From Woeseiaceae bacterium (GTDB lineage: Bacteria > Pseudomonadota > Gammaproteobacteria > Steroidobacterales > Woeseiaceae), in the NCBI GenBank assembly GCA_030066655.1, contig JASJBE010000002.1, positions 1 to 64,000 of the forward strand: a stretch of 64,000 bases of DNA, read 5' to 3'. Shown here one piece after another: positions 1-64,000 of this stretch. The number at the start of each line of letters is the position of its first letter. Position 1 is the first letter of the stretch. Both the position numbers and the translations under genes were made by a program. Below the pieces are notes generated by a model. It was not told the DNA's origin. It ran no database searches and saw nothing but the letters and a program-made list of their open reading frames with translations.

Positions 1-1324
1 CGTAGAGCTCCTCGCCCATGCCGTGCAGGCGCTGGAACTCGTAGTCACGACGCTCGCCGGCGTAGTGCATGATGCTCGCCATCGTATGCGCGTTATGCGT
101 CGCAAAGCGCGGGTAGATGAGCTCGCCGGCGGCCAGCGCTCGCCGTGCGCAGGCGAGGTACGAAATGTCGGTATGCGACTTGCGTGTGAATACCGGGAAG
201 CTGTCGAGCCCCAGTTCCTGCCCGTGCTTGATCTCGGCATCCCAATAGGCGCCTTTTACCAGGCGAACCGGAATGCGTCGGCCGCCCTTCTTCGCGAGAT
301 CGGCGATGTAGTCTACGACCGGGCCCGCGCAACGCAGGTAGGTTTGCACAGCGAGGCCAAAGCCTTCGTAACCGTCCATGGACGAATCCATGTAGACCTT
401 TTCGAACACACGCAGCGAAATCTCCAGGCGCTCGGCTTCCTCCGCATCGATCGTCAGCGCGATACCGGCCTCTTTTGCCAGTTGCGCAAGCTCAAGTACG
501 TCTGGAGCCAGTTCACTCAGGACGCGATCGCTGTGGGTCCAGGAATAGCGAGGATGCAGTGCCGACAGCTTGACCGATATCGTCGGCGCCTCGAACACAT
601 CATCCATGTGACCCCTCGGGCTGTCGCCGATCCGAGCAATACCTTCCTTGTAGGCCTCGAGGTAACGAGCGGCATCTGCCGTCGTCAGCGCGGATTCACC
701 GAGCATGTCGAACGAGTAACGAAAGGCGGCGTTCTGCTTCTTCAACGAACGCTTCAGGGCCTCGTCGATAGTCCGACCCATGACGAACTGGTGGCCCATG
801 ATCCGCATCGCCTGGCGCATCGCCGTCCGGACCACGGGCTCGCCGGCTCGCCCCGCAAGCTTGGTCAGCAGCTTGCCGGGGTTCCAGGTCGACACCTCCT
901 CGGGCTTAAGGAGCTTGCCGGTGAGCATCAGCCCCCACGTCGACGCATTGACCAAAAGCGAGTCACTCTCGCCGAGGTGGTCACGCCATCGTGCCGACGT
1001 GATCTTGTCGGCAATCAGTTCATCGGCCGTGTCGGCGTCAGGAATGCGAAGCAGCGCTTCGGCGATACACATCAGCAGCACGCCCTCCTGGGAAGACAGG
1101 TCATACTCCTGCATGAATGCGTCGAGCCCGCCGCTCCTGGACGCCAGTTCGCGAACGTTTGCCACCAGCTCCGCTGCGGTAGCGTGGATTTTCCTTCGCG
1201 AAGCTTCTCCCGGATCCGCCTCCTCGATTAATGCAGTAACGAGCTCGCGCTCGTCGCCGAGGTAGAGATTGCTCAAGCCCGGCACCAACTCCGGGCCGGC
1301 CGCTGACTGATCCTTGAATCGCAT
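1..1324 (-). CDS. putA: PutA proline dehydrogenase / P5C dehydrogenase (N-terminal part)
   Basis: Bifunctional proline-utilisation flavoenzyme, which oxidises proline to pyrroline-5-carboxylate and then glutamate. Only the first 441 codons are present; the frame runs off the left edge. Residues up to about 170 match the helical arm of PutA, followed by the FAD-dependent proline dehydrogenase barrel, recognised from [14 protein letters not shown] and [12 protein letters not shown]. The aldehyde dehydrogenase half would lie outside the window. The ATG is preceded by a G-rich ribosome binding site (GGTGGGGGAAC). The protein starts where the arm of E. coli PutA starts, so the N-terminal ribbon-helix-helix DNA-binding domain is missing and self-repression is not expected. 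It is divergent from kbl; a strong hairpin (1341-1359) lies in its leader. Confidence 0.93.
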
Positions 1325-1431
1325 AGTTCCCCCACCGAACGCCAGCCTTCCGGGCTGGCTTGTCATATCCCCTCGGGACCCGATGATAGCTCATTCTCCG
1401 CGGGGCGATCAGCGCTTTGGCCTTGCCCGGC

Positions 1432-1440
1432 TGCTATACT
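1432..1440 (+). promoter_or_regulatory. extended -10 promoter for kbl-tdh
   Basis: TGCTATACT is an extended -10 element (TGN followed by TATACT) lying 33 bases upstream of the kbl start. No good -35 hexamer is seen at 16-18 bases, which is tolerated by extended -10 promoters. Predicted from sequence only. Confidence 0.45.
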
Positions 1441-1472
1441 TTGTGGCACCAAAAAACGACGAGATTCTACCC

Positions 1473-2672
1473 GTGTCATCCAGCTTTCTGAGCGGCCTGG
1501 GCGAGCAGACCGAAGCGCTCAAGGCCGAAGGCCTGTTCAAGACCGAACGCCTGATCGACGGCCCGCAACAAGCGGATATTGACGTCAGGACGAATGGCGC
1601 GAGTTCGCACGTCATCAATCTCTGCGCCAACAATTACCTTGGCCTTGCGAACCATCCGGCCGTGGTCGCGGCGGCACACAAGGCACTGGACACGTTCGGC
1701 TTTGGCGTCGCTTCCGTCCGTTTCATCTGCGGAACGCAGACCATTCACAAGGAGCTCGAGGATCGAATCTCGGCGTTCCTAGGCACCGAGGACACGATCC
1801 TCTACCCGTCGTGTTTCGATGCCAATGGCGGCCTGTTCGAGACGATCCTCGGACCCGAAGATGCCGTTATCAGCGATGCGCTGAACCATGCGAGCATTAT
1901 CGACGGTATCCGCTTGTGCAAGGCGTCTCGGTATCGCTACCAGAATAACGACATGACCGACCTCAAGACGCAGCTCGATGCCGCCAAGGAGAGCAAGAAC
2001 CGACTGATCGTCACCGACGGCGTGTTCTCCATGGACGGCACGATCGCCAACCTGAAGGGTATCTGCGATCTCGCGGGCGAATACGATGCGCTGACGATGA
2101 TCGACGACTGCCACGCGACGGGGTTTTTAGGCGACACGGGTAGAGGTACGCACGAGTACCGCGACGTCATGGGTCGCATCGACATCATTACCGGCACGCT
2201 CGGCAAGGCACTCGGCGGTGCGTCCGGCGGGTTTACGTCGGGCCGCAAGGAGATCATCGGCTGGCTCAGGCAGCGCTCGCGGCCGTACCTGTTTTCCAAT
2301 TCGGTCGCACCCGTGATCGCGGCCGCATCGATTGCCGTGTTCGATCTGCTCGAGAAAGACAGTGGTCTGCGAGAGAAGCTGCACGAAAACGCGACCTACT
2401 TTCGCACGGCCATGACCGATCGCGGATTCGATCTGAAGCCGGGCGAACACCCGATCATCCCGGTCATGCTGGGAGACGCGCGTCTCGCGACGGAGATGGC
2501 GGACCGACTATTGGGCAAAGGCATCTATGTCATCGGCTTCTCCTACCCGGTGGTGCCGAAAGGACAGGCCCGTATCAGGACGCAGATGTCGGCGGGCCTG
2601 GATCGCTCGCATCTCGACAAGGCCATCGACGCGTTCACTGACGTTGGCCGTGAACTCGGAGTGATCAGCTGA
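1473..2672 (+). CDS. kbl: 2-amino-3-ketobutyrate CoA ligase (glycine C-acetyltransferase)
   Basis: PLP-dependent alpha-oxoamine synthase that cleaves 2-amino-3-ketobutyrate with CoA to glycine and acetyl-CoA, the second step of threonine degradation. The family signature [15 protein letters not shown] contains the PLP-binding lysine. The frame is open further upstream (to 1314), but homology begins at the GTG at 1473 ([20 protein letters not shown]), which gives 399 residues, the usual length of the family (E. coli 398). The stop codon overlaps the start of tdh (TGATG), so the two genes are translationally coupled and their products act in sequence. Confidence 0.95.
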
Positions 2673-3697
2673 TGCGCGCGCTCGTTAAATCAGAAGCCGA
2701 ACCGGGCATCTGGCTCGAGGACGTGCCCGAGCCGTCGGTCGGACACAACGATGTCCTGATCGAAGTTCGGCGCACGGCGATCTGCGGTACGGACATCCAC
2801 ATTTACCAGTGGGACGAGTGGGCACAGGGCGCGATCCCGGTGCCGATGGTCGTCGGACACGAGTTCTCCGGCCGCATCGTCGATGTCGGCAGTGAGGTGC
2901 GCGGCTTCAAGGTTGGCGACCGGGTCTCGGCGGAGGGTCACATCACCTGCGGTGTCTGCAGGAACTGCCGCGCGGGCCGTCGCCATTTGTGCATGAACAC
3001 CCGGGGCATCGGGGTCAATCACCCCGGCGCGTTTGCCGAGTACATCGCAGTACCGGCGTTTAATGTCTTCAAGCTGCCCGACGCGATCTCCGATGACATG
3101 GCCGCGATTCTCGACCCGCTCGGTAATGCGACGCACACGGCGCTGTCCTTCGACCTCGTCGGCGAAGACGTCCTGATCACCGGTGCCGGCCCGATTGGCA
3201 TCATGGCAGTGGCTATCGCGCGATTCGCCGGTGCCCGGCACATCGTCATTACCGACATCAATGACTATCGGCTCGATCTTGCGCGCCAGATGGGCGCCAC
3301 GAAAGCGATCAATGTGACGTTGGAGTCACTGGACGACACGATGCGGCAACTCGGGATGGAGGAAGGCTTCGACGTCGGTATGGAAATGTCGGGCAATGCG
3401 GCTGCGTTCAACGACATGCTGCGCACAATGCACCACGGCGGCCGCGTCGCGATTCTAGGCATTCCGCCCGGCGGAACGACGATCGACTGGAACCAGGTGA
3501 TTTTCAAAGGCCTGATCCTGAAAGGCATCTATGGGCGCGAGATGTTTGAGACCTGGTACAAGATGTCGAGCATGCTCCAGAGCGGGCTCAACATCGCACC
3601 GATCATCACACACCACTACCCCGCCGCTGAGTTCCAGCCGGCCTTCGACCTGATGGCGTCAGGCCAGTCCGGCAAAGTCATCCTCAACTGGCAGTGA
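2672..3697 (+). CDS. tdh: L-threonine 3-dehydrogenase
   Basis: Zinc-dependent medium-chain dehydrogenase that oxidises L-threonine to 2-amino-3-ketobutyrate with NAD, feeding Kbl. It is 341 residues long, identical in length to the E. coli enzyme. Visible features are the catalytic zinc region around [13 protein letters not shown] and GHEFSG, the structural zinc cluster [15 protein letters not shown], and the Rossmann motif GAGPIGIMA. It is the second gene of the kbl-tdh pair. Its stop is followed within 40 bases by the convergent end of sppA. Confidence 0.96.
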
Positions 3698-3733
3698 GCG
3701 CGCGCGGGCGTCTAAGTGACGCCGGCCTGCAGA

Positions 3734-5575
3734 TCACTCGATCCTGCAGAAGCACTGGGAGTAGATGCCCTTCGGGTCGTTGAACTGGGTCAGCGGTTCA
3801 ATCATCTGCTCCAACTCGCCGGCCAGGCGCTCAAGCGAACCGGGGCGGCGGGCAAAGCTCGTCGGGTCGAGACCGAGGCTCGCGCCAGCGTTGACGAAGT
3901 CGACGAGGAATTGCTCCGTTGACGACAATTCTGCCTCGATAAACTTGACGCCGTAGCTGCCCTCGGACATCTGCGCCAGTTCGGCTGCCGCCGCGATCGC
4001 GTCATCGATGTCACCGAGCTCGTCAATCAGGCCGTTCGCCAAAGCATCCTGGCCGGTCCACACTTTGCCCTGGGCAATCTGGTCCACGGCCTGCTTGTCC
4101 ATGCCGCGATAGTCACTGACGTGGGAAATGAAACTATCGTAGCTATCCCGAATAAGTACGTTAAACAGCTTCCGCGAGCTGTCGGACATCTCACGATCCG
4201 GACGGAACTGACCGGACCACTGGGTCGAGCCTATGCCATCGGTTGCAATACCGAGATACGCGGCGGTGCGCTGGTAGGTCGGAAACATCCCGATGACACC
4301 AATCGACCCGGTAATGGTCGCCGGGCTCGCAAAGATCCTGTCTGACCCCGCTGCGATGAAGTAAGCGGCCGAAGCCGCAGCACTGCTCATCGAGACGACG
4401 ACCGGCTTGCCGGCGACCTGTAGAGCCTCAATCTCGTCCGCAATGACGTAACCGGCGAAGGCGCTACCGCCACCGCTGTCGATATGCACGACGACGGATT
4501 TGACGGAGTCGTCGTTCATGGCGCGGCGCAGCAGATTCCCCGTCGACTCTGCACCGATGGTTCCCGGTGGTTGATCGCCGAACAGGACATTGCCGGAGGC
4601 GACAATCACGGCCACGTTCTGCTGTTTGACCTGTTCCACGTCGAGCATGCGCATTTGCGACACGTATTCATTCATACCGATCGCGTTGTACGTGCCGCTT
4701 TTCTCGCCGGCATAGCCGATCATGACATCGCGTACGTCGTTGCGCGTCATAAGTTCATCGACGAGGCCCTGCTGGACGGCGACCACTGCCGGATCGCCGC
4801 CTGCGGTCTCCAGGTTAATCAGGTAGTTAATCGCATAGTCGTCGATAACGCCTTCTTCGAGGCCGCGTGCCGCTTCTACGTCTTCCTGGTATATGCCCCA
4901 CAGCTGGTCGATCAGGCTCTTCGTGCTCTCACGGTCTTCGTCCGACATCGACATGCGCGTAAACGGCTCAGCAAACGACTTGTGCGTGCCTGCACGAAAA
5001 ACATTCCAGTCGATTCTCAGTTTTTCGATTGCATCGGCGAAGTAATTCATGAAGCGACCGTAGCCCTGCAGGAGCAGCATACCTTCCGGGTGCAGGTAGA
5101 CCTTGTCAGCGTGCGATGCGACGTAGTAGGCCTGCTGTGACAGGAAATCACCCGTCGCAATCACTGGCTTACCGGATTCCTTAAAGTCCGTGACGGCCTC
5201 GGCGATACGTTGGAGCTTGGGCAAGCCTGCCCCGCCCATTCCGCTGAGCTCGAGGTGCACGACCTTGATACGGTCGTCCGTCTTCGCGTACTCGAGCGCA
5301 TCGATCACGTCGCGAACGCGCGTCTGCGGGCGCGCCTCGTCGAGCAACTCCTCGACAGCACGGTCATACGGGTCACCCTCGAATTCCTCGACCAGCGAAC
5401 CGACCGGCTGAATGTACAGTGCGGCCTGATTCGGGAATATCGGCGCCGTGCCTGACATCGCGCCGACAAAGATGGCGAACACGAGCAGCAATAGCACGAG
5501 GTGCAGGATCTTGCGGATACCGTCGACGCCAGTCCAGATGGCAGAAAAAAGGCGAATCAGCGGGTTACGTTTCAT
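3734..5575 (-). CDS. sppA: signal peptide peptidase SppA, 67K type
   Basis: Membrane-anchored serine protease (family S49) that digests cleaved signal peptides in the periplasmic membrane. It is 613 residues, close to the 618 of E. coli, with the duplicated long form. There is one N-terminal membrane segment at about residues 21-45. The catalytic lysine is K199 in GTHKS and the nucleophile is probably S402 in AAASAAYF; the usual MAASGGY is changed to AAASAAY, keeping the serine. It starts 12 bases after the stop of the TRAP large permease, so it is probably transcribed with the uptake operon. Confidence 0.93.
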   Translation of the reverse strand: MKRNPLIRLFSAIWTGVDGIRKILHLVLLLLVFAIFVGAMSGTAPIFPNQAALYIQPVGSLVEEFEGDPYDRAVEELLDEARPQTRVRDVIDALEYAKTDDRIKVVHLELSGMGGAGLPKLQRIAEAVTDFKESGKPVIATGDFLSQQAYYVASHADKVYLHPEGMLLLQGYGRFMNYFADAIEKLRIDWNVFRAGTHKSFAEPFTRMSMSDEDRESTKSLIDQLWGIYQEDVEAARGLEEGVIDDYAINYLINLETAGGDPAVVAVQQGLVDELMTRNDVRDVMIGYAGEKSGTYNAIGMNEYVSQMRMLDVEQVKQQNVAVIVASGNVLFGDQPPGTIGAESTGNLLRRAMNDDSVKSVVVHIDSGGGSAFAGYVIADEIEALQVAGKPVVVSMSSAAASAAYFIAAGSDRIFASPATITGSIGVIGMFPTYQRTAAYLGIATDGIGSTQWSGQFRPDREMSDSSRKLFNVLIRDSYDSFISHVSDYRGMDKQAVDQIAQGKVWTGQDALANGLIDELGDIDDAIAAAAELAQMSEGSYGVKFIEAELSSTEQFLVDFVNAGASLGLDPTSFARRPGSLERLAGELEQMIEPLTQFNDPKGIYSQCFCRIE

Positions 5576-5587
5576 AAGAGTTCTCTT

Positions 5588-6844
5588 CTAGCGTAGCAGC
5601 CACAGGCTCAGTGACGGCCAGAATGTTATCAATATGACCGAAAGCATCAGAATCAACAGGAAAGGCAGCGTGGCCGAGTAAACCTGCATGATCGGTTTCT
5701 CGAATCGGTAGCTGGCGATAAACAGGTTCAGGCCGACCGGCGGCGTCATGTAGCCCAGCTGCATCGCCGCAAGGAACACGATGCCTAAGTGAATGGTGTT
5801 GACGTCGTATAAGGCTGCGACCGGCAGCAGCAGCGGTACGACGAGCACGATCGCGGAAAAAATATCGAGTATCGCGCCCAAGAGGAGCAGGAACAGCAGC
5901 AACAGGATCAGGAACGTCGTCTGGCTGCTGACGAACTCCGACAGGTATTCGAACAGCGTCGCCGGCACGCCGGCAAGGATCGTGTAGCTCGTCGACGCCA
6001 GTGACAGTCCGAGGATGATCAGGATGCCGCCAACGAGCAGCATCGACTCGCGAACGACTCGCGGCAAATCCTTAAACTTGATCTCGCGCAGGATCAGAAC
6101 TTCGACGATGAAAACGTAAACTACGGTGATCGCGGCCGCTTCGGATACGGCCAGGAACCCGGAGTAGACGCTGCCGAGCACGACGAACGGCAGCGGAATC
6201 TCCCAGATGGACTCGCGCACCGCCGACACGAGCTCGCTCCACGAAAACTTCCGCAGCTCTCGCGTATTCTTACGACTGACCCAGATACACCAGGCCGACA
6301 ACATGCCGATCATCAGGAAGCCGGGAATCAGGCCGGCCTTGAACAGGTCGTCGATACTCACTTCGGCGACGACGCCGTACAGAATTAGCGGGAGTGACGG
6401 TGCGAACAGCAAGCCGAGACTCCCGGACGTCGTGACGAGTCCGAGGTTGAACTTGTCGTTGTATCCATCTTGCTGCAGCGCCGGGTACAGGATTGCCCCC
6501 AGCGCGATAATCGTAACGCCGGAAGCGCCGGTGAACGCCGTGAAGAAGGCACACACAACGAGGCAGACCAGCGCGAGGCCGCCCGGCATCCATCCAAGCA
6601 CGGCCTGCGTCATCCTGACCAGTCGCTGCGGCGCATTGCTTTCACTCAGCAGGTAGCCGGCGAAGGTAAACAGCGGTATGGCCGACAGGAACTGGAGGTC
6701 AACCATGCGCATCAGCTCGATCGCGACGTTCATCAACGGCTCATCGATGCTGGAGAAGCCCAGCATCGCGCTCGTCGCGATGATCGCAAACAGCGGCGCG
6801 CCGAGGATGGCGAGCAAAATCAGGATGATCGTAAAGACGATCAC
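5588..6844 (-). CDS. dctM: TRAP transporter large permease DctM
   Basis: The 12-helix, ion-coupled permease subunit of a tripartite ATP-independent periplasmic transporter (DctM family). The 418-residue length fits the family and the sequence is a series of hydrophobic helices, with motifs such as AFTGASGVTIIALGAIL and GYMTPPVGLNLFIASY. Its ATG overlaps the DctQ stop by 4 bases (ATGA). The substrate cannot be read from the sequence; TRAP systems usually import carboxylates or related solutes. Confidence 0.93.
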   Translation of the reverse strand: MIVFTIILILLAILGAPLFAIIATSAMLGFSSIDEPLMNVAIELMRMVDLQFLSAIPLFTFAGYLLSESNAPQRLVRMTQAVLGWMPGGLALVCLVVCAFFTAFTGASGVTIIALGAILYPALQQDGYNDKFNLGLVTTSGSLGLLFAPSLPLILYGVVAEVSIDDLFKAGLIPGFLMIGMLSAWCIWVSRKNTRELRKFSWSELVSAVRESIWEIPLPFVVLGSVYSGFLAVSEAAAITVVYVFIVEVLILREIKFKDLPRVVRESMLLVGGILIILGLSLASTSYTILAGVPATLFEYLSEFVSSQTTFLILLLLFLLLLGAILDIFSAIVLVVPLLLPVAALYDVNTIHLGIVFLAAMQLGYMTPPVGLNLFIASYRFEKPIMQVYSATLPFLLILMLSVILITFWPSLSLWLLR

Positions 6845-7359
6845 GACGCGGCCTCTTCCTCAGGTTTCATGAACAACTCGAGCGTCTGCTTGATCACGAG
6901 CACGCCAAAACGATAGCTGAGCAGCGCGAAGGCCAGCGGAACGATAACGTGGGCGGGAAACACCGGCAGGTCTCCGAGCACCGTGAACTCGAGCTCGACC
7001 TCGAGCTTGATGAACTCCCAGACGAGCGAGGCAACAACGGCGCAAACGACGGCGGCAAACAGGTCCACGAAGATTCGTATCGCCGTCACGGCCTTCTCAG
7101 GCAGCAGGTGGGACAGCAGGTCGATACGAATGTGCCGATTGTCGCGACAGGCGGCCACGGCGCCGACCATGGCCAGCCACAGCACCATCAGGCGGATCAG
7201 CTCGTTCGCCCAGATGACACCGGTATCGAAGACTTCGCGGGCGATGATTTGCGTGAACGCGACGATGACCATGCCGGCCAGCACAATCATCAGCGCCACG
7301 TTTTCTGCGATTCGGCCTGCCTTATCGAGCTTGCCGAAAAACGCTATCAGTCGCGCCAC
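6841..7359 (-). CDS. dctQ: TRAP transporter small permease DctQ
   Basis: Small four-helix membrane subunit that pairs with DctM. It has 172 residues with the DctQ-type signature WANELIRLMVLWLAMVGAV and a basic/charged C-terminus. It lies between the periplasmic binding protein and the large permease, 5 bases after dctP and overlapping dctM by 4 bases, so the three are produced together. Confidence 0.9.
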   Translation of the reverse strand: MARLIAFFGKLDKAGRIAENVALMIVLAGMVIVAFTQIIAREVFDTGVIWANELIRLMVLWLAMVGAVAACRDNRHIRIDLLSHLLPEKAVTAIRIFVDLFAAVVCAVVASLVWEFIKLEVELEFTVLGDLPVFPAHVIVPLAFALLSYRFGVLVIKQTLELFMKPEEEAAS

Positions 7360-7364
7360 GTCAT

Positions 7365-8378
7365 TTACCGTGAGGCGGCCTGACCGCCCTGGCTTCGGTA
7401 GTCCTCAATGTGGCCCAGCATCTCGTCGTAGAGCTCGAGCGAAAACTCGCCCTTCTTGGCCAGCTCGCGGTTTGACGCCAGCAGTACTTCCCGAACCTCC
7501 TCGAACTCACGTCGGTCGAATTCGATGGTCTTGATGCCGGTCTTTGCGGACAGCAGGGAGTCGCGCGCTGCACGATTGTCTATGAGGTTTTGCACGTTAA
7601 AGTTCTCATAGGTCGCGCGCATGACCTCCTGGACGATCGCCTTGTCGGCGTCGCTGAGCTTGTTGAATGCTTTCTCGTCGACTGCCATGAAACCCAGCGT
7701 GTAGGCCAGGGGAAGCTCGGACACATACTTGATCTTGGTGTGCCACTGCAGCACCAGCGCGCCAATCGGCGACATGGCCACTACGTCGATCAGGCCCGTC
7801 TGCAGGCCGGTCAGCACGTCCGTCACGGGCAAGGTGACCGGCGCCAGCGAGAGCGCTTCCATCGACGCGTAGCTGATGGGGTCACCCTCCGGCACCCAGA
7901 CGCGTTTGCCTTTCATGTCCTCGAGGCTTGTGATCGGCGTGTTCGACATCAGCACGGCGAATCCGCCGGCGGCGAAACCGAAGTTAACGAAGCCGTTTTC
8001 TTCGAGGCCCTGTTCGAGACGCTCGTCGAGTTGGTCGCGAACATAGGCGGCCTCCTCTTCGGAGTTGAAGACCAGCGGCAGTCCGTACAGGTTCAAATCC
8101 GGGTAACGCGACGCGAGCGCCAGCGGTGTGAAAGCGCCGCCCGCCAGCGAGCCCAGGCGGATCTTCGCAAGTACCTGCTTGTCGTTGCCCATCGCACCAC
8201 CGCCGTAGTACTTGATCTTGACGCGCCCGTCGGTGCGCTCCTTGATCTCTTTGGCGCTGGCTCGCATGTCTTTCATCCACTGCGAGTTCTCCGGCGTAAC
8301 CGTCGCGATTCGAAGCGTCTGCGCGTCGGCGAATCCGCCGATCGCAACCAGGAACGCAATTACCAGTAACTTCTTCAT
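7365..8378 (-). CDS. dctP: TRAP transporter periplasmic solute-binding protein DctP
   Basis: Periplasmic binding component of the TRAP system (DctP family). It has an N-terminal signal peptide ending near GGFADA, then the two-lobed binding domain; GLPLVFNSEEEAAYVRDQLD and the region around LPVTDVLTGLQTGLIDVV are typical of the family. The methionine at 8378 (MKKLLVIAF) is preferred to one four codons upstream (8390) because it begins a normal signal peptide; no strong Shine-Dalgarno distinguishes them. About 338 residues, the usual size. Confidence 0.92.
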   Translation of the reverse strand: MKKLLVIAFLVAIGGFADAQTLRIATVTPENSQWMKDMRASAKEIKERTDGRVKIKYYGGGAMGNDKQVLAKIRLGSLAGGAFTPLALASRYPDLNLYGLPLVFNSEEEAAYVRDQLDERLEQGLEENGFVNFGFAAGGFAVLMSNTPITSLEDMKGKRVWVPEGDPISYASMEALSLAPVTLPVTDVLTGLQTGLIDVVAMSPIGALVLQWHTKIKYVSELPLAYTLGFMAVDEKAFNKLSDADKAIVQEVMRATYENFNVQNLIDNRAARDSLLSAKTGIKTIEFDRREFEEVREVLLASNRELAKKGEFSLELYDEMLGHIEDYRSQGGQAASR

Positions 8379-8424
8379 GATATCTACCATTTACCCATTT
8401 ACTGCCCAGAGGAGCAGTCTCTAA

Positions 8425-9282
8425 TCAAAAGTAGTCTTCGGCCTCAGCCAGCAAAACTTCAGCGTCTCGTTGCGCGATGACGTTCGATAACGTGAGCCTG
8501 TCGGCGTACGGATCCGACTCGAGCACCTCGTTGAGCAGCCTGTCGTGCAAGTCCCGGTCGTACAGGAGCTTCGCATAGCCTCTGGCGAACTCGACCTTCG
8601 CCGACAGATCGCGACCGTCTGTCATCGCAATCGCCTTCTCGAAATGACCCCGCGCCTCTTCCGGCTTGCCGCCCAGTGCCGGTGGCCGCAGCGTCAAAAG
8701 GATGCCCATGTAGGTGTGCACGGCGCCCTCGGCGTCCTCCCCGGCCATCTCCAGATAACGGTTAAAGAGAGCCTCTACCTGGGGCAGGAATGCGAGCGAG
8801 TCCCAGTCGGCGCTGTGTGCGCGAAGATAAGCCAGCGTCGCTACGCCATAGGCGTAAACGAGGTCGGCGTGCTTCTCCGGAATCCCCGGCAGGCTGTCCA
8901 CGAACATCTCGTACGACTGAGCGTGCCACTCACAGCTCTTCTCGTAACTGACGCAGAGCGCCTTCAGGCCATAGTTTCTAGCGCGCGTCGTGAGTTTTGA
9001 CGCCCGTTCCTCGTCGTCGGCGAATACGGCGCCGTAGGACGCATACAGGTTTGCACCGGCTGCCAGCAGTGCTGGGTCATCCGGGTTACCTTCGATAAAG
9101 CTGTCCAGCAACAACATGTAGGACGGCGCGCCGGCGCGAACCGTCTCGGGGTCGTCCTGGTTCAGGATAGCGACCGACAGATTGTCGGCAAGCCCCGTCG
9201 CAGCGGACGAAACCAGTGACGCGCAGCCGCCGAGTGGCAGCGTCGCGAGAGCCAACAGGATAAGTCGATGGAGCGTGGTCAT
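8425..9282 (-). CDS. TRAP transporter TatT-component family lipoprotein
   Basis: Helical-repeat lipoprotein of the TatT (T-component) family, found with certain TRAP transporters and thought to form a periplasmic assembly with the binding protein. The signal peptide ends in a lipobox (LGGC), giving a lipid-anchored protein. The rest is alpha-helical TPR-like sequence. The start at 9282 (MTTLHRL) is preferred over 9300 because GGAGG lies 12 bases upstream and the signal peptide is better formed. First gene of the TRAP-sppA operon. Confidence 0.82.
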   Translation of the reverse strand: MTTLHRLILLALATLPLGGCASLVSSAATGLADNLSVAILNQDDPETVRAGAPSYMLLLDSFIEGNPDDPALLAAGANLYASYGAVFADDEERASKLTTRARNYGLKALCVSYEKSCEWHAQSYEMFVDSLPGIPEKHADLVYAYGVATLAYLRAHSADWDSLAFLPQVEALFNRYLEMAGEDAEGAVHTYMGILLTLRPPALGGKPEEARGHFEKAIAMTDGRDLSAKVEFARGYAKLLYDRDLHDRLLNEVLESDPYADRLTLSNVIAQRDAEVLLAEAEDYF

Positions 9283-9441
9283 GCCTCGAATGACCTCCAT
9301 GAGTGCAATAGGTTCAGGCTATCTGAACGCCTGCTCGCAGATTGTGAGCTTGCGCCCAGATTAAAGCCCATGCGTAGCGAAAAAACGGCGATTCAGGCGG
9401 ATTTTATGTCAAAAACCGCGTCCCATTAAGCCGTTCCACAA

Positions 9442-9503
9442 ACGAAAACGGTTACCTCCATCCAGTCTACCTAGTTGTAGCGGGATGAGAAGTAACCGTT
9501 CGT
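9442..9503 (-). terminator. possible terminator downstream of rplS
   Basis: An inverted repeat, ACGAACGGTTAC facing GTAACCG, separated by about 36 bases. Read on the minus strand, the second arm is followed by TTTTCGTTTG, a U-rich run. The large loop makes it atypical. A second, GC-only hairpin (9506-9524, CGCCGGCC / GGCCGGCG) lies between it and the rplS stop and has no U-run. Either or both could end the rpsP-rplS transcript. Confidence 0.4.
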
Positions 9504-9539
9504 AACGCCGGCCCGGGGCCGGCGCGAAGCCTGAATCGG

Positions 9540-9884
9540 CTAAATTTTTTCCTTGATACGGGCGGCCTTGCCGGTGCGTCCACGCAGGTAGTACAGCTTG
9601 GCACGGCGCACGTCGCCGCGGCGCTTGACCTCGATTGAGGCGACGCTCGGGCTGTAGGTCTGGAAGACTCGCTCGACGCCCTCGCCATGCGAAATTTTGC
9701 GAACGGTAAAGGAAGAATTCAGGCCGCGGTTGCGACGGGCGATGACGACGCCTTCGAATGCCTGCAGGCGCTCGCGCGTGCCCTCTTTTACCTTCACCTG
9801 TACGACAACGGTATCGCCCGGCCCAAACTCGGGGATTTCCTTGCCCATCTGTTCCTGTTCTATCGCTTCAATCAGTTTGCTCAT
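9540..9884 (-). CDS. rplS: 50S ribosomal protein L19
   Basis: Large-subunit ribosomal protein L19, 114 residues (E. coli 115), located at the 30S-50S interface. Conserved segments include [20 protein letters not shown] and [18 protein letters not shown]. It is the last gene of the rpsP-rimM-trmD-rplS operon and begins 17 bases before the end of trmD, so translation is probably coupled. Confidence 0.98.
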
Positions 9885-10665
9885 CGTTCTCTACCTGCAG
9901 GCTCACGCCTGGTGTTGTGTCGGCCGCAAGGCCGGTTTCCTGTTTGTATTCGTCCAACAGCTCGCGCTGTTCGTCACTCAAATTCATCTGCCGAAGCAGG
10001 TCGGGTCGACGCATCAGCGTGCGGCCCAGTGCCTGCTTGTGCCGCCATCGGGCGATCTTCTCGTGATCGCCTGACTTCAGCACCTCCGGCACCTCCCGAC
10101 CGAGCACCGTATCCGGTCGAGTGTAATGCGGATGATCGAGCAGGCCCTGCATAAAGGAGTCCTGTTCCGCCGACTCCGCATCACCCAGCGCCCCGGGCAG
10201 CAATCGGACAACCGCATCAATGACGGCCATCGCCGCCACCTCGCCGCCGGATAACACGAAGTCACCAATCGACAGCTCTTCATCAATCGAGTCGTCGACC
10301 AGGCGTTCATCGACACCCTCGTAACGACTCGACACCAGCACGAAGGCTGGCAGTGCCGCCAGACGCTGCGCCGCACGCTGGTCAAACGGCTTTCCGGCAG
10401 GACTCAGGTGTATGACCGGAGCCTCTGCGCCAAGCTCATCCTTGACCGCGTCGATCGCCGCCTTCAGCGGCTCGGCCTTCATCACCATACCGGGACCGCC
10501 GCCGTAAGGTCGATCGTCGACCGTCCGGTGCGCGTCCGTCGTGAAGTCCCGAGGGTCTCCCACGGTTAGCGACGCCAGCCGATTCTCGATCGCTCTTCCA
10601 ACCACACCAAAATCAGCAATCGATTCAACAACTTGCGGGAACAAGCTAATGACGCCTATACGCAT
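9868..10665 (-). CDS. trmD: tRNA (guanine-N1)-methyltransferase
   Basis: SPOUT-class enzyme that methylates G37 of tRNAs reading CNN codons, preventing +1 frameshifting. The trefoil-knot SAM site is clear: [14 protein letters not shown] and [20 protein letters not shown]. The ATG at 10665 overlaps the rimM stop (TGATG) and matches the family start [11 protein letters not shown]; an ATG three codons upstream lies inside rimM. The C-terminal tail after the last conserved helix reaches 17 bases into rplS. Confidence 0.96.
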
Positions 10666-11174
10666 CAGTCCCATTCCCAGTCGACGGTGATCACGCCCTT
10701 GTCGAGATCAACGTCGACGATAAATTCGTCCAGTACGAACGGTATCAATCGTTCGATGTCGCCCCTGATGACCAGCACGTCGTTAGCGCCGGTCTCAAGG
10801 ATCCGCTCGACCCGCCCTATCGACTCTCCGTCTCGGCGGACGACGGACAGGCCCTCGAGGTCTGTCCAGTAAAAGCTGCCATCGTCGGCCTCAGGCAACT
10901 CCGACCTCGGCACGGAGATTTCCGCCTCGAGGTAAGCTGCTGCGGCGTCCCGATCATCCACACCTTCGAGGCGGGCGATGACCGATTTACCGTGGCGCTT
11001 TCCTTCCGACAACTGAACCGGCGTTGTTTTACCGCCCTGGCTCAATTGCCAGCTCTTGTACTTAAGTATTGCTTCCCGAGGATCGGTGTAGGAGAAGACC
11101 TTTACCCAGCCCTTGACGCCGAAGAGGCCGACGATCCGGCCCAGCGAAACACCTGTTTCCTCGCTATCAGACAT
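10665..11174 (-). CDS. rimM: 16S rRNA-processing protein RimM
   Basis: 30S maturation factor that binds ribosomal protein S19 during assembly of the 30S head. It has 169 residues, with an N-terminal beta-barrel RimM domain ([20 protein letters not shown]) and a C-terminal PRC-barrel domain ending [17 protein letters not shown]. It begins 24 bases after rpsP and overlaps trmD by one base. Confidence 0.95.
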
Positions 11175-11198
11175 GCCTTACGACACGTCAGCCCGGCA

Positions 11199-11456
11199 TC
11201 AGTTGGCCGCGGCAGCCTTGCGATGCGTTTTCAGCAAAGCGGCAACGCGCTCAGACGGCTGCGCGCCCTGGCCGATCCAGTAGTCGACGCGCTCGACGTC
11301 GATGCGCAAGTTTTCCTCATGCTCCTTCCCGACCGGGTTGAAGTAACCAACGCGCTCGATGTAACGGCCGTCACGACGGTTACGGCTGTCGGTAACAACC
11401 AGGTGATAAAAAGGACGCTTTTTCGCGCCAGCGCGCGAAAGACGAATGCTAACCAT
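11199..11456 (-). CDS. rpsP: 30S ribosomal protein S16
   Basis: Small-subunit protein S16, needed for 30S assembly. The conserved start [17 protein letters not shown] fixes the ATG at 11456; the frame continues 7 codons further upstream but these are not part of S16. It has 85 residues, near the usual 82. It is the first gene of the operon and is preceded by its own promoter. Confidence 0.97.
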
Positions 11457-11527
11457 TTCAATTCCGTGTTTGTTCAACTAGGGGGCGGACACGCCCAATT
11501 CCGGGCCGAGGCCCGAGCAGACCGCGC

Positions 11528-11555
11528 ATTGTACCTGTTTGGATTGAAATGTGAA
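11528..11555 (-). promoter_or_regulatory. sigma-70-type promoter for rpsP operon
   Basis: On the minus strand TTCACA and TACAAT are separated by 16 bases and followed by a GC-rich stretch (GCGCGG), the discriminator type usual for ribosomal operons. It lies in the ffh-rpsP gap, about 70 bases before the rpsP ATG. Confidence 0.6.
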
Positions 11556-11576
11556 GCGAAAAAACGGCTGGAATTC

Positions 11577-11593
11577 CTAGCGTTTTCCGCTAG
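11577..11593 (-). terminator. hairpin after ffh
   Basis: A perfect 6-bp hairpin, CTAGCG / CGCTAG with a GAAAA loop on the minus strand, lies 13 bases after the ffh stop. A TTTTTT run follows, but 11 bases downstream, so this is at best a weak terminator between ffh and rpsP. Confidence 0.4.
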
Positions 11594-11605
11594 TTGGACG
11601 ACCGA

Positions 11606-12967
11606 TCAGCGCAATCCGGGCGGCATGCCTCCAGATTGCATACCGCGCAGCATCTTCTTCATGCCGCCGCGGGCCATTTTCTTCATCATCCGCTCCATCT
11701 GGGTGTGCTGCTTCAAGAGCCGGTTCACGTCCTGGACCTGCAATCCGCTGCCCGCCGCTATGCGCTTCTTCCGCGATCCGTTGATCGTCTTGGGGAAGCG
11801 CCGCTCGCCCGGTGTCATCGCGCAGATAATCGCAATCTGTCGCCGAATCTGCTTCTGGTCGATGTTGTCCTTGAGCGCCGCCGGGTTCATGTTGCCCGGG
11901 ATCGGCAGCTTGTCGAGCATCGCCGACAGGCCGCCCATTTCCTGCATCTGTTCCAACTGGTCCTTCAGATCCGACAGGTCGAATCCGCGGCCCTTCTTCA
12001 TCTTGTTGGCGAGCTTGGTCGCCTTGTCTTTATTGACCTTGTCTTCGATCTCCTCGACCAGCGTCAGTACATCGCCCATGCCGAGAATGCGCGACGCCAT
12101 ACGGTCGGGATGAAAGGCCTCCAGCGCGTCGGTCTTCTCGCCGACGCCCAGGAAACGGATGGGCTTGCCGGTGATCTCTCGTACCGACAGCGCGACACCG
12201 CCCTTGGCGTCGCCGTCCGCCTTGGTCAGGATGACGCCGGTCAGCGGCAGGCTCTCGCCGAAGGCACGTGCGGCATTGACGGCGTCCTGGCCCGCCATGC
12301 TGTCGACAATGAAGAGTGTTTCATGCGGCGCCGCACGCTCATGAACGGCGACGACCTCCTGCATCATCTCACCATCGATATGCAGACGACCGGCCGTGTC
12401 GACCAGCAGCACGTCGGCGTGCGATCGCTTCGCCTCATCCAGCGCGCGATCGACGATTGCGATGGGTTTCTCGCTGGCCTCGCTGTCGCAGTGCAGTGCG
12501 CCGACCTCACCCGCCAGGACCTTCAGCTGCTTGATCGCCGCAGGGCGATGCACGTCGACACTGACCAGCATGACGCGTTTCTTGTCCTTGTCGATTAAGC
12601 GTTTCGCAAGCTTCGCTGCGGTCGTCGTCTTACCGGCGCCCTGCAGGCCGGCCAGCAGGATGACGACCGGCGGCTTGCTGCGCAGGTCCAGCGGCGCATT
12701 GGTGTCGCCGAGCAGCGTGACCAGTTCCGTGTGGATGATCTTTACGAGCGCCTGCCCCGGCGTAAGGCTCTTCAGTACCTCCTCGCCGACGGCCTTCTCG
12801 CGTATGCGCTCGATGAAGCTCTTGACGACCGGCAGCGCAACATCGGCCTCGAGCAGCGCGAGACGCACTTCCCTCAGCGTGTCCTTGATGTTGCTTTCGG
12901 TCAGTCGACCTTTGCCACTTAAGCGCTTGGCCGCGTCGCTGAGTCGTCCGGTCAGATTTTCAAACAT
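11606..12967 (-). CDS. ffh: signal recognition particle protein Ffh
   Basis: SRP54-type GTPase that, with 4.5S RNA, targets nascent inner-membrane proteins to FtsY and SecYEG. 453 residues, the same as E. coli. It has the N domain, then the G domain (LAGLQGAGKTTTAAKLA, DTAGRLHID, TKADGDAKGG), then a methionine-rich M domain with a basic C-terminus. It is transcribed toward rpsP. The phosphodiesterase-like gene ends 48 bases upstream on the same strand. Confidence 0.98.
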   Translation of the reverse strand: MFENLTGRLSDAAKRLSGKGRLTESNIKDTLREVRLALLEADVALPVVKSFIERIREKAVGEEVLKSLTPGQALVKIIHTELVTLLGDTNAPLDLRSKPPVVILLAGLQGAGKTTTAAKLAKRLIDKDKKRVMLVSVDVHRPAAIKQLKVLAGEVGALHCDSEASEKPIAIVDRALDEAKRSHADVLLVDTAGRLHIDGEMMQEVVAVHERAAPHETLFIVDSMAGQDAVNAARAFGESLPLTGVILTKADGDAKGGVALSVREITGKPIRFLGVGEKTDALEAFHPDRMASRILGMGDVLTLVEEIEDKVNKDKATKLANKMKKGRGFDLSDLKDQLEQMQEMGGLSAMLDKLPIPGNMNPAALKDNIDQKQIRRQIAIICAMTPGERRFPKTINGSRKKRIAAGSGLQVQDVNRLLKQHTQMERMMKKMARGGMKKMLRGMQSGGMPPGLR

Positions 12968-13015
12968 GCACGTGTTCCGAGTTTCGCTGAACCCGGAGTG
13001 TATGCGAATCCGGGC

Positions 13016-13783
13016 CTAAACGGTAAGCACGGTCCCGCGGGAGAGCATCTGGATCTTCTTGTCGGGCGCCGCCTGGATCACCTGGTCGAGAATCAGGTCC
13101 TCGGAACCGGGCTTCATGCCGGTGATCCAGATGTCCGGATCGTGGCGCAGCTTTTTGAGGTCGCGCGTCATCGTTTTGGGACAGTAGTGACCGGCCTCGG
13201 TGGCCAGAGCCTCGAGCTCGTCCGGGAACGACACCTCGATAACGAGCAACCTCAGGTCCTCGACGGCGTTCAGCGCAGGCCACAGCGTCTGGTTGGTCCG
13301 GGTATCGCCGCTGATCGCGAACGCGCCCTTCGAATTCTGTACGGTGAAGCCCAGCGACGGCACGCTGTGGGTGACGTCGACGGCGTTGAAATGCCGCTTG
13401 CCGAGTTGGACGCGGTCGCCCGGCGCCAGCGTCTCGAACCTCAAGATGGGGTTGTCCGGATTCGGAATCTTGCGGAAGTCAGGCCAGATGACGTCGTTGA
13501 ACAAGTGCGCCTGTACCGCGGCAAGCGTCTCTTTCCTGGCGTAAACGGTCAGGGGAACCTCGAAGTCCTCGTGGAAGATGCTGTCAACCAGCATCGGCAG
13601 GCCGGCAATGTGATCGAGGTGAGCATGCGTCAGGAACACGTGGCGAATGGCATCGAGATCGTCGAGCGACAGATCACCGATGCCCGTACCGGCATCGATG
13701 AGCACGTCATCGTCGACAAGCAACGCTGACGTTCTCGAACCAGCGCCGATACCGCCGCTGCAACCCAGGATCCGAATGCGCAT
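13016..13783 (-). CDS. metallo-beta-lactamase-fold hydrolase, class II cyclic-nucleotide phosphodiesterase type
   Basis: 255-residue MBL-fold protein. The metal-binding motif FLTHAHLDHIAGLP, the later histidine/aspartate motifs (DVTHSVPSLGF, SGDTRTN) and EVSFPDE are those of class II 3',5'-cyclic-nucleotide phosphodiesterases (the yeast PDE1 / Vibrio CpdP type), so cAMP hydrolysis is likely. A general RNase Z-like hydrolase cannot be excluded. No signal peptide is seen, suggesting a cytoplasmic enzyme. It is upstream of ffh on the same strand and may share its transcript. Confidence 0.7.
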   Translation of the reverse strand: MRIRILGCSGGIGAGSRTSALLVDDDVLIDAGTGIGDLSLDDLDAIRHVFLTHAHLDHIAGLPMLVDSIFHEDFEVPLTVYARKETLAAVQAHLFNDVIWPDFRKIPNPDNPILRFETLAPGDRVQLGKRHFNAVDVTHSVPSLGFTVQNSKGAFAISGDTRTNQTLWPALNAVEDLRLLVIEVSFPDELEALATEAGHYCPKTMTRDLKKLRHDPDIWITGMKPGSEDLILDQVIQAAPDKKIQMLSRGTVLTV

Positions 13784-13981
13784 AGTCTGGTCTCGCTATG
13801 GCCCTTGTTACTCAGGTAGCGACCGCTGTGCGGTAATGCTGCCGCCGCGACGCCACAGGCCTGATTTCACTCGTATGTTTCCGAAACTGCCCTGCCCTCA
13901 AAAAGCGGTCAGGGTTCTATTAAATCCCGCCATGTGGGATCATTGATCGCATCACACTAGGCCAGTAAATCGCGGGTTTCT

Positions 13982-14788
13982 GTGTTTCAAATCACAATTC
14001 TTTTTTTGTACGCCGGCGCCGCTATTTGCCTGGCGCTCTCTAGGACTACGCCGTCCGAGAAAAACCTGCGTCGCCTGCTGACAGCGGCCGTTCCTCTGGC
14101 CGCTGCGGCAATGTTCCTGCACGGCTGGCAGCTGCACGAGGCGGTCATGCCGGCGGGCAATTTCACGCTGACCTTGACCAGCGCGATCAGCGTCATTGGA
14201 CTGCAGCTCGGGATCATCGCCTCGCTCGCTGCACTCGAAGCGTCGCTGCGCGGCGTCTCCAGCATACTGTTCCTGATCGCCGCTACCGCAGGGTCGCTGA
14301 CCTACGTGTACGTCCCGGAAATCATCAACACCAATCTCGCGTGGAAGGTCCAGATGCACATCGCGCTGTCGATGTTTGCATATGGACTGCTGACCGCTGG
14401 CGCTATCGTCGCAGTGCTCGCGCTGATTCAGGACAAGAGACTCAGGGCCGGCAGGCTGTCTCCGATCAACCACCTGTTCGCGCCACTGGAGACGACCGAG
14501 CGACTGCTGTACGGCGTGGCCTCCGCCGGGTTTGTCGTGCTGGCTATGGCGGTAGTCTCCGGCGTCGCATTCGTCGAGGACCTGTTCGCCCAGAACCTCG
14601 CCCACAAGACCGTACTGTCGCTGCTGGCCGTCGCGACGTTCGGCGTACTCGTCATTGGCCGACAGGTCGCGGGATGGCGAGGCAAACGCGCCGTCTACCT
14701 GTACCTGGGTGGTTTCAGCTTGCTGCTTCTTGCCTACTTCGGCACTCGCTATATCCTGGAAGAGATCCTGAACCGCACGTGGGGCTAG
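13982..14788 (+). CDS. ypjD: CcsA/YpjD-family cytochrome c assembly membrane protein
   Basis: Integral membrane protein of the CcmF/CcsA (cytochrome c assembly, haem-handling) superfamily, YpjD type. 268 residues with about eight hydrophobic helices; the conserved segment SLLAVATFGVLVIGRQVAGWRGKRAVYL and a late tryptophan/histidine region are typical, though the WWD haem motif is not obvious. The GTG start at 13982 is chosen because it opens the first hydrophobic helix. As in E. coli it is divergent from ffh and followed by yfjD. Its precise role is not established. Confidence 0.8.
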   Translation: MFQITILFLYAGAAICLALSRTTPSEKNLRRLLTAAVPLAAAAMFLHGWQLHEAVMPAGNFTLTLTSAISVIGLQLGIIASLAALEASLRGVSSILFLIAATAGSLTYVYVPEIINTNLAWKVQMHIALSMFAYGLLTAGAIVAVLALIQDKRLRAGRLSPINHLFAPLETTERLLYGVASAGFVVLAMAVVSGVAFVEDLFAQNLAHKTVLSLLAVATFGVLVIGRQVAGWRGKRAVYLYLGGFSLLLLAYFGTRYILEEILNRTWG

Positions 14789-14861
14789 CGAGGCAGCCTT
14801 GACAGTCTCTGGGGCAGCTGCTCAACTGAAGATTCGTGACTGACGACGGAGTGCGCTTTCA

Positions 14862-16157
14862 TTGGGCGACGACGTATCCGTAGGCGGGCTAGGTGCCGTT
14901 CTCGGGCTTCTAATTCTGTTATCTGCTTTCTTCTCAGGCTCTGAAACTGCTTTGATGAGCCTGAATCGCTACCAGCTAAGGCACAAGGCACGACAGGGAC
15001 ATCGCGGGGCGATTCTCGCCGAGCGACTGCTGCGCCGTCCCGACCGTTTGATCGGCCTGATCCTGCTCGGCAACAACCTCGCGAACTTCTCCGCCGCGTC
15101 ACTGGTCGCGATCATCGCACTCGAGCTGGGTGGCGAGCCGGCCGTCGCGCTGGGCACGCTGATCCTGACACTCGTTGTGCTCGTGTTCGCCGAGGCCGCA
15201 CCGAAGACGCTGGCGGCTCTGTCGCCTGAGAAACTCGCCTTTCCGGCATCGATCGTCTACTACCCGCTGCTAAAGATCACTTACCCGATCGTCTGGCTGA
15301 TCAACGTCATGGCGAACGGCTTCCTGTACATCCTCGGCGTTCGCGAAAACGTAACCGACCCGCACGCGCTGACAAGAGAAGAGCTGCGCACGGTCGTCAA
15401 CGAAGCCGGCCAGCGCATCGCCAGTCAATACCGGCAGATGCTGATCAGGATTCTCGATCTCGAGAAAGTCACCGTTGACGACGTTATGGTCCCGCACAAC
15501 GAGGTCGTCGGCATCGACATTTCTGCAAAAATCGATGAAATCAACGACCTGGTGACGAGCAGCGAACACACTCGCCTGCCAGTCTTCGAAGACGACATCG
15601 ACAAGGTGCTGGGCGTGCTGCATCTGAGAAGCCTCGCCAACATGGCGTCAGTGCCGCTCGACAAGGACAACATCTTAAGCCTGATGAAGGAACCCTACTT
15701 CGTCCCGGAGGGCACGCCACTGAGCATGCAGCTCGTCCAATTCCAGCGGCGTCGCGAACGCATTGCGCTCGTTGTCGATGAATACGGCGACATCCAGGGG
15801 GTCGTCACGCTGGAAGACATCCTCGAGGAAATCGTTGGCGAGTTCACGACCGATCCGGCGGACGAGGATGTCGACGTTGTGCGCGAGCCCAGCGGCAGTT
15901 TCCTCGTCAACGCATCGGCCAATGTTCGCGAACTGAATCGGGCCCACTTCTGGGAGCTCCCGACGGACGGCCCGAAAACCCTGAACGGCCTTATCGTCGA
16001 GCGACTGGAAGACATACCGGAACCGTCAACCTGCCTGAAGATCTCGGGCTACCCGATCGAGATCATGTCAGTCGAAGACAATCGCATCGAGACTATTCGC
16101 ATACGCCCTGCCGACCGGGTCGTCGACGAGACCGAGGAAGAAGAGACCCCGCTCTAG
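14862..16157 (+). CDS. yfjD: CNNM/CorC-family membrane protein with CBS domains
   Basis: Membrane protein of the HlyC/CorC (CNNM) family, implicated in magnesium or other divalent cation transport. It has an N-terminal DUF21 membrane domain (about residues 5-185, FFSGSETALMSLNRY), a pair of CBS domains (about 200-330, VDEYGDIQGVVTLEDILEEI) and a C-terminal CorC_HlyC domain. 431 residues, near E. coli YfjD (428). The start is TTG. Its stop codon shares the palindrome CTAG with the convergent radA stop. Confidence 0.88.
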   Translation: MGDDVSVGGLGAVLGLLILLSAFFSGSETALMSLNRYQLRHKARQGHRGAILAERLLRRPDRLIGLILLGNNLANFSAASLVAIIALELGGEPAVALGTLILTLVVLVFAEAAPKTLAALSPEKLAFPASIVYYPLLKITYPIVWLINVMANGFLYILGVRENVTDPHALTREELRTVVNEAGQRIASQYRQMLIRILDLEKVTVDDVMVPHNEVVGIDISAKIDEINDLVTSSEHTRLPVFEDDIDKVLGVLHLRSLANMASVPLDKDNILSLMKEPYFVPEGTPLSMQLVQFQRRRERIALVVDEYGDIQGVVTLEDILEEIVGEFTTDPADEDVDVVREPSGSFLVNASANVRELNRAHFWELPTDGPKTLNGLIVERLEDIPEPSTCLKISGYPIEIMSVEDNRIETIRIRPADRVVDETEEEETPL

Positions 16158-17497
16158 AACGCAGCGTCGAGCGCCTCCGACAGGCTCCTGACGCCGATGA
16201 CGTCGATGCTGCCGGACGGCTTCTTCGGCACGTTAGCCGCCGGAACGATCGCCGTCGTGAAACCCTGTTTGTCGGCAGCGGCAATGCGTTCCGCACCGAA
16301 TCGTACCGGACGAACTTCGCCCGCGAGGCCGAGCTCTCCGAAACTGATGAGTCGTTCGCGACACGCCCGGTCCCTGAAACTCGATACGATCGCCAGCACG
16401 CTGGGCAGGTCGACGGCAGTCTCGTTGATCTTGAGCCCGCCAACCACGTTCACGAAGACATCGTCTGCGCCAAGTTCTGTGTCGCCGTGTTTTAAGAGCA
16501 CTGCCAGCAACAGCGCCAGGCGATTCTGGTCCACACCCTGCGCGAGACGCTTCGCGTAACCGCTGTTACCGTCGGCGACGAGCGCCTGGATCTCGACGAG
16601 CAACGGCCGACTCCCCTCCCATGCCACCGACACGACGCTGCCGGGACCCGACAAGGTGTCGCGCGACAGAAAAATCGCTGACGGATTCCTGACTTCCTTG
16701 AAGCCCTCCTCGGTCATCGCGAACACGCCCATTTCTCCGCTGGCGCCGAAGCGATTCTTGACCGAGCGGATCATCGAATAGCGACTCGCCGGATCGTTCT
16801 CGAAATACAGCACGGTATCGACCATGTGCTCGACGAGTCTCGGACCGGCGATCGTGCCTTCCTTGGTGACGTGCCCGATAACGAAAACTGATATCTCGTT
16901 CTGCTTCGCGCACTGCACGATCTTGCCGACACAGTCCCTGAGCTGAGACACGGAACCTGGCGCCGACGGTGAGCTGGAGCTCTCCATCGTCTGGATCGAA
17001 TCGATCACCAGCACGTCGGTCTTGTCCGACAACACCAGAGCAATGATCCGGTCAAGCGATGTATCGGCCACGAGGTTCATGTTCGACTCGGATGCCTGCA
17101 GGCGATTGGCCCGTTGGGCAACCTGCCGTAGCGATTCCTCACCGCTGGCATAGCAAACGTTGAGTTCAGCGCTCATTCTCGCAGACACCTGCTGCAGCAG
17201 GGTCGACTTGCCGACGCCGGGGTCGCCGCCGATGAGGACGACCGAACCCGGTACGAGCCCGCCGCCAAGCACGCGGTCAAACTCGCCGAATCCGGAGCGG
17301 TAGCGCGTGTCCGCTTCCTGCCCGACGACGGAGAGCTTCGCTGATTCGGCAGCTGGCGCCGCCGCAGAAGCCGAAGACTGCGGCACCGTCGTCTCGGCGA
17401 GCGTGTTCCAGGACAAGCACTCAGGGCATTGCCCGGACCACTTCAAGCTGTGTGCACCACAGCTGTCACAGACGTATGCCGTTCTGGTTTTTACCAC
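16154..17497 (-). CDS. radA: DNA repair protein RadA
   Basis: RecA-like ATPase that promotes branch migration of recombination intermediates. The N-terminal zinc finger CDSCGAHSLKWSGQCPEC, the Walker A motif GGDPGVGKSTL and the RadA-specific KNRFG motif are all intact, followed by the Lon-protease-like C-terminal domain. 447 residues (E. coli 460). It is a single gene, divergent from the kinase cassette and convergent with yfjD. Confidence 0.97.
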   Translation of the reverse strand: MVKTRTAYVCDSCGAHSLKWSGQCPECLSWNTLAETTVPQSSASAAAPAAESAKLSVVGQEADTRYRSGFGEFDRVLGGGLVPGSVVLIGGDPGVGKSTLLQQVSARMSAELNVCYASGEESLRQVAQRANRLQASESNMNLVADTSLDRIIALVLSDKTDVLVIDSIQTMESSSSPSAPGSVSQLRDCVGKIVQCAKQNEISVFVIGHVTKEGTIAGPRLVEHMVDTVLYFENDPASRYSMIRSVKNRFGASGEMGVFAMTEEGFKEVRNPSAIFLSRDTLSGPGSVVSVAWEGSRPLLVEIQALVADGNSGYAKRLAQGVDQNRLALLLAVLLKHGDTELGADDVFVNVVGGLKINETAVDLPSVLAIVSSFRDRACRERLISFGELGLAGEVRPVRFGAERIAAADKQGFTTAIVPAANVPKKPSGSIDVIGVRSLSEALDAAF

Positions 17498-17655
17498 CTG
17501 GACTGCTCCACACCCGGCACCACCGTCAGGCCGGACCGGCTGAAATCGTAAGTAATTGTTTTAACGGGAAAACGCTCCCCGAGACGAGTCGGCACTCGAC
17601 GGTTCGGCCGCCTCGTCGAGCAAAGTCTAGCATTCGGCCGCCGCGCTGTTATGAC

Positions 17656-17698
17656 AAAAAAATGCCAACCCTTTCTCATTAAGGGCTGGAGCATTTTT
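17656..17698. other. bidirectional terminator-like hairpin in a divergent intergenic region
   Basis: AAAAATGC and GCATTTTT enclose an inner stem CCCTT / AAGGG with a small internal mismatch. Both strands end in a T-run, so it looks like a bidirectional terminator. It lies between two divergent genes (radA and the kinase), where no terminator is expected. TATACT directly follows (17700-17705) and could be the -10 element for the kinase gene, although no matching -35 is seen. Confidence 0.45.
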
Positions 17699-17732
17699 CT
17701 ATACTTTCGCAGTCAAAACAGGATGTTCGACG

Positions 17733-19820
17733 TTGGAAACAGCCGCCAAACAAAAACGAAACCGACTGATCGCGTTGGCCTTCGCAAGCGTATTGCTCGT
17801 TTTAATCTACGGGCCGCTTGCCCAGTGGTTCATCGGTGCCGACCGATTCCTATACGACCAGTTCTCGGCCAGCAAGCCGGTTAAGCCGCTGGAGAATGCG
17901 CTGATCGTCAGTATCGATCCGTCCCGAATGACGGGTGAGGAAGTTATCGAGGCCTATGGCAAGGTTCTCGCCGAGCTGCAGAGCAGCCGCGTCAGGCGCA
18001 TCGTGCTGAGCAATCCGCCGGCGATTGCCGACGGCGAAGCAATGCCAGACTGGGTTTCATTCCTGAACACTGACATCCCGGTCTATGTCCCGACACGACA
18101 CCGCCTGGCCGAGGTTACCGGCAACGTCGGCGTCGTCAGCCTGCATCCCGACGAGGACGGCGTGCTCCGCAAGTCGGACATGTGGTACTTCATCGACAGC
18201 GCGATGGTACCGGCACTGCCGCTGGCGATCGCTTTCGACAACGACGGCGGCGCGTCCTCTCCAAGGCTGTCTGGCGCGGAGGACGCGATCTATCTGTCGA
18301 GGTATGCCGAGGTCCCGCGCGTCAGAGCATCCGAACTGCTGCAACGCGGCATCACGCATATGCGGATTACCGACGCGACCGTCTTTGTCGACGCAGAACC
18401 TGCGATCGTCGGTTCTGCCGCCCTGCTTCCGTCCGGCCAGTTCGTCACGAATTCCGAAATCGTCGCGACGGTACTCGCTGCTGTAGAACAGAACGCCGCG
18501 ATCCTGTCCCCGGCGTGGGCTAAGGCCATGCAGTGGCTGGCGCCCATCCTGGCCGCTATCGTTGCCGTGCTGTTCATGCCCGACCGTAACCGTCGCGACA
18601 TTGCTGTCCTGGCCGTCGTCACATCCGTCGGCTTGCTGCTGCTCGAGGTGCTGATGCTGTACGTGCTGAACACCAGGCTCGACCTCGGACGACCCCTGTT
18701 GATCTTTGTCGGCGTCGCGACGCTCGCGTTGTGGCTGGTTGGCGATCCGCGCAAAGTCACGCGGGATGCGTTCAAGCGCGGCTCGGATTTCCTGGCCGCT
18801 GGCAGGCTGGAACCGGCCTTCGCCGAGTTCCGCCGCTGTCATCCTTCAGAGTCTCTCGCGACCGTGATGTACAAGCTGTCGCTCGCATTCGAACAACAGG
18901 CGAAACCGGAACGTGCCGAGGCCGTCCTCGACTGGATGAAGCGCACGCACAGCACGATCAAACGAGAGTCTGCCGAGAAGCGCGCGGGCAAGGCGCCGGA
19001 TCGACTCGGACGCTACGTCATCGAGAAGCGACTCGGCCGCGGCGCGATGGGCGCCGTCTACCTGGCAAAAGACCCGAGGATCAATCGCCCGGTCGCGCTG
19101 AAAGTTATTCCAATCGAGAAAGAATTCGAGGATGAGGAACTCAAAGAGGCGCGGCTCCGCTTCTTCCGCGAAGCCGAGTCCGCGGGCCGGCTGACGCACC
19201 CGAACATCATCACCGTCTATGACGCGGGCGAGGACAAGGGGCAGGCCTACATCGCGATGGAGTTCGTTCCTGGCACACCCCTGAAAAAATTCACGGACCC
19301 GAACCGTCTGCTGGCGCCGAAGCGTGCGCTGGAACTGGCTGCGGCCACGGCCGAGGGTCTCGATTACGCACATTCACAAGGAGTGATTCATCGGGATATC
19401 AAGCCGGCCAACCTCATGTACAATCCCAAGGATGGCTCGCTGAAAATCAGTGATTTCGGCGTCGCGCGGTTAACCGACAACAACCGGACCAAGACCGGTA
19501 TCGTTCTCGGCACCCCGATGTACATGTCACCGGAACAGCTGGCTGCGGAGGACCTGACGGGACAATCGGACCTGTTCTCGTTGGGCGTTACTTTGTACGA
19601 ATTGTTGATTGGCGAAGTGCCATTCAAAGCCAGCAATATTGCGCTGCTTATGTCGAAGATTACGAGCGAAGACCCACCGCCGGTCTCAAACAGGCGGTCA
19701 GGCATTCCGCCGAGCGTGGATGCCCTTCTGACGAAGGCATTGTCCAAGAACCCAGAGAACCGTTTTTCGAGCGGCGCTGAAATGGCGATCGCCCTGCGCA
19801 ACTGCGCACGGGTCTCTTAG
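17733..19820 (+). CDS. CHASE2-domain serine/threonine protein kinase
   Basis: Transmembrane Hanks-type kinase, 695 residues. One membrane helix (about 12-34) precedes an extracytoplasmic CHASE2-like sensor (about 45-255), then three membrane helices (about 267-338), a short TPR-like helical linker (about 345-405) and a kinase domain (427-690). The kinase has GRGAMG in the glycine loop, K457, the catalytic HRDIKPAN (553-560) and DFG (574-576), so it should be active. The TTG start at 17733 follows AGGA by about 10 bases. A PP2C phosphatase and an FHA protein follow on the same strand. Confidence 0.88.
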   Translation: METAAKQKRNRLIALAFASVLLVLIYGPLAQWFIGADRFLYDQFSASKPVKPLENALIVSIDPSRMTGEEVIEAYGKVLAELQSSRVRRIVLSNPPAIADGEAMPDWVSFLNTDIPVYVPTRHRLAEVTGNVGVVSLHPDEDGVLRKSDMWYFIDSAMVPALPLAIAFDNDGGASSPRLSGAEDAIYLSRYAEVPRVRASELLQRGITHMRITDATVFVDAEPAIVGSAALLPSGQFVTNSEIVATVLAAVEQNAAILSPAWAKAMQWLAPILAAIVAVLFMPDRNRRDIAVLAVVTSVGLLLLEVLMLYVLNTRLDLGRPLLIFVGVATLALWLVGDPRKVTRDAFKRGSDFLAAGRLEPAFAEFRRCHPSESLATVMYKLSLAFEQQAKPERAEAVLDWMKRTHSTIKRESAEKRAGKAPDRLGRYVIEKRLGRGAMGAVYLAKDPRINRPVALKVIPIEKEFEDEELKEARLRFFREAESAGRLTHPNIITVYDAGEDKGQAYIAMEFVPGTPLKKFTDPNRLLAPKRALELAAATAEGLDYAHSQGVIHRDIKPANLMYNPKDGSLKISDFGVARLTDNNRTKTGIVLGTPMYMSPEQLAAEDLTGQSDLFSLGVTLYELLIGEVPFKASNIALLMSKITSEDPPPVSNRRSGIPPSVDALLTKALSKNPENRFSSGAEMAIALRNCARVS

Positions 19821-19841
19821 AAGTCGGATGAAGCCCGGACG

Positions 19842-20669
19842 ATGAGCCTGAAAGGGAAGATTGAGTTTACCGAACTGACTGACACCGGTCGGGTTCGTGA
19901 GCACAACGAGGATGCGATCGGGAGCATTCCCGAGATCGGCCTGATGGTGCTCGCCGATGGTATGGGCGGTTACCAGGCCGGTGAAGTCGCGAGCGGCATC
20001 GCCGTGCAGATCGTCAGTGAGCTGGCCCAGGAGGGTGCCGAACGCGAAGAACGGGAAGACGTCGATCCGCACAGCGGCCTGATGCGCCAGTCGATCGTGC
20101 TGCGTGACGCGGTCTACCGGGCCAACAAGATCATCTACCAGACGGCACAGAGCCAGACGCATTGCGAAGGCATGGGCACGACCATCGTCGCCTGCATGTT
20201 CTACGACAACAAGGTCTCCATCGCTCACGTCGGCGACTCGCGCGCCTATCGGTTGCGGGGTGGCAACTTCGAGCAGATCACGATGGATCACTCACTGTTG
20301 CAGGAACTGGTCGATCGCGGCTTCTATTCCCACGAGGAGGCGCAGCGTTCGACAAACCGGAATTACGTCACTCGGGCACTCGGCGTTGAACCCACCGTTG
20401 AGGTGGAAGTCAGCGAATTCGAAGTGGATCCGGGAGACATTTATTTGCTGTGTTCGGACGGCCTTCCGGACATGGTTGAAGACGAGGATATTCACTTAAC
20501 TATCAATACTTTTAATGCTAGTCTTGACATGGTTGGTCAACAGCTGGTGGAACTGGCGAACGACCAAGGTGGACGAGACAACGTGTCAGTCATGCTCGCA
20601 CAGGTGAATGACTCGTTTGCCGCCAAGAAGGGCCTCTTGGTGAAAATAGCGAATATGTTTCGTTCATAG
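19842..20669 (+). CDS. PP2C-family serine/threonine phosphatase
   Basis: Metal-dependent PP2C phosphatase (Stp/PrpC type), 275 residues, expected to reverse phosphorylation by the upstream kinase. Metal-binding and core motifs are present: REHNEDAIG, LADGMGGYQAGE, AHVGDSRAYRL, LCSDGLPDMVED and GGRDNVSVM. A short basic tail follows the catalytic domain. It starts 21 bases after the kinase stop, consistent with one operon. Confidence 0.93.
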   Translation: MSLKGKIEFTELTDTGRVREHNEDAIGSIPEIGLMVLADGMGGYQAGEVASGIAVQIVSELAQEGAEREEREDVDPHSGLMRQSIVLRDAVYRANKIIYQTAQSQTHCEGMGTTIVACMFYDNKVSIAHVGDSRAYRLRGGNFEQITMDHSLLQELVDRGFYSHEEAQRSTNRNYVTRALGVEPTVEVEVSEFEVDPGDIYLLCSDGLPDMVEDEDIHLTINTFNASLDMVGQQLVELANDQGGRDNVSVMLAQVNDSFAAKKGLLVKIANMFRS

Positions 20670-20778
20670 GGATGCAGGGTTTCGGAGAAACAAGACAGAG
20701 TCAGATCCGGATTGGGCCGGAGACGTCTGGTTTTGCCCTCCTGCGGTACGCACTCACCTTTAAGCACGGCGAAAATAC

Positions 20779-21645
20779 ATGGCGCGTTTAATACTTAGTC
20801 TGGATAACCAGGTGCTGGCCGAATACAACATGTCGAAGGAGCGTTACACGATTGGACGCCTCCCCGACAACGACGTTCGTATCGACAACCCTGCCGTCAG
20901 TGGGCACCACTCCCTGATCATCAACATCCTGAATGACTCGTTCCTCGAGGACCTGAACAGCACCAACGGGACCTACGTGAACGGTAAGCTGATCAAGAAA
21001 CACGCGCTGCAGCACGGCGACGTCATCACGATCGGCCATCACCAACTCAGGTTCTCGGACCAGCAGGCCGCCGAGCCCGAGCAGGACGAATTCGAGAAGA
21101 CCATGGTCATTCCCGCCGGTCAGCAGAATGCCGAGCAGCTGGCGAAAGCCGAGGCGGCAGCTGAGAAAGCGGCGGCAGCGGCCGCGAGCACGGAGGCTTC
21201 CGAGGACGATATCGCCGAATCGGTCAAGCTGGACCCGGAAGAGGCCGGTCCGCTGGCGGCGGAAGAACCCGATTCGGCGCCCGCTCCCGAGCTGGATCCT
21301 GAACCCGAGCCAGAGCCGGAAGTGCACGCACGCACGACCGCCGGCATCGACCCGTCTGCTGCGCCGGCCGCCTTGCCAATGGCGAAGCTGCAGGTCTTAA
21401 GTGGCGCCTTCGCCGGGCGCGAACTCGAGCTGACGAAGGCACTGACGACGCTGGGACGACCCGGCGTGCAGGTCGCGGCCATCACGCGGCGTGCCGAAGG
21501 TTACTACATCGTCCACGTCGAGTCTGGCAAGGAAGGCGACTTCCCGCTTGTCAACGGTCAGCCGATCGGCGCCCAGGCGCGTAAGCTCGCTGACAACGAT
21601 GTCGTGCAGCTCGCCGGCGTCAAGATGGGTTTCTTCTCGTCCTGA
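20779..21645 (+). CDS. FHA-domain protein, twin FHA with acidic/proline linker
   Basis: 288 residues. The N-terminal FHA domain (about 20-90) has the phosphothreonine-binding features GRLPDNDVRI, SGHH and NSTNGTYVNG. A low-complexity Ala/Glu/Pro linker (about 100-200) follows, then a degenerate FHA-like domain (about 205-288) with TLGRPGVQV and VNGQPIGAQARKL. It is probably a substrate or adaptor recognising phosphothreonine made by the adjacent kinase. It lies 109 bases after the phosphatase and may be co-transcribed. The output of the cassette is unknown. Confidence 0.85.
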   Translation: MARLILSLDNQVLAEYNMSKERYTIGRLPDNDVRIDNPAVSGHHSLIINILNDSFLEDLNSTNGTYVNGKLIKKHALQHGDVITIGHHQLRFSDQQAAEPEQDEFEKTMVIPAGQQNAEQLAKAEAAAEKAAAAAASTEASEDDIAESVKLDPEEAGPLAAEEPDSAPAPELDPEPEPEPEVHARTTAGIDPSAAPAALPMAKLQVLSGAFAGRELELTKALTTLGRPGVQVAAITRRAEGYYIVHVESGKEGDFPLVNGQPIGAQARKLADNDVVQLAGVKMGFFSS

Positions 21646-21743
21646 TCGGGACCTCGGTCTCCGCTTTGATCGGTTCGTATGTCGCGTCGCGTCAGCAGCG
21701 CGACCGCTGCGGGCGTCGCGAGGTCAGACACGAGCATTTGTCC

Positions 21744-22835
21744 TTACGCTGATTCGCGGTGCATGACGCCGCACAACAGCGTGTACGGGATCGTATCTGC
21801 CCAGCCCGCGAGTTCTTCGACCGCGAGGCCGTCGCCCCACAGCGTTGCCACGTCACCAACGCGATCGCGCGCGTCCGGACCCAGGTCAACGGTCAGCATG
21901 TCCATCGACACGATGCCAGCCAGCGGCACCCGTCTCCCGTTGAGCAGCACCGGGGTCCCGTCCCTGAAGCTTCGCGGGTATCCGTCGCCGTAGCCGGCAG
22001 CGATGACTCCGATGGTCGTATCCCTGTCCGCTGTGAACCGTTCGCGATAGCCGACGCTCTCCCCCGCCGAGATCCGCTTGACGCTGATGAGCCTTGCTTC
22101 GAACTGCATCGCGGGAAGGAGATCAAGCGCATCGCCAGACGATGCGGGGAACGGCGACACGCCATACAGCGACAGCCCGGGGCGGATCCAGTGATCGCCT
22201 GCAAATCCCAGCGTGCTCTTCAGCTCCCGAATCTCGTCCCAGCCCAGTGCGCCCGGTGAATTGGCAACGCTGACATCACCGTCAAAGCCCTTCGCTATCG
22301 ATGCGAAACGTTCGAGTTGCCGCGTCGTCTTGTCGTCGTCGACAACGTCGGCATTGGAGAAGTGCGTCATCAGGCGTAGCTGTTTGACATGCGGCGATGC
22401 CCGCAGTCGTAACAGGACCTCAGGTACGCCCTTGAGCGCAAAGCCGAGCCGGTGCATGCCGGTGTCTATCTTCAGCCACACCGTCACCTTGGCGCCCGCA
22501 TGCGCTTCCAGGAGTTCGACCTGCTCCAGGCTGTGGACGACCAGTTCACAGCCCTGGTTGATGGCAGACGTCTGGTCGTCCCGGTCCCAGACACCTTCCA
22601 GCATGACGATGGGCTTCTCGATACCGTGTTGACGCAGTTCCCGCGCTTCCGTCAGCCGCGCGACGGCGAACGAGTCAGCGTCGGTGAGGCTGTCGGCCAC
22701 GGTGCACAGCCCGTGTCCGTAGGCGTTTGCTTTGATCACAGCCATGACGCGGCTGCCGGGAACGGCCTTATGGATGACGGAAAGATTGTGCCTCAGTGCG
22801 TCGGGCCGAATAACGGCCCGTGCACCGAAACTCAC
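21744..22835 (-). CDS. alr: alanine racemase
   Basis: PLP enzyme that makes D-alanine for peptidoglycan. 363 residues. The PLP lysine is K35 in AVIKANAYGHG; the catalytic tyrosine region is SVGYRERF and the C-terminal domain ends TIPYTLLCGVMHRES. The start overlaps the dnaB stop by 4 bases (ATGA), the usual dnaB-alr pair. The roughly 100 bases to the convergent FHA gene contain no clear terminator. Confidence 0.96.
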   Translation of the reverse strand: MSFGARAVIRPDALRHNLSVIHKAVPGSRVMAVIKANAYGHGLCTVADSLTDADSFAVARLTEARELRQHGIEKPIVMLEGVWDRDDQTSAINQGCELVVHSLEQVELLEAHAGAKVTVWLKIDTGMHRLGFALKGVPEVLLRLRASPHVKQLRLMTHFSNADVVDDDKTTRQLERFASIAKGFDGDVSVANSPGALGWDEIRELKSTLGFAGDHWIRPGLSLYGVSPFPASSGDALDLLPAMQFEARLISVKRISAGESVGYRERFTADRDTTIGVIAAGYGDGYPRSFRDGTPVLLNGRRVPLAGIVSMDMLTVDLGPDARDRVGDVATLWGDGLAVEELAGWADTIPYTLLCGVMHRESA

Positions 22836-24220
22836 GGGAAAGCCTCGTCGCTGTAGGATTCGGGCACGAAGTTCTCAAACTTCGTGTAGCGACCAACGAA
22901 GGTGAGCGGGAAGTCGCCGATGGGACCGTTACGCTGTTTGGCGATCGTGATGTCAGCGATGCCCTTGCGCGGCGTGTCCTGGTTATAGACCTCGTCACGG
23001 TAAATAAAGATGATCAGGTCGGCGTCCTGCTCGATGGCACCCGATTCTCTGAGGTCAGACATGACCGGTCGCTTGTCCGTCCGTTGTTCGACACCGCGAT
23101 TCAACTGCGACAGCGCGATCACCGGGAGGTTGAGCTCTTTTGCCAGCGCTTTCAGCGAGCGCGATATCTCCGAGATCTCGGTGGCCCGATTCTCCTTGTT
23201 GCCGGGGACCTGCATCAGCTGCAGGTAGTCGACGACGATGAGGCCGAGGCCATGCTCACGCTGCAGGCGCCTCGCGCGGGCGCGAATCTCGGTCGGCGAC
23301 AGGCCCGGCGTATCGTCGATAAAGACCGGCGCCTCGGACATCAGTTGCACGGCCGTGTTGATCCGCGACCAGTCCTCATCGGGAAAGCGCCCGGTTCGAA
23401 GGAAAGTCTGGTCGACGCGACCGAGGGACGAGATCATGCGAAACGCCAGCTGCTGCGCAGGCATCTCCATCGAGAAAATAGCCGTGGGGACCTTACTGCC
23501 GATCGCCGCATTCTCGGCCATGTTCACCGCCAGCGTCGTCTTGCCCATCGACGGTCTGCCGGCAACGATGATCAGGTCGCCGCCCTGCAGCCCGGCGGTC
23601 ATCTTGTCGAATTCGTGGTAGCCAGTGGAGATGCCAGTGATATCGCCGTCGGACTGATGCAGCAGGTCGATCCTGTCGACCGTCTCCGGGAGGATGTCCC
23701 TCAGAGGTTTGAAACCCGCCCTGCCCCGTGCGCCTTTCTCGGCAATCTCGAAGACCTTGCGCTCGGCCTCGTCAACGAGGTCGCTCGCCGTGCGACCGTC
23801 CGACGTGAACGCACTGCCGGCAATCTCATTGCCGACGTTGATCAGCGACCGCATGATCGAGCGCTCGCGAACGATGTTCGCATAGGCTTTCGCGTTGGCG
23901 GCGCCGGGTGTCTCATTCGCCAGCGTGGCGATGTACTCGAGGCCGCCGGCGTCTTCGAGTTCGCCGCGGGCGTCGAGAAACTCGGACACGGTAACGACGT
24001 CGCAGGCCTGGCCGTCCTGCGTCAAGGCTGCGACCGCAGCGAAAATGAGCTGATGGTCCTTGCGGTAGAAATCCGCCGCGGCGACAACGTCGGCGACCTT
24101 GTCGAACGCCTGCTTGTCGAGCATCAGGCCGCCAATCAGGGATTGTTCGGCTTCGACGGAGCTAGGCGGCACCTTCAGGCGCTGCTCAAGACTTCCCCCG
24201 TCTCCCAAAGCTCGAACCAT
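22832..24220 (-). CDS. dnaB: replicative DNA helicase DnaB
   Basis: Hexameric replication-fork helicase, 462 residues (E. coli 471). It has an N-terminal primase-interaction domain (PPSSVEAEQSLIGGLMLD) and a C-terminal RecA-like ATPase with GRPSMGKTTLA as Walker A and IVVDYLQLM as Walker B. No intein is present. It follows rplI by 82 bases and overlaps alr. Confidence 0.98.
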   Translation of the reverse strand: MVRALGDGGSLEQRLKVPPSSVEAEQSLIGGLMLDKQAFDKVADVVAAADFYRKDHQLIFAAVAALTQDGQACDVVTVSEFLDARGELEDAGGLEYIATLANETPGAANAKAYANIVRERSIMRSLINVGNEIAGSAFTSDGRTASDLVDEAERKVFEIAEKGARGRAGFKPLRDILPETVDRIDLLHQSDGDITGISTGYHEFDKMTAGLQGGDLIIVAGRPSMGKTTLAVNMAENAAIGSKVPTAIFSMEMPAQQLAFRMISSLGRVDQTFLRTGRFPDEDWSRINTAVQLMSEAPVFIDDTPGLSPTEIRARARRLQREHGLGLIVVDYLQLMQVPGNKENRATEISEISRSLKALAKELNLPVIALSQLNRGVEQRTDKRPVMSDLRESGAIEQDADLIIFIYRDEVYNQDTPRKGIADITIAKQRNGPIGDFPLTFVGRYTKFENFVPESYSDEAFP

Positions 24221-24302
24221 CTGACTCCCTCAGTCGCTGGATATCGCCTTTAAAGGTAGCACACTACGACGCCGTGATAACGGCGCCGAAATGCTGACTC
24301 AC

Positions 24303-24752
24303 TTACTCGGCTGCAACGACTCGGACGGCGACTTCGGCGTCGACCTGCGGGTGCAGGTGGATGCCGACCTGGAACTCGCCAGCCTCGTGGATGGGACCGT
24401 CCGGCATGCGGACTTCGCTGCGCTGAACCTCGATCTGGATCGCTTCGAACGCGTCGGCGATGTCGATCGGGCCGATGGAACCGAACAGCTTGCCTTCGCT
24501 GCCGACGTTCGCCGGGATCACCAGCTTGACACCGCTAATCTGCTCGGCGCGTTTCTTCGCCGCGGCAAGCTCCTCAGCCGCTGCCTTCTCAAGCTCGGCG
24601 CGACGTGCTTCGATCTCGGCCATGTTCGCCTTGGTGGCCAAGGCTGCTTTGCCCTGCGGGAGCAGGAAGTTGCGGCCATAGCCCGGCTTGACCTTGACTA
24701 GGTCGCCGATGCTGCCGAGGTTTTCCACGTTTTCCAACAAAATAACGTTCAT
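24303..24752 (-). CDS. rplI: 50S ribosomal protein L9
   Basis: Large-subunit protein L9, 149 residues as in E. coli. The N-terminal rRNA-binding domain MNVILLENVENLGSIGDLV and GYGRNFLLPQGKA is followed by the long connecting helix and the C-terminal domain. It is part of the rpsF-rpsR-DUF2232-rplI-dnaB-alr cluster. Confidence 0.98.
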   Translation of the reverse strand: MNVILLENVENLGSIGDLVKVKPGYGRNFLLPQGKAALATKANMAEIEARRAELEKAAAEELAAAKKRAEQISGVKLVIPANVGSEGKLFGSIGPIDIADAFEAIQIEVQRSEVRMPDGPIHEAGEFQVGIHLHPQVDAEVAVRVVAAE

Positions 24753-24788
24753 CTTCTTTACCTTAGTGTCTTCCAGTTTCCGACGCGC

Positions 24789-25700
24789 CTAGGCAGGCCT
24801 CTCGCGACGAAAGTTAAACCATGCGTCCGCATACCCTACGAGCGCGAGAACCATCAATGCAATCGCATTAATCGGCGGTATTACCAGCGTTGCGTACGCG
24901 AACATCAGCAGCACCACCGGTATCTTTTTCTCGGCGTGCAGCCAGTGCAACAGCGCCAGGCCCTGCAGCCAGAACACGGCGTAAAACAGAAACGCCAGGT
25001 TCTTCAGCCAGATGGCGTTTACGACCATCGCAACCAGTGACGACACCGCCATCAGGATCGCGATGACCTTGCCAAGACTCAGCTCGGCAAATCGACCGTA
25101 GGGCAGAGCCCCCGGCAGGCGACCGGCCAACGCGTAGCCCAGCGTGAACAGTGCGCTGTGCACAATCCACAACGCCAGGACAATCGTCAGCGTCATGTGC
25201 TCGGCAAACGGCAGCAGCTGTTCGACCACCGATGCCATGTCTTCCTGGCCCTGCTCGCGCCACGCCGCCGCGACGGCGTTCAGCGTGGACTCCCAGAACG
25301 CGGCCGGGTCCGGCGCGATCACGAAGATCAGGCCGATCAGCGCCGCCATCGCAATCACGGATATCTGCAGCGTCAACGCCAACGAGCGCGTGGCCATCAG
25401 CAGCGATACCAGTATCAGTCCGGGCGCCCATATTGCCGCCATCGAAAAAGCGACGACCGCCGGGTTCTTTCCGCTAAGAAGCGATGCGACGCCCAGCAGT
25501 CCCGCCGTGATGGCCGCCTGGACGATTGCGACGCGCAGGCCGTTCTTCAGCACCAGCATGACCAGCAAAGCGCTGCTGAACATGCCGACTAAGGGCAGCG
25601 ATGCCAGCGCCAACAGTCCGAAGACGCCGTTCACCGTCCTCGCCGACAGCCACTTAAGCGCAGTGTCCAGCGGCGATTTGTCGCCAGGTGAGCTCTCCAC
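24789..25700 (-). CDS. DUF2232-family membrane protein
   Basis: Polytopic inner-membrane protein of 303 residues with about eight hydrophobic helices, placed between rpsR and rplI as is usual for DUF2232 proteins in many gammaproteobacteria. The family is related to YybS of Gram-positive bacteria; its function is not known. It begins 11 bases after the rpsR stop and ends 36 bases before rplI, so it belongs to the ribosomal transcript. Confidence 0.8.
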   Translation of the reverse strand: MESSPGDKSPLDTALKWLSARTVNGVFGLLALASLPLVGMFSSALLVMLVLKNGLRVAIVQAAITAGLLGVASLLSGKNPAVVAFSMAAIWAPGLILVSLLMATRSLALTLQISVIAMAALIGLIFVIAPDPAAFWESTLNAVAAAWREQGQEDMASVVEQLLPFAEHMTLTIVLALWIVHSALFTLGYALAGRLPGALPYGRFAELSLGKVIAILMAVSSLVAMVVNAIWLKNLAFLFYAVFWLQGLALLHWLHAEKKIPVVLLMFAYATLVIPPINAIALMVLALVGYADAWFNFRRERPA

Positions 25701-25711
25701 GGAGCTCGCCT

Positions 25712-25936
25712 TTAGTGTCGATCGGTGTAAGGCAGCAGGGCCAGGTAACGAGCGCGCTTGACCGCGGTCGACAGCTGACGCTGGTAGTGTGCCTTGGTTC
25801 CGGTGATACGGCTCGGGACAATCTTGCCCGTTTCCGTGATGTACGCTTTCAGCAGGTTGAGATCCTTGTAATCGATCTCCTCGATGCCCTCAGCGGTAAA
25901 GCGGCAGTACTTGCGCCTGCGTGAATATCTGCTCAT
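25712..25936 (-). CDS. rpsR: 30S ribosomal protein S18
   Basis: Small-subunit protein S18, 74 residues (75 in E. coli). [17 protein letters not shown] and [15 protein letters not shown] are diagnostic. It starts 11 bases after rpsF, with no priB between them as in enterobacteria. S18 forms a heterodimer with S6 and the pair may bind the rpsF leader. Confidence 0.98.
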
Positions 25937-25947
25937 CAGTGTTCTCC

Positions 25948-26490
25948 TCAGGCGGTCTTGGCGTCGGGCGTTTCTTCGGCGGCTGCAGGCTCTTCAGCTG
26001 ACTCTTCCTTCGCTTCAGCTGCTGCCTCGGGCGCCTCCTCTTTCCCGGCATCGTCGTCCTTGGACTCGGCCTCTGCCTTGGCGGCTTCCTCGTCCTTACG
26101 CATCGCGGCCTCGGCAGCCGCCTTCGCGTCGCGACGCTGCTGTGCTTCCTTCTCCTTGGCCTTTTCTTCGGCGACGGCGACGGCCATCGGCGAGGCCTCG
26201 GTGACGGCATCCTTGCGCGCCATCACGAGGTGGCGGAGAACGGCGTCGTTGAAGCGGAATGCGCTCTTGATCTCTTCGATCACGGCAAAGTCGCACTCGA
26301 CGTTCAACAGAACGTAGTGGGCTTTGTGGATCTTGTTGATCGGGTGAGCCAGCTGGCGGCGGCCCCAGTCTTCGGTACGGTGGATGGTACCGTTAGCGGC
26401 GGTCACCATGCCCTGGTAGCGTTCAACCATGGCAGGCACCTGCTCGCTCTGGTCCGGATGGACCAGAAATACGATTTCATAGTGTCTCAT
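25948..26490 (-). CDS. rpsF: 30S ribosomal protein S6 with long acidic tail
   Basis: Small-subunit protein S6. The first ~100 residues are a normal S6 ([35 protein letters not shown]). They are followed by about 75 residues made almost only of Ala, Glu, Lys and Asp, giving 180 residues against 131-135 in E. coli. S6 tails are disordered and in E. coli are modified by RimK with extra glutamates; here an acidic tail is genetically encoded. First gene of the rpsF-rpsR-rplI-dnaB cluster. Confidence 0.96.
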
Positions 26491-26536
26491 TGTCGTCCCT
26501 TATGGATGAAATCCGGCCAACATCGGCCCGGATTAC

Positions 26537-26559
26537 AGCCACCCGGCTGCCCGGTGTGG
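26537..26559 (-). promoter_or_regulatory. candidate S6:S18 autoregulatory leader
   Basis: The rpsF leader on the minus strand contains CACACCGGGCAGCCGGGTGG with flanking self-complementary bases, and then a second strong hairpin (AATCCGG...CCGGATT, about 26514-26535). A CACCG bulge next to a stem is the known feature of the S6:S18-binding leader that represses rpsF translation. Recognition is from memory of the motif, not from a covariance search. Confidence 0.45.
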
Positions 26560-26593
26560 CAAGAGTATCCCCGCCTTTTCTACGGGGAGGCGC

Positions 26594-26622
26594 ATACTAC
26601 TGCGGCCGAATCGGCTGTGCAA
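26594..26622 (-). promoter_or_regulatory. sigma-70-type promoter for the rpsF operon
   Basis: TTGCAC and TAGTAT on the minus strand are separated by 17 bases. The -35 overlaps a perfect hairpin (26620-26636, CAAGCG / CGCTTG with TTTTT loop) that directly follows the rlmB stop. It would give a leader of about 100 bases containing the S6:S18 motif. Confidence 0.55.
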
Positions 26623-26640
26623 GCGAAAAACGCTTGTAAA

Positions 26641-27420
26641 TTAGTCGGCTGCGGGGCTGTCGGCAGTGGCCTCCCCGCGCTGTCGGACGGCCTCGAACAG
26701 GCAGACCGCCGTCGCGACCGAGACATTGAGGCTGGACACCGATCCGGCCATCGGCAGCCGGCACAGCCGGTCGCAGCGAGACATGACGCGTTTCGAGAGC
26801 CCTTTCTCCTCCTGGCCCATGACAATCGCTGCCGGACCGGCCATATCCGCGTCGTAGAGTAGCGAATCCGCCTTGTCGCTGGTGCCGATGCGCTGCACGC
26901 CGTAGTCGCCCAGCCAGTCCAGCACGCGGCCGATATTGGCCACGACGGCAAACGGGACCTGCTCCGCGGCGCCGGCCGCCACTTTGGACACGGTAGGACC
27001 GAGGGTCGCTGAGCCGTGCCGAGGCACGATGACGGCGTCAACGCCAGCCGCATCCGCGGTGCGCAGGCAGGCGCCCAGGTTGTGTGGGTCCTGGACGCCG
27101 TCGAGGATCAGCAGCAGGAGTTCATCGTCGCCAGACAGCACCGTCTCGACCAGTGAGCGAAGCCCCGCCTCGTCCAGCAGCGTGTCGCGGCTGACCTCGG
27201 CGACAACCCCCTGGTGCCGCGACTCACCGGACATCTGCTGCAACCTCGCGCGGTTAGCGGACTGTATGTCGATGCCCTTCGCCTTGAGTTTGCCGACGAT
27301 CGCCTCTACCCGTGGGTTCTGTGAGCGGTATTCAACAAACACTCGCCGCAATGTGTCGGGACTGCTGACCAGCAGCTGCTCGACAGCCCGCAGACCGGTG
27401 ACGTATCGGGACTTGCTCAT
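26641..27420 (-). CDS. rlmB: 23S rRNA (guanosine-2'-O)-methyltransferase RlmB
   Basis: SPOUT methyltransferase that 2'-O-methylates G2251 in the peptidyl-transferase centre. An N-terminal substrate-binding domain is followed by the knotted SAM domain with NLGACLRTADAAGVDAV, VMGQEEKGLS and SVSSLNVSVATAVCLFE. 259 residues. It is 45 bases downstream of rnr, the usual rnr-rlmB pair. Confidence 0.96.
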   Translation of the reverse strand: MSKSRYVTGLRAVEQLLVSSPDTLRRVFVEYRSQNPRVEAIVGKLKAKGIDIQSANRARLQQMSGESRHQGVVAEVSRDTLLDEAGLRSLVETVLSGDDELLLLILDGVQDPHNLGACLRTADAAGVDAVIVPRHGSATLGPTVSKVAAGAAEQVPFAVVANIGRVLDWLGDYGVQRIGTSDKADSLLYDADMAGPAAIVMGQEEKGLSKRVMSRCDRLCRLPMAGSVSSLNVSVATAVCLFEAVRQRGEATADSPAAD

Positions 27421-27465
27421 GGCTGATCGCTGTCTGTCATCAAGAGAACCTCTGGGATGAGGAGC

Positions 27466-29652
27466 CTAGCGCTTTGACCGCCTGGCTGGTCGCGGCTCGA
27501 TGGATTGGTCCGCCGGCCGAAAGTCGATCCGGCGAGTCTCCATGTCCACCTTGTGAACGAAGACCTGCATCGTGTCACCGAGCTTGTAGACACGGCCACC
27601 CCGCTCGCCGATGAGACGCTGCGCATCAGACTCGAAGTGATAATAGTCATTCAACAGACTGCTGACATGCACGAGGCCGTCAATCTGAAGCTCGGTGATC
27701 TGCACGAACACGCCGAAGTGGGTAACGCCGGTGATGACGCCGTCATACTGTTCGCCGATCCGGTCCGACATGAATTGGCACTTGAGCCACGCCTCGACCT
27801 CCCGGGTCGCCTCCTCGGCGCGGCGCTCATGCGCCGATGTGATTTCACCCAGCCTGAGCATCTGCTTGCCGTCGTAGTGGTACCTGGCCGGCTTGCCGCC
27901 GTTCAGGATATGCCGGATTGCACGATGCACCAGCAAGTCCGGATAGCGGCGAATCGGAGACGTGAAGTGTGCGTAGGCGTCCAGCGCCAGGCCGAAATGG
28001 CCGATGTTCTCCGGCGTGTACTCGGCGTGGGTCAGTGAACGGAGCATGGCCATCGAGATCGACGCGCTGTCCGGGCGGCCCTTGACCTGGGCCAGCAGAT
28101 CGTTGAACTGCTTCGGGTTGACGTGTTCCGGGTGCGGCACTTTCAGTCCCAGGGACGTCAGGTAAAGCCGTAGCTCGTCGAAGCGCTCGACGTCCGGCTT
28201 CGCGTGTACGCGGTACAGACCGTGGATTCGGTGACGCCGCAGGAATTTAGCCGCCTCGACGTTCGCCGCGATCATGCACTCCTCGATCAGGCGATGTGCG
28301 TCATTACGCTTCACGGTCTTGATGTGATCGATTTCGCCGGCGTCATTCAGCGCGAACTTCGTCATCGGCAGGTCCAGTTCGATCGCGCCGCGGCGATTGC
28401 GGGCTTTGGAAAATGCGCGGTAAAGCGCGTGCAGGTTTCTGACCGATCCCTGCACGGCCCTCGGTACGCCGTGCTCCTTCTTACCCTCGATGAAGTCGCC
28501 GACCTGGCTGTAGGTCAGGCGCGCCTTCGAGCGCATGACGGCCTCCATGAACGTCGATTTCTTAACCTTGCCGGAGGGGTCGATGCTCATCTCGCAGACC
28601 ATGCAGAGTCGGTCGACCTTCGGGTTCAACGAGCACAGGCCGTTCGACAGCACCTCCGGCAGCATCGGCACGACGCGGTCCGGGAAATAGACGGACGTGC
28701 CCCGGATCGTCGCCTGCTTGTCCAGCGGACTCCCGACCTCGACGTAGTGGGCAACGTCGGCGATCGCGACAAGCAGCTTCCAGCCGTTGCCAGCGGGTTC
28801 GCAGTACACGGCATCGTCGAAGTCACGAGCGTCGGCGCCGTCGATCGTGACCAGGTCGACGCTGCGGAGATCGACGCGACCCTTCTTCGCCGCTGTCGGC
28901 ACCGAGCTGCCGAATTTGTCGGCCTGTTGACGAACCGGATTGGGCCAGCGCGTCGGGATGCCGTGGGATTCGATGGCGAGTTCGGTCGCAATGCCCTTCT
29001 GCTCGGGCGATCCGATGACGCGGATGACCCGGCCGGTTGCCTGCTCGACGTGCGTCGGGTAATCGAGAATCTCGACGACGACCATCTCGCCGTGCTTCGC
29101 ACCGCCGGCCTCGCCGCGCGCCACGAGGATACGGTGGTTGACCTTCGGGTTGTCGGGGATCACGAGGCCGATGCCACGCTCGCGGATGTACTGGCCCGCG
29201 ACCTGCGTGCGCGCCCGCTCGAGGATGTCGACGACATCGCCCTCCGGGCGTCCGTTGCGATCGTAGCCGGCGATCTTCAGCGCAATGCGATCGCCATCGA
29301 TCACCGATCGCATCTCGCGGGCTGACAGGAAGACGTCGTCCCCGCCGTCGTCCAGCAAAACAAAGCCGAAGCCGTCCCGATGCGCGCTGACGCGGCCGGT
29401 GACGATATCGAGCTTCTGCGTCAGGCAGTATTCCCGACGCCGGTTCTCGAGCAGCTGACCGGCCCGGACCATGCCGTCCAGCCGGTCCGTCAGCAGGGAC
29501 AGCATGCGCTGACCCTTGAGATTGAAGTCGCCGAGGATACGGTCGACCCGGACCGGTTTGCCGACCTGTTCGAAGTAGTCGATCAGCTGGTTTCTGCCGG
29601 GAATCGGGTGTTTGTAATTTTTCTTACGTTTCTTTGTGTTTTGGGTAGGCAA
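27466..29652 (-). CDS. rnr: ribonuclease R
   Basis: 3'-5' processive exoribonuclease that degrades structured RNA and takes part in rRNA quality control. 728 residues. It has an N-terminal helix-turn-helix region, cold-shock domains, the RNB catalytic domain (DGADARDFDDAVY with the metal-binding aspartates), an S1 domain (EQYDGVITGVTHFGVFVQI) and a short basic tail. The E. coli enzyme is longer, chiefly in its C-terminal basic tail. First gene of rnr-rlmB, divergent from tRNA-Leu. Confidence 0.97.
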   Translation of the reverse strand: MPTQNTKKRKKNYKHPIPGRNQLIDYFEQVGKPVRVDRILGDFNLKGQRMLSLLTDRLDGMVRAGQLLENRRREYCLTQKLDIVTGRVSAHRDGFGFVLLDDGGDDVFLSAREMRSVIDGDRIALKIAGYDRNGRPEGDVVDILERARTQVAGQYIRERGIGLVIPDNPKVNHRILVARGEAGGAKHGEMVVVEILDYPTHVEQATGRVIRVIGSPEQKGIATELAIESHGIPTRWPNPVRQQADKFGSSVPTAAKKGRVDLRSVDLVTIDGADARDFDDAVYCEPAGNGWKLLVAIADVAHYVEVGSPLDKQATIRGTSVYFPDRVVPMLPEVLSNGLCSLNPKVDRLCMVCEMSIDPSGKVKKSTFMEAVMRSKARLTYSQVGDFIEGKKEHGVPRAVQGSVRNLHALYRAFSKARNRRGAIELDLPMTKFALNDAGEIDHIKTVKRNDAHRLIEECMIAANVEAAKFLRRHRIHGLYRVHAKPDVERFDELRLYLTSLGLKVPHPEHVNPKQFNDLLAQVKGRPDSASISMAMLRSLTHAEYTPENIGHFGLALDAYAHFTSPIRRYPDLLVHRAIRHILNGGKPARYHYDGKQMLRLGEITSAHERRAEEATREVEAWLKCQFMSDRIGEQYDGVITGVTHFGVFVQITELQIDGLVHVSSLLNDYYHFESDAQRLIGERGGRVYKLGDTMQVFVHKVDMETRRIDFRPADQSIEPRPARRSKR

Positions 29653-29691
29653 AAGTGTGTTTCCTTGCGGGGCGAGAGGCCCCTGATGTCA

Positions 29692-29720
29692 TTGACAGGC
29701 GTCAGCGCACTCAGTAAAGT
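29692..29720 (+). promoter_or_regulatory. promoter of tRNA-Leu
   Basis: TTGACA, 17 bases, TAAAGT, followed by a GC-rich discriminator (TCGCGACCC), the arrangement of strong, stringently controlled stable-RNA promoters. Transcription should begin near 29727, about 35 bases before the tRNA. Confidence 0.75.
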
Positions 29721-29761
29721 TCGCGACCCTGCCAAGCCGCGATTGTACGCGGTAAAGCTAT

Positions 29762-29848
29762 GCCGAGGTGGCGGAATTGGTAGACGCGCTAGCTTCAGGT
29801 GCTAGTGGGGGTAACCCCGTGGAGGTTCAAGTCCTCTTCTCGGCACCA
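29762..29848 (+). tRNA. tRNA-Leu (anticodon CAG)
   Basis: Complete class II tRNA of 87 nt including an encoded CCA. The acceptor stem GCCGAGG pairs with TCTCGGC (one G-U), the D arm is GCGGAATTGGTAGACGC, and the anticodon stem CTAGC / GCTAG encloses TTCAGGT, giving anticodon CAG (codon CUG). The long variable arm TGGGGGTAACCCCGT and T arm GGAGG-TTCAAGT-CCTCT follow. Its last 27 bases are repeated three more times downstream. Confidence 0.97.
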
Positions 29849-29889
29849 AACAATAACGGCTCCCCGCAAGGGGGGCCGTTTTTGTTTGG
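29846..29889 (+). terminator. rho-independent terminator, array unit 1
   Basis: Twenty nearly perfect base pairs (one T-T mismatch, one T-G) around a GCAA tetraloop, core AACGGC-TCCCC / GGGGGGCCGTT followed by TTTGTTT. The outer stem CCAAAC / GTTTGG includes the CCA of the tRNA. It is placed to end the tRNA-Leu transcript. Confidence 0.9.
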
Positions 29890-30055
29890 GGCCGTGTGTG
29901 GAACTGCCCGCCAGGGTGGCCTATTTGTTTTTGGCGGCTTCCCCGACAGAAAAACTCGTAAACAGATTGTGGGGCTACCCTACGATTGTCAGTGGGCTGT
30001 TTGCGGGGCGGAAGATAGGCATTCTCCCAGCGAGGTTCAAGTCCTCTTCTCGGCA

Positions 30056-30099
30056 CCAAATAATAACGGCTCCCCGCATGGGGGGCCGTTTTTGTTTGG
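30056..30099 (+). terminator. rho-independent terminator, array unit 2
   Basis: Same position in the second unit, with loop GCAT and outer stem CCAAAT / GTTTGG, where the C to T change keeps a T-G pair. U-run TTTTTGTTT. It would act only on transcripts that read through the first terminator. Confidence 0.85.
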
Positions 30100-30265
30100 G
30101 GCCGCGTGTGGAACTGCCCTACAGGGTGGCTTATTAATTTCTGGTAGCTTCCCCGACAGTTCATCTCGTAAACAGATATCAGGGCTACCCTACGATTGTC
30201 AGTAGGCTGCAAACTGGCTGAGAGGTAGGCATTCTCCCAGCGAGGTTCAAGTCCTCTTCTCGGCA

Positions 30266-30308
30266 CCAAACGCCTAAAGGCCCCCGCTGAGGGCCTTTTG
30301 TCGTTTGG
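30266..30308 (+). terminator. rho-independent terminator, array unit 3
   Basis: Core stem AAAGGCCC / GGGCCTTT, different in sequence from units 1 and 2, within a conserved outer stem CCAAACG / CGTTTGG. Replacement of the inner stem by another complementary pair argues that the hairpin itself is maintained. Confidence 0.85.
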
Positions 30309-30539
30309 GGCCCAGTGCGGAACAGCCCGCCAGGGTGGCTAAGTTAACAAAGGTGGCTTCCCCGACAGGTAATCTCGTAGACAGATTTCAGGGCTACTCT
30401 ACTATTGTCAGTGGGCTGCTCGCGGGGCGGAATCTAGTTGTTCTCCCAGCGAGGTTCAAGTCCTCTTCTCGGCACCCCTTCTTTTCGTCCCTTCAGTGGC
30501 TGCGCTCTTGCAACTGAGGCTGTGCGTAAGCTGGGCAGG

Positions 30540-32726
30540 CTATTGCCAGGACGCCGCTCTTTGCAGTTCGCGTTGCATATCGCGCATCTCCAGGGCGATG
30601 CCCAGCAGCAGGGTCGTGTTTCTTGCCGAGCGTTCGCCCGAATAGAGGTCTTCGAGGATTCGGCTGGTCAGCGTATCGAGTTCTGTTGAGATATCGTGAA
30701 CGGGAATCGTACTGGCGCGCTTCTTTGGCTTGACCTTGTCCCCGGCGAGATCGGCGAAGGCGTTTCGGAACAGTTGCTTTAGCCGCTGCAGGCTCTCGGT
30801 CACGCCGTCTGTCGGCGGGGTGTGTTCATTGAGTACATGTTCGCTTGCGAACTCTGCCAGTGTGGTCGCCGACTGCAGGAGGTCTCGCTCGCAGGCCAGG
30901 ACGTCTAACTGCCGCATCAGCCAGGGTTCGACTTTGGGCTTGACCTTATCCAGGCGCCTGACGAATTCGTTCTCGGTGTCATGCGTGGCGAGCACGTCTG
31001 CCTGCAGGGATGCGTGCAGCTTCTTTGCGGTTTTGCGTTTACGCTTGACGAGCGCCGTGATCACCTTGTCAACGACGTCGCCATTCTTTACCAGCGAGTC
31101 GGCGAAGTGCTGTCGAAGCGTAATCGATGTCTTGTCGAGTCGCTCAGGGCTGGCTCGATCGATCGCGCGGTCCATCGCCGTACGCCTGGCGTGGTAACGG
31201 TGACTGTGTGCCAGGGCCGCAGCCGCAAGGGCGACCAGCACGACGACTGCGGGCCCACCAAAATTCCGGATCAGCGAGGCGAACGCGAAGGCCATCAGGA
31301 ACGCGACCGCCGCCGTGACGAACCAGCCGCTCACGACACTGAAAACACCGGCGACGCGGTAGACCGCCGAATCCCTGCCCCAGGCGCGATCGGCCAGCGA
31401 CGTACCCATCGCAACCATAAAGCTGACGAACGTCGTCGACAGCGGCAACTTCATCGACGTGGCGAACACGATCAGGATGCTCGCCACCGTCAGGTTTACG
31501 GACGCACGCAGCGTGTCGAAGGCGGGCTGATTGAGATCGAAGGAACTGGCCTTCTCACGGGCGAAACGCGAAGCGAGACCTACCCGCCACTGTTTCGGCA
31601 CCGCACGGCTGGCCGCATCGCCGGTGGCGACAACGGAACGAACGATGCTGCGGGAAACGGGACCGGGCTTGAATCGCTCGGCGCCGTCATCCTGTCGTCC
31701 GAGGCTGACCTCAGTCTGCGTCACCGAGCGCGCCTTTGACGACAGCCAGAGTGTCACCACCATGACGCCGCCCGCGGCAAGCAGTATCAGTGTGTTTCCC
31801 TGCACCGGCCCGGACAGCGCCTCCATCGTCAGCTGGTCGGGCGCGAGACCGCTTGCTGTCCAGGCCTGCCATGAGGACAAGCCCGCCAGCGGCACGCCAA
31901 TGAAGTTGACGAGGTCATTGCTGGCGAAGGCCAGTGCTAGCGAGAACGTGCCGCCGAACACGACAATCGCAAGGACGTTAACGCCGATTCGATTCAGTAC
32001 CCACATGACGACCGACCAGACGCCCAGCATCACGAGCGTTACGGGAACGGCGTTTTCGTAGATGAAGGCAGAGGTCTCGGGCAGGACAAAACTCGCACCC
32101 TTGAGACCCTTGACCAGCAGGAAGAAGCTGATCACGGTGAAAGCGATCGCGCTCCAGCCGACGCGGATCGCGCTCGTGTGGTTTTGCTCCTGGAACGTGA
32201 ACAACATGCGGGAGAAGAACTGCACCAACGTACCCACAGCGAACGCCACCACGATCGACAAACCGATACCGCTGATGATGATGATCGCTCTGTGGGTGTT
32301 GACGTAGTCCAGCACGCTGCCAGCATCCGGATTACTGAGTACGAGAAACAACGCAACGGCGACGGAAGCACCCAGCAGCTCGAAGACGATCGATACGGTC
32401 GTCGATGTAGGTAGACCGAGCGTGTTGAACAGGTCAAGCAGCAACACGTCCGCCAGCATGACGGCGAGGAAGATCACCATGACGTCGGCAAACGTGAACA
32501 GCTCGGGATTGAAGATGCCGCTGCGAGCGACCTCCATGATGCCCGACGAAAACAGAGACCCGGCCAGGACCCCGAATCCAGCGACGATGAGGATCACCTG
32601 CCGGCTGGCAACACGGCTGCCGATCGCCGAGTTCAGGAAGTTTACGGCGTCGTTGCTGACACCAACACTGAGATCCAGCACGGCCAGCAGAAAGAGCAAG
32701 GCCAAGGCAAGTTCAAAATAGCCCAT
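30540..32726 (-). CDS. pit: PiT-family inorganic phosphate transporter with C-terminal PhoU-like domain
   Basis: Low-affinity, cation-coupled phosphate transporter. The two PiT signature repeats are present: GVSNDAVNFLNSAIGS near the N-terminus and FASNDLVNFIGVPLAG in the middle. 728 residues against about 500 for E. coli PitA; the extra ~220 C-terminal residues are helical and charged (many Arg, Lys, Asp, Leu), resembling the DUF47/PhoU-like regions found with or fused to PiT permeases. It is the last of three same-strand genes usp, Na/Pi transporter, pit, 114 bases after the second. Confidence 0.88.
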   Translation of the reverse strand: MGYFELALALLFLLAVLDLSVGVSNDAVNFLNSAIGSRVASRQVILIVAGFGVLAGSLFSSGIMEVARSGIFNPELFTFADVMVIFLAVMLADVLLLDLFNTLGLPTSTTVSIVFELLGASVAVALFLVLSNPDAGSVLDYVNTHRAIIIISGIGLSIVVAFAVGTLVQFFSRMLFTFQEQNHTSAIRVGWSAIAFTVISFFLLVKGLKGASFVLPETSAFIYENAVPVTLVMLGVWSVVMWVLNRIGVNVLAIVVFGGTFSLALAFASNDLVNFIGVPLAGLSSWQAWTASGLAPDQLTMEALSGPVQGNTLILLAAGGVMVVTLWLSSKARSVTQTEVSLGRQDDGAERFKPGPVSRSIVRSVVATGDAASRAVPKQWRVGLASRFAREKASSFDLNQPAFDTLRASVNLTVASILIVFATSMKLPLSTTFVSFMVAMGTSLADRAWGRDSAVYRVAGVFSVVSGWFVTAAVAFLMAFAFASLIRNFGGPAVVVLVALAAAALAHSHRYHARRTAMDRAIDRASPERLDKTSITLRQHFADSLVKNGDVVDKVITALVKRKRKTAKKLHASLQADVLATHDTENEFVRRLDKVKPKVEPWLMRQLDVLACERDLLQSATTLAEFASEHVLNEHTPPTDGVTESLQRLKQLFRNAFADLAGDKVKPKKRASTIPVHDISTELDTLTSRILEDLYSGERSARNTTLLLGIALEMRDMQRELQRAASWQ

Positions 32727-32840
32727 ACAGACTTACCGGGGAGAAATCTCAGGAAAGCGTATTGCTGTTGTGTTACGTCGCTGTGACAGCGAGATTACGA
32801 GACGGGATCGTATGCGCAGCGCCGTCTGGAGCCAACCACA

Positions 32841-34484
32841 TCAATGACGCCCGCGCGCAACGGTCCTCGCCATGCGCTTTGCGTAGAAATAGACCCGCTG
32901 TAGTTTCTCCGTGACTCCGATCTCCAGCGTGTAGGCCTCGAGTCGTTTGGGCTCGTTCGCGATCAGGCGTCTGGACTCATACTCTGAGAACATTCTCGCA
33001 ATCGTCATGATCTCTTTCTTTAGTCTGACCACTGATTTGGCCGCCTCGATATCGTCATCCGCAACCGCTTTGACTGCAGCCTCCAGCGAGCGAAGTACGA
33101 TCGAGTGGAAGCGATTGAGCATGTCCCGCGTCGTCGCGCTGACCTCGACGTTGTTGTCGATTCGGTACAGGCCAATCTTGACGAGATTCACCTCAATGAC
33201 ATCGCCGATGGTTTCCAGGTCGTTAACGGCGTCCATCAGGCGCAGCACTTCGATCGCCTGACGATCGGTCAGTTTCTCCCGGCTGATCTTGCCGAGGTAC
33301 GTGACGATCTGCGCGTGCAGCTGGTCGACGCGGTCGTCGAGTTTTCGAATCTCTTGCAGTGACACACCGGATCCGGTCAGCAAAGCAGGCATGACCCGGT
33401 CGAGCATCGTCACGACCCGTTTGCCCATGCGGCGGATTTCCATGTGCACCTGTTCCAGCGCGATCGCGGGCGTAGACAGCAGGTCCTCGTCGAGATACTT
33501 CGCCCGGATGACAGCCTCGACGTTCAACGGCCGGTCAGGAACCAGCCACTCGACGAACCGGGCGATCAGCGTCGTAAACCAGATGAACACCAACGTGTTG
33601 ACGATGTTGAAGATCGTGTGAGCATTGGCGATCTGCCTTGGCGTCTCCGCCATAGCACGCTCGATACCGACGAGCTCCGGATGAACAGGCGAGACGGCAG
33701 TGACGAGCTGTGCGAGATGATCGATCAGGCCTATCCACAGGAGAACGCCGGCGACATTGAACAGCACGTGCGTGATCGACGCGCGAATAGCCTCTCGCGG
33801 CTTGCCGATTGCGGCCAGCAGGGCCGTCACGCACGTACCGATGTTCGCGCCGAACGCCAGCGCGATGCCTGCCGGCAGCGAAATGAGCCCCTGCCCCGCC
33901 ATGACGATGACGATCGCGGTCGTCGCGGACGATGACTGGACCAATGCCGTGAAACCCGCTGCGATCAGGATGCCAATCAGCGGCGACTCCATGCGCTGCA
34001 TGAGGTCGAGGAAAGGCGGATAGTCGCGCAGCGGCTGCATCGCCTCGCTCATGATGTTCATGCCGAAGAAAACCAGGCCTAAGCCCATGACGATGCCACC
34101 GTACTGTCGCAAGACGTCACGTTTCGTAAAGAACAGCAGGCCGAAGCCCATCGCTATCATCAACAGCGCCGCCTTCGTCACCTTGAACGCGACGATTTGC
34201 GCTGTGATCGTCGTGCCGATGTTGGCGCCCATGATGACGCCGATAGACTGGGCAAACGACATCAGGCCTGCCGTCGTGAAGCCGACGACGAGTACCGTCG
34301 TTACCGACGATGACTGGATGATCGCAGTAACCAGCGCGCCGGTCAGCGCACCCGTAAAGCGACTGGACGTCAGGCGCTGCAGGACACTGCGCATCCTGTC
34401 GCCGGCCACGGCCTTCAGCGCGCTGGCCATCTGATCGATACCGAACAGGAACAGCGCGAGGCCGCCCAGCAATCCCATCACCAT
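32841..34484 (-). CDS. Na+/phosphate cotransporter family protein with PhoU-like domain
   Basis: NptA/YjbB-type sodium-phosphate symporter. The family repeats with QSSS motifs appear twice (TAIIQSSSVTTVLVVG and TALVQSSSATTAIVIVM), followed by a cytoplasmic PhoU-like helical domain (about residues 330-540). 547 residues from this ATG. The same frame stays open upstream and encodes a good signal peptide (LIIAAGILAASSLAAAAAP), so the real start is probably a non-ATG codon near 34580 (CTG) or 34616 (ATT). Confidence 0.87.
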   Translation of the reverse strand: MVMGLLGGLALFLFGIDQMASALKAVAGDRMRSVLQRLTSSRFTGALTGALVTAIIQSSSVTTVLVVGFTTAGLMSFAQSIGVIMGANIGTTITAQIVAFKVTKAALLMIAMGFGLLFFTKRDVLRQYGGIVMGLGLVFFGMNIMSEAMQPLRDYPPFLDLMQRMESPLIGILIAAGFTALVQSSSATTAIVIVMAGQGLISLPAGIALAFGANIGTCVTALLAAIGKPREAIRASITHVLFNVAGVLLWIGLIDHLAQLVTAVSPVHPELVGIERAMAETPRQIANAHTIFNIVNTLVFIWFTTLIARFVEWLVPDRPLNVEAVIRAKYLDEDLLSTPAIALEQVHMEIRRMGKRVVTMLDRVMPALLTGSGVSLQEIRKLDDRVDQLHAQIVTYLGKISREKLTDRQAIEVLRLMDAVNDLETIGDVIEVNLVKIGLYRIDNNVEVSATTRDMLNRFHSIVLRSLEAAVKAVADDDIEAAKSVVRLKKEIMTIARMFSEYESRRLIANEPKRLEAYTLEIGVTEKLQRVYFYAKRMARTVARGRH

Positions 34485-34638
34485 CGGTCCGAACGCGATA
34501 CCGGCTTCTGACGGCGCCGCGGCCGCGGCGAGCGAACTGGCGGCCAGGATGCCAGCAGCTATGATGAGCCGAAACGGCAGGCGCTTCGCCGATACGGCCT
34601 TGGCGATTGAGGAAATTAAGATCCGGGCACTAATCCTC

Positions 34639-35217
34639 TCAATCCTCGCTCTTACCTGCCTTGCCCCGGGACTTCCTGGCGTTCGGGTCCTTGACGATCG
34701 TGACCGGCACGGGACAAAGCTGAATGATCTGCTCGGCCTTCGAACCGATGATCAGGTGCTTGAGACCGGTACGTCCCTGGCTGCCCATCACGACCATGAT
34801 CGGCTCCAGCGTATCGACCACTTCCAGTATTCGCGTCACCGGGAGGCCAACCACCATAACGGGTTCTATGTTGGACAAGGCAGCATTGTCCGGGTTCGTC
34901 GCGGTCACTCTGTCCAGGAAGTCCTCGAACGCGCTGGCTGCCGCATCCTGCATTCGGTCGAAGTGCTTATCCTTGACGAGACTTGAGTAGTAGCCGGGCA
35001 TGTCGCTCGGGTCATGAACGACGTGTAGGACCACCATGGCGGATGGCACCAGCGCTGACAGTTTGGCCGCGTGGTTGAGCGCCGCGGCCGAGTGCGCAGA
35101 AAAGTCCACCGGCACCAGGATGATGTTGCCCGAGTCCCGGTCCCGCGCCGCCCTGCCGAACTGCTCGAGATCCGCTGTGTTCCTGGCCAGAAAAACCCGT
35201 GGTTTGTCCATGAGCAC
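34639..35217 (-). CDS. universal stress protein (UspA family)
   Basis: 192 residues with a single Usp domain starting NIILVPVDFSAHSAAALNHA after a 30-residue N-terminal extension. The ATP-binding motif G-2x-G-9x-G-S is present as GSQGRTGLKHLIIGS, so it is of the ATP-binding class. The C-terminus is basic. It lies just upstream of two phosphate transporters on the same strand, suggesting a stress or nutrient link, which is inference only. Confidence 0.9.
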   Translation of the reverse strand: MLMDKPRVFLARNTADLEQFGRAARDRDSGNIILVPVDFSAHSAAALNHAAKLSALVPSAMVVLHVVHDPSDMPGYYSSLVKDKHFDRMQDAAASAFEDFLDRVTATNPDNAALSNIEPVMVVGLPVTRILEVVDTLEPIMVVMGSQGRTGLKHLIIGSKAEQIIQLCPVPVTIVKDPNARKSRGKAGKSED

Positions 35218-35272
35218 ACCACTCCCCGCGTTCGAACGATAACGCCTTACAACGCTCAGTATGGGTCAGCCC

Positions 35273-35292
35273 GACTATCCGGGACTATCCGG
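35273..35292. repeat. 10-bp direct repeat between usp and the cupin gene
   Basis: GACTATCCGG occurs twice head to tail in the 194-base divergent gap. It could be a regulator half-site pair or chance; nothing else is recognisable there. Confidence 0.5.
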
Positions 35293-35411
35293 GCAAACCG
35301 AGGCAGTAGCGTTGCAGGCGAGCCTGTGGCCGCGGCAAGAGCTTACTGCCTGGAAGCGAAGCCGCTAGACTCGAGAGGATTGACGCATTCGGAATACAGG
35401 GGTGACGCACG

Positions 35412-35762
35412 TTGAATGAGAACAAGGTTGGCAAACCAGCGCAGACCATCTGGCGATATCCAGAAATCCTCGAGCAGCTTTCAGAAGACCGGCCGTTTCT
35501 GGAGATCGCGGAATTTTCGGACAACCTGAGTGTCGAGCTGTACAAGCCGGTCGGCGAAGACACGCAGATGCCGCACACGCGCGACGAACTCTACATCGTC
35601 GCTTCCGGCAGCGGCCTGTTCACGCTTGAGAAAGATGAGTTTCCGTTCGCCAAGGGTGACGTCATCTTCGTTCCCGCACAGGCCGAGCATCGCTTCTCTT
35701 CGTTCAGCGACGATTTCTCGACCTGGGTCATCTTCTTTGGGCCCGAAAAACCCGTGGCCTGA
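35412..35762 (+). CDS. cupin-domain protein
   Basis: Small single-domain cupin of 116 residues. TRDELYIVASGSG and the later AEHRFSSFSDDF correspond to the two cupin motifs, though the first has fewer histidines than the usual metal-binding set (H-T-R-D-E-L-Y), so metal binding is uncertain. The TTG at 35412 starts the frame. It is divergent from usp and convergent with the Mpo1-like gene. The substrate is unknown. Confidence 0.75.
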   Translation: MNENKVGKPAQTIWRYPEILEQLSEDRPFLEIAEFSDNLSVELYKPVGEDTQMPHTRDELYIVASGSGLFTLEKDEFPFAKGDVIFVPAQAEHRFSSFSDDFSTWVIFFGPEKPVA

Positions 35763-35783
35763 AACAGGCGATGAAACGCTTTG

Positions 35784-36314
35784 CTATCCAGCCTGCTCGG
35801 CTGCCCTGCGCTCGGCGATCTGCTGCTGCACAATGTCGAACAGGTCCTTTCGCAGGCCGGCAATCTTGAACAGCTCGACGACGGTGAAGAACGGCGCCGC
35901 CAGGTTTGCCTGGATCGGGTGCTTGACGAGCACCGGCATCGACCGCTCAACGTAGTGCCCGACAAACTGGCCGGCGTAGCCGCCGAAGAACGCCGCGGCC
36001 GCAATGCCACCGGATACGGCCAACGGCAACTGACCGATGCTGGCTGCCAGCATCTCGAGTAGCAATGCCGCGACGAGGAAAACGATCGCGAACATGAGGT
36101 CCAGCGTCAGGTAGAACAGGAAAAAGCCGAGGATGACGATGTGCGCCAGGTTGACGGAGAAACCCGGCAGCGCAAATTCCAGCCACGTCATCGGAATCAA
36201 GGCGCCGAGCATGATCGTCGGAATACCGATCATGTGCATGAAGACGTTGAAAGGATGCTGGTGTGCGGCGGCATAGCCGGTCAGCATATCCATGAGTTTG
36301 CTATCCGTGTTCAT
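35784..36314 (-). CDS. Mpo1-like (DUF962) membrane protein
   Basis: Integral membrane protein of the DUF962/YGL010w family, whose yeast member Mpo1 is a dioxygenase in fatty-acid alpha-oxidation. The family N-terminus YAAAHQHPFNVFMHMIGIP, with its histidines, is present, followed by four hydrophobic helices and the H-P motif VLVKHPIQANLAAPFF. Start taken at MNTDSKL (36314), because the 48 codons upstream in the same frame are not family sequence. About 176 residues. Confidence 0.8.
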   Translation of the reverse strand: MNTDSKLMDMLTGYAAAHQHPFNVFMHMIGIPTIMLGALIPMTWLEFALPGFSVNLAHIVILGFFLFYLTLDLMFAIVFLVAALLLEMLAASIGQLPLAVSGGIAAAAFFGGYAGQFVGHYVERSMPVLVKHPIQANLAAPFFTVVELFKIAGLRKDLFDIVQQQIAERRAAEQAG

Positions 36315-36457
36315 TGGTGGGCCCGTCCGGAAAACGGCAAATTTATCACGACGGGGCGGCTGCGAAAATTGTGTAGATGGGTAATTTTTACCATCTAGCT
36401 CCACTACCGCGAACGCATGCGATAGAGTGTTCCCTCGTCCAGGAGGCTTGTCGTCCA

Positions 36458-36850
36458 ATGATCAAAGTTCTGCTTTTCGCCGTGATCGCGGCGCTGCTCA
36501 TCTGGATCTACCTCAGGCTGAACCAGGGCCGCTCATCCCGAGCTGCTGATGACCGAAAGCTCCCGGCGCCCGATCGAGGCGCATACCACGCGGTCGCCAT
36601 TCGATTTCCGGAACATGCCTGTGCCGCGGCGAAACGCCACGCGGGCGAACGTTTCCTGGCAAGTGAGTCTCCCGACTTGCCGTTAGAGGGCTGCGATGCG
36701 AGCAAGTGCGAATGCTACTTCGCGCATTACGACGACCGGCGCAGCGGCTACGATCGTCGCAGCCCTTACGATCCTGTTCTCGGATCATCGGGTACCGGCT
36801 TGCATGAGATTGAACGTCGCCAGAGTGGCGGGCGACGCAAGGACGACTAG
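36458..36850 (+). CDS. hypothetical membrane-anchored protein
   Basis: Not recognised as a named family. 130 residues: a single N-terminal hydrophobic helix (VLLFAVIAALLIWIYL) then a soluble cytoplasmic region with the cysteines C-X-A-A-K and CDASKCECYFAHYDDR, ending in Arg-rich repeats (DDRRSGYDRRSPYD, ERRQSGGRRKDD). The cysteine/histidine cluster could bind metal. The ATG at 36458 is preceded by AGGAGG (36441-36446), which fixes the start. The stop lies three bases before a 148-bp palindromic element. Confidence 0.7.
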   Translation: MIKVLLFAVIAALLIWIYLRLNQGRSSRAADDRKLPAPDRGAYHAVAIRFPEHACAAAKRHAGERFLASESPDLPLEGCDASKCECYFAHYDDRRSGYDRRSPYDPVLGSSGTGLHEIERRQSGGRRKDD

Positions 36851-36853
36851 CTA

Positions 36854-37001
36854 CCGCAGCGTGTTGAAAAAATTCTCAGGCGAGTGCGAGACAAGGCGGT
36901 TTCCGGAGAAAAAGCGCAGTGTCCATGTGAGTACATGAGCATTTTGAACCGGAAACCAACGCCGGATCGTGCCGGCTGAGGCTTTTCTCAAGACGCTGCG
37001 G
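36854..37001. repeat. 148-bp nested palindrome (MITE-like)
   Basis: Terminal inverted repeats of 19 bases (17 matching: CCGCAGCGT-TTGA-AAAA), inner arms CTCAG / CTGAG and GGTTTCCGG / CCGGAAACC, all centred on the same point (36927.5), and an apical CATGT / ACATG. It is flanked by CTA on both sides, a possible 3-bp target duplication. It carries no gene and fills the gap between two convergent genes, starting 3 bases after one stop and ending 1 base before the other. Confidence 0.8.
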
Positions 37002-37634
37002 CTAGTAGCCGTACTCTGCAATCGTCGCCTCGTAGTTCCTCAACTCAACCTGCGCTGCGGCCCGGTCGGCCACCAGGCTGTCGAGCTCGGCCTCGATCTC
37101 GCCGGTGCGTTCAGCAAGATCCTTTAGTTCCGCGAGGATGATGATGCGCTCTTCCGTCGGCGTTTCCCTGGCGATCAGCGCCGCTTCCCTGTCGAGTATG
37201 TCCTGCTTCGTGCGCTCGAGCTCTGCTTCGCGACCGTAGATCGCGGAGTTCGCCGAGTTGACGGCGGACCTCAGCGAATAAAGCTGGCTGCCAACGCGGT
37301 AGGCCTCGAGGAACGAACCTTCCATCGCGACGTCGCAGACGCCGTAGTACTTGCCGCCGTTAGCGCCGACCTGGAAGCCTCGCGACGGCTGACAGTATTC
37401 GACCAGTCCTTCCTTGCGACCCGCCTGGTAGGTGTCAAAATCCGCAGTGTAGCCGTGCTTCGCACAAGCCTTGCGCCGGCCCGAGAAGGCATCTGTCGAG
37501 TAGCCGCGTGAGCCGTCCTCATAACCGATAGCGCGCCAGTCACTGTTTGCACATTCTTCCGAGCTCATCGACGCGCAGCCGCCGAGCCAGGCCGTGAACA
37601 GCACAACAACGAAAATCTTGTAATGACCCTGCAT
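37002..37634 (-). CDS. DUF2799-family lipoprotein
   Basis: 210-residue envelope protein. The N-terminal signal peptide ends in a lipobox (LGGC), so it is lipid-anchored. The first half matches DUF2799 (SDWRAIGYEDGSRGY, GRKEGLVEYCQPSRGF, with conserved cysteines); the second half (about 125-205) is a charged coiled coil. Function unknown. Convergent with the preceding hypothetical gene across the palindrome, and divergent from the NERD gene. Confidence 0.8.
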   Translation of the reverse strand: MQGHYKIFVVVLFTAWLGGCASMSSEECANSDWRAIGYEDGSRGYSTDAFSGRRKACAKHGYTADFDTYQAGRKEGLVEYCQPSRGFQVGANGGKYYGVCDVAMEGSFLEAYRVGSQLYSLRSAVNSANSAIYGREAELERTKQDILDREAALIARETPTEERIIILAELKDLAERTGEIEAELDSLVADRAAAQVELRNYEATIAEYGY

Positions 37635-37759
37635 GTCCCTCTCCCAAAAGGTCCGTCTCGATACGAGAACTCAATCGCATCGAATTTACTGCCAGTCTAG
37701 GCGCGAGGCATGAACAGGAACTGAATTCGGCGAACCATGCACGCATAAACCTGTTGCGA

Positions 37760-37802
37760 TGTGACAAAGTTCACAGTGCAAGCGTCTACCTGTCGCTATT
37801 CT
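37760..37802 (+). promoter_or_regulatory. class II CRP-dependent promoter
   Basis: TGTGA-CAAAGT-TCACA (37760-37775) is a perfect pair of CRP/Vfr half-sites with the 6-base spacer. A -10 hexamer TATTCT begins at 37797, so the CRP site centre is 29.5 bases from the first base of the -10, exactly the class II (-41.5) geometry. No -35 is needed in that arrangement. The NERD gene starts about 20 bases after the predicted transcription start, with AAGGA as ribosome binding site. Confidence 0.75.
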
Positions 37803-37828
37803 GAGACAGCGTAAGGAAGCGAGTCATA

Positions 37829-38698
37829 ATGGATATGGATGTTCAGGCTGTTAGTGGTGCGGCGACGGTCGCTATTGCATGCACGGTGGCGTTCTACGTC
37901 ATTGCCAAAACCTGGCAGATGCTGATCTACAGCTTCCCCAAATCACAGAATTTCGCCGACTCCATCATGCGGGAATCGGCAGAACGCATTCGTCACGAAC
38001 TGAATCACCTGAGCCGTAAGCAGCTGACCTATCTCAGCGCCGGTACCGTCTTTATCCTGATCTTCGCGACGGCCTATGTCCTGAACGCCGAGCAACTGTA
38101 CGTTGACTATCCGCAGTGGCAACTCAATATGCTGCTGGTCATCGCAGCGTTGACGATGATGTTCGGCATGCACAGGAGCTGGCGCACTTTTTCTGAATGG
38201 CGGCAGCTGTCCTTCAAACGCGACGCGACGCTGTCGATCGGTCATGGCCTGCAGAAGGTTGCTACCGACAACGGTCGTGTCTATCACGACGTCGACAGCG
38301 GCAACAACACGATCGATCACGTCGTAGTCGGTATCAAGGGTGTCTACGGCGTACACGTCATCGCGCGTCGTCCGGTGAAGGGCGGCTCCGTCGTCGCCGC
38401 GGGCGGCAAGCTGCGCTTCTCGAACAGCAACGACGTCATCAGCGTCGCTGACCTGCGTCGAGCGAACAGCGCGCTGAGTCGTGAGCTTTCCGCGTGCACC
38501 GAGACCGACATCAAGGTGCGTCTTGTCATTGGCGTTCCGGGCTGGGAGATCGAAAGCCAGGGCGACGGCAGCCTGCTGCTCGTCAATGAGCGCAACCTGC
38601 CGATGATCAAGGGTTGGCGCGACACGGCCGAGTTCCTGCTCAACGACGTCGTTGACACGATCAACGCCACGCTGACGGTGCGCTGCTCGCTAGAGTAA
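37829..38698 (+). CDS. membrane-anchored NERD-domain protein
   Basis: 289 residues. There is a hydrophobic N-terminal helix (about 10-33) and two more helices (about 66-112), then a cytoplasmic nuclease-related domain (NERD, about 145-250) with RVYHDVDSGNNTIDHVVVG and GVYGVHVIA. In NERD proteins the strand after IDH-VVG normally carries an E-x-K pair; here the equivalent segment is VIARRP, so the nuclease centre may be lost. It has its own apparent CRP-controlled promoter. Role unknown. Confidence 0.72.
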   Translation: MDMDVQAVSGAATVAIACTVAFYVIAKTWQMLIYSFPKSQNFADSIMRESAERIRHELNHLSRKQLTYLSAGTVFILIFATAYVLNAEQLYVDYPQWQLNMLLVIAALTMMFGMHRSWRTFSEWRQLSFKRDATLSIGHGLQKVATDNGRVYHDVDSGNNTIDHVVVGIKGVYGVHVIARRPVKGGSVVAAGGKLRFSNSNDVISVADLRRANSALSRELSACTETDIKVRLVIGVPGWEIESQGDGSLLLVNERNLPMIKGWRDTAEFLLNDVVDTINATLTVRCSLE

Positions 38699-38735
38699 TC
38701 GCCCGCTATATCGGCCTCAGCCGATCGCCGAAAAC

Positions 38736-39803
38736 CTATATTGGCTCCAGCCGTTCGACTATTCTGCCGCTGGCAATCACATCGTTGAGTTCATCGGCTA
38801 ACTCCTTGCATCGATCGACAACGATTCGCCAGTTCTTCTCACGCACGTCCGGTGGATAGTTCGCAAAGTCCTTCCGGTCGGGGATCTTCCGCTCCGGCAG
38901 CGTTTCGACGAAAGCCTTCGACGGACAGATCAGCAGCGTCCGGTCGACATGCTCGGGTTGCGGACGACGATGCTTCAGGCCCTTGTCGAACCAGCCGGGT
39001 ACGATCCGGTCGATGAAATGCAGGTATAGCGTGAGCCGCTCTTCGTAACTGTGCGGCAGGTCGAGGTGGTAGTCGATGACGCCGCCATCCCGATACACGC
39101 CCGGCGGCGCGCCTTCGATATCGCGGACGCCGGACAGCACGAGGGGTATCGACCCCGTCGCCAGAATCGATGGCTTCAGGTTAGCGGCCGTTAACGGCAC
39201 CTGGTGCAACGGGAATCCTTCCAGCTCGAAGAACGGCGGCTTGTCGCGTTCGTCATGAAACAGGGCACGCTCGAAAAAACTGCCCAGCGTCTTGCGACTC
39301 ACGACATTGGCCACCGCCGCTGCCAGCAACGACGATGCGAGCACGCCGCGGTTTTCCGACTGGCCCAGGTGCTTGCTGCGCACGGTCATGACGTTGGTCC
39401 TCAAGACCGGGTGCGAGAGCACTTCGTCAACGCCGTTGTTGCCGAAAACCAGGTCGAGAATCTCCTTACTCTTTTCGGTGATCTCAAAGCGATCCGGTTT
39501 CTCCGAATACGTCTGCGACAGGTAAGCCTCTTCGAAACGTTCGATTGCCGCGACGGGATCCCGCTGCCCGTAGCAGGCGAATCGCCATGCGCCAATGGAC
39601 GTGCCGATCGTAAAGACCGGCCCGGCCATCTTCGGCAGGACCTCGGTGGCGACGACACGGTCCAGCTGACTGAGTATCAGCCACTTCGCACCGCCCGACG
39701 CGCCGGCCAGCGTGCCGATCATGTCGGGCGAAAAACCACGCTCCCGTAGCATCCGAATGGCGCCGGGGCCCGCGCGAAAAGTCAGTGAATTTGGGCGAGA
39801 CAT
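38736..39803 (-). CDS. patatin-like phospholipase family protein
   Basis: 355 residues of patatin fold. The nucleophile elbow is GTSIG with S69, the oxyanion-type loop is GASGGAKW (residues 34-41), and the catalytic aspartate sits in YRDGGVIDYHLD. It lacks a signal peptide, so is cytosolic or membrane-associated. It probably hydrolyses lipid acyl esters; the substrate cannot be told. The gene stands alone, convergent with the NERD gene. Confidence 0.85.
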   Translation of the reverse strand: MSRPNSLTFRAGPGAIRMLRERGFSPDMIGTLAGASGGAKWLILSQLDRVVATEVLPKMAGPVFTIGTSIGAWRFACYGQRDPVAAIERFEEAYLSQTYSEKPDRFEITEKSKEILDLVFGNNGVDEVLSHPVLRTNVMTVRSKHLGQSENRGVLASSLLAAAVANVVSRKTLGSFFERALFHDERDKPPFFELEGFPLHQVPLTAANLKPSILATGSIPLVLSGVRDIEGAPPGVYRDGGVIDYHLDLPHSYEERLTLYLHFIDRIVPGWFDKGLKHRRPQPEHVDRTLLICPSKAFVETLPERKIPDRKDFANYPPDVREKNWRIVVDRCKELADELNDVIASGRIVERLEPI

Positions 39804-39981
39804 CGGGTTGATTAGGCCAAAACGCTATTTGATGGTGTAAGGCGCTTCCTTGCAAGAGCTTATTCAGGGCCACGTTACGTCAACTAGGCGGCGCGAAACC
39901 CGGTGGATGATAGCTGTGTCACAACACGGTGAGCCCAGATCCGTAGTATGGTAAGGCCCTGTGCCCATACGGGACCCCTCT

Positions 39982-42732
39982 ATGCTACGCCGCCTCGCCT
40001 GCCTGCCCCTGTTGCTGTTAGCCAGTTCTCTGGGCTACGCGCACAGCGAACTGGACAAACCGATTTTTGTTGCCCCGGGCGGCCAGGACACCGGACGTTG
40101 TGAGGACGTCGAGCACCCCTGCGCGAGCATCGGCTATGCATTGAGCAATGCCGGCAAGGGCAACCAGATCCGGGTCAGCGTCGGACGATTTCAGGTCACC
40201 GACGTCTCGGAGGTCTTTCACCTGGTCAGCGGTACGCTCGACATCCGCGGCGGCTTCGACCGGGAGACCGGCGAAGCGACCGGGCAGAAGACGGTACTGG
40301 TCGGCGTGCCCTCTGAATATCGAGCGACACTTGCCGGGCGTGGTTTTCATGTCGTTGCGGACCAGAAAGGCAACACGCCAGCCCTGACAAAGCAGACCGC
40401 CGTCTTGTTAAAGCAGCGCGAGACTATGCAGGCCGGACTCAGCGCTGCGCCCTGTCAAAGCGGCACGGTCGGGGGGCTCGAATGTAGCCAGGTCGATCTG
40501 CTCGGCCATGTTCCGTTCAACGCCGTCAGCACGAATCCGTCGCGCGGCGCCGATGTCTGGGGCTTTGTCGACCTGAACACGAATCGCGAATACGCGATCA
40601 TGGGCTATGGAACGGGTACGGCCGTCTTCGACATCAGCGACCCGACGTCACCGCGGGAGGTTGGCTTTATTGACGGACAGTCGACCATCTGGCGAGATAT
40701 CAAGGTCCATCAGCGCTACGACCCGAGCGCTGAACGCTTCGAGGCTTTCGCCTACGTGACAACCGACGGCGCCGGCGACGGCCTTTTCGTCATCGACATG
40801 ACGGACTTGCCACACCGCATCTCGCGAGTCAGCTACGCGAGCGACTTTTCCGCCGCCCACAACGTATTCGCGATCAATTCCGACTACGCAACGGGGCTGC
40901 CGATCAAAGGTGATCGACCGGGGCTGATCGTTGCCGGCTCGAACAACGGCACGGGCGTGTTCCGAAGCTACAGCCTGGATGCCGCCAGCAGTCCGTTCTT
41001 CGAGGACATGCCGCCCTCCGGCGAGTCGAGCTGCCCGGGCAACGACGGATGCTACATGCATGACGCGGCTTCGATGATTATCGACGACAGCCGTATTAGT
41101 CAGTGCCCCAACGCGACGACCTATTGTGAGGTCCTGTTCGACTTCAACGAGTCCACGATCGACCTGTGGGATGTCACCGATGCCTCGAACCCGGTTCGTC
41201 TCAGCCGCACCCCGTATTCGAACTCCCGCTACACGCACTCGGGCTGGCCGTCTGAAGACAAGCAGACCCTGTTCGTGCACGACGAACTCGACGAACGCGA
41301 CCTCAACCTGAACACGACGGTGCGTTCCTTTTCAATCGCGGACCTGTCGGCGCCCACGCCGCTCGGTGTTTACACCGGTGCGAACGACTCGATCGACCAC
41401 AACGGTTTCGTTCGCGGCAACCGCTACTACATGTCGAACTACAGCAATGGACTCACCGTTCTCGACATCACGAATCCGGCGATTCCAACTCGAATCGGCT
41501 TCCTGGACACCTATCCGGCGCCGGCCGGCTCCAGTTTCGTCGGCGCGTGGGGCGCCTACCCGTACTTTCCCAGTGGCGTCATCGCTATCAGCGACATTGA
41601 CAGCGGGCTGTACATCGCCGAGGACCAGACGCTAGGCGTCGCGGAGGGATCGCTGTCGTTCTCGTCACCGTCTTTCGGTGTGGCCGAGGGCGGCAGCGCC
41701 GCGCTCCGCGTCGACCGCATCGGCGGCAGCGCCGGCGCCGTCAGCGTCGACTACGAGATCATCGGCGCGAGTGGCGACGAGAACGACATCGCCGCCAGCG
41801 GCACGTTGAGCTGGGCGAACGGCGACGCCGACGCCAAGTCGATCGCCGTCGACGCGCTGGTGGACGGTCAGTCCGAGCCCCTTGAGCAGTTGATCGTCCG
41901 ACTTATCGCGCCGACAGACGGCGCGACGTTGTCGGCGCCTGCCGAAACGATGCTGTACATCGGTGACAGTGTCGCCGTCTCGGAAGTCCAGTTCGACACC
42001 GACCGCATTGTCATCGCCGAGCGCGGTTTCGGCACAGCGATCGCCATCGTGGAGCGCGCTGGCAGCGCAGTCGGCGCAATCAGCGTCGATTACAGCGTAA
42101 ACGACCTGAGCGCCACGGCCGGCAGCGACTACTCGGGCCCCACGAGCGGCACGCTGTCCTGGGCCGACGGCGATGCGAGACCGCAGTGGATCGAGTTCCC
42201 GATTAGCGACGACGGTTCCGGGGAGCCTACCGAAGAATTCGAGATAGTCCTGTCTGATCCGCAGGGTGCGAGCCTCGGCGCCAAGCCGGGCCTTACGGTT
42301 GCGATTCAGGATGCCGACGGCGCCAACGAGGCGCCGAACGCCAATGCCGGTCCGGCAAGAACGGTCGGCGGCGGCACCAGCGTGACGCTGGATGGCACTG
42401 CGTCCACCGACCCCGACGGCGACACGCTGAGCTATGCGTGGACTCAGACGATGGGCCCCACGGTATCGATTGCCAACGCGAGCAGCGCAAGGGCCAGCTT
42501 CACGGCGCCGTCCGTTGCTTCCGATACGTTGTTGCGGTTCGAGTTGCGGGTGTCAGACCCGAGTGGTGAGTCGGATACGGCCAGCGTTGGCATCACGGTC
42601 TCGGCACCGACTGCACCGCAACCACCGGACGCCGGTGGTGGTGGAGGCGGCGGCGTCATGTCGTTGTGGGCTCTGCTCTTACTGCTGATGGCAGCCGTCA
42701 TGCGGCACCGCGGGGCAATGCCGAGACTGTAA
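39982..42732 (+). CDS. choice-of-anchor B family surface protein with Calx-beta, PKD-like and GlyGly-CTERM regions
   Basis: Secreted or surface protein of 916 residues. A signal peptide (MLRRLACLPLLLLASSLGYA) is followed by a short PCASIGYAL-type segment, then the choice-of-anchor B beta-propeller-like region (AVFDISDPTSPREVGFI, LTVLDITNPAIPTRIGFLD), two Calx-beta repeats (about 560-770, each with SGTLSWA-GDA), a PKD/REJ-like domain (TSVTLDGTASTDPDGDTLSY) and a C-terminal GGGGGG + hydrophobic helix + MRHR tail, the rhombosortase-processed GlyGly-CTERM signal. A GTG 7 codons upstream is possible but the ATG begins the signal peptide. Confidence 0.87.
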   Translation: MLRRLACLPLLLLASSLGYAHSELDKPIFVAPGGQDTGRCEDVEHPCASIGYALSNAGKGNQIRVSVGRFQVTDVSEVFHLVSGTLDIRGGFDRETGEATGQKTVLVGVPSEYRATLAGRGFHVVADQKGNTPALTKQTAVLLKQRETMQAGLSAAPCQSGTVGGLECSQVDLLGHVPFNAVSTNPSRGADVWGFVDLNTNREYAIMGYGTGTAVFDISDPTSPREVGFIDGQSTIWRDIKVHQRYDPSAERFEAFAYVTTDGAGDGLFVIDMTDLPHRISRVSYASDFSAAHNVFAINSDYATGLPIKGDRPGLIVAGSNNGTGVFRSYSLDAASSPFFEDMPPSGESSCPGNDGCYMHDAASMIIDDSRISQCPNATTYCEVLFDFNESTIDLWDVTDASNPVRLSRTPYSNSRYTHSGWPSEDKQTLFVHDELDERDLNLNTTVRSFSIADLSAPTPLGVYTGANDSIDHNGFVRGNRYYMSNYSNGLTVLDITNPAIPTRIGFLDTYPAPAGSSFVGAWGAYPYFPSGVIAISDIDSGLYIAEDQTLGVAEGSLSFSSPSFGVAEGGSAALRVDRIGGSAGAVSVDYEIIGASGDENDIAASGTLSWANGDADAKSIAVDALVDGQSEPLEQLIVRLIAPTDGATLSAPAETMLYIGDSVAVSEVQFDTDRIVIAERGFGTAIAIVERAGSAVGAISVDYSVNDLSATAGSDYSGPTSGTLSWADGDARPQWIEFPISDDGSGEPTEEFEIVLSDPQGASLGAKPGLTVAIQDADGANEAPNANAGPARTVGGGTSVTLDGTASTDPDGDTLSYAWTQTMGPTVSIANASSARASFTAPSVASDTLLRFELRVSDPSGESDTASVGITVSAPTAPQPPDAGGGGGGGVMSLWALLLLLMAAVMRHRGAMPRL

Positions 42733-42872
42733 GCGCGGTCGTAGGCGTGCCAGGGCCTCTCGACCGAAGGCAGAATTTCTGCGGCAGACTATCAGGTTGC
42801 TTGCTGCCCCGGGTCCTGTGACCCGCTGTCCGCAGTCAGGAGATCGACGCCCCGCAGGCTCTTTGACACAAC

Positions 42873-44292
<1,420 letters not shown>

Positions 44293-44481
44293 CTAGCCGC
44301 GGGCCAGGAACAACAGGCCGAGCCCGGCGATCATCGTCACCAGGCCAACCACCCGCAGGTGATTGTCACTTAGCTCGGACATCTGCGCCACTATTTGTCG
44401 ATACAGCCTCGGACCGACGAACGGGATCATGCCTTCGATAACGAGAAACAGCGCGAACGCCGTCAGTATCTCGGTCATCAT
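44293..44481 (-). CDS. yjeT: DUF2065 small membrane protein (YjeT)
   Basis: 62-residue protein with two hydrophobic helices (about 6-26 and 42-60) and the family signature EGMIPFVGP. It lies between hflC and purA exactly as in E. coli. Function unknown; the constant position suggests a link to the HflKC membrane complex, which is inference. Confidence 0.9.
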   Translation of the reverse strand: MMTEILTAFALFLVIEGMIPFVGPRLYRQIVAQMSELSDNHLRVVGLVTMIAGLGLLFLARG

Positions 44482-44511
44482 CGAGACAGAACCCGCCGTC
44501 GCGGCGCGCCG

Positions 44512-45381
44512 CTATTCAGTCCGCGAGCGGTTCAGGTAGCGGAAGAACTCGTTGTCCGGTCCCATGACGAGAATGTCGCCGGCATTGCCCATCGAGCTCT
44601 TGTAGGCCTCGATGCTGCGGTAGAACGCGTAGAACTCGGGGTTCTGATTAAAGGCGTTCGCGTAGATCTCGGCTGACCGGGCATCGCCTCGGCCGCGGAT
44701 CATCTCGGCCTCTCGACGCGCATCGGCCAGAATGATCGTCTTCTGACGGTCCGCTTCGGCTCGAATCTTCTCGGCGGCCGCCTCACCTTCAGAGCGCAGC
44801 TCCTCGGCGATTCGAGCACGCTCCGCGGACATCTGCGCGTACACGGCGTTCTTAACGTTGTCCATCAGCTCGACCTGCTTCACCCGGAAGTCGACGAGCT
44901 CGACGCCCAGATCCTGGGCCGTGCCCGCCGCCGTGACGAGCATGTCTCGCATCAGGTCGGCGCGCTCGACAGAGATCGCCTCGGCAACCGTGCGCTTACC
45001 GAACTCGGTCACGACCGCGTTCTTGATGATCTCAGACAAACGCTGGTCGGCCGCGACCCGGCTCCCGCCGGTCGACGTGTAGAAACGCAATGCGTCAACG
45101 ATTCGGTACTTGACGAAGAAATCGACGCGCAGCGCACGCTTCTCGGCCGTGAAGACACGTTCCGGCCGATCGGAGATCGTCAGGATCTGCTTCGGGAACT
45201 TGCGTACCGTGTCGATCAGCGGAAACTTCCACTTCAGGCCAGGCTCTTCGTACGACTCGACGACCTCACCCAGCCGAATCTTGATCGCCTGGTCACGCTC
45301 ATTGACCGTGAACAGCGTCAAACCGGCGAGGACGATTACGATACCGCCGATAACCAATACTCTGAATGCTCCGCTGCTCAT
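44512..45381 (-). CDS. hflC: FtsH protease regulator HflC
   Basis: SPFH/prohibitin-family membrane protein that with HflK forms the large periplasmic cage regulating FtsH. 289 residues: an N-terminal membrane anchor (about 8-25), the SPFH domain, and the helical region rich in Ala/Glu/Arg (RSEGEAAAEKIRAEADRQK). The start overlaps the hflK stop by one base. Confidence 0.96.
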   Translation of the reverse strand: MSSGAFRVLVIGGIVIVLAGLTLFTVNERDQAIKIRLGEVVESYEEPGLKWKFPLIDTVRKFPKQILTISDRPERVFTAEKRALRVDFFVKYRIVDALRFYTSTGGSRVAADQRLSEIIKNAVVTEFGKRTVAEAISVERADLMRDMLVTAAGTAQDLGVELVDFRVKQVELMDNVKNAVYAQMSAERARIAEELRSEGEAAAEKIRAEADRQKTIILADARREAEMIRGRGDARSAEIYANAFNQNPEFYAFYRSIEAYKSSMGNAGDILVMGPDNEFFRYLNRSRTE

Positions 45382-46493
45382 TAGCGTGTCCTCCGCTCGC
45401 GCGACGTATCGCGTGAATCCGTTCTGGTGTTGTCCTGGATGGTCGCCGTGGAATCCAGCGATCCAGTCAGTTCATTGCCCGTCGTACGACGACCCTGCGA
45501 CTCGAGAATCTTGTCGATCGGCAGGTACATCAGGTTGCCGCTGCCGTCTGAATCCAGGATTACCTTGTTGGAACGCCGGTAAACGTCCTCGATCGCTTCG
45601 ATGTAGAGGCGGTCGCGCGTGACGCGTGGCGCCTTCTCGTACTCTTCGAGCAGTGCCGTAAAGCGGGAGGCCTGACCCTCGGCGTCGCGCGTCACCCGAT
45701 CCTCGTAGGCACGTGCGTCCTCGACGATGCGTGCTGCCTCACCGCGGGCCCGCGGGATGATGTTGTTGGCATAGCGCTCGGCTTCCAGCTTGAATCGGTC
45801 GCTGTCGTTGCTCGCCTTCTGCGTGTCGTTGACCGCCGCCTGCACCGGCTCCGGGTAGTCGAGGTTGATGATCGAGATAGACGTCAGCGAAATACCGGTC
45901 TCGTACTGGTCCAGCGTCGCCTGCAACGTGTCTCGCGTTCTCGCAGCGATCTGGTCGCGCTCGCCGGTCACGAGCGACTCGAGCGTGCTCGTGCCGACCA
46001 CTTCGCGAAGCGCACTCTCGGTCACGTCGCGCAGCGTGGCATCCGGGTCGAGTACCTTAAAGCTGAAGTCAAAGACGTCGGCGCGCCGGTACTGGACAAC
46101 CATCTGGATTGACACGTACTGCTGGTCGGCGGTCAGCATGTCGGTTTTGAACTGGTAGTTCTGTACGGCATTCGCGTTGACGATGTCGACAACTTCAATC
46201 GGGAACGGCAGGTGCCAATGCAGTCCGGGCATCGTCGTCTTCGTGTACGCACCGAAGCGCTGTACGACGCCGCGCTCGGCCTCGTCGACACGATAGAAGC
46301 CGGTAAACGCCCACGCTACCAGCAGCAAGACAATCAGAATGATGCCGCCTCCGGCGTTGTTCTGCGACTTACCGCCGCCGAACAAGCCGCCGAATCGACG
46401 CTGCCAGTCCTGCACGATCTTGTCGAGATCGTTGGGCTGGCCGCCGTCGCGATTCCACGGATCCTTTCCGTTTCCAGGTTCGTTCCAGGCCAT
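45381..46493 (-). CDS. hflK: FtsH protease regulator HflK
   Basis: Partner of HflC, 370 residues. A glycine- and proline-rich N-terminus (MAWNEPGNGKDPWNRDGGQ) and an inner-membrane helix (about 50-70) are followed by the SPFH domain and the long helical region. The short C-terminal tail is Arg/Thr-rich. 8 bases after hflX. Confidence 0.96.
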   Translation of the reverse strand: MAWNEPGNGKDPWNRDGGQPNDLDKIVQDWQRRFGGLFGGGKSQNNAGGGIILIVLLLVAWAFTGFYRVDEAERGVVQRFGAYTKTTMPGLHWHLPFPIEVVDIVNANAVQNYQFKTDMLTADQQYVSIQMVVQYRRADVFDFSFKVLDPDATLRDVTESALREVVGTSTLESLVTGERDQIAARTRDTLQATLDQYETGISLTSISIINLDYPEPVQAAVNDTQKASNDSDRFKLEAERYANNIIPRARGEAARIVEDARAYEDRVTRDAEGQASRFTALLEEYEKAPRVTRDRLYIEAIEDVYRRSNKVILDSDGSGNLMYLPIDKILESQGRRTTGNELTGSLDSTATIQDNTRTDSRDTSRERRTR

Positions 46494-46501
46494 TTTTCTA
46501 C

Positions 46502-47821
46502 TCAGTCAGAATTTGCCGCCACTGCCGCCTCGTCGACCGACAGTGGTTCCAATAAATGTTCTTCGAGATTTTCTCGCTTAAGGAGGCGACGTAAGTCCCT
46601 TTCCGCCGATTTCAACTCCAGAATCCAGCGTCCATCGTCCGACAGGGTCTCGTTGACGATAGCGCCGAGCTCGTACAGCTTGGCTCGAATCCTTCCCTGG
46701 TCCGGAGCCAGCCGAATGATACCAGTGATTGTCGCCGGTTTTAGCCGCTCGGCGATGGTTTCCAGTAATAAATCGACGCCTTCACCCGTCTGCGCCGACA
46801 ACCAGACCGCTCTGCCCTCGCCGCTCTGGCGATTGTTGACGCGCGGCGTGCGTTCCAGCATGTCGATCTTGTTATAGACACGGATCTGCGGCACGCGTTC
46901 CGCGTCAAGCTGCTTCAGCACGGAATTGACCTGCCTGACACGTTGCCAGCGGTTGGGATCGCTGGCGTCAATGACATGCAGTATCAGGTCGGCCTCGCGC
47001 GCCTCCTGCAAAGTCGATCGGAAGGCCGCGACGAGTTCGTGTGGCAGATCACGAATAAAGCCCACCGTGTCCGCCAGCACGATGGCCTGTCCGCTGGGCA
47101 ACTCGACGCGCCGCACGGTCGGGTCCAGCGTGGCGAAGAGCTGGTCCTGCACGTAGACCCCGGCGTCGGTCAGCTTGTTGAACAACGTCGACTTGCCGGC
47201 GTTCGTATAGCCGACCAGCGCCACCGTCGGAATCTCGGCGCGAACGCGGTTCTGGCGGTTCATCGTCCGTCGGCTGTCGACATGCTCGAGCCGGGACTTC
47301 AGCTGCTTGATGCGCGCACCCAGCAACCGACGGTCCGTCTCCAGCTGCGTCTCGCCGGGACCGCGCAGACCGATGCCGCCCTTCTGGCGCTCCAGGTGGG
47401 TCCAGCCTCGCACGAGGCGCGTCGACAGGTGCCTGAGCTGCGCGAGCTCGACCTGCAGCTTGCCCTCAAAGCTCCGGGCGCGCTGCGCGAAGATGTCCAG
47501 TATCAGTCCCGCTCGATCGAGCACCCGGCACTTCAGTTCCTTCTCCAGGTTTCTTTCCTGGCTGGGATTCAGTGGGGTCGAGGAGATGACGAGCTCGGCG
47601 TGCTCGGCGCGGATCAGCGCCTTCAGCTCATCGAGCTTGCCTTTGCCGATAAAGTAACGCGGATCCGGCCGCTTGCGGGCGCTGACAATTTCGCCCACGA
47701 GCACGGCCCCGGCAGAGCGCGCCAGTTCGGCGAACTCTTGCTGTTCCAAGTCATCGGGTGCGCCGTCCGGACCAGCGTGAACGAGGACTGCCCGTTCGCC
47801 GCTTTGCGGTCGCTCAAACAA
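46502..47821 (-). CDS. hflX: ribosome-associated GTPase HflX
   Basis: GTPase that splits stalled 70S ribosomes under stress. 439 residues. The N-terminal HflX domain has GKGKLDELKALI; the GTPase domain has VGYTNAGKSTLFN (G1), DTVGFIRDLP (G3) and YNKIDML (G4). It follows hfq by 29 bases. Confidence 0.97.
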   Translation of the reverse strand: MFERPQSGERAVLVHAGPDGAPDDLEQQEFAELARSAGAVLVGEIVSARKRPDPRYFIGKGKLDELKALIRAEHAELVISSTPLNPSQERNLEKELKCRVLDRAGLILDIFAQRARSFEGKLQVELAQLRHLSTRLVRGWTHLERQKGGIGLRGPGETQLETDRRLLGARIKQLKSRLEHVDSRRTMNRQNRVRAEIPTVALVGYTNAGKSTLFNKLTDAGVYVQDQLFATLDPTVRRVELPSGQAIVLADTVGFIRDLPHELVAAFRSTLQEAREADLILHVIDASDPNRWQRVRQVNSVLKQLDAERVPQIRVYNKIDMLERTPRVNNRQSGEGRAVWLSAQTGEGVDLLLETIAERLKPATITGIIRLAPDQGRIRAKLYELGAIVNETLSDDGRWILELKSAERDLRRLLKRENLEEHLLEPLSVDEAAVAANSD

Positions 47822-47850
47822 TAACGACCTCCTTGAACGGCTCGTTCAGG

Positions 47851-48096
47851 CTAGTCGTCACTGGCCCCGTCGTCGTCGGGTAGCGGCAGTCGCACATTTC
47901 GGGACGGAACCACCGTCGAGATCGCATGCTTGTACACCATCTGGTTAACGCTGTTCTTCAAGAGCACGACAAACTGGTCGAATGAATCCACCTGTCCCTG
48001 CAGCTTGATGCCGTTGACCAGGTAGATGGACACAGGCACCTTTTCCTTACGCAAGATGTTGAGAAAGGGGTCCTGCAAACTTTGCCCTTTAGCCAT
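47851..48096 (-). CDS. hfq: RNA chaperone Hfq
   Basis: Hexameric Sm-like chaperone for sRNA-mRNA pairing. The core [19 protein letters not shown] and the proximal/rim residues ([27 protein letters not shown]) are intact. 81 residues, with a C-terminal tail of about a dozen residues ([12 protein letters not shown]), much shorter and more acidic than in E. coli. The ribosome binding site is AAGGAGA. Downstream of miaA by 126 bases. Confidence 0.98.
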
Positions 48097-48222
48097 TGTG
48101 GGGTCTCCTTGTTCTTCTTTTTTTAATTTGAACCCGCTATCCGGTGGCGCCGGATGCCCGTACGCGAAGTTCAGCCTAAGCGAAAAAATAGTATCACAGG
48201 CCTTTGCTCAGACCAGCGATAA

Positions 48223-49152
48223 TCACGGCAGTTTTTCCACCAACACCGCCTCAATGGCATCGATTGTGCCGGAATCAAGGGCATCGAAGACGCGAAGATC
48301 CTTTTCCGAGCGCATCCAGGTAATCTGCCGCTTGGCCAGCTGCCGCGTGGCGTAGAGCGTCTTCTCGATGGCCCGATCCAGACTGATCTCGCCTTCCAGG
48401 TATTCCCAGAACTGTCGGTAGCCGACAGATCGCATCGACGAGTGCTCGCGAGTCAGCGACTCACGCCTCATGAGCGCTTTAACTTCCTCTTCCAACCCAT
48501 TGTTTACTATCATATTAAGGCGCTGCTCGATGCGCTCATGCAACAGTTTGCGCGGTTCGACTACCAGGCCCAGCTTCAGATAGTCGATATCGGCCTCGGT
48601 GTCGTCGCGCCGGGCCTGCCAGTCGCTGAGCGACCGGCCGCTGACCAGGAAAACCTCCAGTGCGCGCTGGATTCTCTGGCTGTCATTCGGGTTGATACGG
48701 GCGGCGGATTCGGGGTCGCAGTCGGCCAGGCGTTCGTGCAGCACCGGCCAGCCGAGCCTGTCCGCCTCTTCGTCCAGCTCGGCCCGGATCGTCTCGTCCG
48801 CCTCAGGCAATTCCGCGAGTCCCGCGGTCAATGCGCGGAAATACATCATCGTGCCGCCCACCAGCAGCGGCAGCTTGTCATCGTGCCGGATCTCGTCGAT
48901 CGCCTGCCGGGCGTGCCGGACGAAGTCCCCGGCGGAGAACGAGTCCTCGGGATCGCGAATGTCGATCAGCCGATGCGGCGCCTTCGTAAGCGTCTCACGA
49001 TCAGGCTTCGCCGTGCCGATATCCATACCACGATAGACCAGCGCCGAGTCGACACTGATCAGCTCCACAGGGAGTCGTTGGGCCAGCGCGACGGCGACGT
49101 CGGTCTTGCCTGACGCCGTCGGTCCCATCAGGCAAACGGCCAGGGGTTTCAC
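48223..49152 (-). CDS. miaA: tRNA dimethylallyltransferase
   Basis: Prenylates A37 of tRNAs reading UNN codons. 309 residues; P-loop GPTASGKTDVAVALA, substrate motif SVDSALVYRGMDIGTAKP and the later RAL-E-F region are present. It begins one base after the mutL stop, indicating tight coupling. Confidence 0.97.
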   Translation of the reverse strand: MKPLAVCLMGPTASGKTDVAVALAQRLPVELISVDSALVYRGMDIGTAKPDRETLTKAPHRLIDIRDPEDSFSAGDFVRHARQAIDEIRHDDKLPLLVGGTMMYFRALTAGLAELPEADETIRAELDEEADRLGWPVLHERLADCDPESAARINPNDSQRIQRALEVFLVSGRSLSDWQARRDDTEADIDYLKLGLVVEPRKLLHERIEQRLNMIVNNGLEEEVKALMRRESLTREHSSMRSVGYRQFWEYLEGEISLDRAIEKTLYATRQLAKRQITWMRSEKDLRVFDALDSGTIDAIEAVLVEKLP

Positions 49153-50922
49153 TTATCGCCCTCTTAAGAACAGGCGATCGAGTTCGGGCATCGACAGCGC
49201 CGTCCAAGTCGGACGACCGTGATTGCACTGGTCGGCACGTTCGGTCTGCTCCATTTCACGCAGCAGCGCATTCATTTCGCTGATGTTGAGTATCCGATTG
49301 GCACGCACCGATGTATGACAAGCCATCGTCGACAGGGTGTCGTGTACCGCGTTCTCGACCTGGCTGCTCTGCCCGGCCTCGCGCAGGTCCGACAGCACGT
49401 CGCGCAGCAGCTTCTCCGCATCGCTGTCTTTGAGCAGTGCGGGAACCTCGCGAATCATCAACTGCGTCGGGCCCGCCCGGTCGACGCTCAAACCGACGGA
49501 CTCCAGTGTGTCGCTCATCTGTTCCACGAGGTCGGCCTCGCTCTCCGATACGCGCACCGGCGCCGGCACCAGCAACGGCTGGCGAACCATCGTGCCTTCG
49601 TCGAAGTTCTTCTTGAGCTTCTCGTAGACGATGCGTTCGTGCGCCGCATGCATATCGACGATGATCAGGCCGTCGGCGTTCTCGGCCAGGATGTAGACGC
49701 CCTTAAGTTGTGCCAGCGCGTATCCCATCGGCGGTATCTCCGCATCGTCAGCCGGTTGGATGGGGGCGCTCACGGCCGCCGCCTGCTGGTAGACGGCGAG
49801 CGTGTCCCGGATGCTCGAACTGTCGTCACGCGACGGCAGTGGCATGCGGGATTGCAGGTAGGCGGACGGCTGCGGGTCGGAATAACTGACAGCGTGCAAG
49901 GTGGGTGACTGCGCATGCCCGCCCGGCCGCGTGTCCTTCAGCACGGTCTCGAGACTTTGCGACACGAAACCGTGCACGCGCCGGCTGTCCCGGAAGCGGA
50001 CCTCGAGTTTGGCCGGGTGCGCATTGGCGTCCACGGTTGCCGGGTCGATGCTGAGACTCAACACGTAAGCCGGGTATCGTCCGTGGAACAGCACGTCCCG
50101 ATACGCGTGACGGGCCGCGTGCGCCAGCGTCTTGTCGGTCACGCTGCGCCCGTTGACGAACCAGTACTGCAGGTCCGGCTGGCTGCGATTGAACGTCGGC
50201 AGCCCGACCCAGCCCGACAGCGCCATGTCGTCTACCTGGCGCTCGATGAGCACGCTCTGGTCGGCGAAGCTGTCTCCGCAAATCCTCGCTATGCGCGCAA
50301 GCCTGGCCTCCTCCGACGTCGCGGGATCCAGCTTCAGCACGACGCGGCGGTTGTGCGTCAGCGTGAAGCCGACATCGGGCCGGGCCAGCGCGAGCCGCCG
50401 CAGCCACTTCTCGATGTGGCCAAACTCGGTGCGCTCCGTGCGCAGGAACCGACGTCGCGCAGGCGTGTTGTAGAAGAGCTCGTGCACCTCGACGTTCGTT
50501 CCGACCGGGTGCGCGGCCGGGGCCGGCGCGGACAGCGCACCGCCGTCCGCCTCCACACGCCACCCGGAATCGGAGTCCGCCGTTCGCGACGTCATCGACA
50601 TGCGCGAGACCGATGCCACGCTGGGCAGCGCTTCGCCCCGGAATCCGAGCGACACAACCGACTCGAGGTCTTCGAGACTCGTAATCTTGCTCGTCGCGTG
50701 GCGCGACAGCGCCAGTGGCAACTCATCTTTGGCGATGCCGGAGCCGTCGTCACGAACGCGAATCAGCTTCTCGCCACCGTTGATAACGTCTACGCTTATT
50801 CTCTTCGCCCCCGCATCCAGGCTGTTCTCGACCAGCTCCTTCAGCACGGACGCCGGCCGCTCGACGACTTCGCCGGCGGCGATCTGGTTGATCAGGTGGT
50901 CGGGGAGTTGCTGGATGGGCAT
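49153..50922 (-). CDS. mutL: DNA mismatch repair protein MutL
   Basis: GHKL-ATPase coordinating mismatch repair. 589 residues (E. coli 615). N-terminal ATPase motifs IAAGEVVERPASVLKELVEN and RDDGSGI, LGFRGEALPSVASV are intact, and the C-terminal dimerisation domain ends with RPTWTALSMPELDRLFLR. No DQHA(X)2E(X)4E endonuclease motif is evident; DMHAAHERIVYEKL takes that position, as expected in organisms with MutH. Confidence 0.97.
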   Translation of the reverse strand: MPIQQLPDHLINQIAAGEVVERPASVLKELVENSLDAGAKRISVDVINGGEKLIRVRDDGSGIAKDELPLALSRHATSKITSLEDLESVVSLGFRGEALPSVASVSRMSMTSRTADSDSGWRVEADGGALSAPAPAAHPVGTNVEVHELFYNTPARRRFLRTERTEFGHIEKWLRRLALARPDVGFTLTHNRRVVLKLDPATSEEARLARIARICGDSFADQSVLIERQVDDMALSGWVGLPTFNRSQPDLQYWFVNGRSVTDKTLAHAARHAYRDVLFHGRYPAYVLSLSIDPATVDANAHPAKLEVRFRDSRRVHGFVSQSLETVLKDTRPGGHAQSPTLHAVSYSDPQPSAYLQSRMPLPSRDDSSSIRDTLAVYQQAAAVSAPIQPADDAEIPPMGYALAQLKGVYILAENADGLIIVDMHAAHERIVYEKLKKNFDEGTMVRQPLLVPAPVRVSESEADLVEQMSDTLESVGLSVDRAGPTQLMIREVPALLKDSDAEKLLRDVLSDLREAGQSSQVENAVHDTLSTMACHTSVRANRILNISEMNALLREMEQTERADQCNHGRPTWTALSMPELDRLFLRGR

Positions 50923-51039
50923 GCACGAATGCCTGGGCGGCGGGAAAAGCCCAGCATTTTTTCAGATTGCCGATCGAAAGTCAGGTTTGTCTGGGCGGCG
51001 CCCTCCCTGACGAGGAAAGGCTGGCAAGCGGGATGGGCT

Positions 51040-52356
51040 TTAAGTGCCTGCGACCACCGGGATTTTCAGCGTCTGGCCGACGCGGATGCGGTCTCCGTTC
51101 AATCGATTCGCGCTGCGTATCGATGCCTGGCTGACGTTGTAGCGTTCCGCGATCTCGGACAGCGTATCCCCGCGCGCGATCCGGTGTTTGACCTGGCGAA
51201 CCGGGTCCTGCCGAAGCTTCATCGCGATGTGCGTGTCGGGCGGCGGATTACGGTAGAAGTAATTCCTGACACCGTTGAGTATGGCGTTCGACAGCCGCTC
51301 CTGGTGCGCGCTGCTGCGCAGCTTTCGTTCCTCATCGGGATTCGAAATAAACGCGGTCTCCACGAGTATGGACGGCATGTCCGGTGACTTCAGGACGAGG
51401 AATCCTGCCTGCTGGACCTTGCTGCGATGGGTCCGGGTGACGGTCCCCAGCTCATCGATGACGGCCTGGCCGACATCGAGGCTCGCACTCAGCGCCGCAT
51501 TCTGCGACAGGCTGAACAGGACCTGCGCCAGCCCCGCCTCTTTATCTTCCAGCTTCACGTCGCCGATTCTCGCGTTCTCGCGCTTGGCCAGCTGCGCGGC
51601 GGCTTCGTCACTCGCACCCTTCAAAGACAGTGCGTAGACCGATGCGCCACGGGCACGTGGGTCATTGACGGCGTCGGCATGCACGGAGATGAACAGATCG
51701 GCACGATTGCGTCGAGCAATGCCCATGCGGTCGCGGTGCTTGACGAAGACGTCGCGATCGCGGATCAGTACCGCGCGCATGCCGGGCTCCCTGTTGATCT
51801 TGTCAGCCAGGCGTTTGCTGATCGCGAGCACGATGTCTTTTTCGCGCGTCTTGCCTCGACCCAGTGCGCCCGGGTCGCGCCCGCCATGCCCCGGGTCGAT
51901 CGCGACAACGATGTCACGGCCGCTGCGATAGCGTTCGGATGCCCGCTTGACCGCCGTCGGCGCTCCTTCGCGATGCAGGTCGATGACGAGGCGGTTGCCG
52001 TATTGGCTGTTCGGTTTAACGGTAAAGCTGCGTGAACGAACCGCCGTATTGAGATCCAGGACGACACGGAGTTTCCCGTCCTGCTGCCTGGCGCTGCGAA
52101 TCGAGCGTACCGACCCGACCCCGTCGGGCATCGTCTGCAGTTTCTTCGACAGCTGGCCGGACTTCAGGTCGACGACGAGCCGATCCGGTGCGCGTAGCGT
52201 GAAGATGTTGTGCTGGGCCGGGCTGCTCAGATCGAGGACAACGCGGGTCTTGTCATTCTCCGCCCAGATTCGGACGTTTTCGACCGTGGTGCCGGCATTC
52301 GCCGTCATCGCAGACAGCAGCAGGCTGATCAGTAGAAGTAGCTTTCCTCGACGCAT
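51040..52356 (-). CDS. amiB: N-acetylmuramoyl-L-alanine amidase AmiB/AmiC type
   Basis: Periplasmic zinc amidase that splits septal peptidoglycan. A signal peptide (MRRGKLLLLISLLLSAMTANA) is followed by an AMIN localisation domain (about 25-115), the amidase_3 catalytic domain (about 155-370, with AIDPGHGGRDPGALG and SVHADA and ILVETAFISN) and one C-terminal LysM repeat (HRIARGDTLSEIAERYNVS). The frame extends 31 codons upstream, but the methionine at 52356 starts the signal peptide. 438 residues. Confidence 0.94.
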   Translation of the reverse strand: MRRGKLLLLISLLLSAMTANAGTTVENVRIWAENDKTRVVLDLSSPAQHNIFTLRAPDRLVVDLKSGQLSKKLQTMPDGVGSVRSIRSARQQDGKLRVVLDLNTAVRSRSFTVKPNSQYGNRLVIDLHREGAPTAVKRASERYRSGRDIVVAIDPGHGGRDPGALGRGKTREKDIVLAISKRLADKINREPGMRAVLIRDRDVFVKHRDRMGIARRNRADLFISVHADAVNDPRARGASVYALSLKGASDEAAAQLAKRENARIGDVKLEDKEAGLAQVLFSLSQNAALSASLDVGQAVIDELGTVTRTHRSKVQQAGFLVLKSPDMPSILVETAFISNPDEERKLRSSAHQERLSNAILNGVRNYFYRNPPPDTHIAMKLRQDPVRQVKHRIARGDTLSEIAERYNVSQASIRSANRLNGDRIRVGQTLKIPVVAGT

Positions 52357-52475
52357 ATCCCCAAGCACGGCGTGTCGATCCGTATTATGTCGCGCCAGTA
52401 TACGAGAAAAACCGGTAATTCCAAGAGTTTTGGTATCAAAATTAGACACATAACGGAATTACTTAAACCGGATAA

Positions 52476-52943
52476 CTAAGTATTGGGGTTTGCCGACAGG
52501 CCAGCCACAATATCCGCCGCTCGCGCACTCACGGCGGCGATTTCAGCCCTGCGGCCTTCCCCGTCGTAGCGCAGCGTCAGCGCAAGGTCGGCCGAGTCGG
52601 ACAGGCCGGGGGCTCTCTCGGCCCATTCAATCAGCCTTAATCCATCGTCGAGATCGCTCCAGCCGAGGTAGTGAAGCTCCTCTTCTGCGGCAATGCGATA
52701 CAGGTCGACGTGGTAGACCTGGCCGCGCTTGAGTGAGTAAGGCTCGACGAGCGTGTACGTCGGGCTCGGCACAGCGCCTTCGTGGCCCAGCGCCCGGATG
52801 AACGCCCTGGCAAACGTCGATTTCCCCGCGCCGAGCTCGCCATTGAGCAGCACGGTCCACCCGCCGACGTCGCCAGGCAGGCTCGCGGCCACGTCCTCGG
52901 CCAGCGCTTCCGTGGCGGTCGCGTCACACAGATAAAGCTTCAC
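52476..52943 (-). CDS. tsaE: tRNA t6A modification ATPase TsaE
   Basis: ATPase of the TsaBDE complex that makes N6-threonylcarbamoyladenosine at tRNA position 37. 155 residues; Walker A LLNGELGAGKSTFARAF, then PSPTYTLVEPY and YHVDLYRI are family signatures. The start overlaps the nnr stop by 4 bases. 119 bases separate it from amiB. Confidence 0.96.
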   Translation of the reverse strand: MKLYLCDATATEALAEDVAASLPGDVGGWTVLLNGELGAGKSTFARAFIRALGHEGAVPSPTYTLVEPYSLKRGQVYHVDLYRIAAEEELHYLGWSDLDDGLRLIEWAERAPGLSDSADLALTLRYDGEGRRAEIAAVSARAADIVAGLSANPNT

Positions 52944-54418
52944 GGATTGACAACAAACCGCAGGCTGTCGAGCAGATCTGACGCCATCAGGCCCCGCTCG
53001 CCATCGAGGCTGGCGAGGTCGCCGGCCGCGGCGTGCGACTGTACGCCCGCCGCTGCTGCCAGTGACGGATGGAGCCCCTGTCCCATCAGCGACGCAATGA
53101 TGCCGGTCAGCGTGTCACCCATGCCCGGCGCGGCCATGCCGGGATTCCCGGCCGTGCAAAGCCACGGGGTGTCGTTCCCGTCGTCCACCAGCGTTCCCGC
53201 GCCTTTCAGCACAGCGACACCGCCGTAGCGAGACTGCAGCTGCTGCACGGCCGCGACGCGATCGCGTTGCACGTCGCTCGTCGATACGCCCAGCAGTCGT
53301 GCCGCCTCGCCCGGGTGCGGCGTGATGATCCGGTGCTCAGACATTCCCTGGTGCATTGCTAGCAGGTTCAGGGCGTCGGCGTCCCAGACTGACGGCAGGC
53401 GGCTGTCGGCGACGACCTCGAAAACGGCTGTCGACCAGTCGCTCTGCCCGAGCCCCGGACCGAACGCGACGACGTCAACCTGCTTCAGCAAAGCTCGAAG
53501 GTCATCGGGCTCCGAGACCGCGTGGCACATCAGCTCGGGCCGGCCGGTGACGATGGCTGCGGCGTGCGACGGATGCGTCGCGACGCTGACGAGGCCGCTG
53601 CCGCTGCGCAGCGCGGCCTCGCCGCAAAGGCGCACGGCGCCCGGCATGCCGGGACCGCCGCCGACAACGAGCACATGGCCGAAGACGCCCTTGTGCGTCG
53701 TCCTGCCGCGCGGCGGCAGAACGTCATCCAGCACGTCATGCGGGATGGTCCGCATCACCGGATCGACGCCCTTGTAACAGGCCTCCGGGACGCCGAGCGT
53801 ATCGAGGTCGAGCTCACCGCAGACGTCGGGTCCGTCTTCGATGAACATGCCGGCTTTCCATCCGACGAAACTACGCGTCATATCGGCGCTGACCGCGACG
53901 CCCATGATGTGCCCCGTGTCGCCGTTGAGCCCGCTCGGAATGTCCACGGACGCCACGGGCAGGCCGGAATGGTTGATCGCCTGTATCGCGTCCGCGAAAT
54001 CGCCGGCGACGTCTCGATCCAGTCCGCTGCCGAGGATCGCATCGATCACGAGGTCGCAATCGCTGGGCAACTCGCCGCTCCAGTTGTCAACGGCACCACC
54101 GGCATCGACGAAGTCGTCGAAGGCCTTTTTGGCGTCGCCCGTCAGCTTGCCCGGGTCCGACAGAGCGATAACGGAGTGCAAACGATCGCTCTTGAGCGCC
54201 AGCGCCGCGACCACATAGCCGTCGCCGGCGTTGTTCCCCGCCCCGCAGACGACGACCCAGTGCCGCGCGTCCGGCACCCGCTCGAAGACGGACTCGAACA
54301 ATCCGCCGCCCGCGCGACGCATCAGGTCGTAGCCCGGGATCCCGTGCGTGTCGATCGCACAACGATCCAGGCCACGAACGGCGTCCACGGAATACAACTG
54401 ATTGGCTACGTAAGACAT
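52940..54418 (-). CDS. nnr: bifunctional NAD(P)H-hydrate epimerase/dehydratase
   Basis: Repairs hydrated NAD(P)H. The N-terminal half (about 1-215) is the YjeF_N epimerase (VVCGAGNNAGDGYVVA); the C-terminal half (about 225-490) is the ADP-dependent dehydratase of the ribokinase-like fold (GVFGHVLVVGGGPGMPGAV, NPGMAAPGMGDTLTGIIAS). 492 residues. First gene of the superoperon, divergent from queG. Confidence 0.96.
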   Translation of the reverse strand: MSYVANQLYSVDAVRGLDRCAIDTHGIPGYDLMRRAGGGLFESVFERVPDARHWVVVCGAGNNAGDGYVVAALALKSDRLHSVIALSDPGKLTGDAKKAFDDFVDAGGAVDNWSGELPSDCDLVIDAILGSGLDRDVAGDFADAIQAINHSGLPVASVDIPSGLNGDTGHIMGVAVSADMTRSFVGWKAGMFIEDGPDVCGELDLDTLGVPEACYKGVDPVMRTIPHDVLDDVLPPRGRTTHKGVFGHVLVVGGGPGMPGAVRLCGEAALRSGSGLVSVATHPSHAAAIVTGRPELMCHAVSEPDDLRALLKQVDVVAFGPGLGQSDWSTAVFEVVADSRLPSVWDADALNLLAMHQGMSEHRIITPHPGEAARLLGVSTSDVQRDRVAAVQQLQSRYGGVAVLKGAGTLVDDGNDTPWLCTAGNPGMAAPGMGDTLTGIIASLMGQGLHPSLAAAAGVQSHAAAGDLASLDGERGLMASDLLDSLRFVVNP

Positions 54419-54470
54419 CGCGTTGATTATACTGTGACTCGGCGAGGAACAGACTCAGGGATAACTGCTA

Positions 54471-55535
54471 TTGGATCCGATCAAGCTCAAGCGGGACATC
54501 GAAGCCTGGGCAGGCGAGCTTGGTTTCCAGGGCGTAGGCGTCAGCGACACGGACCTGGCGAGGGCCGGCGAGCGGTTGAACGCGTGGCTCGACCGCGGCT
54601 ATCACGGCGAGATGGCCTACATGCAAAAGCACGGCAGCAAGCGCTACGTGCCGGCGGAACTCGTTCCCGACACGATCCGCATTATCTCGGTTCGTATGGA
54701 CTACCTCGCCGCCCCTCAGCAGGAAGCCATCGACAAGCTCGATCATCCGGAGCTCGCCTACGTGTCCCGCTACGCGCTGGGTCGTGACTATCACAAGGTG
54801 CTCAGGTCACGCCTGCAGAAGCTGGCGCAAAAGATCGAGGCGTCGACGGGGCCTTTCGGCTACCGCGTCTTCGTTGACAGCGCGCCGGTGCTCGAAAAGC
54901 CGATCGCCGAGAAAGCCGGACTAGGATGGATAGGCAAACACACGAACCTGATTAACCGTATCGACGGCAGCTGGTTCTTCTTGGGCGAGCTGTACACCGA
55001 CCTTCCACTGCCTGTCGACGAACCTGCGAGCGAACATTGCGGGAGTTGCCGGGCCTGCATCGACGTGTGCCCGACGGACGCTATTGTCGCGCCCTACAAG
55101 CTGGATGCCAAGCGCTGCATCTCCTATCTGACGATCGAACACGGCTCCGCCATCCCCGAGGAATTTCGCAAGCCGATGGGCAATCGGATCTACGGCTGCG
55201 ACGACTGCCAGCTTTTCTGTCCGTGGAACAAGTTCGCAAAGCCCACGGGCGAGGCTGACTTCGCGCCGCGACACGGGCTCGACAACGCGGACCTGGCCGA
55301 TCTTGCAACGTGGGGCGAGGAGACGTTTCTTACGCGAACGGAAGGCAGCGCGATTCGGCGTATCGGCCATGAACGCTTCCAGCGCAACATCGCCGTCGCA
55401 CTCGGAAACGCCGAGCGGTCTCCGGACGTCATGCGCGCGATCGATCAACTCGATTCGAGCCCATCGTCGCTGGTCCGGGAACATGCAAACTGGGCGAAGC
55501 AACAGCATGACGACGAACGTCGTTTGCCTGACTGA
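54471..55535 (+). CDS. queG: epoxyqueuosine reductase QueG
   Basis: Cobalamin- and iron-sulfur-dependent enzyme for the last step of queuosine tRNA modification. 354 residues. The two [4Fe-4S] cysteine sets are CGSCRACIDVCP and CDDCQLFCPWN. The C-terminal part has the expected HEAT-like helices. The TTG start at 54471 begins the conserved MDPIKLKRDIEAWA. Divergent from nnr, as in E. coli. Confidence 0.96.
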   Translation: MDPIKLKRDIEAWAGELGFQGVGVSDTDLARAGERLNAWLDRGYHGEMAYMQKHGSKRYVPAELVPDTIRIISVRMDYLAAPQQEAIDKLDHPELAYVSRYALGRDYHKVLRSRLQKLAQKIEASTGPFGYRVFVDSAPVLEKPIAEKAGLGWIGKHTNLINRIDGSWFFLGELYTDLPLPVDEPASEHCGSCRACIDVCPTDAIVAPYKLDAKRCISYLTIEHGSAIPEEFRKPMGNRIYGCDDCQLFCPWNKFAKPTGEADFAPRHGLDNADLADLATWGEETFLTRTEGSAIRRIGHERFQRNIAVALGNAERSPDVMRAIDQLDSSPSSLVREHANWAKQQHDDERRLPD

Positions 55536-55570
55536 TCACCGTCAATAACCGGTACTCGATGTTGCCTGGC

Positions 55571-55595
55571 CGGGAGCGAAGGACCTGCGCTCCCG
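55571..55595 (+). terminator. hairpin after queG
   Basis: CGGGAGCG / CGCTCCCG form an 8-bp stem 36 bases after the queG stop. There is no U-run, so if it ends the transcript it is not by the usual intrinsic mechanism. Confidence 0.35.
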
Positions 55596-55631
55596 CTGAA
55601 GAATACTCCCCAACTTTACTGAATAAAAACA

Positions 55632-55660
55632 TTGACTTACGTCGGTATTTTACGGCTAAT
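55632..55660 (+). promoter_or_regulatory. promoter for the diguanylate cyclase gene
   Basis: TTGACT, 17 bases, GCTAAT. It would give a leader of about 160 bases that contains a strong hairpin (55669-55690, TGCCCCC / GGGGGGCA). Confidence 0.5.
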
Positions 55661-55744
55661 CGGAAGCCTGCCCCCGTGTTAAGGGGGGCAACAGTCAGTC
55701 AAAGAGTAGTTCCTGAACCGGAATTCTGTGTCCCAGTCGTTATT

Positions 55745-55759
55745 ATTTGTCACACAAAT
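55745..55759. promoter_or_regulatory. 15-bp perfect palindrome, candidate operator
   Basis: ATTTGT-CAC-ACAAAT is a perfect inverted repeat 66 bases before the diguanylate cyclase start. It resembles a dimeric regulator site. The regulator is not identified; it is not a CRP or FNR consensus. Confidence 0.4.
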
Positions 55760-55824
55760 TCGCCAAACTCCCAGCAATTTCAAGGCCGAGGCCGTTGGGG
55801 AGGTTCTCGGCGTGACCCCACGAG

Positions 55825-56799
55825 GTGTCAGTGGTTCAGGTTATATCCATCAATTCGGACTACAAGCGCTCGCTGCTGGAGGGACTCGAGCTCTTTACCG
55901 GGGTCGAACCCGATGATGTCGCCGACCTGTTGCAGGCCTGTGACCGGCGAGACCTCGCCGCCGGAGAGCTGCTGCTGTCGCCGGGCACACCGAATGAGCA
56001 TGTGTATATCGTCCTGGCCGGCGCACTCAACGTGCACGTCGGATCTCCGTCGGCGGTGCCACTGACGACCATGGAAGCCGGCGCCTGTGTCGGCGAAATG
56101 TCGATCATCGAGAGCCGTGATCCATCCGCCTTCGTCATCGCCAGCGAGTCGACCCACCTGTTGGTCATTCATCAAACCCTGCTCTGGGAGATGGTTCACG
56201 CGTCGCATGAGTTCGCCAAGAACCTGCTGGTCGTCATGTCCGAACGCATCCGCAGCCACAACCGCGTCATCGCGGACAGCTACGGCGAGCTGCGCAAGGT
56301 CGAGCAGCAGGCAACGCAGGACGCCCTGACCGGGCTCGGCAATCGACACTCGATGCAGGCGGTCTTCCCGACCGAGATCAGTCGCTGCCTGCAGGAGGGC
56401 GAGACGGTCTCACTGATCATGATCGACGTCGACGACTTCAAGAACTTTAACGACAAGTTCGGCCACATCGCCGGCGACCGGGCCTTGAAGGCCGTGGCCG
56501 CTGTCCTGGAGCAGAAATTCCGACCCTCGGACATCATCGTGCGCTATGGCGGCGACGAGTTCGCCGTGCTGCTGCCGCGAGTTGGACTGGCGGACGCAAC
56601 AGAGGTTGCGGAGCGCGTACGTTTGACGGTCAGCGGCACGACGGCCGACGGCAGCGATTCCCTGATCCAGGTCCCCGTTCGAATCTCGATGGGCATCGCC
56701 GAGATCTATGAGAACGGCGGCCTGGACTCGCTGATTCAGGACGCCGACGCGGCCCTGTATCGCGCCAAGCGCGCAGGACGCAATACGATTTCGAGCTGA
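55825..56799 (+). CDS. cyclic-nucleotide-binding-domain diguanylate cyclase
   Basis: 324 residues. The N-terminal cNMP-binding-like domain (about 20-135; ELLLSPGTPNEHVYIVLAGA, GACVGEMSIIESRDPSAFV) is joined by a short coiled linker to a GGDEF domain (about 170-320). The active site is RYGGDEFAVLL and the inhibitory I-site RPSD lies exactly five residues before it, so the enzyme should make c-di-GMP and be feedback-inhibited. The ligand pocket of the first domain lacks a clear R-A-A motif, so it may not bind cAMP. The start is GTG at 55825. Confidence 0.88.
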   Translation: MSVVQVISINSDYKRSLLEGLELFTGVEPDDVADLLQACDRRDLAAGELLLSPGTPNEHVYIVLAGALNVHVGSPSAVPLTTMEAGACVGEMSIIESRDPSAFVIASESTHLLVIHQTLLWEMVHASHEFAKNLLVVMSERIRSHNRVIADSYGELRKVEQQATQDALTGLGNRHSMQAVFPTEISRCLQEGETVSLIMIDVDDFKNFNDKFGHIAGDRALKAVAAVLEQKFRPSDIIVRYGGDEFAVLLPRVGLADATEVAERVRLTVSGTTADGSDSLIQVPVRISMGIAEIYENGGLDSLIQDADAALYRAKRAGRNTISS

Positions 56800-56829
56800 A
56801 GCCGGCGCACTGCGTCGCAGCGATCCTGG

Positions 56830-57678
56830 CTATATCGTAACGACGACGTTATCGAGCAGCCGCGTCTCGCCCATCATCGCGGCCGCGAGTACGACGATCT
56901 CGTCACAATCCCTGTCGGGCGTCTGCATGTTTTCTGCGCGCCGAACGGCCACGTAGTCGACATCGAAACCGGCCTCTCCCAGGCGCGATCGCCCCTCCTC
57001 CTCCAGCGCGGCATAGTCCTGCTGACCGTCCTGAACCTCACTCGCAATGTCCGACAGGATGGCGTAGAGCTCGGGCGCGGCCGCCCTTTCTTCGTCGCTC
57101 AAGAATTGGTTTCGCGAACTCATAGCCAATCCATCGTCTTCCCGGATCGTCGGAGCCGTAATGATGCGGGTCGGGAAATTCAGGTCCTCCGCCATACGTC
57201 GGATGATCAGCTGTTCCTGGAAGTCTTTCTGGCCAAACACAGCGACGTCTGGCTGCACGAGGGCGAACAGTCGCGCGACAACGCCGGTCACCCCGTCGAA
57301 GTAACCCGGGTGACGCGCGCCGCAGAAGTCGTCTTTAAGGCTGGGGACGATGACCCTCGCCGCATCGTCGAGACCGTACGGATAGATACCGTCGAGCTGC
57401 GGCGCAAACACGGCGTCCACGTTCATTTTCCTGAGCCGGAGGCAGTCCTTTTCCAGGCTGCGGGGATACGATTCGAAATGCTCGACGCGATCGAACTGCG
57501 TCGGATTCACAAAGATGGACACGATCACTCTCTCGGCATGCTCGCGCGCCAACTCGACGAGACTCAGGTGACCGGCATGCAGGTTGCCCATGGTCGGGAC
57601 CAGGGCAACGTGATCGCTGTGGTGTAACCAGTCTTCGATCAGTTCATGCAGCTCGTCTTTTTCTTCAATAACGTCCAT
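56830..57678 (-). CDS. panC: pantothenate synthetase
   Basis: ATP-dependent condensation of pantoate with beta-alanine. 282 residues. The HxGH-type motif region VPTMGNLHAGHLSLVELA and FGQKDFQEQLIIRRMAEDL are present, and RNQFLSDEERAAA matches the KMSKS-equivalent loop. Usually adjacent to panB; here the upstream neighbour is a deoxynucleoside kinase. Confidence 0.96.
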   Translation of the reverse strand: MDVIEEKDELHELIEDWLHHSDHVALVPTMGNLHAGHLSLVELAREHAERVIVSIFVNPTQFDRVEHFESYPRSLEKDCLRLRKMNVDAVFAPQLDGIYPYGLDDAARVIVPSLKDDFCGARHPGYFDGVTGVVARLFALVQPDVAVFGQKDFQEQLIIRRMAEDLNFPTRIITAPTIREDDGLAMSSRNQFLSDEERAAAPELYAILSDIASEVQDGQQDYAALEEEGRSRLGEAGFDVDYVAVRRAENMQTPDRDCDEIVVLAAAMMGETRLLDNVVVTI

Positions 57679-57771
57679 TCAGGGTCCTTGGTGGCGCAGG
57701 CCTCTAAGTGTCTGGGTTTAGCCGAACCGGGATTGTGATCGTCTTCGCGAAAAGTGGTTCGAGTATCGGGA

Positions 57772-58446
57772 TCAGGCGAATGCAGCGGAGACAGGGTTGA
57801 AGAAGTGCCGTCCGCCGGTTGTCTTTTCTATCTGCTCAAACAGTCGCTCAAAGTCCGCGCTATTGTTAACGGGATCGATCTGTGTCGCATTGACGATCAG
57901 CAGCGGACCATCGTCATACGCGTGGAAGTAACGCGCGTAAGCATCAGCGAGTCGCTCGAGATAACGTCGATTGAGCCCCCGCTCAAAGTCGCGGCCGCGA
58001 CCGGCAATGCGCTCGAGCAGGGTATCGACGGACGCCTGCAGGTAGATGACAAGGTCGGGCACCGGTGGTTCGACGGCCAGCTTTGCTGCAATCTGTTCGT
58101 AGAGCATCAGCTCATCGTTATCGAGGTTGAGTTCGGCGAACAGCCGGTCTTTAGCGTAGAGGTAGTCGGCAACGCGAACGCTTGCGAACAGGTCAGGTTG
58201 TCGCAAGGCTTCGATCTGTCGCGCGCGCGAGAACAGGAAGAACATCTGCGCCGGCAAGGCAGCACTTTTGCCTTCGATGTAGAAGCGCTCGAGAAATGGA
58301 TTTTCCTTGTCTTCCTCCAGCACGAGGTCGGCGGACAGAGTTTCGGCGAGACGCCTGGCCAGCGCCGTCTTGCCGACGCCGATGGGGCCCTCGACCACGA
58401 TGTACCTCGACGTCTTGCTTCTGCTGATCGGCTGAACAGACACCAT
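57772..58446 (-). CDS. deoxynucleoside kinase (dAdo/dCyd kinase family)
   Basis: P-loop kinase of the deoxyadenosine/deoxycytidine kinase family that salvages deoxynucleosides. 224 residues. Visible are the P-loop EGPIGVGKTALARRLAE, the EDKENPFLERFY substrate loop, and the D-R-L-F lid-type region (AKDRLFAELNL, GRGRDFERGLNRRYL). The exact base specificity cannot be read. It is 7 bases after folK and 93 bases before panC. Confidence 0.85.
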   Translation of the reverse strand: MVSVQPISRSKTSRYIVVEGPIGVGKTALARRLAETLSADLVLEEDKENPFLERFYIEGKSAALPAQMFFLFSRARQIEALRQPDLFASVRVADYLYAKDRLFAELNLDNDELMLYEQIAAKLAVEPPVPDLVIYLQASVDTLLERIAGRGRDFERGLNRRYLERLADAYARYFHAYDDGPLLIVNATQIDPVNNSADFERLFEQIEKTTGGRHFFNPVSAAFA

Positions 58447-58453
58447 GAAACCC

Positions 58454-58951
58454 TTAAGCGATTCGCTCTATCTGCGGTTCGCAGTAGTTGATCGCAATTG
58501 AAGACAGTGGCCCCAGGCCGGGAACGTCCAGGTCCGGCGCGATTTCACTGAGTGGCAACAATACAAAATTCCGCTCGGCAATGCCCGGGTGAGGTACATC
58601 GAGACCCGGCTCCGAGATCTGACAGCTGCCGTAGACAAGCAGGTCGAGATCGATGACCCGTGGTCCCCACCGCTCGCCATCACGTTCGCGGCCGTGGGCG
58701 CGCTCGACGCCCTGCAACGCCTCGAGCAACGCGCGCGGCGACAGCGTCGTCTTAAGGTGCGCGGCCGCGTTGATGAAGTCGGGTTGTTCGACGCCGCCGA
58801 AAGGCGTCGAGCGATACAGTGACGAGCGTGCGAGCAGTCGCGCGCCCGGCAACTCGGACAGCCTGTCGATCGCCGACTCGACCTGTCGTGACGGGTAGGC
58901 GAGATTGCTGCCAATGCCGACAAAGGCATTGACGCTATCGCCATCCATCAA
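58454..58951 (-). CDS. folK: 6-hydroxymethyl-7,8-dihydropterin pyrophosphokinase
   Basis: Transfers pyrophosphate to the pterin in folate synthesis. 165 residues with the family motifs VGIGSNLAYPSRQVESAI, SLYRSTPFGG and PRVIDLDLLVYG. The start overlaps the pcnB stop by 4 bases. A second methionine (residue 2) is equally possible. Confidence 0.96.
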   Translation of the reverse strand: MMDGDSVNAFVGIGSNLAYPSRQVESAIDRLSELPGARLLARSSLYRSTPFGGVEQPDFINAAAHLKTTLSPRALLEALQGVERAHGRERDGERWGPRVIDLDLLVYGSCQISEPGLDVPHPGIAERNFVLLPLSEIAPDLDVPGLGPLSSIAINYCEPQIERIA

Positions 58952-60315
58952 GATGACCCGGCCGCGCGTTTCCCACGCCGCCTGCGCCTGCGCCTGCGGC
59001 CGTGCTGCGGCGGCTTCTTCAGCACCTGCAACTTGGTGGCGCGTTCGGAGGAAGACAGGTTCTGAATGTCGGTCCAGAAATCCGCAAGCTCGGGATCGAA
59101 CTGCCCCACTTCGGACCTCAGCACCATGAAGTCATACGCCGCACGGAAGCGCCGATGGTCGAGCAGCTTCAACGCCCGCTTGCCTCGCGTAATCTCGAAC
59201 CGCGGTTGCAGGGCGAGCATTTCCCGCATCGGGATGGTGAAGCGTTTCGGGATGGAAATGCGCTTCTGCTGCGCGCCAACCAGTTCATAGGCCGCAAGGC
59301 TTAAAGCCTGCGCCTCCGACATGTGCTCCTTTTCCCGATGCTCCGCGGCCAGGCGCAGGCTCGGCTGCCAGAAGAAGACACCCAGCAGGAACATCGGAGT
59401 TATCGACTTGCCGCTGGCAACCCGCCTGTCGGTATTCTTCAGCGCCGCGAGAATGAACTGCTCGTAGTCCGGATTCTGTTCGAGCTCCTGCGCCGTTGCC
59501 GGGAACATCTCTGCAAACAGGCCGAACTCCGAAAGCAGCCGATAGGTCTTTTCAGCGTAGCCCGACTGGAACAGCTTCATAAACTCGTCGAACAACCTTG
59601 CGGCCGGCACATTGGTCAACAGTCCCACGTGCTCGTGCATCGCCTGCTGCACGTCGTCGGCGATGGTGAAATCGAGCTTCGCCGCGAACCGAACCGCACG
59701 TAACATGCGCACAGGATCCTCGCGCATCCTTTGCCCCGCCTCACCGATCAGCGCGATCTTGCGTTCATCGATATCCTGGCAGCCACCGACGTAGTCCCAA
59801 ATGCTGAAGTCGGCAATGTTGTAGTACAGCGCGTTGCAGGTGAAGTCACGACGCCAGACATCTTCCTCGATGGTTCCGTAGACGTTATCGCGAATGATAC
59901 GTCCATGGTCATCATGCTCGACATCGTCGTGCTTCGAAATCGCGGCGGCACGGAACGTCGCGACTTCGATGATCTCGCGACCGAAACGAACGTGCGCCAG
60001 GCGGAACCGACGGCCGATCAGGCGCGCGTTGCTGAACAGCGACCGAACTTCATCGGGCGTCGCGTCGGTTGCCACGTCAAAATCTTTCGGGTGCAGGCCC
60101 ACGAGCGCGTCTCGAACGCAACCACCGACAAGAAAGGCCTTGTAACCGGCCTTGTGCAACCGGTAGAGGACCTTCAGAGCACTGTCGGAGATGTCTTTGC
60201 GAGATACGTTGTGGGCGGCGCGCGAGATTATCTGCGGCGCGGAATTGTCGGCCGGAGCGTCGTTTGTCAAAGGAATGATCGATTGTGCATACGGGCCCAA
60301 TGATAACAGCGCCAA
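58948..60315 (-). CDS. pcnB: poly(A) polymerase I
   Basis: Adds poly(A) tails to RNA 3' ends and so promotes decay. 455 residues. The nucleotidyltransferase motif FLVGGCVRDALVG followed by PKDFDVATDA with its paired aspartates is diagnostic, followed by the RNA-binding helical region. The C-terminus is a run of arginines (GRRRRRRRRGKR), as in E. coli PcnB. First gene of pcnB-folK-dNK-panC, divergent from tRNA-Glu. Confidence 0.96.
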   Translation of the reverse strand: MALLSLGPYAQSIIPLTNDAPADNSAPQIISRAAHNVSRKDISDSALKVLYRLHKAGYKAFLVGGCVRDALVGLHPKDFDVATDATPDEVRSLFSNARLIGRRFRLAHVRFGREIIEVATFRAAAISKHDDVEHDDHGRIIRDNVYGTIEEDVWRRDFTCNALYYNIADFSIWDYVGGCQDIDERKIALIGEAGQRMREDPVRMLRAVRFAAKLDFTIADDVQQAMHEHVGLLTNVPAARLFDEFMKLFQSGYAEKTYRLLSEFGLFAEMFPATAQELEQNPDYEQFILAALKNTDRRVASGKSITPMFLLGVFFWQPSLRLAAEHREKEHMSEAQALSLAAYELVGAQQKRISIPKRFTIPMREMLALQPRFEITRGKRALKLLDHRRFRAAYDFMVLRSEVGQFDPELADFWTDIQNLSSSERATKLQVLKKPPQHGRRRRRRRRGKRAAGSS

Positions 60316-60365
60316 ACCAATGCGACAGACTCAATTGCGAAAGTACGCCGGGACCCGGCAAACAC

Positions 60366-60393
60366 TTGAGAATACCGAAAATGCCCGTATACT
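60366..60393 (+). promoter_or_regulatory. promoter of tRNA-Glu
   Basis: TTGAGA, 16 bases, TATACT, followed by the GC-rich discriminator CTCGCTCCCC. The tRNA starts about 30 bases downstream. Confidence 0.7.
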
Positions 60394-60424
60394 CTCGCTC
60401 CCCGCTCAGAACGAGCGGCACTAC

Positions 60425-60500
60425 GCTCCCTTCGTCTAGTGGTTCAGGACGCCGCCCTCTCACGGCGGTAACACCGGTTCGAATCCGGTAGGGAGTGCCA
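60425..60500 (+). tRNA. tRNA-Glu (anticodon CTC)
   Basis: 76 nt with encoded CCA. The acceptor GCTCCCT pairs with AGGGAGT (first pair G-U). The anticodon stem CCGCC / GGCGG encloses CTCTCAC, giving anticodon CTC (codon GAG), where E. coli has TTC. T arm ACCGG-TTCGAAT-CCGGT. It is followed by a terminator and a tandem repeat. Confidence 0.95.
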
Positions 60501-60509
60501 GATTCGATC

Positions 60510-60535
60510 AAGGGCTCGCTTTTAAGCGGGCCCTT
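60510..60535 (+). terminator. terminator-like hairpin after tRNA-Glu
   Basis: AAGGGCTCGCTT pairs with AAGCGGGCCCTT (one T-G), 10 bases after the tRNA CCA. The following sequence (GTGCTTTGGG) is only weakly U-rich, so termination may be inefficient. Confidence 0.6.
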
Positions 60536-60579
60536 GTGCTTTGGGATCTCCTCACGAGCCCGGATTCGAAACGGTCAGG

Positions 60580-60857
60580 GTTCGACAAAACGCGAAAGCG
60601 TTTTGGGCGCCGAAGGCGGGCCAACGGCCCGAGAACCGGCCAAAGCCGGTTCGAGCCAATCCCCGGTAGCGCACATGCGTCCACCCCCGACGACCGATAG
60701 TACTCCCCACCGTTCGACAAAACGCGAAAGCGTTTTGGGCGCCGAAGGCGGGCCAACGGCCCGAGAACCGGCCAAAGGCGATTCGAGCCAATCCCCGGTA
60801 GCGCGCATCCGGCCACCTCCGACGACCGAAAGTAGCCCCCAGTTCGACAAAGCCGAC
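60580..60857 (+). repeat. 132-bp tandem repeat of consecutive hairpins after tRNA-Glu
   Basis: Two units start at 60580 and 60712, and a short third remnant at 60842. In unit 1 four hairpins follow each other: AAAACGC-GAAA-GCGTTTT, CGCC-GAA-GGCG (overlapping the next by three bases), GGGCC-AAC-GGCCC and AACCGGC-CAAA-GCCGGTT. Unit 2 keeps the first three but has lost the fourth (GGCGATT for GCCGGTT). Each unit also contains GGTTCGA or GATTCGA followed by CCGGTAG, faintly like the tRNA-Glu T arm and acceptor. Open frames here appear to be by-products of the GC-rich repeats. Confidence 0.85.
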
Positions 60858-61145
60858 AAGGCCTAACCCCCCCAAAAACCTACCCCAACAGCCACTGACC
60901 CACCATTAAGAAGCCATCGACCTCAGTCGCGAACCCAGCCTCTCTCGAAAAACCACCAAAAAGAGCCCGATAACGAACAAATACGGTATAAAAGAGAGCA
61001 ATAGAGTCACTTATGGTCTATACAAAACACAAACACGCGAGATAGATAGATTCCGATACTATATTGTCCGTGTGTAAAATGTATATTAGTTCCGCAAGCG
61101 GTTCTATTAGGTGATCCTTTACACCAACAAGCAAAAGGTCGGGCG
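60858..61145. other. gene-free AT-rich stretch
   Basis: No gene is seen. From about 60940 the sequence is clearly richer in A and T than its surroundings. A weak promoter (TTCCGA, 18 bases, TAAAAT at 61051-61080) could serve the next gene. The open frame on the minus strand overlaps that gene and lacks any recognisable features. Confidence 0.4.
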
Positions 61146-61571
61146 GTGATTTTCAATTTCCGCAAGTGGTTCTCCAGCAAAGCTGCCGCGGACGGCGAGC
61201 AGCAGCTGCCCGACGCTATCCACATCAAGATCGTCGACGGCGTAGTGATCGCTACCTACCTGGAGCCCGCGAGCGCCGAAGAAACGCGGCAGGTCATTCG
61301 CTACCTGGCCAGTACGGGCAATTATCGTCGACGGGTCTGGGACCTGAGCCAGATCGATTTCCCGTTCACGATGGATGAGCTTCGCGAGCTGGCCTACTAC
61401 GGCAGAGAGGTGATGGGCGAAGCGAGTCGTATCGCGTTCGTCGTCAAGGACACCGTCGGCTATGGATCACTGCGTGCGTTCTCGACCTACCGCGAAGGCG
61501 GCAATAACGCAAAGACTTCTGTATTCAGAAGCCTCGACGAAGCGATGCAGTGGGTGCAGGAATCAGACTGA
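61146..61571 (+). CDS. SpoIIAA/STAS-like small protein
   Basis: 141 residues, soluble, GTG start. The pattern VVIATYLEPASAEETRQVI, VWDLSQIDFPFTMDEL, RIAFVVKDTVGYGSLRAFSTY and SLDEAMQWV resembles SpoIIAA-like (STAS-related) domains found in stand-alone bacterial proteins. Function unknown. It is the first of two small same-strand genes. Confidence 0.6.
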   Translation: MIFNFRKWFSSKAAADGEQQLPDAIHIKIVDGVVIATYLEPASAEETRQVIRYLASTGNYRRRVWDLSQIDFPFTMDELRELAYYGREVMGEASRIAFVVKDTVGYGSLRAFSTYREGGNNAKTSVFRSLDEAMQWVQESD

Positions 61572-61621
61572 CTCCGCGTTTTTGTCCGACAAATCCCGCC
61601 GCTCCCGATTAAACTGCCGCG

Positions 61622-62131
61622 ATGCGACGACTGATGAAGTTTCTGCACACGACGGGCTCGTTCGGGCTGGTCGGAGGCATGGTGTCGTTCATGGTCCTGC
61701 TCAACGCCGCGCCGGACATCGGCACGCCGGAGTACGCGAGCCTGCGCGCCGGTCTCGACCTGCTGTCGAGCTGGCTGATACTGCCTTCGATGGCGTTGGT
61801 GCTGTTGAGCGGAATCCTCGCGATGGCGATTCACTTTCCGTTTCAGAACGCTGGCTGGGTCTGGCTGAAGGCGGTCACCGGTATCCTGTTCTTCGAAGCA
61901 ACGCTGGCGTCGTTTGACGCCCCGGCCGCGCGCGCCGCTGTAGCGACGCAAATGGCTCTCGCCGGCGAGATCTCACAGACGGAGCTCGTCGCCCGAATCA
62001 ATGACCGATGGGGCGCCTGGTGGGTGCTGCTGGCGCTGGCGGGCATGAATGTTTACCTGGCGATCTGGCGACCGCGCTTTGTGAAGCCAAGCCGCGAGAA
62101 ATCGGAAGACCAGCAGCGCCGCGTTTCTTGA
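61622..62131 (+). CDS. predicted integral membrane protein (DUF2269-like)
   Basis: 169 residues with four hydrophobic helices. The N-terminal LMKFLHTTGSFGLVGGMVSF, with a helix-borne histidine, recalls DUF2269-type membrane proteins (and other short four-helix redox proteins), but the match is from appearance only. It ends in a charged tail (PSREKSEDQQRR). Fifty bases after the preceding gene, so they may share a transcript. Confidence 0.5.
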   Translation: MRRLMKFLHTTGSFGLVGGMVSFMVLLNAAPDIGTPEYASLRAGLDLLSSWLILPSMALVLLSGILAMAIHFPFQNAGWVWLKAVTGILFFEATLASFDAPAARAAVATQMALAGEISQTELVARINDRWGAWWVLLALAGMNVYLAIWRPRFVKPSREKSEDQQRRVS

Positions 62132-62323
62132 CTGGCTATGGCTCCGACCTATACTCAGGCTCAAGTAGCGAAATCACAATGCTTTATGCAGTGATCGATA
62201 GCGCCGTAAGCCGCACTCATCTCTCCCTTCATACGTTCTGATCGCTTCCAGGTCGCAGGCCCTGCTGGGGGGTCTCGCGCTAATCAACTGCCTTCTCCGG
62301 CAAACCATCAAAAGGACACCAAC

Positions 62324-62752
62324 ATGAGCCAGGCCAAGTCAGGCGACACCGTCAAGATTCACTACACCGGCACCCTCGACGACGGTAGCCAGTTCGATTC
62401 ATCCGCTGGGCGAGATCCGCTCGAGTTTGTGCTTGGCAGCGGCCAGGTGATCCCGGGGTTCGATAACGCGGTCACGGGCATGACGGTCGGCGACAGCAAG
62501 AACGTCAAGATCGAACCGGAAGAGGCGTATGGACCACGGCATGAGCAGCTCATCCAGGAAGTCCCGAGGACAGCGCTGCCTGAGGACATGACCCCGGAAG
62601 TCGGTATGGGTCTACAGAGCCAGACGCCCGACGGCCAGGTCATGCAACTGACGGTAACGGCGGTCGGCGAGACCAGCATTACCGTTGATGCGAATCACCC
62701 GCTGGCCGGCCAGACACTCAGCTTCGCGATCGAGCTCGTCGCGATCCAGTGA
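62324..62752 (+). CDS. FKBP-type peptidyl-prolyl isomerase, SlyD-like
   Basis: Prolyl isomerase and chaperone of 142 residues. KIHYTGTLDDGSQFDSSAGR begins the FKBP half; the inserted flap (VGMGLQSQTPDGQVMQLTV) is typical of SlyD-type proteins. The C-terminal histidine- and cysteine-rich metal-binding tail of E. coli SlyD is missing. AAAGGA lies 9 bases before the ATG. Its TGA abuts the TCA (reverse-strand TGA) of the next gene. Confidence 0.92.
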   Translation: MSQAKSGDTVKIHYTGTLDDGSQFDSSAGRDPLEFVLGSGQVIPGFDNAVTGMTVGDSKNVKIEPEEAYGPRHEQLIQEVPRTALPEDMTPEVGMGLQSQTPDGQVMQLTVTAVGETSITVDANHPLAGQTLSFAIELVAIQ

Positions 62753-63811
62753 TCAGCGCGCGCCCTGGCCAGCCGGTTCAGGGCGCATCTCTACTTCGAA
62801 CAGCGCCTCTAGCAGTCGATTCCACTCGGCGTTCTTGCGGTCCACCCAGACACCCAGCTCGGCGATGCGCGCCTCGAGCGCTTCGACTCTCGGTCCTACC
62901 TCGTTACTGAACGCGACCGCCAGGCGATCCTGTTCCTGCACCGTCGTCCTGTCCCACTTGTAGACGTCGTACAGATGCTTCAGGTGCTCGAAGCTGGCGC
63001 GATCGTTCCCATCACCCCGATTCTGCGCGCGTCGCGCATTCTCCGCCTGGTAGACGAGGTTCTGGCGCCGGTACTCTCGCCACAGGTCATGCACCTTGCT
63101 GATCTCGGCGTACAGATCGACGAAGGCTTCGTCAATGACATCGCTGATGACGAACTCAGTCTCCCTGACCATACGGACACGCTCGACCATCGGGTCATCA
63201 CGCGCGGGCAGGCGAAGAATCGAAATCGTGCCGTCGTCTTCGCGCTCGAGGAAATCGTCAAATGCACGCGGAGCAACAGACTGTGCGTAGCGCAGCACCG
63301 ACACCTCCGAGAGCTTGTCGACGTCGGCCGCCTCGAGGCGACTCGCGTCTGACGCGAGATCGTCGGCGATCCGGTCGAACAGCGCCTGGAAATCGGCGCC
63401 CACCTGGGTGTCCTTGTCGATCGTCGCCTCGTAGACGTGATCTCGCCAGACACCGCCCAGTGCATCGGTAGCGGCAACCTTAAGCCGCAGCGTGAAACCG
63501 TCTGACTGCAGAATGCTCGCCACCACCGACAATTCGGCGTTCTCGTCCGGCTCCGGTACGACACGGACCGTCCTGAACGAACGTGTGTCGATCAGGCTCT
63601 GCCGGAGCTGAAATGGCCACAGCATGGCCTCCACCTCACGGATTCGCGGAAAGATCTCGAGATCGCGATAGACGGACGGGTCGGCAGGAATCGCCGGGTC
63701 GAATACGGCGATCGAGACACTGACTTGCGGTGACTGATGCTGTGACGCCAGAGCCGGCAAGGGAATCAAGACCGCCAGCACGACAGCCACAACTCGACGC
63801 ATGGAACTCAC
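62753..63811 (-). CDS. hypothetical secreted protein
   Basis: 352 residues, not recognised. A signal peptide (MRRVVAVVLAVLIPLPALA) starts at the ATG three codons in (63802) or from the overlapping GTG at 63811. The middle part (about 90-160) has strands and helices with VVASILQSDGFTLRLKVA, reminiscent of ABC-type lipoprotein accessory proteins that compute with TolB-like motifs. The C-terminal third is a long charged coiled coil. The start overlaps the stop of the upstream gene (GTGA), indicating an operon. Confidence 0.6.
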   Translation of the reverse strand: MSSMRRVVAVVLAVLIPLPALASQHQSPQVSVSIAVFDPAIPADPSVYRDLEIFPRIREVEAMLWPFQLRQSLIDTRSFRTVRVVPEPDENAELSVVASILQSDGFTLRLKVAATDALGGVWRDHVYEATIDKDTQVGADFQALFDRIADDLASDASRLEAADVDKLSEVSVLRYAQSVAPRAFDDFLEREDDGTISILRLPARDDPMVERVRMVRETEFVISDVIDEAFVDLYAEISKVHDLWREYRRQNLVYQAENARRAQNRGDGNDRASFEHLKHLYDVYKWDRTTVQEQDRLAVAFSNEVGPRVEALEARIAELGVWVDRKNAEWNRLLEALFEVEMRPEPAGQGAR

Positions 63812-64000
63812 AGTTCGAGCTCCCCGGTGCTGCAGACGCGCTTCATGCTGAGCGTTTCTATGCAGTTGTACTCGGGCGGCAGTCGTTCGAATTTGCGGTA
63901 GAAGCGCCGCAGCGAAAATGGCACCGGCGATGTTGGCGATGATACCGTCGTGACGACACGCAAGCGCTCTTCGTCTTCTGACAGTGTGAACTGGTGAACG
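63808..64000 (-). CDS. hypothetical protein, C-terminal part
   Basis: The last 63 codons of a gene that begins outside the window. The visible end (ERLRVVTTVSS, RRFYRKFERLPPEYNCIETL, TGELEL) is not recognised. It overlaps the start of the next gene by 3 bases. Confidence 0.55.
   Translation of the reverse strand, partial: VHQFTLSEDEERLRVVTTVSSPTSPVPFSLRRFYRKFERLPPEYNCIETLSMKRVCSTGELEL

Follow-up and report, generated by a model that had tools for sequence, protein, structure and literature searches.

The question raised by this locus is whether the array behind its tRNA-Leu(CAG) gene, which repeats the 3' end of the tRNA, is a conserved element comparable to the rtT repeats of Escherichia coli or a dead local duplication. 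The E. coli repeats have been known for decades behind one tRNA gene; their units are spaced at 178 bp and carry the 3' end of tRNA-Tyr. We analysed a window of 64,000 nucleotides from a Woeseiaceae bacterium (contig JASJBE010000002.1, positions 1 to 64,000; Table 1).

A first-pass annotation had described three units of approximately 210 bp plus a fragment behind tRNA-Leu, each with the tRNA 3' end. Indeed, direct repeats were found at 29822-30031, 30032-30241 (86% identity to the first), and 30241-30450 (66% to the first), and TRF returned a period of 210, 3.1 copies, and a score of 875. The units are 210, 210, and 209 bp long and are followed by a terminal fragment. The 26-nt core GAGGTTCAAGTCCTCTTCTCGGCACC is identical at four sites, 29822, 30032, 30242, and 30451; the unit bodies diverge by 14-34%, yet the tRNA 3' ends are exact. 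Terminator-like hairpins (10 sites against an expected 1.6) lie 3' of tRNA-Leu and of the first two distal copies, and the stem abutting the CCA is maintained by differing sequences among relatives. The annotation was correct as to exact 3'-end copies, and one correction concerns where the repeat begins: the shared 5' boundary of the repeated tRNA end is probably T54 (TTC..). GCGAGG also stands 5' of a tRNA-Cys copy, although tRNA-Cys itself has GCCGG. Homologous units behind other tRNAs indicate that whatever precedes TTC is part of the unit, so that Leu probably shares the additional GAGG by chance.

Coding units were rejected, as unit lengths of 202-220 are mostly not multiples of three. 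The ORFs over the Leu array, 29768-30205 (+) and 29802-30269 (-), were likewise dismissed as by-products of the tRNA sequence; they read MAELVDALASGASGG.. and MVPRRGLEPRWENAYL.., respectively, and could get annotated as hypothetical proteins.

Table 1. Features of the two tRNA-tail arrays in the window.
Feature	Position	Strand	Remarks
Candidate sigma-70-like promoter, TTGACA-17-TAAAGT, 5' of tRNA-Leu	29692-29720	+	Consensus scan; candidate only
tRNA-Leu(CAG)	29762-29848	+	ARAGORN, Rfam RF00005; T54 at 29826, CCA at 29846-29848
Unit 1 (repeat-delimited)	29822-30031	+	tRNA 3' end, hairpin, degenerate anti-T-arm at ~29890-29912, body
Long hairpin starting at CCA, terminator-like core	29846-29889	+	Adjoins tRNA-Leu 3' end
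Conserved body motifs of unit 1	29914-29983	+	GGGTGGCC 29914-29921, GGCGGCTTCCCCGA 29933-29946, GGGGCTACCCTAC 29971-29983; from models R1/R2 and alignments
Unit 2	30032-30241	+	Starts with first distal tRNA 3'-end copy, 30032-30058; hairpin 30056-30099
Unit 3	30242-30450	+	Starts with second distal copy, 30242-30268; hairpin 30266-30308
Third, terminal distal tRNA 3'-end copy	30451-30476	+	Without hairpin and without the last A of CCA (..CACCCC)
tRNA-Glu(CTC) tail array	60425-60851	+	tRNA 60425-60500, anti-T-arm CCGGATTCGAAACGGT 60560-60575, 132-bp tandem repeat 60580-60851

To find relatives, we scanned with the array and afterwards searched 396 genomes of the order for pairs of spaced T-arm 3' halves. 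The same arrangement was detected behind tRNA-Leu in 10 genomes, while the reversed-pattern control yielded 0. Units homologous to those of the window stand behind tRNA-Leu in further Woeseiaceae and in G199, a genome from another family. The check for homologous units in close relatives, proposed with the first-pass annotation, thus spoke for a conserved feature, and the Leu array is not a dead local duplication. Across Woeseiaceae and G199, unit spacing is 202-220 bp, with approximately 206 bases per block. The Leu units align over their full length at fixed spacing, with islands (A/T)GGGTG(C/G)C and GGCTTCCCCGA, followed ~25 nt on by GGGGCTACCCTAC. Copy number behind tRNA-Leu differs, with three units in genome G000 and one plus a partial unit in G070.

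The array had been placed on tRNA-Leu, where it is indeed present; it is not specific to that tRNA. Using a sequence-only model of the body (R1), we obtained matches behind tRNA-Val, tRNA-Met, and tRNA-Cys, each unit with a copy of the 3' end of the tRNA that it follows. The same body was also found behind Phe, Leu(GAG), and further Cys and Met cases, each ending in its own T54-CCA. Within the family, nine or more kinds of tRNA gene besides Leu are followed by such repeat blocks. In the seven genomes scanned, 24 of 141 tRNA genes have a downstream copy of their own 3' end, nearly all exact, at 154-253 bp with a single exception at 539. As a comparable copy appeared in only 3 of 588 swapped-tRNA controls, these copies are well above chance. 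Distal copies are exact in 27 of 30 units. The window's own genome has copies behind Leu(CAG), Met, Cys, Phe, and Pro(GGG). The body model did not match the Phe and Pro spacers of this genome or the Lys, His, Asn, and Arg spacers elsewhere; the Asn, His, and Lys tRNAs have similar tails with different spacers. A refined body model (R2) matched 23 of the 396 genomes of the order, several weakly, giving a patchy spread. In a class-wide sample of 369, R2 gave weak partial matches, none convincing beyond Woeseiaceae and G199. The unit bodies cluster by tRNA more than by genome and sit on long branches, which suggests that their residence is mostly old and vertical. RNAalifold, applied to whole units and bodies, returned no supported structure except the opening hairpin.

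Several loci showed additional features. The unit at L225 (tRNA-His of G070) contains, besides the T-arm copy, antisense (GACGACCGGGATC) and sense (GTGATCCCGGTCG) stretches of the 3' side of the tRNA-His anticodon arm. At L033, L034, L175, L192, and L225, a recurrent hairpin comes after the tail copies; its end is a variant of GCGGATTGATCTTTAGT, which makes it a second motif common to these arrays. The tRNA-Pro(GGG) tails of G000 and G070 (L289, L335) have a different spacer rich in inverted repeats, GCGCGAACGCGCGCCCCGAAGGGGTGAACGGC. At L176, a second unit of the tRNA-Cys type follows the first after ~2.2 kb that include genes, an arrangement suggestive of DNA entry into the array. Finally, many contigs of G022 start or stop at a tRNA gene (for example, C105:1-72, C110:2-74, C39:3-90, C108:1-88, C37:11-94), as if tRNA-tail variation had broken the assembly.

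In most units, the T-arm of the associated tRNA has an antisense counterpart, the anti-T-arm, 40-60 nt past the CCA and directly behind the hairpin. The antisense alignment usually skips T54-T55, as in Phe (GGCGGAATCG--CCACC versus GGCGGAATCGAACCACC), and it also covers the 5' T-stem strand, which is absent from the distal copy. Scoring own versus swapped complementarity with free G-U pairs gave too high a background and was replaced. Ranked against approximately 70 other T-arms, the own T-arm came first for 15 of 36 units; the mean rank fraction of the own tRNA was 0.24 versus 0.5, and 0.15 in a second ranking. In a permutation over 10 tRNA types, own arms gave 8.10 pairs versus 6.91, with 0 of 20,000 permutations as good. 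tRNA-Met shows a compensatory change: the T-loop is CAAGTCC opposite GGACTTG in G114, and CAATTCC opposite GGAATTG in G000 and G070. The closing stem predicted between the anti-T-arm and the distal copy averaged 10.6 pairs for own and 5.6 for swapped combinations, was higher for own in 25 of 30 cases, and was strong in the Met and Cys units of the window's own genome.

The Leu units of the window and of G070 are exceptions, their antisense having decayed; in the window, the match to the own tRNA is no better than that to others, and the predicted closing stem is no better than with swapped tRNAs. Based on this decay, the Leu array of the window may be a derived or failing version of the element, its Met and Cys relatives in the same genome appearing intact. 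As the window Leu copies are exact despite the decayed antisense, the closing stem fails to explain their exactness. Wobble changes showed no strand preference (30 versus 24) that would point to selection at the RNA level.

A second array in the window lies behind tRNA-Glu(CTC). Its near-perfect anti-T-arm scored 28 against the own T-arm; none of 73 other tRNAs and none of 300 shuffles scored as well. No good distal tRNA copy was detected in this array. Its 132-bp repeat has an RtT-like body start, GGTTCGACAAAACGC.., and the array weakly resembles Rfam AaHKsRNA22 (E 0.03). Behind tRNA-Arg in G114 (L205) there is a related block, GTTCGACAAAACGCG.

The interpretation in the first-pass annotation was supported in part, and its comparison with E. 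coli rtT was borne out. The 178-bp units with the tRNA-Tyr 3' end are as described, and both systems have an anti-T-arm; in E. coli rtT this sequence is GGGGAAGGAT. The antisense arm of the K-12 rtT, GGGGAAGGATGAGAAGCTTCGA, scored 22 against its own tRNA, a value equalled by none of 66 other tRNAs and none of 200 shuffles. Moreover, the Rfam model RF00391 draws a stem between the antisense arm and the tRNA-Tyr 3'-end copy, and rttR is annotated as ending at 1287066, the CCA of the first copy, 178 bp away from the tyrV end. RF00391 did not match the window array with the E-value limit raised to 10, and gave no match in G000; the anti-T-arm of the window's Leu units has decayed. Elsewhere, RF00391 matched in 50 of 274 gammaproteobacterial genomes, 18 of them over the cut-off. 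Of 20 RtT loci examined, most follow a Tyr, Gln, or Ser tRNA, and 13 were seen to finish with that tRNA's own 3' end. In the openly accessible literature, rtT RNA was mentioned in passing only; an earlier account of the antisense arm, or of further tRNAs followed by RtT, may exist in subscription journals.

Our reading is that the arrays consist of RtT-like structured RNA units situated in the 3' trailers of tRNAs and forming a second sequence family without similarity to RF00391. For the Leu array itself, we give this reading, including transcription, processing, and switching, about an even chance. It builds on the units with their exact copies, conservation, and occurrence behind many tRNAs, on the antisense specific to the own tRNA, and on the architecture of E. 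coli rtT and the predicted closing stem, all established at the level of sequence. Each unit would be an RNA domain of conserved length comprising the hairpin, the anti-T-arm, the conserved body, and the T54-CCA copy. The anti-T-arm on the 5' side and the tRNA 3'-end copy on the 3' side would form a closing helix, so that the unit would end tRNA-like, in an unpaired CCA. RNA polymerase would occasionally pass the hairpin behind the tRNA, and tRNA 3' processing at each CCA would free the unit RNAs, a step to which the annotated rttR ends in E. coli point. The anti-T-arm could pair with either the T-arm of the tRNA itself or the distal copy and might switch between them; the copy may thus keep the antisense off the tRNA, letting the tRNA mature. 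Several observations argue against RNA units: each unit of the Leu array, like most other units in Woeseiaceae, comes after a strong terminator-like hairpin, the antisense matches a 5' T-stem strand absent from the copy, the distribution is patchy, the bodies have no supported consensus fold, wobble changes lack strand preference, and the Leu antisense is unspecific.

Since copy identity starts at the interruption of the antisense and exact copies outlast decayed antisense, an origin as cassettes inserted at T54 is a serious rival, which we nevertheless consider unlikely. Site-specific insertion of small non-coding mobile cassettes would be the work of an integrase, either a trans-acting tyrosine recombinase or one of another kind. 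Each distal copy would be the displaced tRNA 3' end (an att identity block or a target duplication), each insertion would restore the tRNA, and the anti-T-arm would serve in recombinase binding or in target recognition. Copy identity runs from T54 to CCA, the stretch that T-loop-type integration sites usually have as their identity block. The exactness of the copies (27 of 30), the related bodies behind different tRNAs within one genome, the patchy distribution, and the antisense match that skips T54-T55, exactly where copy identity begins, all fit such insertions. However, the ten proteins near the arrays include no integrase or transposase, the grouping of the bodies by tRNA on long branches suggests old residence, and an antisense arm suited to the own tRNA in each unit is hard to derive from one mobile sequence. 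No syntenic empty site was found; sought via a neighbouring phosphate-transporter gene, it gave no shared synteny. A related and quite doubtful proposal is that the anti-T-arm acts as a guide, pairing with both T-arm strands while leaving T54-T55 unpaired and directing the insertion of the ~182-bp non-coding unit there. If this were true, tRNA genes would gather arrays of nucleic-acid-guided cassettes while remaining intact.

We consider it improbable that the arrays arose neutrally, as functionless tandem duplicates of a tRNA 3' end with its trailer, kept uniform through gene conversion or unequal crossing-over involving the tRNA gene. The tandem layout, the copy-number differences between G000 and G070, and the exact copies that the window units keep despite decayed antisense arms speak for this origin, and the repeat number of rtT RNA differs in a Salmonella serovar comparison (PMC2658671). 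It accounts poorly for motifs that persist and unit lengths that hardly vary between species whose bodies have diverged strongly, for antisense specific to each of many tRNAs, and for the same architecture with an unrelated body in E. coli. We regard it as very improbable that the units are remnants of tandem full-length tRNA duplications with decayed 5' parts. In other Proteobacteria, the same T-arm pattern indeed picked up intact tandem tRNA-Leu genes instead, which are common there and have similar spacing. At the array loci, tandem tRNA duplication was rejected: identity always starts at approximately T54, no tRNA body is recognisable before the copies, and the preceding bases are common to different tRNAs.

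Among known systems, the arrays resemble the attL/attR duplications of tRNA-targeting tyrosine integrases in that the repeated block extends from the T-loop to the tRNA 3' end. They differ in having ~180 bp of conserved non-coding DNA between copies, a tandem arrangement, an antisense arm to the own tRNA, and no integrase among the ten neighbouring proteins. By analogy, integron attC arrays also comprise short cassettes and a repeated site that folds with an inverted partner around a variable hairpin; unlike them, the present arrays have no coding cassettes, and the site is a tRNA 3' end. Such tRNA-tail arrays are easily misread as hypothetical proteins or integration scars. The likeness to RtT lies in tandem units of similar length directly behind the tRNA, ending in its 3' end with CCA (the last without A), and, for the sequence family including the Met and Cys units of this genome, in an anti-T-arm predicted to pair with the tRNA-end copy as a closing stem. 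Unlike in RtT, the body sequence in Woeseiaceae is unrelated, with no RF00391 match in the window array, a long hairpin abutting the CCA opens each unit, many tRNA species are involved, and copy identity starts from T54 rather than ~57-58. The Leu array is thus built, and probably works, like RtT, but we do not call it a member, because its architecture is RtT-like while its sequence family is not RF00391. E. coli rtT in turn looks like one instance of a widespread class, with many tRNA species and at least two unrelated bodies, whose rule is to copy a tRNA 3' end and carry its antisense; with this rule shared, the function of rtT becomes testable.
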